A DNA stretch of 38,655 nt, taken from the NCBI GenBank assembly GCA_002306295.1, contig DBRI01000022.1, positions 15,734-54,388 of the forward strand, given 5' to 3'. Source of the stretch: Patescibacteria group bacterium UBA1372. Lineage in GTDB: Bacteria; Patescibacteriota; Microgenomatia; UBA12405. The notes beneath the pieces were generated by a model. The model had not been told where the DNA came from. It was given only the letters and a program-made list of their open reading frames with translations, and did no database searches. Shown here piece after piece: positions 1 through 38,655 of this stretch (the stretch's first letter is position 1; the number at the start of each line of letters is the position of its first letter). A program made the translations under genes and the position numbers.

Positions 1-828
1 AAAAAATATACAGACAAAGAACCCAGTACCATTCCTACAGAAATTATTGTAGTTGACAACGCCTCAACCGATAATACTATGGCTCGTCTCCAAGGACTTA
101 AAACCAAAATTAAACTTATAAAAAACTCTCAAAATTTGGGATTCGCCAAAGCCAATAATCAAGCATTTGAAAAAGCTTTGGGCAATTTTGTTTTACTTTT
201 AAACTCAGATACTATTATCAAGCACTCTGCCATTTCCCAATCTCTAATTTGGCTATCAGCTCACCCTGAAGCCGGAGTTTGCACCGGCCAACTGCTAAAC
301 AAAGACGGCACCATTCAACCAACCGGTGGTTTTTTTCCCAATCTTTTAAATACTTTCACCTGGTGTCTGTTTCTTGACGACTTACCCTTTGCAAATAAAC
401 TAATTCCACCCATCCACCCTCATCCGCCCCAATTTTATACTAAAGATAATTTTTACCTTAAAGACAGACAATTAGACTGGGTAACCGGTGCCTTTATGCT
501 TACTAGAAAAGAGATAATAGACAAAACCAAAGGCTTTGACCCCAATTATTTTATGTATAGTGAAGAAGTTGAGTGGTCATATCGGATAAAAAAAACCTTT
601 CCTACATTACAAACTTGGTACTTAATTGGGCCTCAAATAATCCATCTTGGTGGTGCCTCTGCCACCAACAATACTGATAAATTACTGAGAGAGTATCTAG
701 GTATACTCCACTTCTTTAAAAAGCATAAACCTAATTTAGCTAAATTTGCTAGAATTTCTCTACGGCTAGGTGCCCTATTGAGGAGTCTGTTTAATCCAAA
801 TTATAAAAAATTATGGCAAAAAATTTAA
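1..828 (+). CDS. Family 2 glycosyltransferase, 5'-truncated by the window edge
   Basis: The frame is open from base 1, so the start lies outside the window; the first in-frame ATG (79) is internal. The 275 visible residues begin just before a GT2 nucleotide-sugar signature (EIIVVDNASTDN), followed by NLGFAKANN and the DxD-like LLLNSDT. A later YSEEVEWSYR stretch resembles the acceptor/catalytic acidic motif of rhamnosyltransferase-like GT2 enzymes. No membrane segment is evident, so a cytoplasmic or peripheral enzyme adding a sugar to a lipid-linked glycan is likely. It overlaps the next membrane protein gene by 16 nt, consistent with translational coupling. Family assignment is firm; donor and acceptor cannot be read from sequence. 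Confidence 0.9.
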   Translation, partial: KKYTDKEPSTIPTEIIVVDNASTDNTMARLQGLKTKIKLIKNSQNLGFAKANNQAFEKALGNFVLLLNSDTIIKHSAISQSLIWLSAHPEAGVCTGQLLNKDGTIQPTGGFFPNLLNTFTWCLFLDDLPFANKLIPPIHPHPPQFYTKDNFYLKDRQLDWVTGAFMLTRKEIIDKTKGFDPNYFMYSEEVEWSYRIKKTFPTLQTWYLIGPQIIHLGGASATNNTDKLLREYLGILHFFKKHKPNLAKFARISLRLGALLRSLFNPNYKKLWQKI

Positions 829-2195
829 AATTTAACATTTTCAGACCAATTTTAGCCATTTTACTTATTTTTATTCCCTTATATCCAAAATTTCCACTAT
901 TTTCAGTTGATAATACCTATGTTTCTATCAGACTTGACGATATAGTGGTAGCTATTTGCTTATTTTTCCTTCTTATCGACCAATTGAAGTACAAATTTAA
1001 TCTCATCAAAACTCCACTAGCTAAATTGATGACAATTTACTTTTTAGCTCTTTTAATAACCTTACTTAACGCTATTTTTATTCTTCAAACAGACTACCCC
1101 AATATACTTCTTTTGCACACTCTAAGAAAAATCCAATACATGCTTTTAGCTTTTATATCTATCAAAGCCATCAACACTAAAAAAGACTTTAAATACCCAC
1201 TTATTTTTATGGTCATAGCTTCAATTTTTGTAGCAATTTACGGCTATGGTCAAAAGTATTTCTCCTTCCCCATCATTTCTACTATGAACGAAGAGTTTTC
1301 AAAGGGTTATTTGCTTACACTGACTATCTGGTCCCGGATTAGCTCAACCTTTGCCGGTCATTATGATCTGGCCGCTTTTTTAAGTGTCTTTTTGGTAGTT
1401 TTAGCCGGTAGCATTACTCAGACCAAAGCAAAACTTTCCAAAATCTCACTAATTCTAGTATGGTTAATTTTATTTCATCTCTTAACCCAAACTGCTTCTC
1501 GGGTTTCAATATTTGCACTTTGGGGAGGACTGATTCTATGTTTTATTTTTATCAAAAAGTATCTTTTAATAATACCTAGCTCAGTTATCATTATTTTCAG
1601 TTTCTTCAATTCAACCGAACTCAACCAGCGCCTTCTGGCCACCATCAATACCATTTCCCCCCAATTGAAAATAACCAAACCCACCCAAGTCCCACCTTCA
1701 CCCACTGCTATCCCCACAATTATTCCAACACCAATCGGTAAAACCGAACCACCGGTTGTCACTACTCCCAAACCAACTATTGTTAGACACAAACAAGAGC
1801 CTTATCCTCAGGTTGATGTTGACGCCGGCGTATCAAGATCAGGTGAAATTAGATTTAATGTTGAATGGCCTAGAGCTATTACTGCTTTTAACAAAAACCC
1901 TCTAATTGGTACCGGACCAGGCTCACTTGGCCTAGCTACGGACAATGAATTTTTAAGATCTTTGGGTGAAACTGGTCTTTTGGGATTTATAAGTCTTATG
2001 ATCATACCTGTATACTTTTTTATTAAAACCTTTAGATCCAAAAACAAATTAAATTATGTTTTTATGGCCTCAGTCTTAACTTTTTTGGCTAACGCTGTCT
2101 TTATCGACGTCTTTTCTGCCAGTAAAACTGCCTACCTTTTTTGGTTAATAATGGGAGTTTACTATCAAAATATAGCTCTTAATGAAAAAATATAA
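813..2195 (+). CDS. O-antigen ligase/polymerase-like membrane protein
   Basis: A 460-residue polytopic membrane protein with roughly ten hydrophobic segments. The region near residues 365-395 (LIGTGPGSLGLATDNEFLRS, then LGETGLLGF) matches the Wzy_C/O-antigen ligase pattern, in which a large external loop precedes a conserved G-x-G-P and NxxL stretch. That external loop here holds a Pro/Thr-rich linker (about residues 290-330), like a wall-spanning spacer. Such enzymes join or polymerise undecaprenyl-linked glycans at the outer face of the membrane. It sits between glycosyltransferase genes and overlaps both neighbours (16 and 14 nt). Ligase and polymerase cannot be told apart. Confidence 0.8.
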   Translation: MAKNLKFNIFRPILAILLIFIPLYPKFPLFSVDNTYVSIRLDDIVVAICLFFLLIDQLKYKFNLIKTPLAKLMTIYFLALLITLLNAIFILQTDYPNILLLHTLRKIQYMLLAFISIKAINTKKDFKYPLIFMVIASIFVAIYGYGQKYFSFPIISTMNEEFSKGYLLTLTIWSRISSTFAGHYDLAAFLSVFLVVLAGSITQTKAKLSKISLILVWLILFHLLTQTASRVSIFALWGGLILCFIFIKKYLLIIPSSVIIIFSFFNSTELNQRLLATINTISPQLKITKPTQVPPSPTAIPTIIPTPIGKTEPPVVTTPKPTIVRHKQEPYPQVDVDAGVSRSGEIRFNVEWPRAITAFNKNPLIGTGPGSLGLATDNEFLRSLGETGLLGFISLMIIPVYFFIKTFRSKNKLNYVFMASVLTFLANAVFIDVFSASKTAYLFWLIMGVYYQNIALNEKI

Positions 2196-3615
2196 ACAAT
2201 TATTTTTTTTATTATTGATTTTTGCTTTGGCCTTTGTAGTCAGGCTTTATAGAATAGATTATCCCATTGCTGATACACATTCTTGGCGCCAAGCCGATAC
2301 CGCCTCTGTTACCAGAAACTTTATTAAACAAGGATTTACTCCTCTTTACCCAAAATTTGATTCCTTAAAAACTTTAAACTGGCGCTATACCGACAAAAAC
2401 CCTGACCGTTTCTTCTTTGCCGAATTTCCTATCTACAATATTTTAGTCTACCCCCTCTATAAAAACTTTGGAGTTAATGTCATTTATCACCGGTTAGTTT
2501 CTGTTCTATTTTCATCCCTAACCATCTTTAGTTTATTTTTCTTAACCAAGCTTTTTTCTTCTGCTTTTGTGGCCTATACTGCCAGTCTAATTTTCGCCCT
2601 TCTTCCCTGGAATATTTATTATGGTAGGGTTATTATGCCCGACCCCCTTCATGTTTTCTTTGCTGTCACCAGCCTCTTGTTTGTTAGCCTCTGGCTAAAA
2701 CATCAAAAAATCTATTTATCAGTTTTGGCTGGAGTATTCTATGCCTTAACTATCCTTACTAAACCCTACGGTCTGGTTTTACTTTTACCAATAACTTATT
2801 TACTTCTGTCAAAACTAATGTCGCGTAAACCCATCAAGATAACTTCAATAATTTTATTTCTGCTAATTTCATTTACACCCTATCTTTTATGGAAACTACA
2901 CATAGATAATTATCCCCAAGGTCAGTTTGATACCATCTGGTTATTTAACTCCACTAAAATTCGCTTCCGGCCGGCTTTTTTTCGTTGGCTGGTCTATGAA
3001 AGATTTAATAATCTAATTTTAGGGGGTGGAGGATTTGCTCTCGTCTGTTTTGGCCTTATCTCCCCCAAATCAAAAAAAGAAACATTATTTTATTTTTCTT
3101 GGTTAGTTAGCTTAGTTATCTTTCTGGTAATTATTGCCACCGGTAATGTCACCCACGATTATTATCAGCTTCCTTTCGTTCCAATTTTATCGATTTTTGC
3201 TGCCCTCGGTATTGAACATCTATTAAAAATCGGACAAAAGACTTGGCAAAAAGTATTAAACGCTTGTCTGGCTTTATCCCTTTTTGCCATGATGTTAGCT
3301 ATGGGATGGTATCAAGTCAAAGGACTATTTAATGTCAATAATTGGTCTATAGTTGAAGCCGGGCTTAAAGCCGATCAGATTTTACCCAAAGACGCCCTGG
3401 TAATTGCTCCCTACAGTAACGACCCGGCCTTCCTTTATCAAACCAACCGTTGGGGTTGGACTAATCAAGTTTATAATCTTGAAGAAGTCAAACAACAATA
3501 CCAAAACCCTATTTATCTGGTGTCAGTTTCTAAAGATGACTATACGGCTTCAATTAAGGCTCAAAATCCTACCGTTTTTGAAACAGACAACTTTATTATC
3601 ATCAAAATCCAATGA
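2182..3615 (+). CDS. GT39/ArnT-like polytopic glycosyltransferase
   Basis: A 477-residue protein with an N-terminal membrane anchor and about ten further hydrophobic helices. Near residues 25-45 it has the first-loop pattern DTHSWRQADTAS, typical of PMT_2/GT39-type polyprenyl-phosphate-sugar transferases, which use an acidic residue in this loop. A second loop has YYGRVIMPDPLH. The last ~100 residues form a soluble extracytoplasmic tail. The family moves a sugar from a polyprenyl-phosphate carrier to a lipid, glycan or protein acceptor outside the membrane. It overlaps the genes on both sides, so it belongs to the glycan operon. The substrate is unknown. Confidence 0.85.
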   Translation: MKKYKQLFFLLLIFALAFVVRLYRIDYPIADTHSWRQADTASVTRNFIKQGFTPLYPKFDSLKTLNWRYTDKNPDRFFFAEFPIYNILVYPLYKNFGVNVIYHRLVSVLFSSLTIFSLFFLTKLFSSAFVAYTASLIFALLPWNIYYGRVIMPDPLHVFFAVTSLLFVSLWLKHQKIYLSVLAGVFYALTILTKPYGLVLLLPITYLLLSKLMSRKPIKITSIILFLLISFTPYLLWKLHIDNYPQGQFDTIWLFNSTKIRFRPAFFRWLVYERFNNLILGGGGFALVCFGLISPKSKKETLFYFSWLVSLVIFLVIIATGNVTHDYYQLPFVPILSIFAALGIEHLLKIGQKTWQKVLNACLALSLFAMMLAMGWYQVKGLFNVNNWSIVEAGLKADQILPKDALVIAPYSNDPAFLYQTNRWGWTNQVYNLEEVKQQYQNPIYLVSVSKDDYTASIKAQNPTVFETDNFIIIKIQ

Positions 3616-4820
3616 ATAAACCAAACATTTTAATGATTACCCCATACTTGCCTTACCACTCTCAAGCCGGCGGCCAAACCAGGTCTTATTACCTGCTTAA
3701 GCACTTAGCTAAAAGAAACAATATTACCTTAATTTGTTTTACCAGAGACAAAACCGGTCTGTCTGAACTTAAAAAAATCTGTAAAAAAGTCATACTTATT
3801 AAAAGAGGTAAAACCTGGGATTTTAAAAAAGTAATTTACACCGCCCTAAGTCCATATCCCTTTTTAGTTACCAATTATCTTAGCTCGGAACTTAAACTGG
3901 CCATCAAAACTGAATTAGAAAATGGTAATTACCACCTGATTCATACTGAGTGTTTCTACTTAATGCCAAATATTCCCAAAACTAATATCCCCATAATTTT
4001 AGTAGATCAAACCATAGAATACGCTGTTTACCAGCATTTTGTTGAATCAATTGCCGGCTGGAAACAAATTATAAAACCTTTTTTATGGATTGACGTCTTT
4101 AAGCTTAAATTCTGGGAAGTCTTTTACTGGAAAAATACCCACACTGTGGCGGCAGTTTCCAAAGATGACAAAAAACTAATGTCATCTATGGCCAAAAGAC
4201 AGGATATCCGCCTGGTACCAAACGGTGTAGCTCAGCGATACTTTAATCCTAAAAAAAATGTTTTTAAAACCAAACACCCCTCTATCCTTTTTGGTATTTC
4301 CAATATGAAATGGATGCAAAATAGGGAAGGAGCCGAACTACTTATTACCAATCTGTGGCCAAAAATTAAACAAAAAATCCCCCAGGCTAAACTCTATGTT
4401 ATCGGCCGAAACGCTCCTCAAACTTTCCAAAAATATATAAATGATGATATTGTCATCAAAGAGGCCGAAAATGACGGCCAAACTTATGATCCCCAATATT
4501 TTTATCAAAGCTGTTGGATACTACTTGCCCCCATTAAAAGTGGAGGAGGCTCTAGGACCAAATTTTTTGAAGCTATGGCCAGCCGTTTGCCTATAGTCAC
4601 TACCAGACAAGGCATGGAAGGTATCAATATTAAAAACAATCTCCATGCCATAGTCTGCCCCTACTCCAAACTAATTGACAAATCAATTTCTCTGTTAAAA
4701 AATCGTCAGCTTCAGGACACTATCGGTAAAAATGCCTCAATTTTGGTTAAAAAAGAATATTCCTGGGCTAAAAGCGCCCGAAAACTTAATAAAATTTATA
4801 AACAAATTATTTCCAAATGA
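3612..4820 (+). CDS. GT4-type (group 1) glycosyltransferase
   Basis: 402 residues with the GT-B two-domain layout. The N-terminal domain starts ILMITPYLPYHSQAGGQTRS, and the C-terminal domain has the donor-binding pattern SGGGSRTKFFEAMASRLPIV, with an E-rich loop as in GT4 enzymes. It starts with ATG overlapping the stop of the GT39-like gene (ATGA) and ends in ATGA with the next gene, so it is translationally coupled. A role in assembling the surface glycan is inferred from context; sugar specificity is not visible. Confidence 0.88.
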   Translation: MNKPNILMITPYLPYHSQAGGQTRSYYLLKHLAKRNNITLICFTRDKTGLSELKKICKKVILIKRGKTWDFKKVIYTALSPYPFLVTNYLSSELKLAIKTELENGNYHLIHTECFYLMPNIPKTNIPIILVDQTIEYAVYQHFVESIAGWKQIIKPFLWIDVFKLKFWEVFYWKNTHTVAAVSKDDKKLMSSMAKRQDIRLVPNGVAQRYFNPKKNVFKTKHPSILFGISNMKWMQNREGAELLITNLWPKIKQKIPQAKLYVIGRNAPQTFQKYINDDIVIKEAENDGQTYDPQYFYQSCWILLAPIKSGGGSRTKFFEAMASRLPIVTTRQGMEGINIKNNLHAIVCPYSKLIDKSISLLKNRQLQDTIGKNASILVKKEYSWAKSARKLNKIYKQIISK

Positions 4821-5734
4821 AAAAACCCATTCTTTCAATAATTATTTTAAACTACAACTCTGGTGATTATCTTTCTAAATGTCTATACAGCTTAGATAGG
4901 TCCGTTACTAAGTACAAATTTGAAGTTATTGTTGTTGATAATAACTCAACCGATGATTCAGCCAGTTTCGATCCATCTCAATTTAAATTAGATCTATTGA
5001 TAGTTAAAAACAAAAAAAATATTGGTTTTGCAGCCGGAAACAATATCGGCATTAAAAAAACCAATAAAAGCTCTTCATATCTTCTTTTCCTTAATCCCGA
5101 TACTATTGTCAATTCCGATACCATTGAAAAAATAGTTAACTTTATGGAAAAAAGTCCTCAAGCCTCAGCTTCCACCTGCAAAGTTATATTGGCTAAAACC
5201 GGTCTAATTCAACCAGAATGTCACCGTGGTTTTCCTACTCCCTGGCGCTCTTTTTGTTATTTTTCTGGACTGTCAAAACTCTTTCCAAAGTCCCCATTAT
5301 TTTCCGGTTATTTTCTGGGTCACTTGGATTTAAATAAAACTCATCCAATTGAGGCTTGCGTTGGTGCTTTTATTTTAATTAGAAGACAAGTTGGTCAAAT
5401 CATTGGCTGGTGGAATGAAAAATATTTTTTTTACGGCGAAGACCTTGACCTGTCGTATCAACTTTATAAACATAAATTTAAACTTTATTTTTATCCGCAT
5501 TGCTCTATTACCCACTATCAAGGTATATCTTCAGGCATTAAAAACCAATCGAAAAAATTAACCAAAGCCAGTCGAACCACTAAGGTCTATTCTGCTAAAG
5601 CCTCTACTTCTGCCATGCGTATTTTTTATCAACAAAATTTATTTTCCAATTACTCGCCTCTAACCAAATTTATAGTCAGCACGGGTATTAATTTACTGGA
5701 ATTTATTAGAGTCTTTAAAGCTAAATATTTATGA
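4817..5734 (+). CDS. Family 2 glycosyltransferase (rhamnosyltransferase-like)
   Basis: 305 residues. The GT-A signature is complete: LSIIILNYNSGDYL at the N terminus, VIVVDNNSTDDS, NIGFAAGNN and the metal-binding-type LLFLNPDT near residue 95. A later FFYGEDLDLSYQLYK stretch carries the conserved acidic pair. It is similar in layout to the partial GT2 gene at the left edge, so the operon contains two paralogous GT2 enzymes. It overlaps its neighbours by 4 nt at both ends. The protein is cytoplasmic or membrane-peripheral. Confidence 0.9.
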   Translation: MKKPILSIIILNYNSGDYLSKCLYSLDRSVTKYKFEVIVVDNNSTDDSASFDPSQFKLDLLIVKNKKNIGFAAGNNIGIKKTNKSSSYLLFLNPDTIVNSDTIEKIVNFMEKSPQASASTCKVILAKTGLIQPECHRGFPTPWRSFCYFSGLSKLFPKSPLFSGYFLGHLDLNKTHPIEACVGAFILIRRQVGQIIGWWNEKYFFYGEDLDLSYQLYKHKFKLYFYPHCSITHYQGISSGIKNQSKKLTKASRTTKVYSAKASTSAMRIFYQQNLFSNYSPLTKFIVSTGINLLEFIRVFKAKYL

Positions 5735-6834
5735 TCAAACTAATAATTGACGCTAGGTTATACGGACCCAAACACACCGGTATTGGCCGTTATACCAAAA
5801 ACTTACTCACTCATCTACCCTTAACCCCCAAATTTAAAGATTTTGATATTAGCCTAATTGTAGACAAATCTCAGTCAAAGGAAATTAAAAAAGATCTTAA
5901 TAATAATTACCGCCTAATTCCCGTATCTATTAAAACCTATTCTCTAAAAGAACAGTTACTTCTACCCTTTATCCTCTACAAACACAAACCCAACCTGGTT
6001 CACTTTACCCACTTTAATAAACCAATTATTTACTTTGGTAGATCTGTAGTTACCATCCACGACCTCATCAAGCACTTTTATAAGGGTAAACTGACTACCA
6101 CCAAAGCTCAGCTTTTTTATTGGCCTAAATATCTGGCTTATCTACTGGTAACTTATCTGTCTATAAAAACCAATCATATTATTGTCCCCAGTTTTTATTG
6201 GCAAAAATATTTAATTGATCATTACAAAGTCAGCAAACTTAAAATAATTACCACTCATGAAGCAGTTGATCCAAATTTCTTAAAGCAAGATCGCCTTTTA
6301 ATAAAAAAACCTCAAAATTATATTATTTATACTGGCAATCTCTATCCTCACAAAAATTTTTCAATTATTTTAAAAGCTCTTAAAAAATTACCTGATTTAA
6401 AATTAAAAGTAATTTGCTCAAGAGATGTATTCCAAAAAAGAGCCCAAAAGTTAGCCGAAAATTATCAGGTTTCTTCTCAGGTATCTTTCTTGGGCTACTT
6501 AACAGACGAACAATTTAAAAAAATATATAGTCAGGCTCTGGCTTTGGTCCATCCATCCTTTATGGAAGGCTTTTCCCTGACCGGACTTGAAGCTATGGCT
6601 TTATCCTGCCCGGTCATATCAAGTAACGCTAGTTGCTTACCGGAAATCTATCAAAACTCAGTCCTCTACTTTGATCCAAATAGGCCAGAACAACTGATAA
6701 AACAAATTAGAACACTTCAAAAAAATCTCTCGCTTAGACTATCTCTAATTAAAAAAGGTTACCAACAAGTCAGCAAATACTCCTGGCACGAAACTGCCAA
6801 GTCGACTATCAACTTTTACCAAAAAATAATATAA
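5731..6834 (+). CDS. GT4 glycosyltransferase
   Basis: 367 residues. The N terminus has the GPKHTGIGRYTKNL loop typical of GT4 enzymes such as mannosyltransferases. The C-terminal domain has YTGNLYPHKNF, VSFLGYLTDEQ and the E-x7-E-type site PSFMEGFSLTGLEAMALSCP. It is the last gene of the uninterrupted first part of the glycan operon, and the inserted orphan-gene segment follows directly. It is soluble and probably acts on the cytoplasmic face on a lipid-linked intermediate. Confidence 0.9.
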   Translation: MIKLIIDARLYGPKHTGIGRYTKNLLTHLPLTPKFKDFDISLIVDKSQSKEIKKDLNNNYRLIPVSIKTYSLKEQLLLPFILYKHKPNLVHFTHFNKPIIYFGRSVVTIHDLIKHFYKGKLTTTKAQLFYWPKYLAYLLVTYLSIKTNHIIVPSFYWQKYLIDHYKVSKLKIITTHEAVDPNFLKQDRLLIKKPQNYIIYTGNLYPHKNFSIILKALKKLPDLKLKVICSRDVFQKRAQKLAENYQVSSQVSFLGYLTDEQFKKIYSQALALVHPSFMEGFSLTGLEAMALSCPVISSNASCLPEIYQNSVLYFDPNRPEQLIKQIRTLQKNLSLRLSLIKKGYQQVSKYSWHETAKSTINFYQKII

Positions 6835-6923
6835 TCGCTCAGTTATTAAATATCTTTTGGCTTTACATACAAAAACTGTTTTCTGTTACTAATTTTCATT
6901 ATCTAGAAACTAGTATGGTTTTC

Positions 6924-7000
6924 TTGAAATATTTTCAAATCTTAGGTATAATACAGCCAGAAAATAATTTTCTAATATAAATTAAAAAGGAAACAGAAAT
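6924..7000 (+). promoter_or_regulatory. Promoter/leader block, copy 1 of a 77-nt repeat
   Basis: Contains TTGAAA (6924-6929), a 17-nt spacer and TATAAT (6947-6952), a near-consensus sigma70 promoter, then a ~42-nt leader with AAGGA (6987-6991) before ATG 7002. Two dyads flank the start site: TTGAAATATTTTCAA (6924-6938) over the -35, and AGAAAATAATTTTCT (6959-6973) at the expected +1. It matches the block at 7328-7404 at 69 of 77 positions without gaps. The dyads look like operator sites, which is an inference. Confidence 0.8.
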
Positions 7001-7001
7001 A

Positions 7002-7268
7002 ATGACTGGATGTATTGAACCACAAAAAACATTTCCACTTGAATTTGAATATGAAGATAGACGATATCGAGTGGATTATCCAGAAAACGACCATCGTAAA
7101 AAGATAGTATTACCAGATAGGAGACTATTAACACCAATGAGTTGGCTTGAATCATTTCCCCCCATACTAAATGAACTTTCTGTAGTAGACCATATTTTTA
7201 AGGATATTCCAGCCGAAGATATCGCTAAACATTTGGGTGCAGTACTAGCAAGAGTTATAGAGCAATAA
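7002..7268 (+). CDS. Small orphan protein, 88 aa
   Basis: Not recognised. It is a soluble, charged protein without signal peptide or membrane segment. An N-terminal half rich in aromatic and basic residues (EYEDRRYRVDYPE, VLPDRRLLTP) precedes an amphipathic helical C terminus (IPAEDIAKHLGAVLARVIEQ). The first codons (MT...EPQ) resemble those of the next gene, and both sit behind the same 77-nt block. It has its own promoter and a purine-rich ribosome site 10 nt upstream, unlike the surrounding genes. It splits the glycan operon, suggesting a recent insertion. The protein reading is supported by the promoter, ribosome site and full open frame, but not by any known family. Confidence 0.65.
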   Translation: MTGCIEPQKTFPLEFEYEDRRYRVDYPENDHRKKIVLPDRRLLTPMSWLESFPPILNELSVVDHIFKDIPAEDIAKHLGAVLARVIEQ

Positions 7269-7285
7269 TAATTTTACCCATCACT

Positions 7286-7296
7286 TAACACAGTAT
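7286..7296 (+). repeat. 11-nt repeat downstream of orphan gene 1
   Basis: TAACACAGTAT occurs 18 nt after the first orphan gene, and again at 7761-7771, 59 nt after the second. With the duplicated 5' blocks this suggests that the segment consists of two cassettes with shared ends. An 11-mer in AT-rich DNA is weak evidence by itself. Confidence 0.35.
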
Positions 7297-7327
7297 AACT
7301 TCTCATATATTGGAACGTACAGTTTAT

Positions 7328-7404
7328 TTGAAATATTTCCAAATCTTATGTATAATACAGGCAGAAAATGATTTTTCAATATAAATTAGAAAAGAAACAG
7401 AAAT
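7328..7404 (+). promoter_or_regulatory. Promoter/leader block, copy 2 of a 77-nt repeat
   Basis: TTGAAA (7328-7333), 17-nt spacer, TATAAT (7351-7356), then a leader to ATG 7403; the last two bases of the block are the first two of the start codon. It differs from copy 1 at 8 of 77 positions. The first dyad is retained with one arm change (TTGAAA/TTCCAA), and the second is also imperfect. The promoter hexamers and spacer length are unchanged, as expected if the promoter is under selection. Confidence 0.8.
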
Positions 7405-7702
7405 GACTATTGAACATTCAGAACCACAAAATCAACCACCGATCAGAGTAGAAGACCAAGGGACTAATAGAATATTTTTTAGAGGTGAAGAGTATGCTGG
7501 GCACGTTTATCTATGTCACAATCATCCAGAAAATATAAATTGTGGAATACGGTATTCAGCTTCTTTTATAACCTCTGATGAAGGCGTTTGGAATTTAGGA
7601 ATTTTCCGTACAAAAACAGACGCAACCAATGCATTAAAAGAAGCTTTAAATCACAATATGACATATATAGAATGGTATCAAAAAGCTGAAGAAGCAAAAT
7701 AA
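7403..7702 (+). CDS. Small orphan protein, 99 aa; possible AP2-like fold
   Basis: No confident family. Residues ~45-85 read as strand-strand-strand-helix with the pattern VWNLGIFRTKTDATNALKEA. This resembles the LGxFxTxxxAxxA end of AP2-like and integrase arm-type DNA-binding domains, but the call is tentative. It has one CHNH stretch, no signal peptide and no membrane helix. It is transcribed from its own copy of the repeated promoter block. The GAACCACAAAA stretch near its start also occurs near the start of the preceding gene, so the shared 5' homology extends into coding sequence. Confidence 0.65.
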   Translation: MTIEHSEPQNQPPIRVEDQGTNRIFFRGEEYAGHVYLCHNHPENINCGIRYSASFITSDEGVWNLGIFRTKTDATNALKEALNHNMTYIEWYQKAEEAK

Positions 7703-7760
7703 ATTTAGGTATAAATTGGCTTTATTATATCTCCGTTTTCCCTTCGTCCTTTGGGTTTTA

Positions 7761-7771
7761 TAACACAGTAT
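7761..7771 (+). repeat. 11-nt repeat downstream of orphan gene 2
   Basis: Second copy of TAACACAGTAT (see 7286-7296). The rest of 7703-7836 shows no gene and no convincing terminator. Confidence 0.35.
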
Positions 7772-7836
7772 GTGAAATTTATTAACAAAATACCTAGTCA
7801 AACAAACTCGTTTTTCCTAAAACCCTTATATTTAAA

Positions 7837-7845
7837 TGCTAAAAT
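7837..7845 (+). promoter_or_regulatory. Extended -10 element directly before the ATA-start glycosyltransferase
   Basis: TGCTAAAAT, with TAAAAT at 7840-7845, lies 5 nt before the inferred ATA start at 7851. No good -35 is seen. The spacing matches the other leaderless promoters in the window, so transcription should begin at or next to the start codon and restart the operon after the inserted segment. Confidence 0.55.
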
Positions 7846-7850
7846 AGGCC

Positions 7851-8963
7851 ATAACTAAATCAGATAAAAATAGCCCAGACACACCAAAAATTGCCATTTT
7901 TTACGACTGGCTAAATCAGTGGGGTGGCGCTGAAAGATTACTCTTAGATATCTTAAAAGTATTTCCTCAAGCCAAACTTTTTACTACTATCCACAACCCC
8001 ACCAAAACTCCCTGGTTAAAACAAGATGTCAGTGCTTCTTTTTTAAATAAATTTTGTAAAAATAATTCTCCTCTGGTTAGTCTTCTGGAGCCTATTGCTG
8101 TTGAAAATTTTGATTTTTCTTCTTTTGATATTGTTATCAGTCTGACCAGTCAAAACGGTAAAGCCATACTGACTCCGCCCCAAACCTGCCATATAAGCTA
8201 TCTACTGACTCCAAACCGCTACCTCTACCAATACACATATCCCAAATTTTTAAATAAATTTATCGACATTTTCCAAAAAATAGATTTTATTTACTCCCAA
8301 AGACCCGACTATTACATAACCATTTCCAAAACTGTCCAAAACCGTATCAAAAAAATATATAAAAGAGATTCAATTATTGTTTACCCTCCAATTGACCCCA
8401 AATTTAAACCTCTAAATTCACATTCAAACCAAAATTATTATTTGGTAGTTTCCAGACTGGTTAAACACAAAAGAGTAGACCTGGCTATAAGAGCTTGCCT
8501 TAAACTAAATAAAAAACTTATCATAGTTGGTAGCGGTAGATATCAAAACCAACTCAAAAAAATAGCTAAAAATAGCAGCTTAATAATATTTTTAGGACAA
8601 GTAGGGGAGAAGAGACTACTAAAACTTTATCAAAATTGCTCTGCACTTATTTGCCCCCAACTTGAAGATTTTGGCTTAACTTCCCTAGAAGCTCAGGCCT
8701 GTGGAAAACCTGTCATTGGCTTTAATCAAGGTGGTACAAAAGAAACCGTTATTAACGGTAAAACAGGCGTTTTATTTAACTATCAGACTATTGACTCTAG
8801 CACGAAAGCTATCATTAAATTAGAATCTATTAAAATTAATCCCACTGATTGCCAAAAAAACGCATCTAGATTTTCCAGATCATCTTTTATGATAGACTTT
8901 AAAAATCAAGTCCAACACTTATGGAGATTACACCAAAGCCAAATCACACTCAAAACTTCATAG
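7851..8963 (+). CDS. GT4 glycosyltransferase (WbaZ-like) with apparent ATA start
   Basis: The frame is open from 7848 (TAG at 7845-7847) to TAG 8961-8963 and encodes a complete GT4 enzyme. The N terminus is KIAIFYDWLNQWGGAERLLL, followed by ISYLLTPNRYLYQYT and the C-terminal donor site EDFGLTSLEAQACGKPVIGF. The first in-frame ATG (8442) would remove about 200 residues, including the GGAE loop. No ATG, GTG or TTG exists between 7848 and the conserved N terminus. ATA at 7851, 5 nt after an extended -10, is the best candidate and gives 370 aa; ATT 7890 is an alternative. The family usually has about 370 residues, so the length fits. The gene overlaps the manC-like gene by 43 nt. Confidence 0.8.
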   Translation: MTKSDKNSPDTPKIAIFYDWLNQWGGAERLLLDILKVFPQAKLFTTIHNPTKTPWLKQDVSASFLNKFCKNNSPLVSLLEPIAVENFDFSSFDIVISLTSQNGKAILTPPQTCHISYLLTPNRYLYQYTYPKFLNKFIDIFQKIDFIYSQRPDYYITISKTVQNRIKKIYKRDSIIVYPPIDPKFKPLNSHSNQNYYLVVSRLVKHKRVDLAIRACLKLNKKLIIVGSGRYQNQLKKIAKNSSLIIFLGQVGEKRLLKLYQNCSALICPQLEDFGLTSLEAQACGKPVIGFNQGGTKETVINGKTGVLFNYQTIDSSTKAIIKLESIKINPTDCQKNASRFSRSSFMIDFKNQVQHLWRLHQSQITLKTS

Positions 8964-10024
8964 CAATTTTATGTGGTGGCTCTGGCCCCCGACTCTGGCC
9001 ACTTAGTAAAGCCTCAAATCCCAAACAATTCCTACCTGTTTTAAGTCCTGACTCCCTTTTGACTCAAACTGTCAACCGGGCACTAAAAATTGTCCGTCTC
9101 GACCACATTTATATAGTCACTAACCGTAAGTACCAACAGACAATTAAAATTCATCTGCCCGCCAATTTTCCCCCACAAAACATCATCTTTGAACCTCAGA
9201 AAAAAAATACATTAATGGCCATGCTCTACACCGGTCTTTTGATAGAAAAAAAACACCCCCAGGCTACCATTTCTTTCTTTCCTTCAGACCACTACATTAA
9301 AAACCAAAAAAACTTTGTTAGCGACATTAAAAAATCATTTAGTTTAGCTAAAACCACTAATTCTATAGTTATCTTTGGCATCAAACCTACGGGTATAAAT
9401 TCCTCTTATGGCCATATTCAAATTAAAGATAAACAAAAAGATTTTTACACCATAAAAAAGTTTATTGAAAAACCAGATCTAAAAACAATTAAAAAAATAT
9501 CTCAAAATAATACTGTTTTTTGGAATTCTGGCATTTACACTTTTACAGTTAAAACTCTTATTGATTTGGTAGAAAAATATCAACCTCAATATTCTCTCAA
9601 TCTTATCGACAAGAATTTATCCCGCGCTTATCAAAGATGTCCCAGTCTATCGATTGATGTTGGCATTTCTCAAAAAACCAACCAGATAGTTTTAATTCCG
9701 GCTAGCTTTCTCTGGAGCGATGTGGGGCAGTGGAATTCAATTCATAAGCTTTTACCAAAAAATGCAGATCTGATCAGTAAATTTAGTAAAGATAGCTTAT
9801 TTTTATCAGTCGATTCAAAGAATTGTTTGGTCTCAGCTTCTCCAAATAAACTTATTGGTTTGGTTGGTGTCAAAAATCTGGCAGTTATAGATACCCCTCA
9901 GGGACTTTTAGTTTGTCGCTTAAAAAAATCTTATTCTGTTAGAGATTTGGTAAGCCTAATAATCTCACATAAAAACACCTCCTCTTATTTTTTAGACAAA
10001 TATGACCCAAACAAAGCCAGTTAA
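8921..10024 (+). CDS. manC: Mannose-1-phosphate guanylyltransferase
   Basis: Makes GDP-mannose from mannose-1-phosphate and GTP. The nucleotidyltransferase signature is at residues 19-37 (GGSGPRLWPLSK, then PKQF), followed by EPQKKNTLMAM, FFPSDHYI, FIEKPD and FWNSGIY, all typical of the GMP family. At 367 residues it is the guanylyltransferase alone, without the isomerase domain of bifunctional enzymes. The usual Thr in GGxGTRLWP is Pro, a noticeable change in the phosphate-binding loop. It should supply GDP-mannose to the glycosyltransferases around it. It overlaps both neighbours (43 and 23 nt). Confidence 0.92.
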   Translation: MEITPKPNHTQNFIAILCGGSGPRLWPLSKASNPKQFLPVLSPDSLLTQTVNRALKIVRLDHIYIVTNRKYQQTIKIHLPANFPPQNIIFEPQKKNTLMAMLYTGLLIEKKHPQATISFFPSDHYIKNQKNFVSDIKKSFSLAKTTNSIVIFGIKPTGINSSYGHIQIKDKQKDFYTIKKFIEKPDLKTIKKISQNNTVFWNSGIYTFTVKTLIDLVEKYQPQYSLNLIDKNLSRAYQRCPSLSIDVGISQKTNQIVLIPASFLWSDVGQWNSIHKLLPKNADLISKFSKDSLFLSVDSKNCLVSASPNKLIGLVGVKNLAVIDTPQGLLVCRLKKSYSVRDLVSLIISHKNTSSYFLDKYDPNKAS

Positions 10025-10670
10025 ATTTTATCAACTTAGGGTATTTTTATTTCCTATTTTTAAAAGAATCTTAGACATTATAGGCTCTCTCTTTCTGATT
10101 ACACTTTTCTCTCCTTTTATGGTTTTGGCCGCTATACTTATTAAACTAACCTCACCTGGCTCTATTTTTTTCTGTCAAAAAAGAGTTGGTAAAGATAGTC
10201 AGCCTTTTTTGATGTACAAGTTTAGAACCATGTACACCGGTGACAACGACCAAAGATTAAAACAATATCCGGACCTTTGGAAAAAGTACAAAGAAAACGA
10301 CTGGAAACTTCCCATAAATGAAGATCCCCGGGTCACTCCCATTGGAAAGATCTTACGCATGATTAGTCTGGACGAATTTCCTCAAATGATAAACGTTTTA
10401 AAAGGGGATATGACCTTAGTTGGCCCCAGAGCTTACCGGGAAGAGGAGTTACAGGAATATGCCCAAAAATATCCCGAATCTATAAAACACATCAAAATTA
10501 TCCGATCAGCCAAGCCCGGTATCACCGGTCTTTGGCAAACATCAGGCCGAAATGATTTATCTTTTATCAGCCGGGCCAAAATGGATGCCTCTTATATTAA
10601 GAGAAGATCTTTTAGAAAAGAGCTTCTGATTCTTCTAAAAACACCTTTTTGTATGCTATCGCGCTGGTAA
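10002..10670 (+). CDS. Polyprenyl-phosphate sugar-1-phosphate transferase
   Basis: 222 residues, equivalent to the catalytic C-terminal half of WbaP/WcaJ-type initiating enzymes (bacterial sugar transferase family, monotopic PGT). A re-entrant hydrophobic helix (about 20-48) is followed by FFCQKRVGKD, YKFRTMY, LDEFPQMINVLKGDM, LVGPRAYREEE and KPGITGLWQTSGRND. It transfers a sugar-phosphate from a nucleotide sugar to undecaprenyl phosphate at the inner membrane face and so starts glycan assembly. It closes the glycan operon. The large N-terminal multi-spanning part of WbaP is absent, as in PglC-like small enzymes. Confidence 0.92.
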   Translation: MTQTKPVKFYQLRVFLFPIFKRILDIIGSLFLITLFSPFMVLAAILIKLTSPGSIFFCQKRVGKDSQPFLMYKFRTMYTGDNDQRLKQYPDLWKKYKENDWKLPINEDPRVTPIGKILRMISLDEFPQMINVLKGDMTLVGPRAYREEELQEYAQKYPESIKHIKIIRSAKPGITGLWQTSGRNDLSFISRAKMDASYIKRRSFRKELLILLKTPFCMLSRW

Positions 10671-10687
10671 AATTTTTAAAAATAGGC

Positions 10688-10693
10688 TAAAAT
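10688..10693 (+). promoter_or_regulatory. -10 hexamer of the DUF4012 gene
   Basis: TAAAAT lies 9 nt before ATG 10703 and 17 nt after the preceding stop. The start codon falls at about the expected transcription start, so the mRNA is probably leaderless. No good -35 is visible. Confidence 0.5.
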
Positions 10694-10702
10694 TTTACTT
10701 GT

Positions 10703-12694
10703 ATGCAAAATCCCAATCAAGACATAGTTGGTAGAAATGTTTTTGAAACAACCGAACTCAAACCGGTTCCCAAAGTTTCAAAAAAAACCAAATCTAAATT
10801 CATCCTCTTCAAAAATCCAAAAGTTAAAAAAATAGTAGTCACTGTTTTACTTAGTGTTTTTGGATTTATTGCCCTTATTTCTATCTTTTTACTTATTTTT
10901 GCCTATATTCCAGGTAAAAAAGTTTACGCTGACTTGATGGTGTTAAAAACTAAACAGGATCAGGTCAAAAGTGTTCTGGACTCAAAAAACTTGGATTCAA
11001 TGGAGTCTCTTATCAAAGAATTTGAAGTAGACATTTCTAATCTGGATACAGATTATCAAAAACTTAAAACTATTGGCGCTCTTCCTGTCATAAAAAATTA
11101 CTACCAAGATGGAAAAATTTTGCTTCAAGCCGGTAGTCAGTCTCTCCAAACCGGTCAAATTTTACTAAATGCCGTCAAACCATATCAGGATTTTCTAGGT
11201 CTAAAGGCAGAAGCCACTAGTAGCGCTGATACTACCGAAGACAGAATTGCCTTTTTAACCGAATCAGTTGAAGGCTTACTTCCTCACTTAGACGAAATTG
11301 AACAAAAACTGTCATCAATAAAAGATTTAGTCTCTCAAATTGATTCAAGCAGATACCCACAAAATTTTCAGAATTTTGAAATCCGCCAAACAATAATCAA
11401 AGCTCAAAATAGTCTTGATGAAGTTCATACTCTCTTAAAAGATGGCCGGCCTATTTTAGAAAATGTCTCCTGGCTTCTAGGTAAAGACTCACCCAGAAAA
11501 TATTTCCTCCTCTTCCAAAACGATGCCGAACTCAGACCTAGTGGTGGTTTTTGGACCGCCTACGGCATTCTCAAAGTTGATAATGGTAAAGTTACCCCGC
11601 TTATTTCTGACGATATCTACTCTCTGGATAACAAGTTTAAAAGTACTATTCCGGCTCCCAGACCCATCAGAGACTATCATATCAACGTACCCTATTGGTA
11701 TCTTCGGGATATGAACATTTCTCCAGATTTTCCGACTAATGCCAAAACTTTTTTAGAAAACTACAAAAAAATTAGTTCTGAAACTTTTGATGCTATTATT
11801 GCCATCGATACTTCAGTTTTAGTCGATTTAGTCGATGTATTGGGCAGAATTGGAGTACCTGGTTATGGTAATTTTTCCTCCGAACCGGACAAAAGATGTT
11901 ATGGCTGTCCCCAAATCATCTATGAACTTGAGTATATTGCCGGTAAACCCAGAAGCTATATAGTCGATGATAGAAAAGGCTTTTTAGCTCCCCTGATGCA
12001 CTCAATTTTAAGTAATGCCATGGGTGCTCCTAAGGAAAAAATTACTCCACTAGCTCAAGCTTTCTTTAAAAATATTCACAACAAGCATATTATTTTCTAC
12101 TTTTTAGATGAGAAGCTTCAACAGGCCGGTAATCTGGCTAACATTACTGCCTCAATCCAAAAAACAGATGCTAATACTGACTATCTTCATTTAAACGACT
12201 CCAACATGGCTTCAGCCAAAACAAATTTATTCTTAGAGCAGACCATAAAACATCAAATAATTAGTAAAGATGGCCAAGTCTCTCATCAGGTCACAGTTAC
12301 CTATACTAATCCCTACAAAGCCAGTAATTGTAACTTGGAAAAAGGTGACCTTTGCTTAAACGCCCCCAAATACAGAGATTGGTTTAGATTTTACACACCC
12401 GTGGGTTCTACTCTGACAAAAATGACCGGTTCGGAAATTCAACCGCTAGAGTATCAGGAACTGGAAAAACAAGTTTTTGAAGGCTTTTATGGAGATAAAT
12501 ATCCTCTCTATGCTCAATCAAGTAATAAAGTCTCAATCCAATACACATCATCAGTTCCAGCCTCAAAGGATTATCAGATTTTACTTCAAAAACAAGCCGG
12601 TACCAAACCAGTAAACTATCAACTGGTTGTCAATGGCGTTGACATGGAACCGTTTAGTTGGGTTTCAGATAAACTCCTAAAATTACCTTTATAA
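10703..12694 (+). CDS. DUF4012 domain membrane-anchored protein
   Basis: 663 residues: a cytoplasmic N-terminal tail, one transmembrane helix at about residues 45-68, and a long extracytoplasmic part. Residues ~80-240 look helical and coiled-coil-like. The segment FLLLFQNDAELRPSGGFWTA is the recognisable core of DUF4012 proteins, common in CPR bacteria and Actinobacteria near polysaccharide genes. It somewhat resembles LytR-CpsA-Psr-type proteins in its arrangement (anchor plus external domain), but function is unknown. Its position right after the initiating sugar transferase supports a role in surface glycan export or attachment. Confidence 0.85.
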   Translation: MQNPNQDIVGRNVFETTELKPVPKVSKKTKSKFILFKNPKVKKIVVTVLLSVFGFIALISIFLLIFAYIPGKKVYADLMVLKTKQDQVKSVLDSKNLDSMESLIKEFEVDISNLDTDYQKLKTIGALPVIKNYYQDGKILLQAGSQSLQTGQILLNAVKPYQDFLGLKAEATSSADTTEDRIAFLTESVEGLLPHLDEIEQKLSSIKDLVSQIDSSRYPQNFQNFEIRQTIIKAQNSLDEVHTLLKDGRPILENVSWLLGKDSPRKYFLLFQNDAELRPSGGFWTAYGILKVDNGKVTPLISDDIYSLDNKFKSTIPAPRPIRDYHINVPYWYLRDMNISPDFPTNAKTFLENYKKISSETFDAIIAIDTSVLVDLVDVLGRIGVPGYGNFSSEPDKRCYGCPQIIYELEYIAGKPRSYIVDDRKGFLAPLMHSILSNAMGAPKEKITPLAQAFFKNIHNKHIIFYFLDEKLQQAGNLANITASIQKTDANTDYLHLNDSNMASAKTNLFLEQTIKHQIISKDGQVSHQVTVTYTNPYKASNCNLEKGDLCLNAPKYRDWFRFYTPVGSTLTKMTGSEIQPLEYQELEKQVFEGFYGDKYPLYAQSSNKVSIQYTSSVPASKDYQILLQKQAGTKPVNYQLVVNGVDMEPFSWVSDKLLKLPL

Positions 12695-12695
12695 A

Positions 12696-13250
12696 GTGTC
12701 TTACTTAAAAACTAAGGCAATAATAATCAACAAAAAGGTTTATAAAGAAAACGACCTTTTAGTCACTGTCCTAAGTCAAAACCAAGGTAAACTTTTTTTT
12801 ATTGCCAAAGGTGCTTCTAATTCTAAAAGTAATCGAAACGCAACCCTTCAGTTGGGAAATATAGTTAATCTTGACCTGTACAAAAAAAACGATTTTTATT
12901 GGTTATCTGACTCTGTTACTCTCAAAAACTTATTTAAAAATAGAAAAAGTTTAAATCAAATCAAGTTTACTTTTTATTTTTTAGAAATCTTAAATCAATT
13001 AGTCTCTGAAAATCTTGACCAAGATCTATTATTTGATAAATCAATCAGCCTAATTTTGGCTATCGAAAACAAGTCTTTTACTAAATATGTTGACCATTTA
13101 ATCGATTTAATTAAAATCTTAGGCTATGGCATACCTGAAAACATTACTACCAGTCAAAGACAAGGCCAATATCTGACTTGCCAAAAACTTCTTATAAACT
13201 ACATCCAAACAATTATCGAACTCCCCCTCCAAACCTCAAAAATAATTTAA
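12696..13250 (+). CDS. recO: DNA repair protein RecO, short form
   Basis: 184 residues from a GTG start one base after the preceding stop. The N terminus (residues 1-75) is the RecO OB-fold: LKTKAIIINKKVYKENDLLV, GKLFFIAKGA and LQLGNIVNLDLY. RecO helps load RecA onto SSB-coated DNA and anneals strands. The family usually has 230-250 residues with a C-terminal zinc finger. That finger and part of the helical domain are missing here, so the protein is a reduced version. It is not obviously disrupted, because it ends cleanly before the glyS promoter. Confidence 0.75.
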   Translation: MSYLKTKAIIINKKVYKENDLLVTVLSQNQGKLFFIAKGASNSKSNRNATLQLGNIVNLDLYKKNDFYWLSDSVTLKNLFKNRKSLNQIKFTFYFLEILNQLVSENLDQDLLFDKSISLILAIENKSFTKYVDHLIDLIKILGYGIPENITTSQRQGQYLTCQKLLINYIQTIIELPLQTSKII

Positions 13251-13254
13251 TATT

Positions 13255-13263
13255 TGCTAAACT
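13255..13263 (+). promoter_or_regulatory. Extended -10 of glyS
   Basis: TGCTAAACT, with the hexamer TAAACT at 13258-13263, ends 6 nt before the glyS ATG (13270). The gap is too short for a ribosome site, so the mRNA is predicted to be leaderless. Confidence 0.55.
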
Positions 13264-13269
13264 ACCACT

Positions 13270-14580
13270 ATGAAAGACTTAGTCAGCAAAATTGTAGCTC
13301 TAGCTAAAAGAAGGGGAATAGTATTCCAAAACTCTGAAATTTATGGCGGTGTCCAGGGTTTCTACGATTACGGTCCAATCGGCTCATTGATGAAACTCAA
13401 CTGGAAAAACCTGTGGTGGACTGATAATGTGGTCAACCGAGCCGATGTGGTTGGCATAGACGGCTCTATCATTACTCATCCAACTGTTTGGCAGGCCTCC
13501 GGTCATGTCAAAAATTTTGGTGATATTTTGGTTGAATGTAAAAATTGTCATAAAAGATTTAGGCCCGACCTGATTGATAACGCCAAAAAATGCCCCGAAT
13601 GCGGTGGCCAATTTACCGACGCCCGTTCTTACAATATTCTTTTTAAAACTGAGATTGGTGTTATTGAAGGCGAAAAAATGCGGGCTTATTTGCGTGGTGA
13701 AGCCTGCCAAAATATTTATTTAAATTTTAAAAATGTAGTTGACTCCTCTAGAGTCAAAATACCTTTCGGTATAGCTCAAATTGGAAAAGCCTTTAGAAAT
13801 GAAATTACACCTAAAAACTTTTTGTACCGGACTCGCGAATTTGAACAATGGGATATTCAATATTTTGTAGAAGCTACCCAAATGGACAAATGGTACGACT
13901 ACTGGAAACAGCAAAGAATGGATTGGTATCAAGGTTTGTTTAACTCTAAAGCCGATCTCCGTTTTAGACAACACCTCAAAGACGAATTGGCTTTTTACGC
14001 CAAAAAAGCCTTTGATATTGAATATAATGCACCCTGGGGATGGGCTGAAATGGAAGGTATTCACTGGAGAGCAGATTATGACCTGACTCAACACTCTAAG
14101 TTTTCCGGTAAAGACTTGTCTTACCTTGACCAAACTACTAATAAAAAATATATTCCCCATATAGTTGAAACTTCAGGCGGTGTCGATCGAAGCTTTTTCT
14201 TTTTATTGCTTGATGCCTACCAAGAGCAAACTATGGACAATGGTGAAACCAGAATTTACTTAAAAATCAATCCCAAAATTGCCGCCTACAAAGTGGCAGT
14301 TTTCCCCCTAGCCTCAAACAAACCAGAATTAGTCGATACTGCCTCAAATATTTATCAAACACTTCAAAAAAGTTTTTCGGTCGACTTTGATGACAGCAGT
14401 AACATTGGTAAAAAATATCGTCGCCAAGACGAAATCGGTACCCCTTGGTGTTTAGTGGTTGATTTTCAAACACTAGATGACCAAACTGTTACTCTAAGAC
14501 ACCGCGACACTACCAAGCAAACCAGAGTTAAGATCAATAGTCTGTCAAAATGGCTGACTAAAAATTTGTCAAATTTCTAA
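13270..14580 (+). CDS. glyS: Glycyl-tRNA synthetase (dimeric class II type)
   Basis: Charges tRNA-Gly. 436 residues, near the usual ~460 of the alpha2 type. Start region GIVFQNSEIYGGVQGFYDYG, a zinc-knuckle insertion (C90, C93, C108, C111), motif 2 as FRNEITPKNFLYRTREFEQW, motif 3 as SGGVDRSFFFLLLDAYQ, and a C-terminal anticodon-binding domain (AVFPLASNKPEL to HRDTTKQTRV). It has its own leaderless-type promoter. Two large antisense open frames within it are shadows. Confidence 0.95.
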   Translation: MKDLVSKIVALAKRRGIVFQNSEIYGGVQGFYDYGPIGSLMKLNWKNLWWTDNVVNRADVVGIDGSIITHPTVWQASGHVKNFGDILVECKNCHKRFRPDLIDNAKKCPECGGQFTDARSYNILFKTEIGVIEGEKMRAYLRGEACQNIYLNFKNVVDSSRVKIPFGIAQIGKAFRNEITPKNFLYRTREFEQWDIQYFVEATQMDKWYDYWKQQRMDWYQGLFNSKADLRFRQHLKDELAFYAKKAFDIEYNAPWGWAEMEGIHWRADYDLTQHSKFSGKDLSYLDQTTNKKYIPHIVETSGGVDRSFFFLLLDAYQEQTMDNGETRIYLKINPKIAAYKVAVFPLASNKPELVDTASNIYQTLQKSFSVDFDDSSNIGKKYRRQDEIGTPWCLVVDFQTLDDQTVTLRHRDTTKQTRVKINSLSKWLTKNLSNF

Positions 14581-14593
14581 TTTCTGACATAAT
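14566..14593 (+). promoter_or_regulatory. Promoter of the lipoprotein/dcw operon
   Basis: TTGTCA (14566-14571), 16-nt spacer, CATAAT (14588-14593) with an upstream TG at 14585-14586. The ATG at 14604 is 10 nt further. The -35 lies within the last codons of glyS. This may drive the lipoprotein and the overlapping downstream cell-wall cluster. Confidence 0.55.
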
Positions 14594-14603
14594 ACTATTT
14601 ACA

Positions 14604-15275
14604 ATGACCAGCAAATTTTTAAAACTATGTCTGTTTTTAATTCCGTTGTTCTTTCTTAGCTCCTGTAAAAAAAGAACCGAAACTCAAGAACCTACTCCAA
14701 CCCCGGCCCCAAAACTAATCGAAATAGATATGGCCGATAGACCATATATTTCTCTTATTCCCAGAGCTGACGGTCATGAAATAAAATTAGTTGTCGATAA
14801 AATTCCCGATTTTATAAAAGAAATTGAATATGAATTGGTCTATACAGCCGTAGACGAAGACCTGGAAATCGAAAAAGGCCTAGCTGGCACTCTCCAAAAT
14901 GAAACTGGTAAAGCCAGCAAAGATTTACTTCTTGGCACCGAAAGCTGTACTAATGGCTGTAAATACAAATACGATACTGGTGTCACTGGTGGTTATTTGA
15001 TACTAAATTTCATTACCGCCAATAATCAAAAGGCTATTTTTGAATCTGATTTTGTCTTGTCTCAAACAGCTGAGATTAAGAAAAATGATCTAAAACTAAA
15101 TGATTTAAAAATAGTAGCTACTCCCAAACAAACCGAATATTTTATTCTGCTTCAAAACTACAACCAGGTATACTCTGTTTTTAGTAGTGGTAATGGTCTG
15201 GCTGCTATTACATCGATTTCGTCTGATTATAAAAAAGAAGATAAAACTAAACTAACTGGTGACTATTCAAAATGA
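14604..15275 (+). CDS. Predicted lipoprotein of unknown function
   Basis: 223 residues with a clear lipoprotein signal: hydrophobic residues 5-18, then lipobox LSSC with Cys21 as the lipidated residue. A Pro/Thr linker (EPTPTPAPK) separates the anchor from a beta-rich external domain (residues ~42-215) with one Cys pair (ESCTNGCKY). No known family is recognised. It overlaps rsmH by 4 nt, so it is translationally coupled to the division cluster, and a cell-envelope role is likely. Confidence 0.8.
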   Translation: MTSKFLKLCLFLIPLFFLSSCKKRTETQEPTPTPAPKLIEIDMADRPYISLIPRADGHEIKLVVDKIPDFIKEIEYELVYTAVDEDLEIEKGLAGTLQNETGKASKDLLLGTESCTNGCKYKYDTGVTGGYLILNFITANNQKAIFESDFVLSQTAEIKKNDLKLNDLKIVATPKQTEYFILLQNYNQVYSVFSSGNGLAAITSISSDYKKEDKTKLTGDYSK

Positions 15276-16156
15276 TATACCACAGCCCAGTTTTGGTAAA
15301 TGAAATTAATCAAATTCTAGCTCCTTTTGTCTCAAAAACTATCATCGATGCCACTCTTGGCAATGGTGGTCATACTATTAACTTTTTAAACCAAGGTGCC
15401 ACTGTTTTTGGTATAGACAAAGATCAAACCAATCTAAGTATTACCACCAATAGAATCCGGAAATTAAACCTAGAAAAAAATTTTACTGGTATATTATCTG
15501 ATTTTACTGATTTATCTTTAGTCTCTAAAAAACTTATTAATAGACCTGTCGATGCCATACTTTTCGATCTGGGTTTAAGCATAAACCAACAAAAATCAAC
15601 AAATAGGGGATTTTCATTTCAAGATGACCTTTCACTAGATATGCGTCTCAACCAAAATCAAAATACTCCAACGGCCAAAGACATTATTAATTCTTATTCT
15701 GTCCAAGAGCTTTTCTCTATCTTTTCAGTCCTCGGTCAGGAAGTCCATAGCCTCTTAATTGCCCAATCTATAGTTAAACAACGTCAATTAAAACAATTTC
15801 ATACCGCCAAATCTTTAGCTGATTTCATAGTATCCATTTTTAAACAAAACAATCTTAGCATAGGCAAAATCCATCCAGCCACCAAAATATTTCTAGCTCT
15901 AAAAATTGCTGTCAATGATGAGTTAAATAACCTGACATCTGCCCTAAATCAAAGCTTAAGTCTAATTAAACAATCTGGCTGGATTTTAGTTATTACTTTT
16001 CATTCAACCGAAGATAGACTAGTCAAAAATTTTATTAAATCGTCAAAAAGCCAAACAATAATTACCAATATTCTTAAAATCAAACCAAATTTTAAGGAGA
16101 TAAAACAAAATCCACTCAGCCGCTCAGCTCTTTTGAGAGCTTTTCAAAAAGTATGA
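15272..16156 (+). CDS. rsmH: 16S rRNA m4C1402 methyltransferase RsmH
   Basis: 294 residues. The SAM-binding motif IIDATLGNGGHTINFL lies near residues 25-40, followed by FGIDKDQTN, AILFDLGLSINQ and RGFSFQDDLSLDMRL. Near the C terminus, ITFHSTEDRLVKNF and NPLSRSALLRAF complete the family pattern. It N4-methylates C1402 in the ribosomal P site and is the usual first gene of dcw clusters; mraZ is absent here. It overlaps its neighbours by 4 nt on both sides. Confidence 0.95.
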   Translation: MIYHSPVLVNEINQILAPFVSKTIIDATLGNGGHTINFLNQGATVFGIDKDQTNLSITTNRIRKLNLEKNFTGILSDFTDLSLVSKKLINRPVDAILFDLGLSINQQKSTNRGFSFQDDLSLDMRLNQNQNTPTAKDIINSYSVQELFSIFSVLGQEVHSLLIAQSIVKQRQLKQFHTAKSLADFIVSIFKQNNLSIGKIHPATKIFLALKIAVNDELNNLTSALNQSLSLIKQSGWILVITFHSTEDRLVKNFIKSSKSQTIITNILKIKPNFKEIKQNPLSRSALLRAFQKV

Positions 16157-16404
16157 AAAAAACAATTTTATTTACCATTTTCATTATCCTTTTACAGATT
16201 GTGATTACTTTTTTAACTGAGAATCAAATTGTAGCCAACAGCTTTAACTATCATCAAAATTATTTGGTTTTAAATCAATTAAAATCTCAAAATCAAATTC
16301 TTTCTAACCAGTACTTAGAGTCAACTTCTCTAACTCATATCAAAAACCAAATCAGCACACTACCTTTAGCTCCAATATCTAAAATTCTAGATCTTACCAA
16401 ATAA
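16153..16404 (+). CDS. FtsL-like small membrane protein
   Basis: 83 residues: one N-terminal transmembrane helix (about 4-22), then a helical, Gln/Asn-rich stretch with leucine spacing suited to a coiled coil, then a short tail. This topology and its place between rsmH and ftsI match FtsL, which bridges FtsQ/FtsB to the septal transpeptidase. FtsL sequences are poorly conserved, so the call rests on position and topology. Confidence 0.65.
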   Translation: MKKTILFTIFIILLQIVITFLTENQIVANSFNYHQNYLVLNQLKSQNQILSNQYLESTSLTHIKNQISTLPLAPISKILDLTK

Positions 16405-16405
16405 T

Positions 16406-18046
16406 ATGTTTTCAAAAAGAGTCAAATTGTTTAATTATCTTGTAATTGCCTTTTTTATCGGTTCCCTTATAAAAATTTTTAGTATCCAAATAATAAATGG
16501 TCATATTTATAAAAGACAAAGCCAAAAACAAAGTTATCAACTTAACAAAATTCAGCCAGACAGGGGATTAATCTTTTCATCTGACAGTATTCCTCTGGTC
16601 AGTAATCAAACTAAATATCAAATTTCCCTCTATAAACCCAACATGACTGCTTCAGACAATGATTTTATTGGTCTTTTTTCTTCTCTGGTTGACGAAACTG
16701 ATAATGCACTTATCCAAAAATTTTTTAGCAATCAAAACCAACTTTGGATTAGTCTGAATACTTATTTGGATCAAAACCAAATTAGTCATTTAAAAAATTT
16801 CGATGGCATAGTCATAACTCCCCTCCAGATCAGATTTTACCCTGAATCAGCTTTAGCCAAAGACTTAACCGGATTTCTAAGCCAAAACAGACACGGACTT
16901 CTAACAGGCTACGATGGTTTGGAAGGATACTATAATCAAAGATTAACTGGCCGAACCGGTTTTATTTGGCAAACCAAAGATGCTGTCGGTCAATCGGTTT
17001 TTAGTCAACTAAACTGGTCAAAACCAAAAATTGACGGCACGTCTCTCCATACTTCTATCAATAAATATATTCAATTTGTAGTCGAAGAAGAATTAAGCCA
17101 GGGTTTAGTCAATTATCAAGCTGAATCAATTTCAGCCGTAGTTATGGAATCTTTAACAGGTGCAATAGTAGCTATGTCTACCAAAGAAGCCAGCCCTAGT
17201 GCTGTTGCCAAAAACAGAGTTATTACTGACCTCTATGAACCTGGATCTATTTTTAAACCAATCACTGTCTCTATTGCTCTAGACAGTCTTTCAATTAATA
17301 AAGATTTTATTTGTCAAAAATGTGATCAGGACAGGTTTATAGATGGACATCAAATTACTAACTGGGATTTTCAAAATCACCCCGATAGCAACCTTAAAGA
17401 CATTATCAAAAATTCAGATAATATAGGTATGTCATATGTTATGGATGAAATTGATTTTGATATCTTTCTAAAATATACGTCCCAACTTGGCTTAAATCAA
17501 AAAACTGGTATTGATCTTCAGGGTGAATCTAAACCAAAATTTGATAAAAATTTCTGGTCAGCTCTAGAAATTGCTACCGCTTCTTTTGGTCAGGGTTTTG
17601 CCATTACCAATATTCAAATGCTGACTGCTTTCAACTCCATTGCTGCAAACGGCCAATTATTTGGCCCCAGGGTTGTCAGCTCTTTTCAAGATCAGGATAA
17701 AACTAAAACTAACCCTGTTAAATCTAAACAAGTCTTTTCAAAAACTACCACCGACTATGTAAAAACTCTTTTGAAAAATAATGTTGACAATAGTAATTTA
17801 AGTAAACTTAATACAACCAAACTAGATGTTTGTGGTAAAACCGGTACTGCTCAAGTTGCCAAAGATGGACAATATGGCCAGGATACTAACGCCTCTTTTA
17901 TTGCCTTTTTTCCCTGTACAAACCCACTTTATACAATTAGCGTTACTGTCAGATACCCAAAAACTTCTCCCTGGGGTGATTCGACTGCTGCTCCAATCTG
18001 GTTTAACATAGCTAAAAAAATCGAATTAAACTCACAAATGTTATAA
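16406..18046 (+). CDS. ftsI: Septal peptidoglycan transpeptidase FtsI (class B PBP)
   Basis: 546 residues with one N-terminal membrane helix (10-30). The dimerisation domain has a degenerate form of the usual RGxIxDRxG (PDRGLIFSSD). The transpeptidase domain holds all three active-site motifs: S281-I-F-K284, S337-D-N339 and K478-T-G480. It cross-links stem peptides at the septum with FtsW. The presence of an intact D,D-transpeptidase argues that this cell makes a cross-linked wall with a D-Ala-type donor. No PASTA domain is present. Confidence 0.95.
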   Translation: MFSKRVKLFNYLVIAFFIGSLIKIFSIQIINGHIYKRQSQKQSYQLNKIQPDRGLIFSSDSIPLVSNQTKYQISLYKPNMTASDNDFIGLFSSLVDETDNALIQKFFSNQNQLWISLNTYLDQNQISHLKNFDGIVITPLQIRFYPESALAKDLTGFLSQNRHGLLTGYDGLEGYYNQRLTGRTGFIWQTKDAVGQSVFSQLNWSKPKIDGTSLHTSINKYIQFVVEEELSQGLVNYQAESISAVVMESLTGAIVAMSTKEASPSAVAKNRVITDLYEPGSIFKPITVSIALDSLSINKDFICQKCDQDRFIDGHQITNWDFQNHPDSNLKDIIKNSDNIGMSYVMDEIDFDIFLKYTSQLGLNQKTGIDLQGESKPKFDKNFWSALEIATASFGQGFAITNIQMLTAFNSIAANGQLFGPRVVSSFQDQDKTKTNPVKSKQVFSKTTTDYVKTLLKNNVDNSNLSKLNTTKLDVCGKTGTAQVAKDGQYGQDTNASFIAFFPCTNPLYTISVTVRYPKTSPWGDSTAAPIWFNIAKKIELNSQML

Positions 18047-18047
18047 T
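18039..18047 (+). promoter_or_regulatory. Extended -10 of murE
   Basis: TGTTATAAT, with TATAAT at 18042-18047, lies 7 nt before the GTG start at 18055 and overlaps the end of ftsI. It allows internal, probably leaderless, transcription of the downstream mur genes. Confidence 0.55.
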
Positions 18048-18054
18048 CTTTTTA

Positions 18055-19317
18055 GTGTTTCAAGCCTTAAAAAATATCTTCTGGCACCAACCTCTAAGCT
18101 TACTTGCCAGAGCCTACTATCTCTTTCCAGACAAAAAACTAACCATAATTGGTATAACAGGCACTGATGGTAAAACCACTACTGCTCACCTCATTTATCA
18201 TGTCCTTAAAAATGCTAATTTACCTGTTTCTCTTATCAGTACCATTGAAGCCAGAATTGGTGACCAAGTAGTCAACACCGGTCTTCATACTACCAGCCCA
18301 GATAAATTTAAAACTTTTAATCTTATCAGACAAATTTCTAAATCCGGCTCAAAATATTTAGTAGCTGAAGTCACCGCACACGGCATTGATCAACATAGAT
18401 TTGCCAATATCATCTTTGATATAGGTATTATTACCAACACTAGTCATGAACACCTGGATGATTTTAAAACCATCAAAAAATACATCCTAACCAAAGTTAA
18501 ACTTCTTAAAAATTCCAAAATTGCTATTATCAATAAAGATGACGACTCTTATTCTTATTCAAATTTAATAAAATCTAAAAAGATCTTTTACAGTCGAAAA
18601 GTTGGCTCTACTTATCAAGCCAAAAATATCAGGCTAACTCCCGACAGTCTCTCATTTAACTGTCACCAAACCAAGTTTGTAACCGACAGCATCTATGAAT
18701 ATCAGATATATAATATCCTAGCTGCCTATATTGCCTGTAAAAAATTGAAAATTAAAGATTCTGTTTTTCTGGATACTATCAAAAATTTTCCAGAAGTTAA
18801 GGGTAGACGTCAACATATAGACAATTCTCTTGGCTTTAAAACTATTGTAGATTTTGCTCACACTCCAAAAGCTCTAACAGAAACATTAAAAAGTTTAAAA
18901 AAACAAACAAAAAATCGATTAATAGTCATTTTTGGAGCCACTGGCGGCAGAGATAAAACCAAAAGACCTTTGATGGGCTTGGCCGTCTCAAAATATGCCG
19001 ATATTGCCCTTATTACCGCCGACGATACCCGACTGGAAAATATAAGGGATATTAATAATCAAATAATTTCAGGTATACCCAAAAATTGTCAATTCTTAAA
19101 ATCTAACCAAACAAAATCTATTGATCCAAAACGATTTACTTATTTTGACATTGTCAATAGACAAGATGCTTTTAATCTGGCAGTTAAAATTGCCTTACCT
19201 GGGGATACCATAGTTGCCTGTGGAAAAGGCCACGAAACCACTATCCTTCATGGCAAAACTGATTATCCCTGGTCTGAAGCCGAAGCCTTTAGGACTGCTT
19301 TTAAACTCAAAAAATAA
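18055..19317 (+). CDS. murE: MurE-type Mur ligase lacking the N-terminal UDP-binding domain
   Basis: 420 residues from GTG. The ATP-binding loop GITGTDGKTTTAHL is at residues 33-46 (K40), whereas in usual ~490-residue MurE proteins it lies near residue 110. Only ~30 residues precede it, so the uridine-binding D1 domain is missing; upstream is FtsI coding sequence, so no extension is hidden. Further motifs: TSHEHLD, KGRRQHID, VDFAHTPKAL, GATGGRDKTKRPLM and GKGHETTILHG, all MurE-like. The amino-acid-selecting DNPR position reads DDTR, so the third residue of the stem peptide cannot be assigned to DAP or Lys. Confidence 0.85.
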   Translation: MFQALKNIFWHQPLSLLARAYYLFPDKKLTIIGITGTDGKTTTAHLIYHVLKNANLPVSLISTIEARIGDQVVNTGLHTTSPDKFKTFNLIRQISKSGSKYLVAEVTAHGIDQHRFANIIFDIGIITNTSHEHLDDFKTIKKYILTKVKLLKNSKIAIINKDDDSYSYSNLIKSKKIFYSRKVGSTYQAKNIRLTPDSLSFNCHQTKFVTDSIYEYQIYNILAAYIACKKLKIKDSVFLDTIKNFPEVKGRRQHIDNSLGFKTIVDFAHTPKALTETLKSLKKQTKNRLIVIFGATGGRDKTKRPLMGLAVSKYADIALITADDTRLENIRDINNQIISGIPKNCQFLKSNQTKSIDPKRFTYFDIVNRQDAFNLAVKIALPGDTIVACGKGHETTILHGKTDYPWSEAEAFRTAFKLKK

Positions 19318-19320
19318 TAG

Positions 19321-19929
19321 ATGCCTAAATACAACCTTACACCAAATTTACCACTTGAAATTATTTATCAGAAAGGGTTTTTACCTCAAAGAAACAATCA
19401 AAAATATTTTTACCAAGACTCATCATCCAGAAGCAATCTAACCAACGCCACACTTTCTTCAGAAAACAGGCGAATTCTAAAAAAGACTCAAAAATTCGGC
19501 CATAAAATTGAATCTATTGATCAATTCGATTTTAATTCCCAAGTCCTAAAAAAATGTTCAACTTGGTCAAAACAATTAAATTGGAAATTTCCCAGCAGTT
19601 CCATAAAAACAATTTTCACTAACCACTTATTTAATTATATTTACACCTGGTCAGATACAGACAAAGTCGTCGGCTATTCTATCTGTTTGTTTGAAAAAAA
19701 TTTTTCCCACATAGCCTACGTATTTTATGACCCGGCTTACACCAAAACAGATTTACCTATTAGATTGTCTCTTCAAGTCATAATTGATTCAATCGACAAA
19801 AATCTATCCTTTTGTTATCTGGGTAGATTCAACCCCATTCTTAAAACCGGTTTTTACAAAAGAAACTTTCCTAATTTTCAAATTTACAATTACAAACTTA
19901 AAACTTGGCAAGATTTTAAAAAATCATGA
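19321..19929 (+). CDS. ATE/Bpt-like aminoacyl-tRNA transferase-fold protein (tentative)
   Basis: 202 residues. The layout resembles the C-terminal, GNAT-like domain of arginyl/leucyl-tRNA-protein transferases (ATE1/Bpt): SSENRRILKKTQKFGHKIE corresponds to the basic S-x-x-x-R-x-L-x-K stretch, then HIAYVFYDPAY to the Y-x-F-F-D-P-E-Y segment, then FCYLGRFNP to YLGY. The Cys-rich N-terminal motif of Bpt is absent. It sits between two Mur ligase genes, with a 3-nt gap to murE and a 4-nt overlap downstream. A role in adding an amino acid from tRNA to a wall precursor, as Fem proteins do, is an inference. The fold assignment is from by-eye comparison only. Confidence 0.5.
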   Translation: MPKYNLTPNLPLEIIYQKGFLPQRNNQKYFYQDSSSRSNLTNATLSSENRRILKKTQKFGHKIESIDQFDFNSQVLKKCSTWSKQLNWKFPSSSIKTIFTNHLFNYIYTWSDTDKVVGYSICLFEKNFSHIAYVFYDPAYTKTDLPIRLSLQVIIDSIDKNLSFCYLGRFNPILKTGFYKRNFPNFQIYNYKLKTWQDFKKS

Positions 19930-21239
19930 ATATCTATATTGTCGGTATTGCCGGTAAAATGACTGCTCCCTTAGCAGTCGAACTGAAAAACTTAGGCCAT
20001 CAAGTCAGCGGCTCAGATCAATCTTTAATTTACCCACCCATCAGTACTCTTCTTAAAAAAAATAAAATTCCAGTTAACAAGAGTTTGATTAGTTCAAAGA
20101 TTGACCTAGCTATTATTGGCTCAAGCTACAAAAAATTTTCCAATACCAGAAAAGATTACCAGGATATTTTAAAGCTAAATATACCCCACACTTCTGCAAC
20201 TAAATATATTGCTCAAAACATCGTCAAACCAAATTCTATAATTGTAGCCGGCTCATTTGGTAAAACTACCATAACCGGACTATTAAGTTTAATTTTAAAA
20301 AATTCAGATTTAAACCCTAGTTATCTAATTGGTGATGTTGTTTTAAACAAAATTCCATCTCTAAAAATTAGCAACTCTGTTTGGTCAATTGTAGAAGGAG
20401 ACGAATCCATAAATGGCCTGGACACAAAAGCCAAATTTTTATATTACCGTTCTTTATACGTTATTATTACTAGCGTCAATTGGGAACACACTGATAGCTA
20501 CAATAGTCTGGCTAAAAACTTAGAAGCTTATAAAAAATTAATTCAATCTATTCCTGAAAATGGAGTTTTAGTTTATAATCCGGATGATTTAAATTTAGTC
20601 AAATTAACAAAATTTTGCCGTGCTCCTATTATTGCTTACAACAAGAAACTTAAATTTAATACCAGCCTAATTGGGGTTTATAATCAGCAAAATATTCAAG
20701 CTGCCTATACCTTAGCTCAATTTCTAAACATACCACAGGCTATCATTCAAAAATCGATTAAATCATACAAAGGTATTAGCAGAAGACTTCAAAACCTTGG
20801 TACTTTTGGGAGTATTACATTCATCGATGATTTTGCTCAATCTCCACCCAGAATCAAATCAGCTCTTGATGCCATATCGACTGCCTTTCCCAAACAAAAA
20901 ATTGTAGTTCTTTTCGAACCTCATGCTTCCTTTTTACAAGATAAAGACACAATCTCAAAATTAAAAGACGCTTTTTGCAAAGCTGATCAGGTAATTTTGG
21001 CAAAAATACCATACAAAAAAGATTATAAAAAACAGCCTAGACTTAGTTTTAAAAACTTCAAAAAAACACTGGGGTCAAAAGTAATTTATTTGCCTCTATA
21101 CGATCAAATATATGACTATTTAACTATAAATTTACCCGTTAACTCCATCTTAATTCATATGAGCTCGGGTGGAGCTGTAGGTATCAAAACCTTTTCCAAA
21201 ATAATTAACTACTTTAAAAATAAACCACTTAAGGGTTAA
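19926..21239 (+). CDS. MurC/Mpl-like UDP-MurNAc ligase
   Basis: 437 residues with all three Mur ligase domains. N-terminal NIYIVGIAGKMTAPLA and GHQVSGSDQ resemble MurC/Mpl. The ATP loop is VAGSFGKTTITGLL (K113), with Ser where His usually stands. The central EGDESINGLDTKAKFLYYRS and SVNWEHTDSY match Mpl (EADEYDT...KFxHYRP...FDHAD) better than MurC. C-terminal FIDDFAQSPPRIKSAL and VVLFEPHAS are family motifs. MurC adds L-Ala to UDP-MurNAc, whereas Mpl reattaches recovered tripeptide. With no other MurC in the window, either role is possible. Confidence 0.8.
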   Translation: MNIYIVGIAGKMTAPLAVELKNLGHQVSGSDQSLIYPPISTLLKKNKIPVNKSLISSKIDLAIIGSSYKKFSNTRKDYQDILKLNIPHTSATKYIAQNIVKPNSIIVAGSFGKTTITGLLSLILKNSDLNPSYLIGDVVLNKIPSLKISNSVWSIVEGDESINGLDTKAKFLYYRSLYVIITSVNWEHTDSYNSLAKNLEAYKKLIQSIPENGVLVYNPDDLNLVKLTKFCRAPIIAYNKKLKFNTSLIGVYNQQNIQAAYTLAQFLNIPQAIIQKSIKSYKGISRRLQNLGTFGSITFIDDFAQSPPRIKSALDAISTAFPKQKIVVLFEPHASFLQDKDTISKLKDAFCKADQVILAKIPYKKDYKKQPRLSFKNFKKTLGSKVIYLPLYDQIYDYLTINLPVNSILIHMSSGGAVGIKTFSKIINYFKNKPLKG

Positions 21240-21242
21240 ACT

Positions 21243-21248
21243 TAAACT
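21243..21248 (+). promoter_or_regulatory. Possible -10 of murA
   Basis: TAAACT lies 9 nt before the murA ATG (21258), in the 18-nt gap after the MurC/Mpl-like gene. It is one of the weaker members of the leaderless series; no -35 is evident. Confidence 0.35.
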
Positions 21249-21257
21249 ATTCAATTT

Positions 21258-22589
21258 ATGTCAAGATATATCATCAACGGCGGCAAACCCCTAGAAGGAG
21301 AAGTTTCTATTAGAGGCGCCAAAAATGCCGGCTTCAAAGAAATTATTGCTAGTCTTTTAACAGACCAGCCTTGTCTAATTACTAATCTGCCTCAAATTTC
21401 AGATGTCAGATTAACTACTAGCATAGCTACTCAATTGGGTTCAATTGTTGAACAATTTGGCCAACATAGTTTAAAAATTCATACACCTGCTATTACTTCT
21501 TCGACTATACCAAGAGGTACTGGCGAAAAATCAAGAACCTCCTTTATTTTTACCGGTCCACTATTAGCTAGAACCGGTAAAATAACTTTTCCTACCCCCG
21601 GGGGAGATAAGCTTGGCAACCGTCCTCTCGATAGACTTTTTGAATGTCTGACTCAGATGGGTGTCACAATTGACCAATCTGATAGTTCTGTAACAATGAC
21701 TACCGACAAGCTTATTGGCACCCAATATACCTTTCCTAAACCCTCTCACACCTCAACTGAAGTAATCCTAATGACTGCCAGTTTGGCACAAGGTCAAACC
21801 ACCATTAAAAACGCCGCCAGAGAACCTGAAATTGACGATCTTATCACTATGCTTAATAGTATGGGAGCAGATATCCAAAGAGATCCTAAAGACTCGTCCA
21901 CTATCTACATCCAGGGTGTTAAAAAACTAACCGGCACCAATCACCAAGTCATAAGTGACAGAAACGAGACAGTTACTTTTGCCTGTGCTGCTCTTAGCAC
22001 CAAAGGATCAATTAATATTTTAAAAGTTGATCCCCAAATTATTAAAAAATTTTTAGAAATCATTTCTACCATGGGAGCCAAAGTCAGTGGTGGCGAAGAC
22101 GAAATTTCTATTGCCTGGGATGGACCACTTAAAGCAATTAATATCGAAACAGAACCGGAACCCGGTTTTATGACTGATTGGCAGGCTGTTTTTAGTCTAG
22201 TTTTAACTCAAGCTGTCGGTTGCAGCCAGGTTATTGAAAGAATTTTTCCTTATAGATTTCAACACATTGATACACTCAATGCTATGGGTGCCAAAACTAA
22301 GTTTTTTAACCCAGACATTAAAGATCCTGATAATTATTATCACTTTAATCCAGAAAACAATAAACCTGAATATTTTCATGGAGTCAAAATATATGGACCT
22401 ACCAAGCTTACTCCCACCAACCTAAAAGTAAACGACTTGAGAGCCGGCGCCATGGCTACTCTGGCGGCTTTGACTGCTCAAGGTCAATCGATAGTTGAAG
22501 GTGTAGAATTTATAGAAAGGGGTTATGAAAAATTAGCTGAAAGATTAGTTGCTCTGGGTGCTGATATCAAATATATTAAAAAAACATGA
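21258..22589 (+). CDS. murA: UDP-GlcNAc 1-carboxyvinyltransferase MurA, Cys-to-Asp type
   Basis: 443 residues. It performs the first committed step of peptidoglycan synthesis, adding enolpyruvate from PEP to UDP-GlcNAc. The substrate Lys/Asn are in SIRGAKNAG (residues 18-25). The SRTSFIFTGPLLAR strand is followed by the active-site loop TPGGDKLGNRPLD. Its position equivalent to E. coli Cys115 is Asp117. The Cys-to-Asp change is known in other bacteria to keep activity and prevent fosfomycin alkylation. The later GFMTDWQA supplies the conserved Asp. It ends in a 4-nt overlap with mraY. Confidence 0.95.
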   Translation: MSRYIINGGKPLEGEVSIRGAKNAGFKEIIASLLTDQPCLITNLPQISDVRLTTSIATQLGSIVEQFGQHSLKIHTPAITSSTIPRGTGEKSRTSFIFTGPLLARTGKITFPTPGGDKLGNRPLDRLFECLTQMGVTIDQSDSSVTMTTDKLIGTQYTFPKPSHTSTEVILMTASLAQGQTTIKNAAREPEIDDLITMLNSMGADIQRDPKDSSTIYIQGVKKLTGTNHQVISDRNETVTFACAALSTKGSINILKVDPQIIKKFLEIISTMGAKVSGGEDEISIAWDGPLKAINIETEPEPGFMTDWQAVFSLVLTQAVGCSQVIERIFPYRFQHIDTLNAMGAKTKFFNPDIKDPDNYYHFNPENNKPEYFHGVKIYGPTKLTPTNLKVNDLRAGAMATLAALTAQGQSIVEGVEFIERGYEKLAERLVALGADIKYIKKT

Positions 22590-23620
22590 TTCATCTATAC
22601 CTTGGTTTAACTATTTTTTCTTTTTTAATTACTTCAATTTTGACCGTACCCTTTATTAACTTTTTATACAAAATTAAATTCAGACGTCAAAAACAAATTA
22701 CTCTCGATTTTCAAAACAAGAGAACTACAATTTTTGATAAATTTCATTCACAAAAACAAGGTACTCCGGTTGGTGGCGGTATTTTAATTATCTTGGCTGT
22801 GACTCTAATTTTTCTAATCATCTTACCTATTATGCAAATCAGCAATATTTATATTAGTCAAAATTATAATTTTTTAACCGAAATTTTTATAATCTTTTTT
22901 ACTTTCTTAAGTTTTGGTCTGCTTGGTTTATATGATGACATTCTTAAATTTTTCAACTTTAAAAAATCCGGTTTTTTTGGTCTTCGTATGAAACACAAGC
23001 TTTTCTTACAATTTTTTTTAGCTACTATAATTTCACTTCTAATTCATTTTAATCTAAAAATTGATTTTATTTACTTACCTTTATTTGGTCCTATCAAGCT
23101 TGGCTTTATGTTTATCCCCATTTCTGTCATATTTATCACTAGCTTTGCCAATTTTTTTAATATCACTGATGGACTTGATGGCTTGTCCTGTGGCCTTTTA
23201 ATGGTAGCCTTATTTGCTTTTTCAATTTTGGCTGGTAGTAGTTTTGATACTCCCATTTCGATATTTATATCTCTCTGGATTGGATCATTAATTGCTTTTC
23301 TTTATTTTAATGTCTATCCAGCCAGAATTTGGCTTGGAGATGTTGGTGCTCTGTCTTTTGGTGCCACTCTGGCCGTAATCGCTCTAATATTGGGTAAAAT
23401 AATACCCCTAGCAATTGTTGGTGGCCTTTTTATTGTTGAAGGTCTTAGCTCTGCCGCTCAAATTATTTCAAAGAAATATTTTGCTAAAAAATTACTACCG
23501 GCTGCCCCCCTCCACTTAACTCTTCAACGAAACGGTTGGGAAGAACCAAAAATTGTCAGTAGAGCCTGGTTGGCTGCTTTAATGTTAGCTGTTTTTGGAC
23601 TATGGCTAGGTCTAATTTAG
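22586..23620 (+). CDS. mraY: Phospho-MurNAc-pentapeptide transferase MraY
   Basis: 344 residues, about ten membrane helices. Characteristic cytoplasmic motifs: KQGTPVGGG, LLGLYDDILKFF, the double-Asp NFFNITDGLDGLSCG and RIWLGDVGALSFG. The last loop reads PLHLTLQRNGWEEPKIV, so the usual His-His-His is H310-L-T. It transfers phospho-MurNAc-peptide to undecaprenyl phosphate, making lipid I. It overlaps murA and the following hydrolase gene (19 nt), so the hydrolase is tightly coupled to it. WecA-like substrate use is possible but less likely given the neighbours. Confidence 0.92.
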   Translation: MIHLYLGLTIFSFLITSILTVPFINFLYKIKFRRQKQITLDFQNKRTTIFDKFHSQKQGTPVGGGILIILAVTLIFLIILPIMQISNIYISQNYNFLTEIFIIFFTFLSFGLLGLYDDILKFFNFKKSGFFGLRMKHKLFLQFFLATIISLLIHFNLKIDFIYLPLFGPIKLGFMFIPISVIFITSFANFFNITDGLDGLSCGLLMVALFAFSILAGSSFDTPISIFISLWIGSLIAFLYFNVYPARIWLGDVGALSFGATLAVIALILGKIIPLAIVGGLFIVEGLSSAAQIISKKYFAKKLLPAAPLHLTLQRNGWEEPKIVSRAWLAALMLAVFGLWLGLI

Positions 23621-24264
23621 ATAAATTAAAAAAATATATTGATAGTTATATTGACCTGCCTTATTGGTCGAACAAACTTAGAAATGGCCAAATAATCGAT
23701 AACGGCCCTTTTGGAGGCAAGGGTACAACTGCCCAAATTAGAGAAATTACTCCCTCTAACCTAAAATCTATTGATATTTACAGATTTCAAAAAAAGCACA
23801 AAATAGGCATAGATTGCTCTGGCCTTACTTATCACCTTTTAAACTATTGGTGTAAACTTCATACCGGCAAGTCTATTAAAACTAAAATAATCGGTACAGA
23901 GGGCAAATTTGGCCCAAAACGGGTTAATGTTCAGATGCTTTCCAGTCCCCAAAATTCGATTAAAATAAGCAACCTATCAGACATAAAAACAGCTGATCTA
24001 ATAGTCATTGACCAAAAAAAACATGTTTTGTTCGTCATTGAAAAAATAAAAGACAAAATTTATTACGTCCACAGCAGTCAAAAAACTAAAAAGACTGGAG
24101 TTCACTACGGCACCATTACTCTAACTAATCCTGATAAACCCCTAAATTATCAACAATTTTCTGATATTACCAAAACAAACATTGGCTACCAAAATCTATT
24201 TTTCTCAAACAAAGGCGACGGTATCTACAGACTTATTTCTCTTCAATCAATTCCCCGTATTTAA
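23602..24264 (+). CDS. NlpC/P60-like cysteine peptidase or transferase
   Basis: 220 residues with the papain-like NlpC/P60 pattern: GIDCSGLTYHLL with Cys72, KKHVLFVIEK with His141, and a third polar residue in YYVHSSQ (His157). Classic members cut D-Glu-DAP bonds in peptidoglycan, and others act as acyltransferases. There is no signal peptide or membrane helix, so it would work in the cytoplasm, unusual for a wall hydrolase. That fits precursor editing or recycling better. It overlaps mraY by 19 nt, and its last 32 nt overlap the minus-strand LysW-like gene. Confidence 0.75.
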   Translation: MARSNLDKLKKYIDSYIDLPYWSNKLRNGQIIDNGPFGGKGTTAQIREITPSNLKSIDIYRFQKKHKIGIDCSGLTYHLLNYWCKLHTGKSIKTKIIGTEGKFGPKRVNVQMLSSPQNSIKISNLSDIKTADLIVIDQKKHVLFVIEKIKDKIYYVHSSQKTKKTGVHYGTITLTNPDKPLNYQQFSDITKTNIGYQNLFFSNKGDGIYRLISLQSIPRI

Positions 24265-24397
24265 GCGGGTTTACGGATAAAATTTCTACTTCTGTAGCAC
24301 ACGCTGGACATTCCAATATGTCTCCAATGGCAATTTTTTGCTTAATAGTAAATTTTGCTTTACAATCTGGGCAGATGAGCTTTATTACTTTTTTCAT
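24233..24397 (-). CDS. lysW: LysW-like amino-group carrier/zinc-ribbon protein, 54 aa
   Basis: ATG at 24397-24395, TAA at 24235-24233. 54 residues, the length of Thermus LysW. Two CPxC knuckles (C9/C12 and C30/C33) flank a beta hairpin, followed by IGDILECPAC and EVEILSVNPLK, which align with the LysW pattern GEIVECPDC..ELEVVSLDPxK. LysW carries alpha-aminoadipate or glutamate on its C-terminal Glu during lysine or arginine synthesis. Here the tail is ELIEEK instead of the usual EDWGE, so the attachment residue is displaced by a final Lys. It is the only minus-strand gene before 36569. No lysine pathway genes are nearby, so function is open; a stand-alone zinc ribbon partner of the PLP enzyme is another possibility. 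Confidence 0.75.
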   Translation of the reverse strand: MKKVIKLICPDCKAKFTIKQKIAIGDILECPACATEVEILSVNPLKYGELIEEK

Positions 24398-24411
24398 ACA
24401 CTTTTTCAATC

Positions 24412-24428
24412 TATAATATCCTATTATA
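24412..24428. promoter_or_regulatory. Divergent overlapping -10 elements in a perfect dyad
   Basis: TATAATATCCTATTATA is an inverted repeat with 7-nt arms and a 3-nt spacer. The left arm gives TATAAT (24412-24417), 10 nt before the plus-strand PLP gene ATG at 24428. The right arm gives TATAAT on the minus strand (24428-24423), 25 nt before the LysW-like ATG at 24397. Both genes could therefore start from one shared site, and a single bound regulator could affect both. Confidence 0.5.
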
Positions 24429-25246
24429 TGTCACTTACACCCCTAATCAAGCACAAACACTTTTATATCAAAAGAGAAGATTTAAACCCCACCGGTTCGG
24501 CTAAAGATAGAGCCATTCAAGCTCAGATTAGCAATCTTTTAGCCAAAAACTACACCTCGGCCGTAATCTCTTCAACAGGTAATGCCGCCATATCAGCTGC
24601 TCATTTCTGTCAAAAAGCTAATATTGCCTTAACAGTCTTTGTATCTCCCAAAATTAATCCCCATAAACTTAAATTGATTAAAAATTATTTTGTTAATGTT
24701 ATTAGCTCAAGTAAACCAATTAGCTCTGCCTATAAATTCTCAAAAACTTATCATGCCTACAACCTTCGTCAATCCACCGACCCAGTGGCTTTTACCGGCT
24801 ATAGTCAAATAGGCCAAGAAATTATGGACCAATTGCCTCAAGTCAGCTCTATTTTTATACCAGTTGGTAGTGGCACTACTTTATATTCAATTGCCAAATC
24901 TACCCCAAAACATGTTTTAATTTATGCTGTTCAGCCAGCTAATAACCCTTCCATAGCCTCTTTTTTTGATAAAAATTACAACCCGGAAAATTTTAGCTCA
25001 ACCGATTCTCTGTCTGTCAAATTTACACCTCTAAAGCAAATAATTATCAGACTTCTTAAAGCTCGGGGTGGGGGATTAGTTATCAATGACCATCTTATTC
25101 AACAGCAACTTGCCAACCTAAATAAACTATCTATTAATACCTCCGCCGAATCTGCTTTGGCCATTGCCGGTCTTGTCAAAGCCAAACTTTTAAAAATCGA
25201 CATTGGTAAATTTCCTCTAGTTATATTTACCGGCACAAAAAGATGA
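24428..25246 (+). CDS. Threonine-synthase-like PLP enzyme (fold type II)
   Basis: 272 residues from ATG 24428. An earlier in-frame ATG (24338) lies inside the LysW-like gene and upstream of the TATAAT, so it is rejected. The start MSLTPLIKHKHFYIKREDLN is the normal family N terminus. GSAKDRA gives the Schiff-base Lys26, SSTGNAAIS (48-56) the substrate loop, and PVGSGTT (145-151) the PLP-phosphate loop. Fold-type II enzymes of this group carry out beta or gamma elimination/replacement (threonine, cysteine, diaminopropionate synthesis). It is shorter than typical threonine synthase (~350), and the true substrate is unknown. It ends in a 4-nt overlap with the ATP-grasp gene. Confidence 0.8.
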   Translation: MSLTPLIKHKHFYIKREDLNPTGSAKDRAIQAQISNLLAKNYTSAVISSTGNAAISAAHFCQKANIALTVFVSPKINPHKLKLIKNYFVNVISSSKPISSAYKFSKTYHAYNLRQSTDPVAFTGYSQIGQEIMDQLPQVSSIFIPVGSGTTLYSIAKSTPKHVLIYAVQPANNPSIASFFDKNYNPENFSSTDSLSVKFTPLKQIIIRLLKARGGGLVINDHLIQQQLANLNKLSINTSAESALAIAGLVKAKLLKIDIGKFPLVIFTGTKR

Positions 25247-26322
25247 TTAAACATATTGAATCAACTATAAATGAGTCTGCCTATCTAATTTTCTTTCCCA
25301 TAGTTGACCCATTTTTAGATCTAAGCCTTCCTCAAATTAAAAATCTTCATCTCTTGTATCACACCCCTCCTCAAACAAAGCCGGTCAATAACTATTTTGT
25401 TTCACCTACATCTAAAGCTAAATCAGAATCAGTCCTAACCAACATAGACGTCCAAAAATACATCGACACTACCTGTAAAAAACTTGGAAAAACCGCAGCT
25501 ATTATGCCATTTAAACCATCAGCCAAAATTGATTTATTTTGTCAAAAAAATAACTTTCTATTAGTCAGTAACCCTAGAACTTTAAATCTTCAATTTGAAG
25601 ATAAAATAAATTTTGCCAAAATTTGTACAAAAAATAAAATCAATACAATTCCATTTTTTGTTGATAATTTAAATCAAAAAAATATTGATAAAGCTCAATC
25701 ACTTTTTAAAACCGATAAAATTGTCATCCAGGTAAAAACCGGTTGGGCTGGTAATAGCACTTATTTAAGTGACCTGGCTTTAAAAACACTACCTCCTGAG
25801 AGTACGGTTAAATTTATGCCATTTATAAAAGGTACTACCTACATTCAAAATGGCTGTATCTACCAAAAAAATATGATTACTAGCCCGGTTGGCATTCAGC
25901 TAAATAACCCCCAGCACTCCAAAAATATATTTGCCACTACTGGCCGGAGTTGGCCTTCAAATCTAGACCAAACCAGCCTTAATAAAATAAAAGCAATTAA
26001 TGACCAACTAGAAACAATTTTTGTCAACTCAAATTACCGAGGCTTTTTTGGCCTTGATTTTTTAATTGATCAAAACGATAATGTCTACCTGACAGAATGC
26101 AATCCCAGACTAACAGCTTCATTTAATTTTTATACCCACCTAGAACTAAAGAATAATATTGTTCCTCTGCTTTATCTTCATCTGCTTGAGTTTTTAAACC
26201 TAAACATCAATCTTGACATTAGAGATCTCAAGTCCAGATTTTTAAATCAAAAATTAACAGGAACCCAAATAACTAAGAGAAACGACCAAGGTAAAATAGT
26301 TGATACCTTAGAAACATGTTAA
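25243..26322 (+). CDS. ATP-grasp ligase of unknown substrate
   Basis: 359 residues. The ATP-grasp core is seen in KIVIQVKTGWAGNS (Lys for ATP), FMPFIKGTTYIQN and the metal/ATP motif GFFGLDFLIDQNDNVYLTEC with NPRLTAS following (267-294). The ENPR-type ending resembles amino-acid ligases and PylC/carbamoyl-phosphate-type grasp enzymes more than Ddl or LysX. Such enzymes activate a carboxylate as acyl phosphate and join it to an amine. Coupled to the PLP enzyme (4 nt) and ftsW (7 nt), it may form an amide with an unusual amino acid, or replace the missing Ddl; both are inferences. Confidence 0.75.
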   Translation: MIKHIESTINESAYLIFFPIVDPFLDLSLPQIKNLHLLYHTPPQTKPVNNYFVSPTSKAKSESVLTNIDVQKYIDTTCKKLGKTAAIMPFKPSAKIDLFCQKNNFLLVSNPRTLNLQFEDKINFAKICTKNKINTIPFFVDNLNQKNIDKAQSLFKTDKIVIQVKTGWAGNSTYLSDLALKTLPPESTVKFMPFIKGTTYIQNGCIYQKNMITSPVGIQLNNPQHSKNIFATTGRSWPSNLDQTSLNKIKAINDQLETIFVNSNYRGFFGLDFLIDQNDNVYLTECNPRLTASFNFYTHLELKNNIVPLLYLHLLEFLNLNINLDIRDLKSRFLNQKLTGTQITKRNDQGKIVDTLETC

Positions 26323-27338
26323 AAAATTATTTAATCTCCATAACCTATGCTCTACTAATAATAGGCATAATTTTTTTATCAACCGGCTCACTTTTTGAAG
26401 CCCAAGCTAATCTTGGTGATCAGTTAATTTTTTTCAAAAAACAATTTGCTTGGATCATTGTTGGATCGGTTTTTTTTGGCATAAATTCGAAATTATCATT
26501 CAAATTTATTCAAAAAATTGCTACCCCCCTCTATCTAGTTTCAGTTATCTTTTTGCTTCTTTTATTTATTCCAGGCTTTAGTTCAAAAATTTTTGGTGCC
26601 AATCGCTGGTTAAATCTAGGACCACTGTCTTTCCAACCAACCGAATTTTATAAATTTACTAGCCTTTTATTTTTTTCCAATCTATTCAGTAAAAAAACAT
26701 CAATTGCTCAATTGGCCTTTTTTGGCTTACCTCCGGCTCTACTTATCTTATTTCAACCTGCACTCAGCTCAACCATTTTAACTACGGCCATTATCGTTAC
26801 TATATATTTCTTTAGTCAGCAGGATGTAAAAAGCCTATCTATTGTCTTATTATCCCTTTTACTAATGTTTGCCTTATCTATTGTTTTGTCACCCTACCGA
26901 CTTAAAAGGTTAACTGCTAATTATCATCAAGACCAATTAACAATTAGCCTGGGATCCGGATCGCTATTTGGTAAAGGCATCGGTAACTCAACCCAAAAAT
27001 TTAAATTTATACCCCAAATCAGTACTGACTCAATTTTAGCCATAATCGGAGAAGAAACAGGGTTTGTCGGCATGACTTTTTTATTAGGATTATTTTATTT
27101 GTTGATAAAAAAAATTATCAATATTTCTTTAGTCGCCAAATCAAATTTTCAAAAACTTTTTGCCATAGGTCTAGCTAGTTGGATTTTTTATCAATCGGCT
27201 ATCAACATTTCAGTTGTCTCCGGACTTATCCCACTAACCGGTATTTCCTTACCCTTAGTATCCTATGGGGGATCATCCCTTTTAACTCTTATGTCTGCCC
27301 TTGGTATAGTTAATAATATTAGTCACACTCATGCCTAA
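26316..27338 (+). CDS. ftsW: SEDS peptidoglycan polymerase FtsW
   Basis: 340 residues, about nine or ten membrane helices. Family motifs: ANRWLNLGPLSFQPTEFYKF, a large external loop with GSGSLFGKGIGNSTQKFKF, then IIGEETGFVG, and the end GISLPLVSYGGSSLL. SEDS proteins polymerise lipid II glycans and pair with a class B PBP, here FtsI. It is placed just before murG, as in standard dcw clusters, so it is named FtsW; the second paralog at 34018 is then the RodA candidate. Confidence 0.88.
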   Translation: MLKNYLISITYALLIIGIIFLSTGSLFEAQANLGDQLIFFKKQFAWIIVGSVFFGINSKLSFKFIQKIATPLYLVSVIFLLLLFIPGFSSKIFGANRWLNLGPLSFQPTEFYKFTSLLFFSNLFSKKTSIAQLAFFGLPPALLILFQPALSSTILTTAIIVTIYFFSQQDVKSLSIVLLSLLLMFALSIVLSPYRLKRLTANYHQDQLTISLGSGSLFGKGIGNSTQKFKFIPQISTDSILAIIGEETGFVGMTFLLGLFYLLIKKIINISLVAKSNFQKLFAIGLASWIFYQSAINISVVSGLIPLTGISLPLVSYGGSSLLTLMSALGIVNNISHTHA

Positions 27339-28404
27339 AAAAATTTTAATCACCGGTAACCACCACACTCCGGCCATAGAACTCATCCAACAACTAAAAG
27401 ACGACCCTAAATACAACTGGTTAATATCTTATATAACCGACAATTACTCCGCCGACTATCACATTAAAAATAGCCTTAAACCACTATTAAACCAAAATCT
27501 ATATCAAATTCGAGGGGGAAAGTTTTACCGATATTCCATACTAAAAACTATTAAAAATATTCCCCAAATCATTTCGGCCGTATTTAAATCCATCAAACTT
27601 ATCAAAAAAATTAAACCTGATATTGTGGTTTCTTTTGGTGGTTATATAACAGTACCAGTAATTTTGGCTTCAAAAATTTTAGACATTCCCTCAATCACTC
27701 ACGAACAGACAACTACCTTAAGTCTAAGTACAAAAATAAACGCCTTGTTTTGTCGATCTGTTTGTTTATCTTTTGATAATAAACTACCTTCATATATTAA
27801 AAATAAATCCATAGTCACTGGAAACTTATTAAGACGCCAGATATTTTCAACTACCAGCAAAACTTACCAACATTTAGAAAAAATTATTAAATCCAAACCT
27901 CTAATTTTTGTTAGCGGGGGTAATCAAAGCTCATCTGTCATCAATCTTACCTTCTTAAAAATTATAGATAGTCTAATCAACAAATTTACGATCATTCACC
28001 ATACCGGCAAATCTGACTTAGCTATGGTTAAAAACAAAGTTAAAAATCATAAAAATTATTACCCTACTTCCTTTGTTGGACCCGATGATATCGGCTGGAT
28101 TTTAAACAATAGCCAAGTTATTGTTAACCGGTCAGGTGCCAACTATTGCCAGGAAATTGCCACCCTGAAAAGAAATTCAGTTTTAATACCCCTATCCTTT
28201 AGTCAACAAAATGAACAGCTTAAAAATGCTCTCTGGTTAAAAAGTAAGCTTGCCGATAATACCATCATCATAGAACAAGACAATCTTAACCCTGATAATT
28301 TACTTCAGGCCATAAATAAACTTTCAGATCAAAAACTAACAGCCTCACCCACAAAAAAACTTACTAACGCCAAACTTCTGTCTGTCATCCACAAATATGT
28401 ATAA
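27331..28404 (+). CDS. murG: MurG, lipid II-forming GlcNAc transferase (divergent)
   Basis: 357 residues, GT-B fold. The family core is clear: DIVVSFGGYITVPVILA, ITHEQTTTLSLSTKI, SIVTGNLLR, FVSGGNQSSSV and VIVNRSGANYCQEIA with LIPLSFSQQNEQLKNA. The N-terminal glycine loop, normally GGTGGHxxP, is reduced to TGNHHTPA (residues 8-15). Those glycines contact lipid I diphosphate in known structures, so the acceptor site may differ. It adds GlcNAc to lipid I at the inner membrane face. It overlaps ftsW and the next gene by 8 nt each. Confidence 0.85.
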   Translation: MPKKILITGNHHTPAIELIQQLKDDPKYNWLISYITDNYSADYHIKNSLKPLLNQNLYQIRGGKFYRYSILKTIKNIPQIISAVFKSIKLIKKIKPDIVVSFGGYITVPVILASKILDIPSITHEQTTTLSLSTKINALFCRSVCLSFDNKLPSYIKNKSIVTGNLLRRQIFSTTSKTYQHLEKIIKSKPLIFVSGGNQSSSVINLTFLKIIDSLINKFTIIHHTGKSDLAMVKNKVKNHKNYYPTSFVGPDDIGWILNNSQVIVNRSGANYCQEIATLKRNSVLIPLSFSQQNEQLKNALWLKSKLADNTIIIEQDNLNPDNLLQAINKLSDQKLTASPTKKLTNAKLLSVIHKYV

Positions 28405-28765
28405 AATATTGGTTATCTTTGTTTTGACTTCTTTAATTGCTTCATTTTTAATTAGTCGACCCGTTAAACAATCAATTTCTCCCCAAGCCTCAGTAAACTT
28501 TATAAATCACCAACTGACCCAAAATTTAACAGACAAGAAATTGACGGCGACAAACATCGATATTGATATTTACAATCAAAAAATATATTTTACTCTTATT
28601 GATAATGACAGATTTATTCCAATCATTTTATCAACCCAAAAACAAATTCCACTTCAAATAAACGCCTTACAAAAAATCATCAAAACAGTTAGAATAAATC
28701 TAGCATATCCTACCAAAATAGACTTAAGTCTAGACAAACCTTATGCAACAATCAAAAATAATTAA
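28397..28765 (+). CDS. Short FtsQ-like single-pass membrane protein
   Basis: 122 residues: a membrane helix at 3-20 and ~100 external residues. The end YPTKIDLSLDKPYATIK resembles the closing strand of FtsQ/DivIB (P-x-x-IDLRF...). Position between murG and ftsA is that of ftsQ. Normal FtsQ has ~250 residues with a POTRA domain, for which there is no room here, so if homologous it is a reduced form. It overlaps murG by 8 nt and ftsA by 23 nt. Confidence 0.45.
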   Translation: MYKILVIFVLTSLIASFLISRPVKQSISPQASVNFINHQLTQNLTDKKLTATNIDIDIYNQKIYFTLIDNDRFIPIILSTQKQIPLQINALQKIIKTVRINLAYPTKIDLSLDKPYATIKNN

Positions 28766-29978
28766 CGTTATTGACGTCGGTTCTTCAAAAATAACCGTCC
28801 TTGTTGGTCAATATTTTCCATCAGAAGAAAAAACCAATATAGTAGCTGTTGTGGCCGAAAACGCTCTTGGTTTTAGAAAAGGCCAGATAATCAATCTTGA
28901 ACAAGCTATTGATACACTAACAAAATCAATTGAATCAGCTGAAAGAATGGCTGGAATGTCTATTAATTCTGCTCATGTATCCATTTCTGCTCCCCATATT
29001 GAATCAATCAATTCTCAGGGGGTAGTTGCCATTAGTCATCCTCAAAATGAAATTACCCCAACTGATGTCGATAGGGCTATTGAAGCAGCTCAGGCAGTTA
29101 CCCTCCCAGCCGGCAAAGAAGTCATGCATGTCATCCCTAGAAAATTTATGGTCGATGGCCAGGATGGTATTGTTGATCCGGTTAACATGACCGGTATTAG
29201 ACTTGAAGTTGAAACTCATATTATATTTGGTTCAACCCCGGCTATTAAAAATCTCAAAAGGTGTCTCGACCAAATCGGAGTCAAACCACTCACTCTAAAT
29301 TATTCCGGTATTCCCACTGCGGTCACCAGTTTAACTGATACCGAAAGAGAGCTTGGTGTTGCTCTAGTTGACATCGGTGGCCAAACTACCACTTTAACAA
29401 TTTTTGATCAAACTTCCCCTTGTTACTCTTCTGTTATTCCCGTAGGTGGTAACAATATCACCAATGATCTGGCTATTGGTTTAAGATTGTCTATTGATGA
29501 GGCTGAAAAATTAAAAATTTATTTGGATAAAATTGATGACAAGGGTTTTACTGATGAAATCGATCTTGAACAAAAACAAATCAGTCCTACCAAAAGAAAA
29601 ATCTCAGTTCAAACTGCTGTCAATGGCATTATTAAACCCAGACTGGAAGAAATTTTCAGTCTTGTTAAAGAAAAAATTGAAGAAAGTCACCTTATTGATG
29701 CCATTCCCGCCGGCATAGTCTTAACAGGAGGTGGATCTTTAACTGTAGGAAGTACAGATATTGCCAGTAAAATTATAAATCTGCCTATTAGAATTGCCTC
29801 ACCTCAAAATGTTGGTGGCTTATCTGACGATATCAGTAACCCTATGTTTACCAGTGCTACAGGTCTTCTATTTTACGGAATAAATCATACTGATAGTGGT
29901 CAAAAACCTAAGAAAACCAGAAATATGCCAAATATTTTAGACAAAATTAAGAGTTTAATTGAACCTCTACTTCCCTAA
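28743..29978 (+). CDS. ftsA: Cell division protein FtsA
   Basis: 411 residues, actin-like ATPase that tethers FtsZ to the membrane. Phosphate-1 motif NVIDVGSSKITVLVG at the N terminus, the 1C domain with AHVSISAPHIESINSQG, phosphate-2 VALVDIGGQTTTLTIF, and the adenosine motif AGIVLTGGGSL. The C terminus ends in a hydrophobic amphipathic segment (ILDKIKSLIEPLL) suited to membrane binding. ftsZ begins at the next base after the stop. Confidence 0.95.
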   Translation: MQQSKIINVIDVGSSKITVLVGQYFPSEEKTNIVAVVAENALGFRKGQIINLEQAIDTLTKSIESAERMAGMSINSAHVSISAPHIESINSQGVVAISHPQNEITPTDVDRAIEAAQAVTLPAGKEVMHVIPRKFMVDGQDGIVDPVNMTGIRLEVETHIIFGSTPAIKNLKRCLDQIGVKPLTLNYSGIPTAVTSLTDTERELGVALVDIGGQTTTLTIFDQTSPCYSSVIPVGGNNITNDLAIGLRLSIDEAEKLKIYLDKIDDKGFTDEIDLEQKQISPTKRKISVQTAVNGIIKPRLEEIFSLVKEKIEESHLIDAIPAGIVLTGGGSLTVGSTDIASKIINLPIRIASPQNVGGLSDDISNPMFTSATGLLFYGINHTDSGQKPKKTRNMPNILDKIKSLIEPLLP

Positions 29979-31130
29979 ATGGCTCTTATCAAAACTTTAA
30001 GCAGTCAATTTGCCAAAATTAAGGTTATCGGTATTGGTGGTGGTGGAAATAACGCCATCAACAGTATGATTTCAAATGAAAAAATCGAGGGTGTCGACTT
30101 TGTAGCCGTTAACACCGATTCTCAGGTTCTTCTTAATTCACTTGCTCCAGTTAAAGTCCAAATTGGACAGAAATTAACCCGTGGTCTTGGAGCTGGTGGT
30201 AATCCCGAGATCGGCCAAAAAGCCGCTGAAGAATCCAAAGATAAAATCAAAGAAATTCTCCAAGACACAGACATGGTTTTTATTACTGGTGGTATGGGTG
30301 GGGGCACATGTACCGGTGCTGCCCCAATTATTGCCGATATTGCTAAAAACCAGCTGGGAATCTTAACCATAGCTATCGTTACCAAACCATTTCTATTTGA
30401 AGGCACCAGGCGAATGACCAATGCTCTTCAGGGAATTTCTCTACTTAAAAAAAATGTTGATACTCTCATCGTTATCCCAAACCAAAAAGTCCTGGAAATA
30501 GTTAAAGATAAGGCCACTTTTCAAGAAGCTTTAAAAACCGCTGACTCTGTTTTAAGTCGTGGCACCAAAGCCATTTCTGAACTTATTACCACTCCTGGCT
30601 TAATTAATCTTGATTTTGCCGATGTTAAATCAATTATGGCCGAAGCAGGTAGTGCCCTAATGGGTGTAGGTGAAGCTGAAGGAGAAAACCGATCTCTTAA
30701 TGCCATCAAATCAGCTATTGAATCTCCTCTAATTGAAGTGGATATCGAAGGGGCTAGGGGAGTCTTAATAAATATTACCGGAGGACCTGACCTAACTATT
30801 GCCGAAATTGAAGAATCAGCCCAGAAAGTCACTCAAATGGCAGCACCGGACGCCAATATATTATTTGGTGCCACTGTTGATGAAAAACTTAAAGGTAAAG
30901 TTAAAATTATTGTTATTGCTACCGGTTTTGACGATAGGCCAAAAATTGTTCAACATCAAATTCAAACTCAAGCCAAAACTTTTGAAAAACAAACCAACGA
31001 AACTCCGAAACCTGTTCAAACAGTCAAACCAACTTCTGTTGATGAAGCTCTTAAAGATCAATATATTCCCGAGGGAGTAGATATAGTCGATGAATACGAC
31101 ATTCCATCCTTTCTCAAAAATCGTGTATAA
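29979..31130 (+). CDS. ftsZ: Cell division GTPase FtsZ
   Basis: 383 residues. GTP-binding KVIGIGGGGNNAINSM at 15-30, tubulin signature GGGTCTG at 107-113, and the T7 catalytic loop NLDFADVKSIM. A linker of ~40 residues leads to the conserved C-terminal peptide DIPSFLKNRV that binds FtsA. It forms the Z ring. The stop TAA is part of a TATAAT hexamer that seems to serve the ileS leader. Confidence 0.97.
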   Translation: MALIKTLSSQFAKIKVIGIGGGGNNAINSMISNEKIEGVDFVAVNTDSQVLLNSLAPVKVQIGQKLTRGLGAGGNPEIGQKAAEESKDKIKEILQDTDMVFITGGMGGGTCTGAAPIIADIAKNQLGILTIAIVTKPFLFEGTRRMTNALQGISLLKKNVDTLIVIPNQKVLEIVKDKATFQEALKTADSVLSRGTKAISELITTPGLINLDFADVKSIMAEAGSALMGVGEAEGENRSLNAIKSAIESPLIEVDIEGARGVLINITGGPDLTIAEIEESAQKVTQMAAPDANILFGATVDEKLKGKVKIIVIATGFDDRPKIVQHQIQTQAKTFEKQTNETPKPVQTVKPTSVDEALKDQYIPEGVDIVDEYDIPSFLKNRV

Positions 31131-31131
31131 T
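31126..31131 (+). promoter_or_regulatory. -10 hexamer of the ileS leader transcript
   Basis: TATAAT overlaps the ftsZ stop codon and lies 6 nt before the leader peptide ATG at 31138, the same spacing as other leaderless starts here. The -35 region is poor (TTCCAT at 31102-31107, 18-nt spacer). Confidence 0.55.
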
Positions 31132-31137
31132 AGACTT

Positions 31138-31170
31138 ATGCTTAAAAGTAGCACAATAATTATTAAATAG
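31138..31170 (+). CDS. Putative ileS leader peptide MLKSSTIIIK
   Basis: A 10-codon ORF (ATG, TAG at 31168-31170) that begins 6 nt after TATAAT and includes three consecutive Ile codons, ATA-ATT-ATT (31156-31164). It is followed by a hairpin whose 5' arm overlaps the stop codon, then by an intrinsic terminator before isoleucyl-tRNA synthetase. This matches the logic of amino-acid attenuation: ribosome stalling at Ile codons when charged tRNA-Ile is scarce. Ile codons are common in AT-rich DNA, so chance is not excluded. Confidence 0.55.
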   Translation: MLKSSTIIIK

Positions 31171-31192
31171 ACCGCGCCTATCTAAGCGGTCT
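31169..31192 (+). promoter_or_regulatory. Leader hairpin 1 upstream of ileS
   Basis: AGACCGC (31169-31175) pairs perfectly with GCGGTCT (31186-31192), with a 10-nt loop. Its 5' arm overlaps the leader peptide stop, so a ribosome on the leader ORF would prevent it forming. It is GC-rich against an AT-rich background. Confidence 0.6.
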
Positions 31193-31197
31193 TCATC

Positions 31198-31221
31198 AAT
31201 CCCGGAAACGGGATTTTTTTT
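31198..31221 (+). terminator. Intrinsic terminator just before ileS
   Basis: AATCCCG (31198-31204), GAAA tetraloop, CGGGATT (31209-31215), with T8 at 31214-31221. The ileS ATG (31228) is 6 nt later, so no promoter fits between them and ileS must be transcribed by read-through. It may also end the dcw transcript. Confidence 0.8.
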
Positions 31222-31227
31222 ATATAA

Positions 31228-34005
31228 ATGACAACTAAAAAATTTAAACCAGTTGAAAACAATATCGATTTTTCTAAACAAGAAAAACAAATATTGGATT
31301 GGTGGTACAAAAGTGATGTTGTCAAAAACTACTTAAACAAAAATAGCCAAAAACAACAAATATTTTCATTTATCGATGGTCCAATTACTGCTAACAATCC
31401 TATGGGTGTTCACCATGCCCGGGGTAGAACCATCAAAGATGTTTTTCAGAGATATAAAAATTTCCAAGGCTTTAAACAGAGATTCCAAAATGGATTTGAT
31501 TGTCAGGGCTTATGGGTAGAAGTAGAAGTTGAAAAAAGCCAAGGTTTTAATAGTAAAAAAGATATTATCGATTTTGGTATCGATAACTTTACCAACGCTT
31601 GCAAGGCCCGTGTAGAAAAATATGCCGATATTCAGACTGAACAATCAAAAAGACTGGGCATGTTTATGGATTGGCCAAATTCTTATTACACTATGTCAGA
31701 GACTAATAATTTATATATTTGGTATTTTCTAAAAAAATTAAACGACAGAAAACTACTTTACAAACAAAAAACAGCTACTACCTGGTGCCCCAGGTGTGAA
31801 ACCGGTTTGTCTCAACATGAACAGGCAGATGGTTATAAAACCATAGATGATATATCTGTCTACGTCAAATTCAAACTAAAAAACAGATCAAATGAATTTG
31901 TATTAGCCTGGACAACCACACCCTGGACTTTGGCGGCCAATGTACTATTAGCCATAAATACTACTTATGAATACGTTTTAGTTAAACATGAGGGCCAAAT
32001 TCTTTATATGGCCAAACTTTCGGCCGATAGACTCGGTTTTAAAGATCAAAAGATTATCGATCCAAAAACACTTCTAAATCTGGAATACGAAAATCTTATA
32101 GATATTCCCGCTCAAAAAAACATAAACCACAAAATCGTTTTATGGGATTTGGTTAATCCTCAAGAGGGGAGTGGGGTAGTCCATATCGCTCCAGGCTGCG
32201 GTCAGGAAGATTACGAACTAGGAATTAGTCTAAAGTCAGATATTATTGAACCAATTGACAGTACCGGTTATTTTAAAGATGGTTTTGGCTTTTTAACTGG
32301 TAAAAATGCTCATCATGTCAAACAACAAGTTATTGATCATCTACAATCTTTAGACGTACTTTACAAAACCGAAACCATTTCCCATAGATACCCGCATTGT
32401 TGGCGATGTGGTACTAAATGTCTTTTTAAACTTGAAGACAATTGGTTTATTAGCTGTGACCCAATTAAACCTTTACTAAAACTTCAAACTGAAGAAGCCA
32501 ACTGGATACCAAAATATGCCAAAAAAAGAATGCTTAACTGGCTTAATAATATGGGAGACTGGATGATTAGTCGCAAAAGATTTTATGGTCTATCATTGCC
32601 TTTTTATGAAACAAAGAAAGGAGAATTATTTGTAGTTGGCAGTAAAGAAGAATTAAAAAAACTAGCCGTCAATCCCCAAAAAGTAGACAAACTACCATCA
32701 CTTCACCGACCCTGGATAGATGATATTGAAATTAAACACCCTCAAACCGGAGAAATTATGCATAGAATTGCTGATGTTGGCGACTGTTGGCTAGATGCCG
32801 GAGTAGTCCCTTTTTCAACTCTCAAATATCTTGAAGATAAAAGTTATTGGCAAAAATGGTTTCCGGCTGATCTTGTCTGCGAAATGATTGAACAAGTTAG
32901 ACTTTGGTTTTATTCAATGCTATTTTATGGAGTTGTTTTGGAAGAGAAAATTCCTTATAAAAATGTTTTAAACTATTACGAAGTCAGAGACGAAAAAGGT
33001 GAGCGAATGAGCAAAACCAAAGGTAACGGTATTCCATACGACCAGGCAGTTGAAACCATGACAGCCGATGCTATGCGCTGGCTGTATTGTAAAAGCAAAT
33101 CGCACTCAGTAGTAAATTTTGGCTACAATCTGGCCAACGATGTTAAAAGAGGTTTTATTTCAACTCTCTGGAACAGTTACAAATACTACATTAGTTTTGC
33201 CAGTTTCAATCAATCAACTGATAAATTTAAACCCCAAATCATCGATGACTGGCTAATTTCCCGACTTAACCACACTGTTAAATTAACTACTCACTTTTTA
33301 GATAAATATGACACCAGCCGTGCCACTGAAACCATTGAAAATTTTATCAACGATTTTTCTACTTGGTATATCAGGCGATGCCGTGACAGACTCGATAATC
33401 ACCAAATACTTCATCTTACTCTAGATACCGTAATCAAACTAATTGCACCTATCACACCATTTATTTCAGAATCTATTTTTCAAAACTTAAGTGGCAACAA
33501 TTTTACCAAAGATATATCTATACACCACCAAGATTGGCCTAAATTTGACCAAAATCTGATAGATTTAGACTTAGAAAAAGATATGAATACGGTTAGATTA
33601 GTTTGTCAGTTAATTCACGCCCAAAGACAAACTCATCAAATCAAAGTCAGACAACCTCTAAATCAAGCCACAATTTCAATTAATCAAAAACAATTGGACA
33701 ATAAATTTATTGACTTAATCTGTCAAGAAACTAATATTAAAAAATTAGTTTGGTCACTTTCTAAAAGCCAGAATACCACAGTTAATCTGGATACCACTAT
33801 AACAGAAGAACTTAAGTCTGAAGGAGATTTTAGAGATTTAAGCCGTCAAATCCAAATAATCAGAAAAGAAAACAACTTATCTCCCGGGGATAAAATAAAA
33901 ATTTTTGCTCCAAATTGGCCAAAAGCATTTGAATTAGATCTTCTTTCCAAAACCAACGCCGTTTCAATATCCAAATCTAAAGAACTTAAAATCGAAAAAA
34001 TATAG
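31228..34005 (+). CDS. ileS: Isoleucyl-tRNA synthetase
   Basis: 925 residues. Class I signature near residues 52-70 as ITANNPMGVHHARGRTIKD (HIGH variant HHAR), NGFDCQGLWVEVEVEK in place of the more common CHGLPVE, an editing (CP1) domain with LAWTTTPWTLAAN and HIAPGCGQEDYELG, and KMSKS as ERMSKTKGN (M594-S-K596). It charges tRNA-Ile and edits misactivated valine. A Cys pair in HCWRCGTKC suggests zinc. Transcription is probably controlled by the attenuator-like leader upstream. Confidence 0.93.
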   Translation: MTTKKFKPVENNIDFSKQEKQILDWWYKSDVVKNYLNKNSQKQQIFSFIDGPITANNPMGVHHARGRTIKDVFQRYKNFQGFKQRFQNGFDCQGLWVEVEVEKSQGFNSKKDIIDFGIDNFTNACKARVEKYADIQTEQSKRLGMFMDWPNSYYTMSETNNLYIWYFLKKLNDRKLLYKQKTATTWCPRCETGLSQHEQADGYKTIDDISVYVKFKLKNRSNEFVLAWTTTPWTLAANVLLAINTTYEYVLVKHEGQILYMAKLSADRLGFKDQKIIDPKTLLNLEYENLIDIPAQKNINHKIVLWDLVNPQEGSGVVHIAPGCGQEDYELGISLKSDIIEPIDSTGYFKDGFGFLTGKNAHHVKQQVIDHLQSLDVLYKTETISHRYPHCWRCGTKCLFKLEDNWFISCDPIKPLLKLQTEEANWIPKYAKKRMLNWLNNMGDWMISRKRFYGLSLPFYETKKGELFVVGSKEELKKLAVNPQKVDKLPSLHRPWIDDIEIKHPQTGEIMHRIADVGDCWLDAGVVPFSTLKYLEDKSYWQKWFPADLVCEMIEQVRLWFYSMLFYGVVLEEKIPYKNVLNYYEVRDEKGERMSKTKGNGIPYDQAVETMTADAMRWLYCKSKSHSVVNFGYNLANDVKRGFISTLWNSYKYYISFASFNQSTDKFKPQIIDDWLISRLNHTVKLTTHFLDKYDTSRATETIENFINDFSTWYIRRCRDRLDNHQILHLTLDTVIKLIAPITPFISESIFQNLSGNNFTKDISIHHQDWPKFDQNLIDLDLEKDMNTVRLVCQLIHAQRQTHQIKVRQPLNQATISINQKQLDNKFIDLICQETNIKKLVWSLSKSQNTTVNLDTTITEELKSEGDFRDLSRQIQIIRKENNLSPGDKIKIFAPNWPKAFELDLLSKTNAVSISKSKELKIEKI

Positions 34006-34011
34006 TAATCT
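34006..34011 (+). promoter_or_regulatory. Possible -10 of the second SEDS gene
   Basis: TAATCT ends 6 nt before GTG 34018, in a 12-nt gap after ileS. The spacing fits the leaderless series; the hexamer is weak and there is no clear -35. Confidence 0.35.
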
Positions 34012-34017
34012 AGGTTA

Positions 34018-35016
34018 GTGTCAAAAAGTTATCAAACTACTATTGTCATCAGTCTTGTCTGTCTCTTCTTTTTTAATATCTTGGTGACTTCATCACTTGC
34101 TCCCAGCTCTCTCCCCAAACAAATATTTTCCTGGATGGCAGGAGCAGTCTTATTTGTATTATCAAAAAATATCAATTTAAAACAAGTCAAATACAACCGC
34201 TACCTCATATTATTCATTAGTTGCTCCTTACTTTTACTAACAATTATTTTTGGCTCAAATGTTCGTGGTTCAAAAAGATGGATTGGAGCTGGCTTTTTTA
34301 GACTCCAACCATCAGAAATCATCAAACCCTGGTTAGCAGCCATTCTAGCTTCTACTCAAAATCACTTACTTCTAATCCCTCCTATACTTATTACTATAGC
34401 CCAACCAGATTTGGGTAGTGCCATTTCCATGTTTTTAATGTTGATTCCCTTATTTTTCTACAATAAAATTACCAGAACCCATTTAATTATTCTTTTTAGT
34501 GCATTCTTAATTTTATCTCCCTTAGTTTGGCAATTTGGTCTTAAAGACTATCAAAAGTCCAGAGTTACTTCTTTTATTAATCCACAAGCTGACCCGCTTG
34601 GTAAAGGTTATAATCTAATCCAATCTCAAATAGCTATAGGCTCTGCTAATATTTTTGGTAAAGGCTACCGACAGGGGACCCAAGGTCAACTATTATTTTT
34701 ACCGGAAAAACATACTGATTTTGTATTTGCTGCCCTGACAGAAGAATTCGGCTTAATTGGCGCATTTTTGTTAATCGGTATCTATTTTGTCATCATTAAA
34801 ACTCTTATTAATAAAGCCTATCAAAATATTAATAATCCTTCTTATTTTTTATTTTGCCTTATCATAGCCACTCAAATCTGGAGTCAAGCTTTTATTAATA
34901 TCGGTATGAATATTGGTATTATGCCAATCACTGGTATTCCTCTGCCTTTTATGTCAGTTGGTGGTTCTTCAATTATGTCTCTTTTAATATCCCTTGGCAT
35001 AGTTTTTTCCAATTAA
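34018..35016 (+). CDS. Second SEDS family protein (RodA-like)
   Basis: 332 residues from GTG, polytopic. Motifs parallel FtsW: VRGSKRWIGAGFFRLQPSEI, IAQPDLGSAISM, GKGYNLIQSQIAIGSANIFG, LPEKHTDFVFAALTEEFGLI and the end GIPLPFMSVGGSS. RodA polymerises glycan for side-wall growth with an elongation PBP2, not found in this window. Having two SEDS proteins suggests separate division and elongation machines. RodA versus FtsW is set by position only. Confidence 0.8.
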   Translation: MSKSYQTTIVISLVCLFFFNILVTSSLAPSSLPKQIFSWMAGAVLFVLSKNINLKQVKYNRYLILFISCSLLLLTIIFGSNVRGSKRWIGAGFFRLQPSEIIKPWLAAILASTQNHLLLIPPILITIAQPDLGSAISMFLMLIPLFFYNKITRTHLIILFSAFLILSPLVWQFGLKDYQKSRVTSFINPQADPLGKGYNLIQSQIAIGSANIFGKGYRQGTQGQLLFLPEKHTDFVFAALTEEFGLIGAFLLIGIYFVIIKTLINKAYQNINNPSYFLFCLIIATQIWSQAFINIGMNIGIMPITGIPLPFMSVGGSSIMSLLISLGIVFSN

Positions 35017-35021
35017 TTCGA

Positions 35022-35049
35022 TTGTAATCTAAACCTGTTATGCTATAAT
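35022..35049 (+). promoter_or_regulatory. Promoter of rplU-rpmA
   Basis: TTGTAA (35022-35027), 16-nt spacer, TGC-extended TATAAT (35044-35049). The rplU ATG is at 35058, 8 nt further, with no ribosome site. This is the best-formed leaderless promoter in the window. Confidence 0.7.
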
Positions 35050-35057
35050 CCAAAAGT

Positions 35058-35438
35058 ATGAAATATGCAGTTATTGACATCTCTGGTCATCAATCAATCG
35101 TCTCAGAAGGCGATATTTTATCTGTCGATTTAATTGATACCAAAGAAAAAGCAAAACTATCTACTGACAAAGTTTTGTTGATAGCCACTGACGATAACGT
35201 CCAGGTTGGTAATCCTTATGTCAAAGACAGTCTGGTTGAATACGAAGTTATTGGCCACAAACAGGGTAAAAAACTACACATTTTCCAATATAAAGCCAAA
35301 TCCAGATACAGAAGAAAAACAGGTTTTAGACCACAATTAACCGATATCAAAATTACTTCAATTTCAACAAATAAGAAATCATCTGCTAATAAAACAGTTA
35401 AGGTTCCACCTTCTTCTAACAAAAAATTAAAAAAATAA
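35058..35438 (+). CDS. rplU: 50S ribosomal protein L21
   Basis: 126 residues. The L21 barrel is recognised by MKYAVIDISGHQSIVSEGD, VLLIATDDNVQVGNP and KLHIFQYKAKSRYRRKTGF. After the domain (about 103 residues) there is an extra Lys/Ser-rich tail (NKKSSANKTVKVPPSSNKK) that may contact rRNA. It is paired with rpmA, as in most bacteria. Confidence 0.93.
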   Translation: MKYAVIDISGHQSIVSEGDILSVDLIDTKEKAKLSTDKVLLIATDDNVQVGNPYVKDSLVEYEVIGHKQGKKLHIFQYKAKSRYRRKTGFRPQLTDIKITSISTNKKSSANKTVKVPPSSNKKLKK

Positions 35439-35444
35439 AAAAAA

Positions 35445-35696
35445 ATGGCACATACAAAATCGCAAGGAAAAACCAGACAAAAAGGAAACCGGGTTGGACA
35501 AAGACGCGGAGTTAAAATCTTTGGTAGTCAAAAAGTTAAAAACGGTAATATCATCGTTAGACAAGTCGGTTCCAAATTTCACTCCGGTCCTGGTACAAAA
35601 ACTGGCAAAGATTTTACCATCTATGCTATCAGACAAGGTATTGTCAATTTTTTTAAGAAACAAGGCAAACAATTTGTGTCGGTCATCAAGCAATAA
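35445..35696 (+). CDS. rpmA: 50S ribosomal protein L27
   Basis: 83 residues. AHTKSQGKTRQKGN at the N terminus reaches the peptidyl transferase centre in known ribosomes. RRGVKIFGSQKVKNGNIIVR and KFHSGPGTKTGKDFTIYA are the family core. It starts 6 nt after rplU in an A-run without a ribosome site and has no N-terminal extension needing cleavage. Confidence 0.94.
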   Translation: MAHTKSQGKTRQKGNRVGQRRGVKIFGSQKVKNGNIIVRQVGSKFHSGPGTKTGKDFTIYAIRQGIVNFFKKQGKQFVSVIKQ

Positions 35697-35720
35697 AGTC
35701 TTTTTTCACCACCATTTTCA

Positions 35721-35729
35721 TGTTAGTCT
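35721..35729 (+). promoter_or_regulatory. Possible extended -10 of parB
   Basis: TGTTAGTCT, with hexamer TAGTCT at 35724-35729, lies 6 nt before ATG 35736. It fits the leaderless spacing, but the hexamer is a weak match. Confidence 0.35.
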
Positions 35730-35735
35730 AATAAG

Positions 35736-36572
35736 ATGATATCTGAATTAGAAACTGATCAACTAGAACCGAATCCACTTCAGCCCAGAGGAAATATCGA
35801 TAACGAATCCCTTGCAGAACTAATAGACTCCATTAAACAACATGGTATTTTAGAACCATTAATTGTAGCCCAAACTCCAGCTGGTTTTCAAATTATTGCC
35901 GGTGAACGCCGTTGGCGGGCAGCCAGAATCCTAAAACTTAAAACAGTCCCCGCTATAGTTAGAAAAACTTCACCCCAGCAAATGCTGGAAATGGCTATTG
36001 TTGAAAATGTTCAAAGAAAAGATTTAAATCCTATCGAAAGAGCTAAAAGTTTTCAAAGACTAAAAGACGAATTCCACTTAGACACTAAAGAAATTGCATT
36101 AAAGATAGGTAAAAGTGTCCCTTATATTATTAATAGCCTTAAACTTCTGGAACTTCCCGATGCCCTCAAAGATGGATTACTAACCAATTTGATTACCGAA
36201 GGCCACGCCAGAGCCCTTTCTAGCATCAAAGACACTAGATTAACCATTGAAGCCTACAAGATAGTCCTTCAGGAGCAAGCTTCGGTTAGAAGGGCTGAAG
36301 AAATAGCCAGAAGAATGAAGAAAAAAATTGAAGAGGGGATTGTACCTATAACCAAAGAAAATATTCCCCAGTTTTTAAAGTCAAATCTGGATAAAATTTC
36401 TTACGACATCCAAAAAACTTTTAGAAGTAAAACCACTAACGTCAAAATTACTCAAACTAATATCGTCACTAAAGTTGTCATTCAATTCAGAGGTGAAAGC
36501 GACCTCAGATTTCAACATCTAAAAAAACTTTATAAAAATATCTGTAAAAAAGAACTGATCGAAGAAAACTAG
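35736..36572 (+). CDS. parB: ParB/Spo0J-type chromosome partition protein
   Basis: 278 residues. The N-terminal domain has LEPNPLQPRGNID, ESLAELIDSIKQHGILEPL and the CTP/DNA-gate motif GERRWRAARILKL. A helix-turn-helix follows (DTKEIALKIGKSVPYIINSL). It binds parS sites and spreads as a CTP-dependent clamp. parA is not next to it, and no parS-like 16-mer was noticed nearby. Its stop shares the bases CTAG with the convergent lepB stop. Confidence 0.88.
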   Translation: MISELETDQLEPNPLQPRGNIDNESLAELIDSIKQHGILEPLIVAQTPAGFQIIAGERRWRAARILKLKTVPAIVRKTSPQQMLEMAIVENVQRKDLNPIERAKSFQRLKDEFHLDTKEIALKIGKSVPYIINSLKLLELPDALKDGLLTNLITEGHARALSSIKDTRLTIEAYKIVLQEQASVRRAEEIARRMKKKIEEGIVPITKENIPQFLKSNLDKISYDIQKTFRSKTTNVKITQTNIVTKVVIQFRGESDLRFQHLKKLYKNICKKELIEEN

Positions 36573-37132
36573 AATCTAACTTCAGGTACTATTCCAATAG
36601 ATGACGCCGGCCAGTACTTAAAAAAGGCCTTACCAACAATTAAACTTTTATCAACCGGACCAAATTCTCTACCGTCTCGGGAATGGGATCTATTATCTCC
36701 AAAACACAAATAGTGATTTTCAGGAATTGTATTTTCTACTCCCTCTCTGGCATAGTCTCCAGGAGAAGTTATAAAATCAGCCGGTAAAAAACTTTGTTCC
36801 AAAAGCTGACCGTTTAGATAAACTTTGTTATTTTTAACCATCACTTTATCCCCAGGTACACCAATTATTCTTTTGATATATTCACACTCATCCTCAGCAC
36901 AAGGTTCAGTAGGAGGAGCTTTAAAAACAACCACATCACCCCTCTTTGGCTCTCCAAATCGGTAGCTTATTTTGTCTGTCAATAAATACTCTCCATCGAC
37001 AAAATTAGGCAACATTGAACTTCCTTTAACCTCGTTTGGTTGAGCCACAAACATATAGAGCAACACAAACACAGAAGCAGCCAAAACTATTGACTGAACA
37101 AATTCAACGATAATAGAACCAAGTTTTCTCAT
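36569..37132 (-). CDS. lepB: Signal peptidase I
   Basis: 187 residues with one N-terminal membrane helix (about 8-30). The catalytic Ser39 is in KGSSMLPNF and the general-base Lys87 in EYIKRIIGVPGDKV; box E is FGDNRSHSRDGREFGPV. It cleaves signal peptides of exported proteins at the outer membrane face. It is transcribed from its own promoter divergent from tRNA-Val, and converges with parB, overlapping by 4 nt. Confidence 0.95.
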   Translation of the reverse strand: MRKLGSIIVEFVQSIVLAASVFVLLYMFVAQPNEVKGSSMLPNFVDGEYLLTDKISYRFGEPKRGDVVVFKAPPTEPCAEDECEYIKRIIGVPGDKVMVKNNKVYLNGQLLEQSFLPADFITSPGDYAREGVENTIPENHYLCFGDNRSHSRDGREFGPVDKSLIVGKAFFKYWPASSIGIVPEVRF

Positions 37133-37139
37133 ATCTTCT

Positions 37140-37168
37140 AGTGTATAACTTCGATTTGTTTATCACAA
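37140..37168 (-). promoter_or_regulatory. Promoter of lepB
   Basis: On the minus strand, TTGTGA (37168-37163), 17-nt spacer, TACACT (37145-37140). The lepB ATG begins 7 nt downstream at 37132, so the mRNA is probably leaderless. Confidence 0.5.
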
Positions 37169-37199
37169 GACTCTAATTTTGATAAACTATACCAAAATA

Positions 37200-37276
37200 G
37201 ACTGTATAGCTCAGTTGGTTAGAGCGCATCGTTCACATCGATGAGGCCCCTGGTTCAAGTCCAGGTACAGTCACCA
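37200..37276 (+). tRNA. tRNA-Val (anticodon CAC)
   Basis: Full cloverleaf: acceptor GACTGTA/TACAGTC (7 bp), D arm GCTC/GAGC, anticodon stem CATCG/CGATG with loop TTCACAT (anticodon CAC at 37234-37236), variable AGGCC, T arm CCTGG/CCAGG with loop TTCAAGT. Discriminator A and CCA (37274-37276) are encoded. It reads GUG codons. The stop codon of the minus-strand hydrolase lies inside its 3' acceptor strand. Confidence 0.96.
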
Positions 37277-38655
37277 AACTTGTTGAAGTATTTTTTTAGT
37301 TAAATCAAATCTAGCCTTAACATCCTCAAAGTCTCCAGATGAAAAATCTTCTTGGACATTTTTAAATACCTCTTGCCCCAATGCAAAACTACTGACTCCG
37401 AAGTTATCTGTTTGAACTCCCTTCTCTTCTTTAATTACAGCTACATTTTCTACTAAAGTAAACATATTACTCCCGTTTTCAATTAAAAAACTAGCTTCTG
37501 ATTCTATAACCGAATCTGTTCGTAAAAAAGGAATTAATTTATCCAACATCTGCCAACTTAAATTAAAATCTCGATTATTTTTTCTAAACTCAAACACACT
37601 TGTTATTAAATTATCTGCATCCTTAATTTGACTTGCCTCAACACAATCCAAAAGATCTTCATTTTCAGCATAAGTACCTAATAACTTTTGACAATAATTT
37701 TCAAAAATCACATAAATATCATCATTTTTAGTTAACAAACCATTTTTATCAATCCCATACAAATCACTTTCTCCAGCCAAAACTTGACCACTAAAAACAC
37801 TCCAAGCATTACTACCACTACTACCCACCACCAACTTATAATCTCCACCACCTCCATCGGCAACCACTCTCACGCTACAACTTGAAAAACTACTATCATT
37901 TTTAACCACTACAAAACCATATTCATCAGAATTAAACGTTTGAGTACCACAAACTACCTCCAAATGAGCAGGCGAGGCAATATAGAAAACCATACTATTT
38001 TCAAAATTATCGTACTCTACAGTAGTTATATCCTTATCTTCCAGATTTAAAATTGACATAACTTGACTTATGGCACTAGTTGTAAGATCACCATGACTTG
38101 AAGTTAATTCGAAATAATCCGGACCCAATCTGGCACTTCCCAACAGTACTGTCTTATCACCCAAGTTTGAATAAACCCTATCAATAGGCCTACCATCTGG
38201 CCAAATATTTAACCTTTTATCAAAAAAACTTCTATCTCCAAGCCTCAAAAACTCTTTAGTATCAAAACCTGTCCCAGCTATGGTGTACAAATCATCCATA
38301 TTAACATTCTCAAATTCAAAATTTTTCAAGGCCAAAACAGTATTTGCTTCAACAAAAGTAGAAAAACTTTTTAACTGACCATCGACATAAGCAAAATCTA
38401 TCACCGGCTGCAGATCCTTTACTACTGGCGCAATCCTTTGTACAACGATTGCAGGAGATTCCGTCAAATCTCGGTTTAAAAGCATTAAAATATTAAAAAC
38501 CATTGAACTCAAACCACTACCTTCAATATTCCCTCCGTTCCAGGCTTCGTAAGCATCTACTGCTCCATAATGTGGACTACCAAGGCTAATTACCTTTTTA
38601 ATCCTAGTGTCATCAAAATTATTTTGATACCACCATCTAGCTACCATTCCGCCCA
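37271..38655 (-). CDS. Lipase-like alpha/beta hydrolase, C-terminal part (runs off window)
   Basis: The frame stays open to the window edge; the ATG at 38647 is internal. The visible N terminus reads GGMVARWWY, the end of a G-x-S-x-G-G nucleophile elbow as in LCAT/PGAP1-type lipases, so the catalytic Ser is outside. VISLGSPHYG follows, then a possible acid in GDKTVLL and the likely catalytic His in SSHGDLTTS. Residues ~210-460 add beta-rich and helical parts with a Cys pair, suggesting an exported protein. Its TGA stop (37273-37271) overlaps the 3' end of tRNA-Val by 6 nt. Confidence 0.75.
   Translation of the reverse strand, partial: GGMVARWWYQNNFDDTRIKKVISLGSPHYGAVDAYEAWNGGNIEGSGLSSMVFNILMLLNRDLTESPAIVVQRIAPVVKDLQPVIDFAYVDGQLKSFSTFVEANTVLALKNFEFENVNMDDLYTIAGTGFDTKEFLRLGDRSFFDKRLNIWPDGRPIDRVYSNLGDKTVLLGSARLGPDYFELTSSHGDLTTSAISQVMSILNLEDKDITTVEYDNFENSMVFYIASPAHLEVVCGTQTFNSDEYGFVVVKNDSSFSSCSVRVVADGGGGDYKLVVGSSGSNAWSVFSGQVLAGESDLYGIDKNGLLTKNDDIYVIFENYCQKLLGTYAENEDLLDCVEASQIKDADNLITSVFEFRKNNRDFNLSWQMLDKLIPFLRTDSVIESEASFLIENGSNMFTLVENVAVIKEEKGVQTDNFGVSSFALGQEVFKNVQEDFSSGDFEDVKARFDLTKKILQQVW

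Follow-up and report, generated by a model that had tools for sequence, protein, structure and literature searches.

Introduction

The closest described counterparts of the locus analysed here are the LysW/ArgW systems. LysW ends in Glu, within an EDWGE-type tail, and this C-terminal residue bears the amino acid. With LysW/ArgW and the ligases LysX/ArgX, our gene module shares a homologous zinc-ribbon carrier, an ATP-grasp ligase and enzymes that would act on a tethered amino acid. It differs from them in a carrier that ends in Lys and that scores below the cut-off of the curated LysW family TIGR01206 (27.6 vs 53.2 bits), in an ATP-grasp of another subfamily, in its PLP enzyme and in its linkage to wall genes. 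The mycobacterial CysO-CysM-Mec system also associates a small carrier with a fold-II PLP enzyme and with a peptidase that frees the amino acid; however, its carrier fold and chemistry differ from those of the module, and only the module has an ATP-grasp. The PMC articles searched yielded no account of LysW from candidate-phyla bacteria, and none of them deals with both LysW and the candidate phyla radiation.

In textbook wall synthesis, MurC, MurD and MurE act in this order and D-Glu is used in its free form. MurD2/MurL of Xanthomonas is an alternative source of the D-Glu of the stem peptide, and the transferases ATE1 and Bpt have N-terminal Asp or Glu as acceptors. Penalver et al. reportedly devoted a paper to glutamate racemase in CPR. 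According to one article, D-Glu occupies position 2 in all bacteria, and DapF of Chlamydia substitutes for MurI as an alternative source of it (PMC5885031). Unlike the module, the DapF and MurD2/MurL routes involve neither a carrier protein nor a PLP enzyme. The module would yield the same product as the MurI/MurC/MurD route (UDP-MurNAc-L-Ala-D-Glu) and stands in the place of murD, but the search for MurI in module genomes gave no match, neither MurC nor MurD was found in Mpl-type module loci, and a carrier and an ATE-like gene are present instead. We propose that the set is a carrier-protein pathway for residue 2 of the stem peptide of peptidoglycan, where D-Glu stands, and give this explanation as a whole a little less than an even chance.

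Organization of the Locus

The window, that is, the whole stretch of 38,655 nucleotides that was analysed, contains the following features:

18055..19317, plus strand: MurE-like ligase without N-terminal UDP-binding domain, 420 aa, given for context (TIGR01085, 314 bits)
19321..19929, plus strand: ATE-like aminoacyl-tRNA transferase homologue of the GNAT type, 202 aa (ATE_C matches)
19926..21239, plus strand: Mpl-type UDP-MurNAc ligase, 437 aa (bit scores and tree clade with E. coli Mpl)
22586..23620, plus strand: mraY, which borders the murD slot on the left (family matches)
23602..24264, plus strand: NlpC/P60-like peptidase, 220 aa (Cys/His/His invariant; family matches among relatives)
24233..24397, minus strand: LysW-like zinc-ribbon carrier of 54 aa that ends in ...E-E-K (Zn_ribbon_LysW over cut-off)
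24423..24450, minus strand: candidate promoter of the carrier gene, TTGATT-16 nt-TATAAT (consensus score 10/12)
24428..25246, plus strand: fold-II PLP enzyme (PALP), 272 aa, ATG start (PALP, E 2.1e-40)
25243..26322, plus strand: ATP-grasp ligase, 359 aa (ATP-grasp_3 over cut-off)
26316..27338, plus strand: ftsW, which borders the murD slot on the right (family match)

The initial annotation had described three plus-strand genes and a minus-strand gene for a 54-aa LysW-like protein between mraY and ftsW. These four genes (nlpC-like, LysW-like, PLP enzyme and ATP-grasp) were confirmed, and the overlaps at both borders were verified: the nlpC-like gene shares 19 nt with mraY, which ends at 23620, and the ATP-grasp gene shares 7 nt with ftsW, which starts at 26316. 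The PLP and ATP-grasp genes overlap by 4 nt. The nlpC-like and PLP genes do not overlap; the gap of 163 nt between them contains most of the antisense LysW-like gene, whose reading frame encodes 54 aa from ATG, or 58 aa if TTG at 24409 is used. The score of the candidate promoter is weak alone, with 0.9 such sites expected per shuffle; an exact TATAAT is present upstream of 26 of 72 related carrier genes (shuffled mean 7.75, maximum 15). A tRNA was the sole match of the Rfam scan of the window.

Distribution, murD Slot and Mur Ligases

The gene set was found in Shapiro-, Woese-, Gottesman-, Dojka-, Magasanik- and Taylorbacteria, in WWE3 and in one Anaerolineae. In the related genomes compared, the genes are kept together with wall genes and are not scattered. 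A LysW-like gene lies near PALP in 72 of the 80 named PALP-bearing loci, a count from which L212, where the fused gene is labelled ATP-grasp, was excluded. No carrier was found within 3.5 kb in L136, L175, L185, L189, L206, L211 and L213. Four of these loci (L136, L175, L206, L211) begin near a contig end; the carrier of L185 lies further than 3.5 kb from PALP, and none is in sight for L189 and L213. As gene order and antisense orientation recur in near and distant genomes, the set is more than chance, and its conservation, judged from the sequences compared, is far beyond what chance would give.

In Shapirobacteria, the module takes the place of murD between mraY and ftsW (mraY-[murD]-ftsW), as seen in the window and in related loci, and the order mraY-MurD-ftsW is that of E. 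coli, L218, L227, L259 and L268. Also, a MurD-like ligase is located inside the module in Gottesmanbacteria and Anaerolineae. Both observations point to position 2, and the gene set probably serves this position of the stem peptide. The initial annotation had supposed that the set builds or attaches a non-standard residue for peptidoglycan precursors. The tie to precursor genes stands, since the set is conserved with them, but the comparison favours position 2 (the MurD/D-Glu step) and not an exotic extra residue. In Gottesmanbacteria, MurC was over cut-off in 13 of 15 cases, no ATE-like match was found, and neither L265 nor L266, the two clusters that were read, had MurD in the slot.

All 38 MurC/Mpl-family ligases in module loci were Mpl-type, and 36 of these loci contain the ATE-like gene. 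The ligase of the window scored 129 bits with E. coli Mpl against 76 with MurC, and 17 module ligases clustered with E. coli Mpl in the tree (support 95/91). Its score with TIGR01081 was below the cut-off (158.3 vs 388.7 bits), and it is therefore called Mpl-type and not Mpl. The module ligase falls in the same Mur-ligase clade as Mpl, the murein peptide ligase of recycling, but differs from it in that it appears as the resident ligase of clusters without MurC, beside the module. Five full ligases of MurI-bearing genomes fell with E. coli MurC; the ten MurI-bearing stretches contained a full MurC-family ligase in five cases, a fragment (L225, MurC-type) in one and none in four. Locus L262 (G054) counts against the proposed pathway, with a nominally Mpl-type ligase (217 vs 194 bits) and MurD, without module or ATE-like gene. 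The partners of the module are either Mpl and the ATE-like protein, or MurC and the MurD-like ligase; MurI is not among them.

The TIGR01085 match of the MurE-like ligase of the window spans model positions 70-470. The MurI-bearing relative L218 is equally shortened, and the idea of a stem peptide built entirely on the carrier, which the lack of the UDP-binding domain in MurE and MurF had suggested, was rejected on this ground.

MurI was detected at E <= 1e-15 in none of the 56 carrier genomes of the class, and over cut-off in none of 25 further module genomes, including an Anaerolineae genome of 5.1 Mb. However, 203 of the 373 class genomes have neither MurI at this threshold nor a strong carrier hit. 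The absence of MurI is therefore not module-specific, its loss is weakened as proof of the role of the module, and other sources of D-Glu must exist; L259 and L268, for example, contain MurC and MurD without MurI or a strong carrier hit. The counts leave out six carrier hits with weak E values (6.7e-6 to 7.2e-5); with these included, three (G067, G234, G318) would fall in MurI-bearing genomes, which speaks against the proposed pathway. The ATE-like gene is present in 39 of the 373 class genomes, of which 38 have a carrier or ATP-grasp and none bears MurI.

Proposed Pathway

We propose that the ATP-grasp, as loader of the carrier, would couple L-Glu through its gamma-carboxyl to the terminal Lys of that protein, on the epsilon-amine, so that the alpha-amine of Glu stays free. 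The PLP enzyme, as epimerase of the amino acid on the carrier, would form a Schiff base with the free alpha-amine of the bound Glu and convert it to the D form. In loci of the Mpl type, L-Ala from Ala-tRNA would be placed on the alpha-amine by the ATE-like protein. The NlpC/P60-like peptidase would act as release enzyme by cleaving the gamma-D-Glu-Lys isopeptide bond, and the Mpl-type ligase would join the L-Ala-gamma-D-Glu unit to UDP-MurNAc. In the variant of Gottesmanbacteria and Anaerolineae, D-Glu would be freed alone, and the MurD-like ligase would use it once MurC has acted. This exact carrier chemistry (Glu loading, epimerisation, release) is tentative, and we consider it somewhat doubtful.

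The ATE-like proteins resemble ATE1/Bpt in that all 13 members matched ATE_C (best E 4e-8), the window copy being just under the cut-off (22.6 vs 25). They differ from ATE1/Bpt by scores far under the arginyltransferase cut-offs and by their location among wall genes. Concerning the peptidase, the window copy matched NLPC_P60 below the cut-off (E 0.015, 15.7 vs 23 bits), 7 of the 10 relatives scanned matched it at E <= 0.1 (best 4e-5), and Cys72, His141 and His157 were invariant in all ten. No nlpC-like gene was found at the same position in families f2 and f3. This absence counts against the proposed pathway, and so do the kinetics of Mpl from P. arcticus, which is poor with L-Ala-D-Glu (1.4 vs 260 per min for the A2pm tripeptide; PMC3060825).

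The same article presents Mpl as a recycling enzyme (PMC3060825), which would suit a salvage of wall peptides: the bacteria, presumed epibionts, would import peptides from the walls of other bacteria, the NlpC/P60-like protein would trim them in the cytoplasm and Mpl would attach them as it does in recycling, while carrier, PLP enzyme and ATP-grasp serve otherwise. Genome G007 (97% complete) is consistent with such a life, as two Mur ligases only, Mpl-type and MurE, were found in it, and Ddl, Alr and MurI were not. We nevertheless hold salvage to be improbable, as it explains neither why Mpl is accompanied by carrier, PLP enzyme, ATP-grasp and ATE-like gene nor why Gottesmanbacteria combine MurC with a MurD-like ligase.

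PLP Enzyme and ATP-Grasp Ligase

The model of the PLP enzyme (pLDDT 95) had threonine deaminase, serine racemase and aspartate racemase as closest solved folds. Ser or Thr was present in 79 of 79 sequences at the position of the re-face base of serine racemase. Fold II, the Schiff-base Lys and the opposite-face Ser/Thr fit a racemase, yet are common to threonine synthases too, and the nearest sequences are not confined to racemases, threonine synthase and dehydratases being among them. Threonine synthase was the top family match (89.7 bits, far under the cut-off of 421), and SbnA was also matched. These matches, and the vicinity of MurE to the module in many clusters, are in line with a PLP enzyme that would be a synthase, the carrier bearing another amino acid, for example a diamino acid obtained by beta- or gamma-replacement, for position 3 or a bridge. 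As the murD slot and the MurD-like ligase of Gottesmanbacteria and Anaerolineae favour position 2, we attribute little probability to this synthase role and retain the assignment to the D-Glu position.

The ATP-grasp of the window matched ATP-grasp_3 above the cut-off (E 7.9e-6), and its residues E285, N287 and R289 were invariant in the alignment. Its model (pLDDT 96) fitted biotin carboxylase, PurK and amino-acid/peptide ligases alike, a comparison which does not discriminate the substrate; RimK/LysX-type ligases were absent among the fold matches listed, which excludes nothing. The search of solved structures with the ATP-grasp profile gave weak matches only (best E 2.3e-4). Orthology to Ddl, which the initial annotation had regarded as an argument against its own reading, was not borne out by the family matches, Dala_Dala_lig_C being below the cut-off (14.1 vs 24 bits). 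A role as sole Ddl was rejected, since in 42 of 56 relatives a gene elsewhere passes the PF07478 cut-off, although part of these matches are other ATP-grasps.

LysW-Like Carrier

The carrier of the window matched Zn_ribbon_LysW (PF21344) with 37.9 bits (E 1.4e-9, cut-off 27). Matches to solved LysW-type proteins (E 1.7e-9 and 4.5e-9) establish the small protein as a true LysW homologue, as first supposed. The supposition that it acts via a C-terminal Glu is, on the contrary, not supported, the conserved terminal residue being Lys, and the Glu chemistry of LysW is therefore not transferable. All 72 copies in the named loci end in Lys and are oriented divergently to the gene of the PLP enzyme, and Lys is terminal in 120 of the 120 best of 1632 carrier homologues (alignment A3 holds 27 of the carrier genes known at that stage). 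In the WWE3 copy L193, the zinc cysteines are lost and the terminal Lys is kept. No lysine or arginine enzymes adjoining the carrier were seen in the window or in the loci read; an ArgC-family gene is present on a different contig of the assembly.

The carrier is small and conserved at its C-terminus, and its neighbours include an ATP-dependent ligase and a protein resembling cysteine peptidases. It could therefore also be a ubiquitin- or Pup-like tag or regulator, which the ATP-grasp would conjugate to wall enzymes and the NlpC/P60-like protein remove. This is very improbable in our opinion: the PLP enzyme would have no role, it is fused to the ATP-grasp in one Anaerolineae genome, and the known LysW homologues act in small-molecule metabolism. 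Equally slight is the chance of a zinc-ribbon regulator located here by genomic hitch-hiking, as the weak scores obtained with many other zinc ribbons might suggest, given the divergent orientation and terminal Lys of 72 of 72 copies and a Lys that outlasts the zinc cysteines.

Significance

The conserved gene set around a carrier that ends in Lys suggests an undescribed route to the second amino acid of the cell-wall peptide in tiny, mostly uncultured bacteria. In its broadest form, which we consider unlikely, many candidate-phyla bacteria and some Chloroflexota would build residue 2, or residues 1 and 2 in one variant, on a ribosomally made, Lys-ended carrier and dispense with MurI, MurC and MurD. 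If true, this would be a second, carrier-bound solution to stem-peptide assembly in a large and mostly uncultured part of bacterial diversity, and it would carry the LysW principle over to the opposite chemical polarity, an amine serving as anchor in place of a carboxyl. It would account for the broken-looking wall annotation of these genomes, and would assign a function to families that databases name 'lysine biosynthesis protein LysW' or 'sulfonate ABC transporter'. These bacteria would then possess a wall pathway that is not in ordinary bacteria.

Organization and conservation of the module

The window, whose source assembly is 675 kb (76% complete) and whose nearest named relatives are Candidatus Shapirobacteria, carries a division and cell-wall cluster in the order mraW, ftsI, murE, ATE-like gene, Mpl-type ligase, murA, mraY, nlpC-like gene, LysW-like gene (minus strand), PLP enzyme, ATP-grasp, ftsW, murG, ftsA, ftsZ. 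The coordinates and overlaps given for the module genes in the initial annotation agree with our re-examination. E. coli has the order mraY-murD-ftsW, found also in the MurI-bearing Microgenomates loci L218 and L227 and in L259 and L268; in the window's family, the gap between mraY and ftsW is the exact place of the module.

The ATP-grasp gene was present in 39 of 56 relatives. In the surrounding stretches that were retrieved, the gene order (mraY, nlpC, LysW on the minus strand, PLP enzyme, ATP-grasp, ftsW) was kept across the window's family wherever contigs were long enough. Fetched stretches of families f2 and f3 showed the same order minus nlpC. Querying named genomes with the PLP enzyme gave 80 loci, many of them Shapirobacteria and thus not independent, the others including Woese-, Gottesman-, Dojka-, Magasanik- and Taylorbacteria and WWE3. 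A LysW-like gene lay within 3.5 kb in 72 of the 80, always divergent from the PLP gene and always Lys-terminated (72/72 for both), and ATP-grasp was found in 66, directly 3' of the PLP gene in 56. In Parcubacteria it lies upstream, assigned there by a custom profile (L209: E 3e-40), Pfam recognizing only NUDIX and Tubby-like parts in this candidate (1171-2811). At the Anaerolineae locus L212, PLP enzyme and ATP-grasp are fused (905 aa), and the genes ahead of the fusion encode a MurD-like ligase and a LysW-like protein with the C-terminus EEEEK.

Some other genes deserve mention. A MurE-like ligase of the window (18055-19317) lacks the N-terminal UDP-binding domain, as do MurE- and MurF-like ligases in module genomes and in the MurI-bearing relative L218 (16893-18098, 7857-9059). 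On an 11-kb contig of the same assembly (L071, 2651-8715), a MurE of full length lies with a thiamine-diphosphate enzyme, genes resembling a hydroxyacid dehydrogenase and NlpC/P60, and an ArgC over cut-off; this contig may represent contamination or a separate pathway.

A LysW homologue ending in lysine

By sequence comparison, the small zinc-ribbon protein of the module is a true LysW homologue, exceeding the cut-off of PF21344 and matching solved LysW proteins at E 1.7e-9 and 4.5e-9. The last residue of the LysW tail is Glu. Among 27 aligned carriers, E52, all four zinc cysteines and the C-terminal K54 were invariant; a wider set (n = 26) again had invariant cysteines, with E52 and K54 almost fully conserved. 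The best 120 of 1632 database homologues were all Lys-terminated. A WWE3 LysW-like protein (L193, 3913-4083) has lost all four zinc cysteines and kept the terminal Lys.

The carrier gene seems, from its upstream sequence, to have its own promoter. An exact TATAAT was present in 26 of 72 cases, vs a mean of 7.75 and a maximum of 15 after shuffling; the window shows TTGATT-16-TATAAT, weak by itself. A separate promoter would make sense if the carrier is needed in larger amounts than its enzymes.

Distribution of MurI and of the Mpl-type ligase

Glutamate racemase MurI was over cut-off in 104 of 373 class genomes (114 at E <= 1e-15), and the carrier was detected at E <= 3.2e-9 in 56, a count leaving out six weaker hits. 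No genome had both (MurI at E <= 1e-15), for which a plain Fisher test gives 2e-10, treating related genomes as independent, which they are not. Within family f21, MurI is absent from the module genus g114 and present in other genera. None of 25 further module genomes, mostly from other candidate phyla and including a 5.1-Mb Anaerolineae genome, had MurI over cut-off; four gave weak matches (best 44.7 bits vs a cut-off of 146.65). However, 203 of the 373 class genomes had neither MurI nor carrier, some of them with MurC and MurD; the MurI-less state is thus common without the module, which counts against the exclusion argument.

All 38 MurC/Mpl-family ligases in the named loci were closer to E. 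coli Mpl than to MurC; the ATE-like gene was also present in 36 of these loci, and no MurD was found in them. In a tree for which the program warned of long branches and uneven composition, 17 module ligases clustered with E. coli Mpl (95/91) and five ligases of MurI-bearing genomes with E. coli MurC (96/93). The ATE-like gene occurred in 39 of the 373 class genomes, 37 with the carrier, one (G003) with ATP-grasp and one with neither (G030, from the same family, its assembly fragmented); MurI was found in none of the 39. One genome, G054 (locus L262), departs from the ligase pattern, with a nominally Mpl-type ligase (217 vs 194 bits) and MurD, without the module. In a Woesebacteria cluster (L118, 1788-5356), a full-length MurE accompanies a shortened one that adjoins the ATE-like gene.

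A proposed carrier route to stem residue 2

LysW anchors amino acids through their amine on the side chain of Glu. With Lys as the anchor, an amino acid can be attached via its carboxyl, leaving free the alpha-amine that a PLP enzyme requires. The inverse polarity of the carrier tail suggests such chemistry here. The PLP enzyme is of fold II (model pLDDT 95), its nearest solved structures being threonine deaminase and serine racemase, followed by aspartate racemase and threonine synthase. At the position of the re-face base in serine racemase it has Ser (51/79) or Thr (28/79), which fits a racemase but is no proof, because threonine synthases share such residues. By model and fold comparison, the ATP-grasp protein has the fold shared by amino-acid/peptide ligases and carboxylases, with a weak match (19.2 bits) to MfnD, a gamma-glutamyl ligase. 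NlpC/P60 enzymes cleave after gamma-D-Glu, and ATE/Bpt enzymes transfer an amino acid onto acidic residues, at their amine.

From these features together we infer, for each chemical step, a carrier route to stem residue 2: Glu would be loaded on the carrier Lys by ATP-grasp, converted to D-Glu by the PLP enzyme, extended with L-Ala by the ATE-like enzyme, released by the NlpC/P60-like enzyme and joined to UDP-MurNAc by the Mpl-type ligase. A gap for this route is that the f2 and f3 clusters have no NlpC. Residue 2 might be other than Glu. P. arcticus Mpl is slow on L-Ala-D-Glu (1.4 vs 260 per min with the A2pm tripeptide; PMC3060825), so the Mpl-type ligase would need other properties or a longer substrate peptide.

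A second variant of the set is seen in Gottesmanbacteria (f27), where the ATE-like gene was not found. Without it residue 1 needs MurC, which we therefore foresaw ahead of the search; MurC passed its cut-off in 13 of the 15 genomes, and the ligase was closer to MurC than to Mpl in the 13 loci read. Both division clusters read (L265, L266) had a mraY-ftsW gap without MurD. A MurD-like ligase (186 bits) lies inside the Gottesmanbacteria module, and such ligases from Gottesmanbacteria and Anaerolineae clustered with MurD (100/99). In these lineages D-Glu would be released alone and used by the MurD-like ligase after MurC.

In the Shapirobacteria relative G007 (97% complete) only two Mur ligases were found, and Ddl, Alr (alanine racemase) and MurI were not; judging from this gene content, it may build a short stem peptide or salvage part of it. 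At L080 (9078-12644) and L187 (14155-16597), MurF-like ligases whose N-terminus is hydrophobic, perhaps membrane-bound, adjoin a gene that is FemAB-like by eye.

Amino acids bound to carrier proteins are an already known principle. The literature searched gave no description of this carrier system and, if the route is true, the wall pathway itself would be new.
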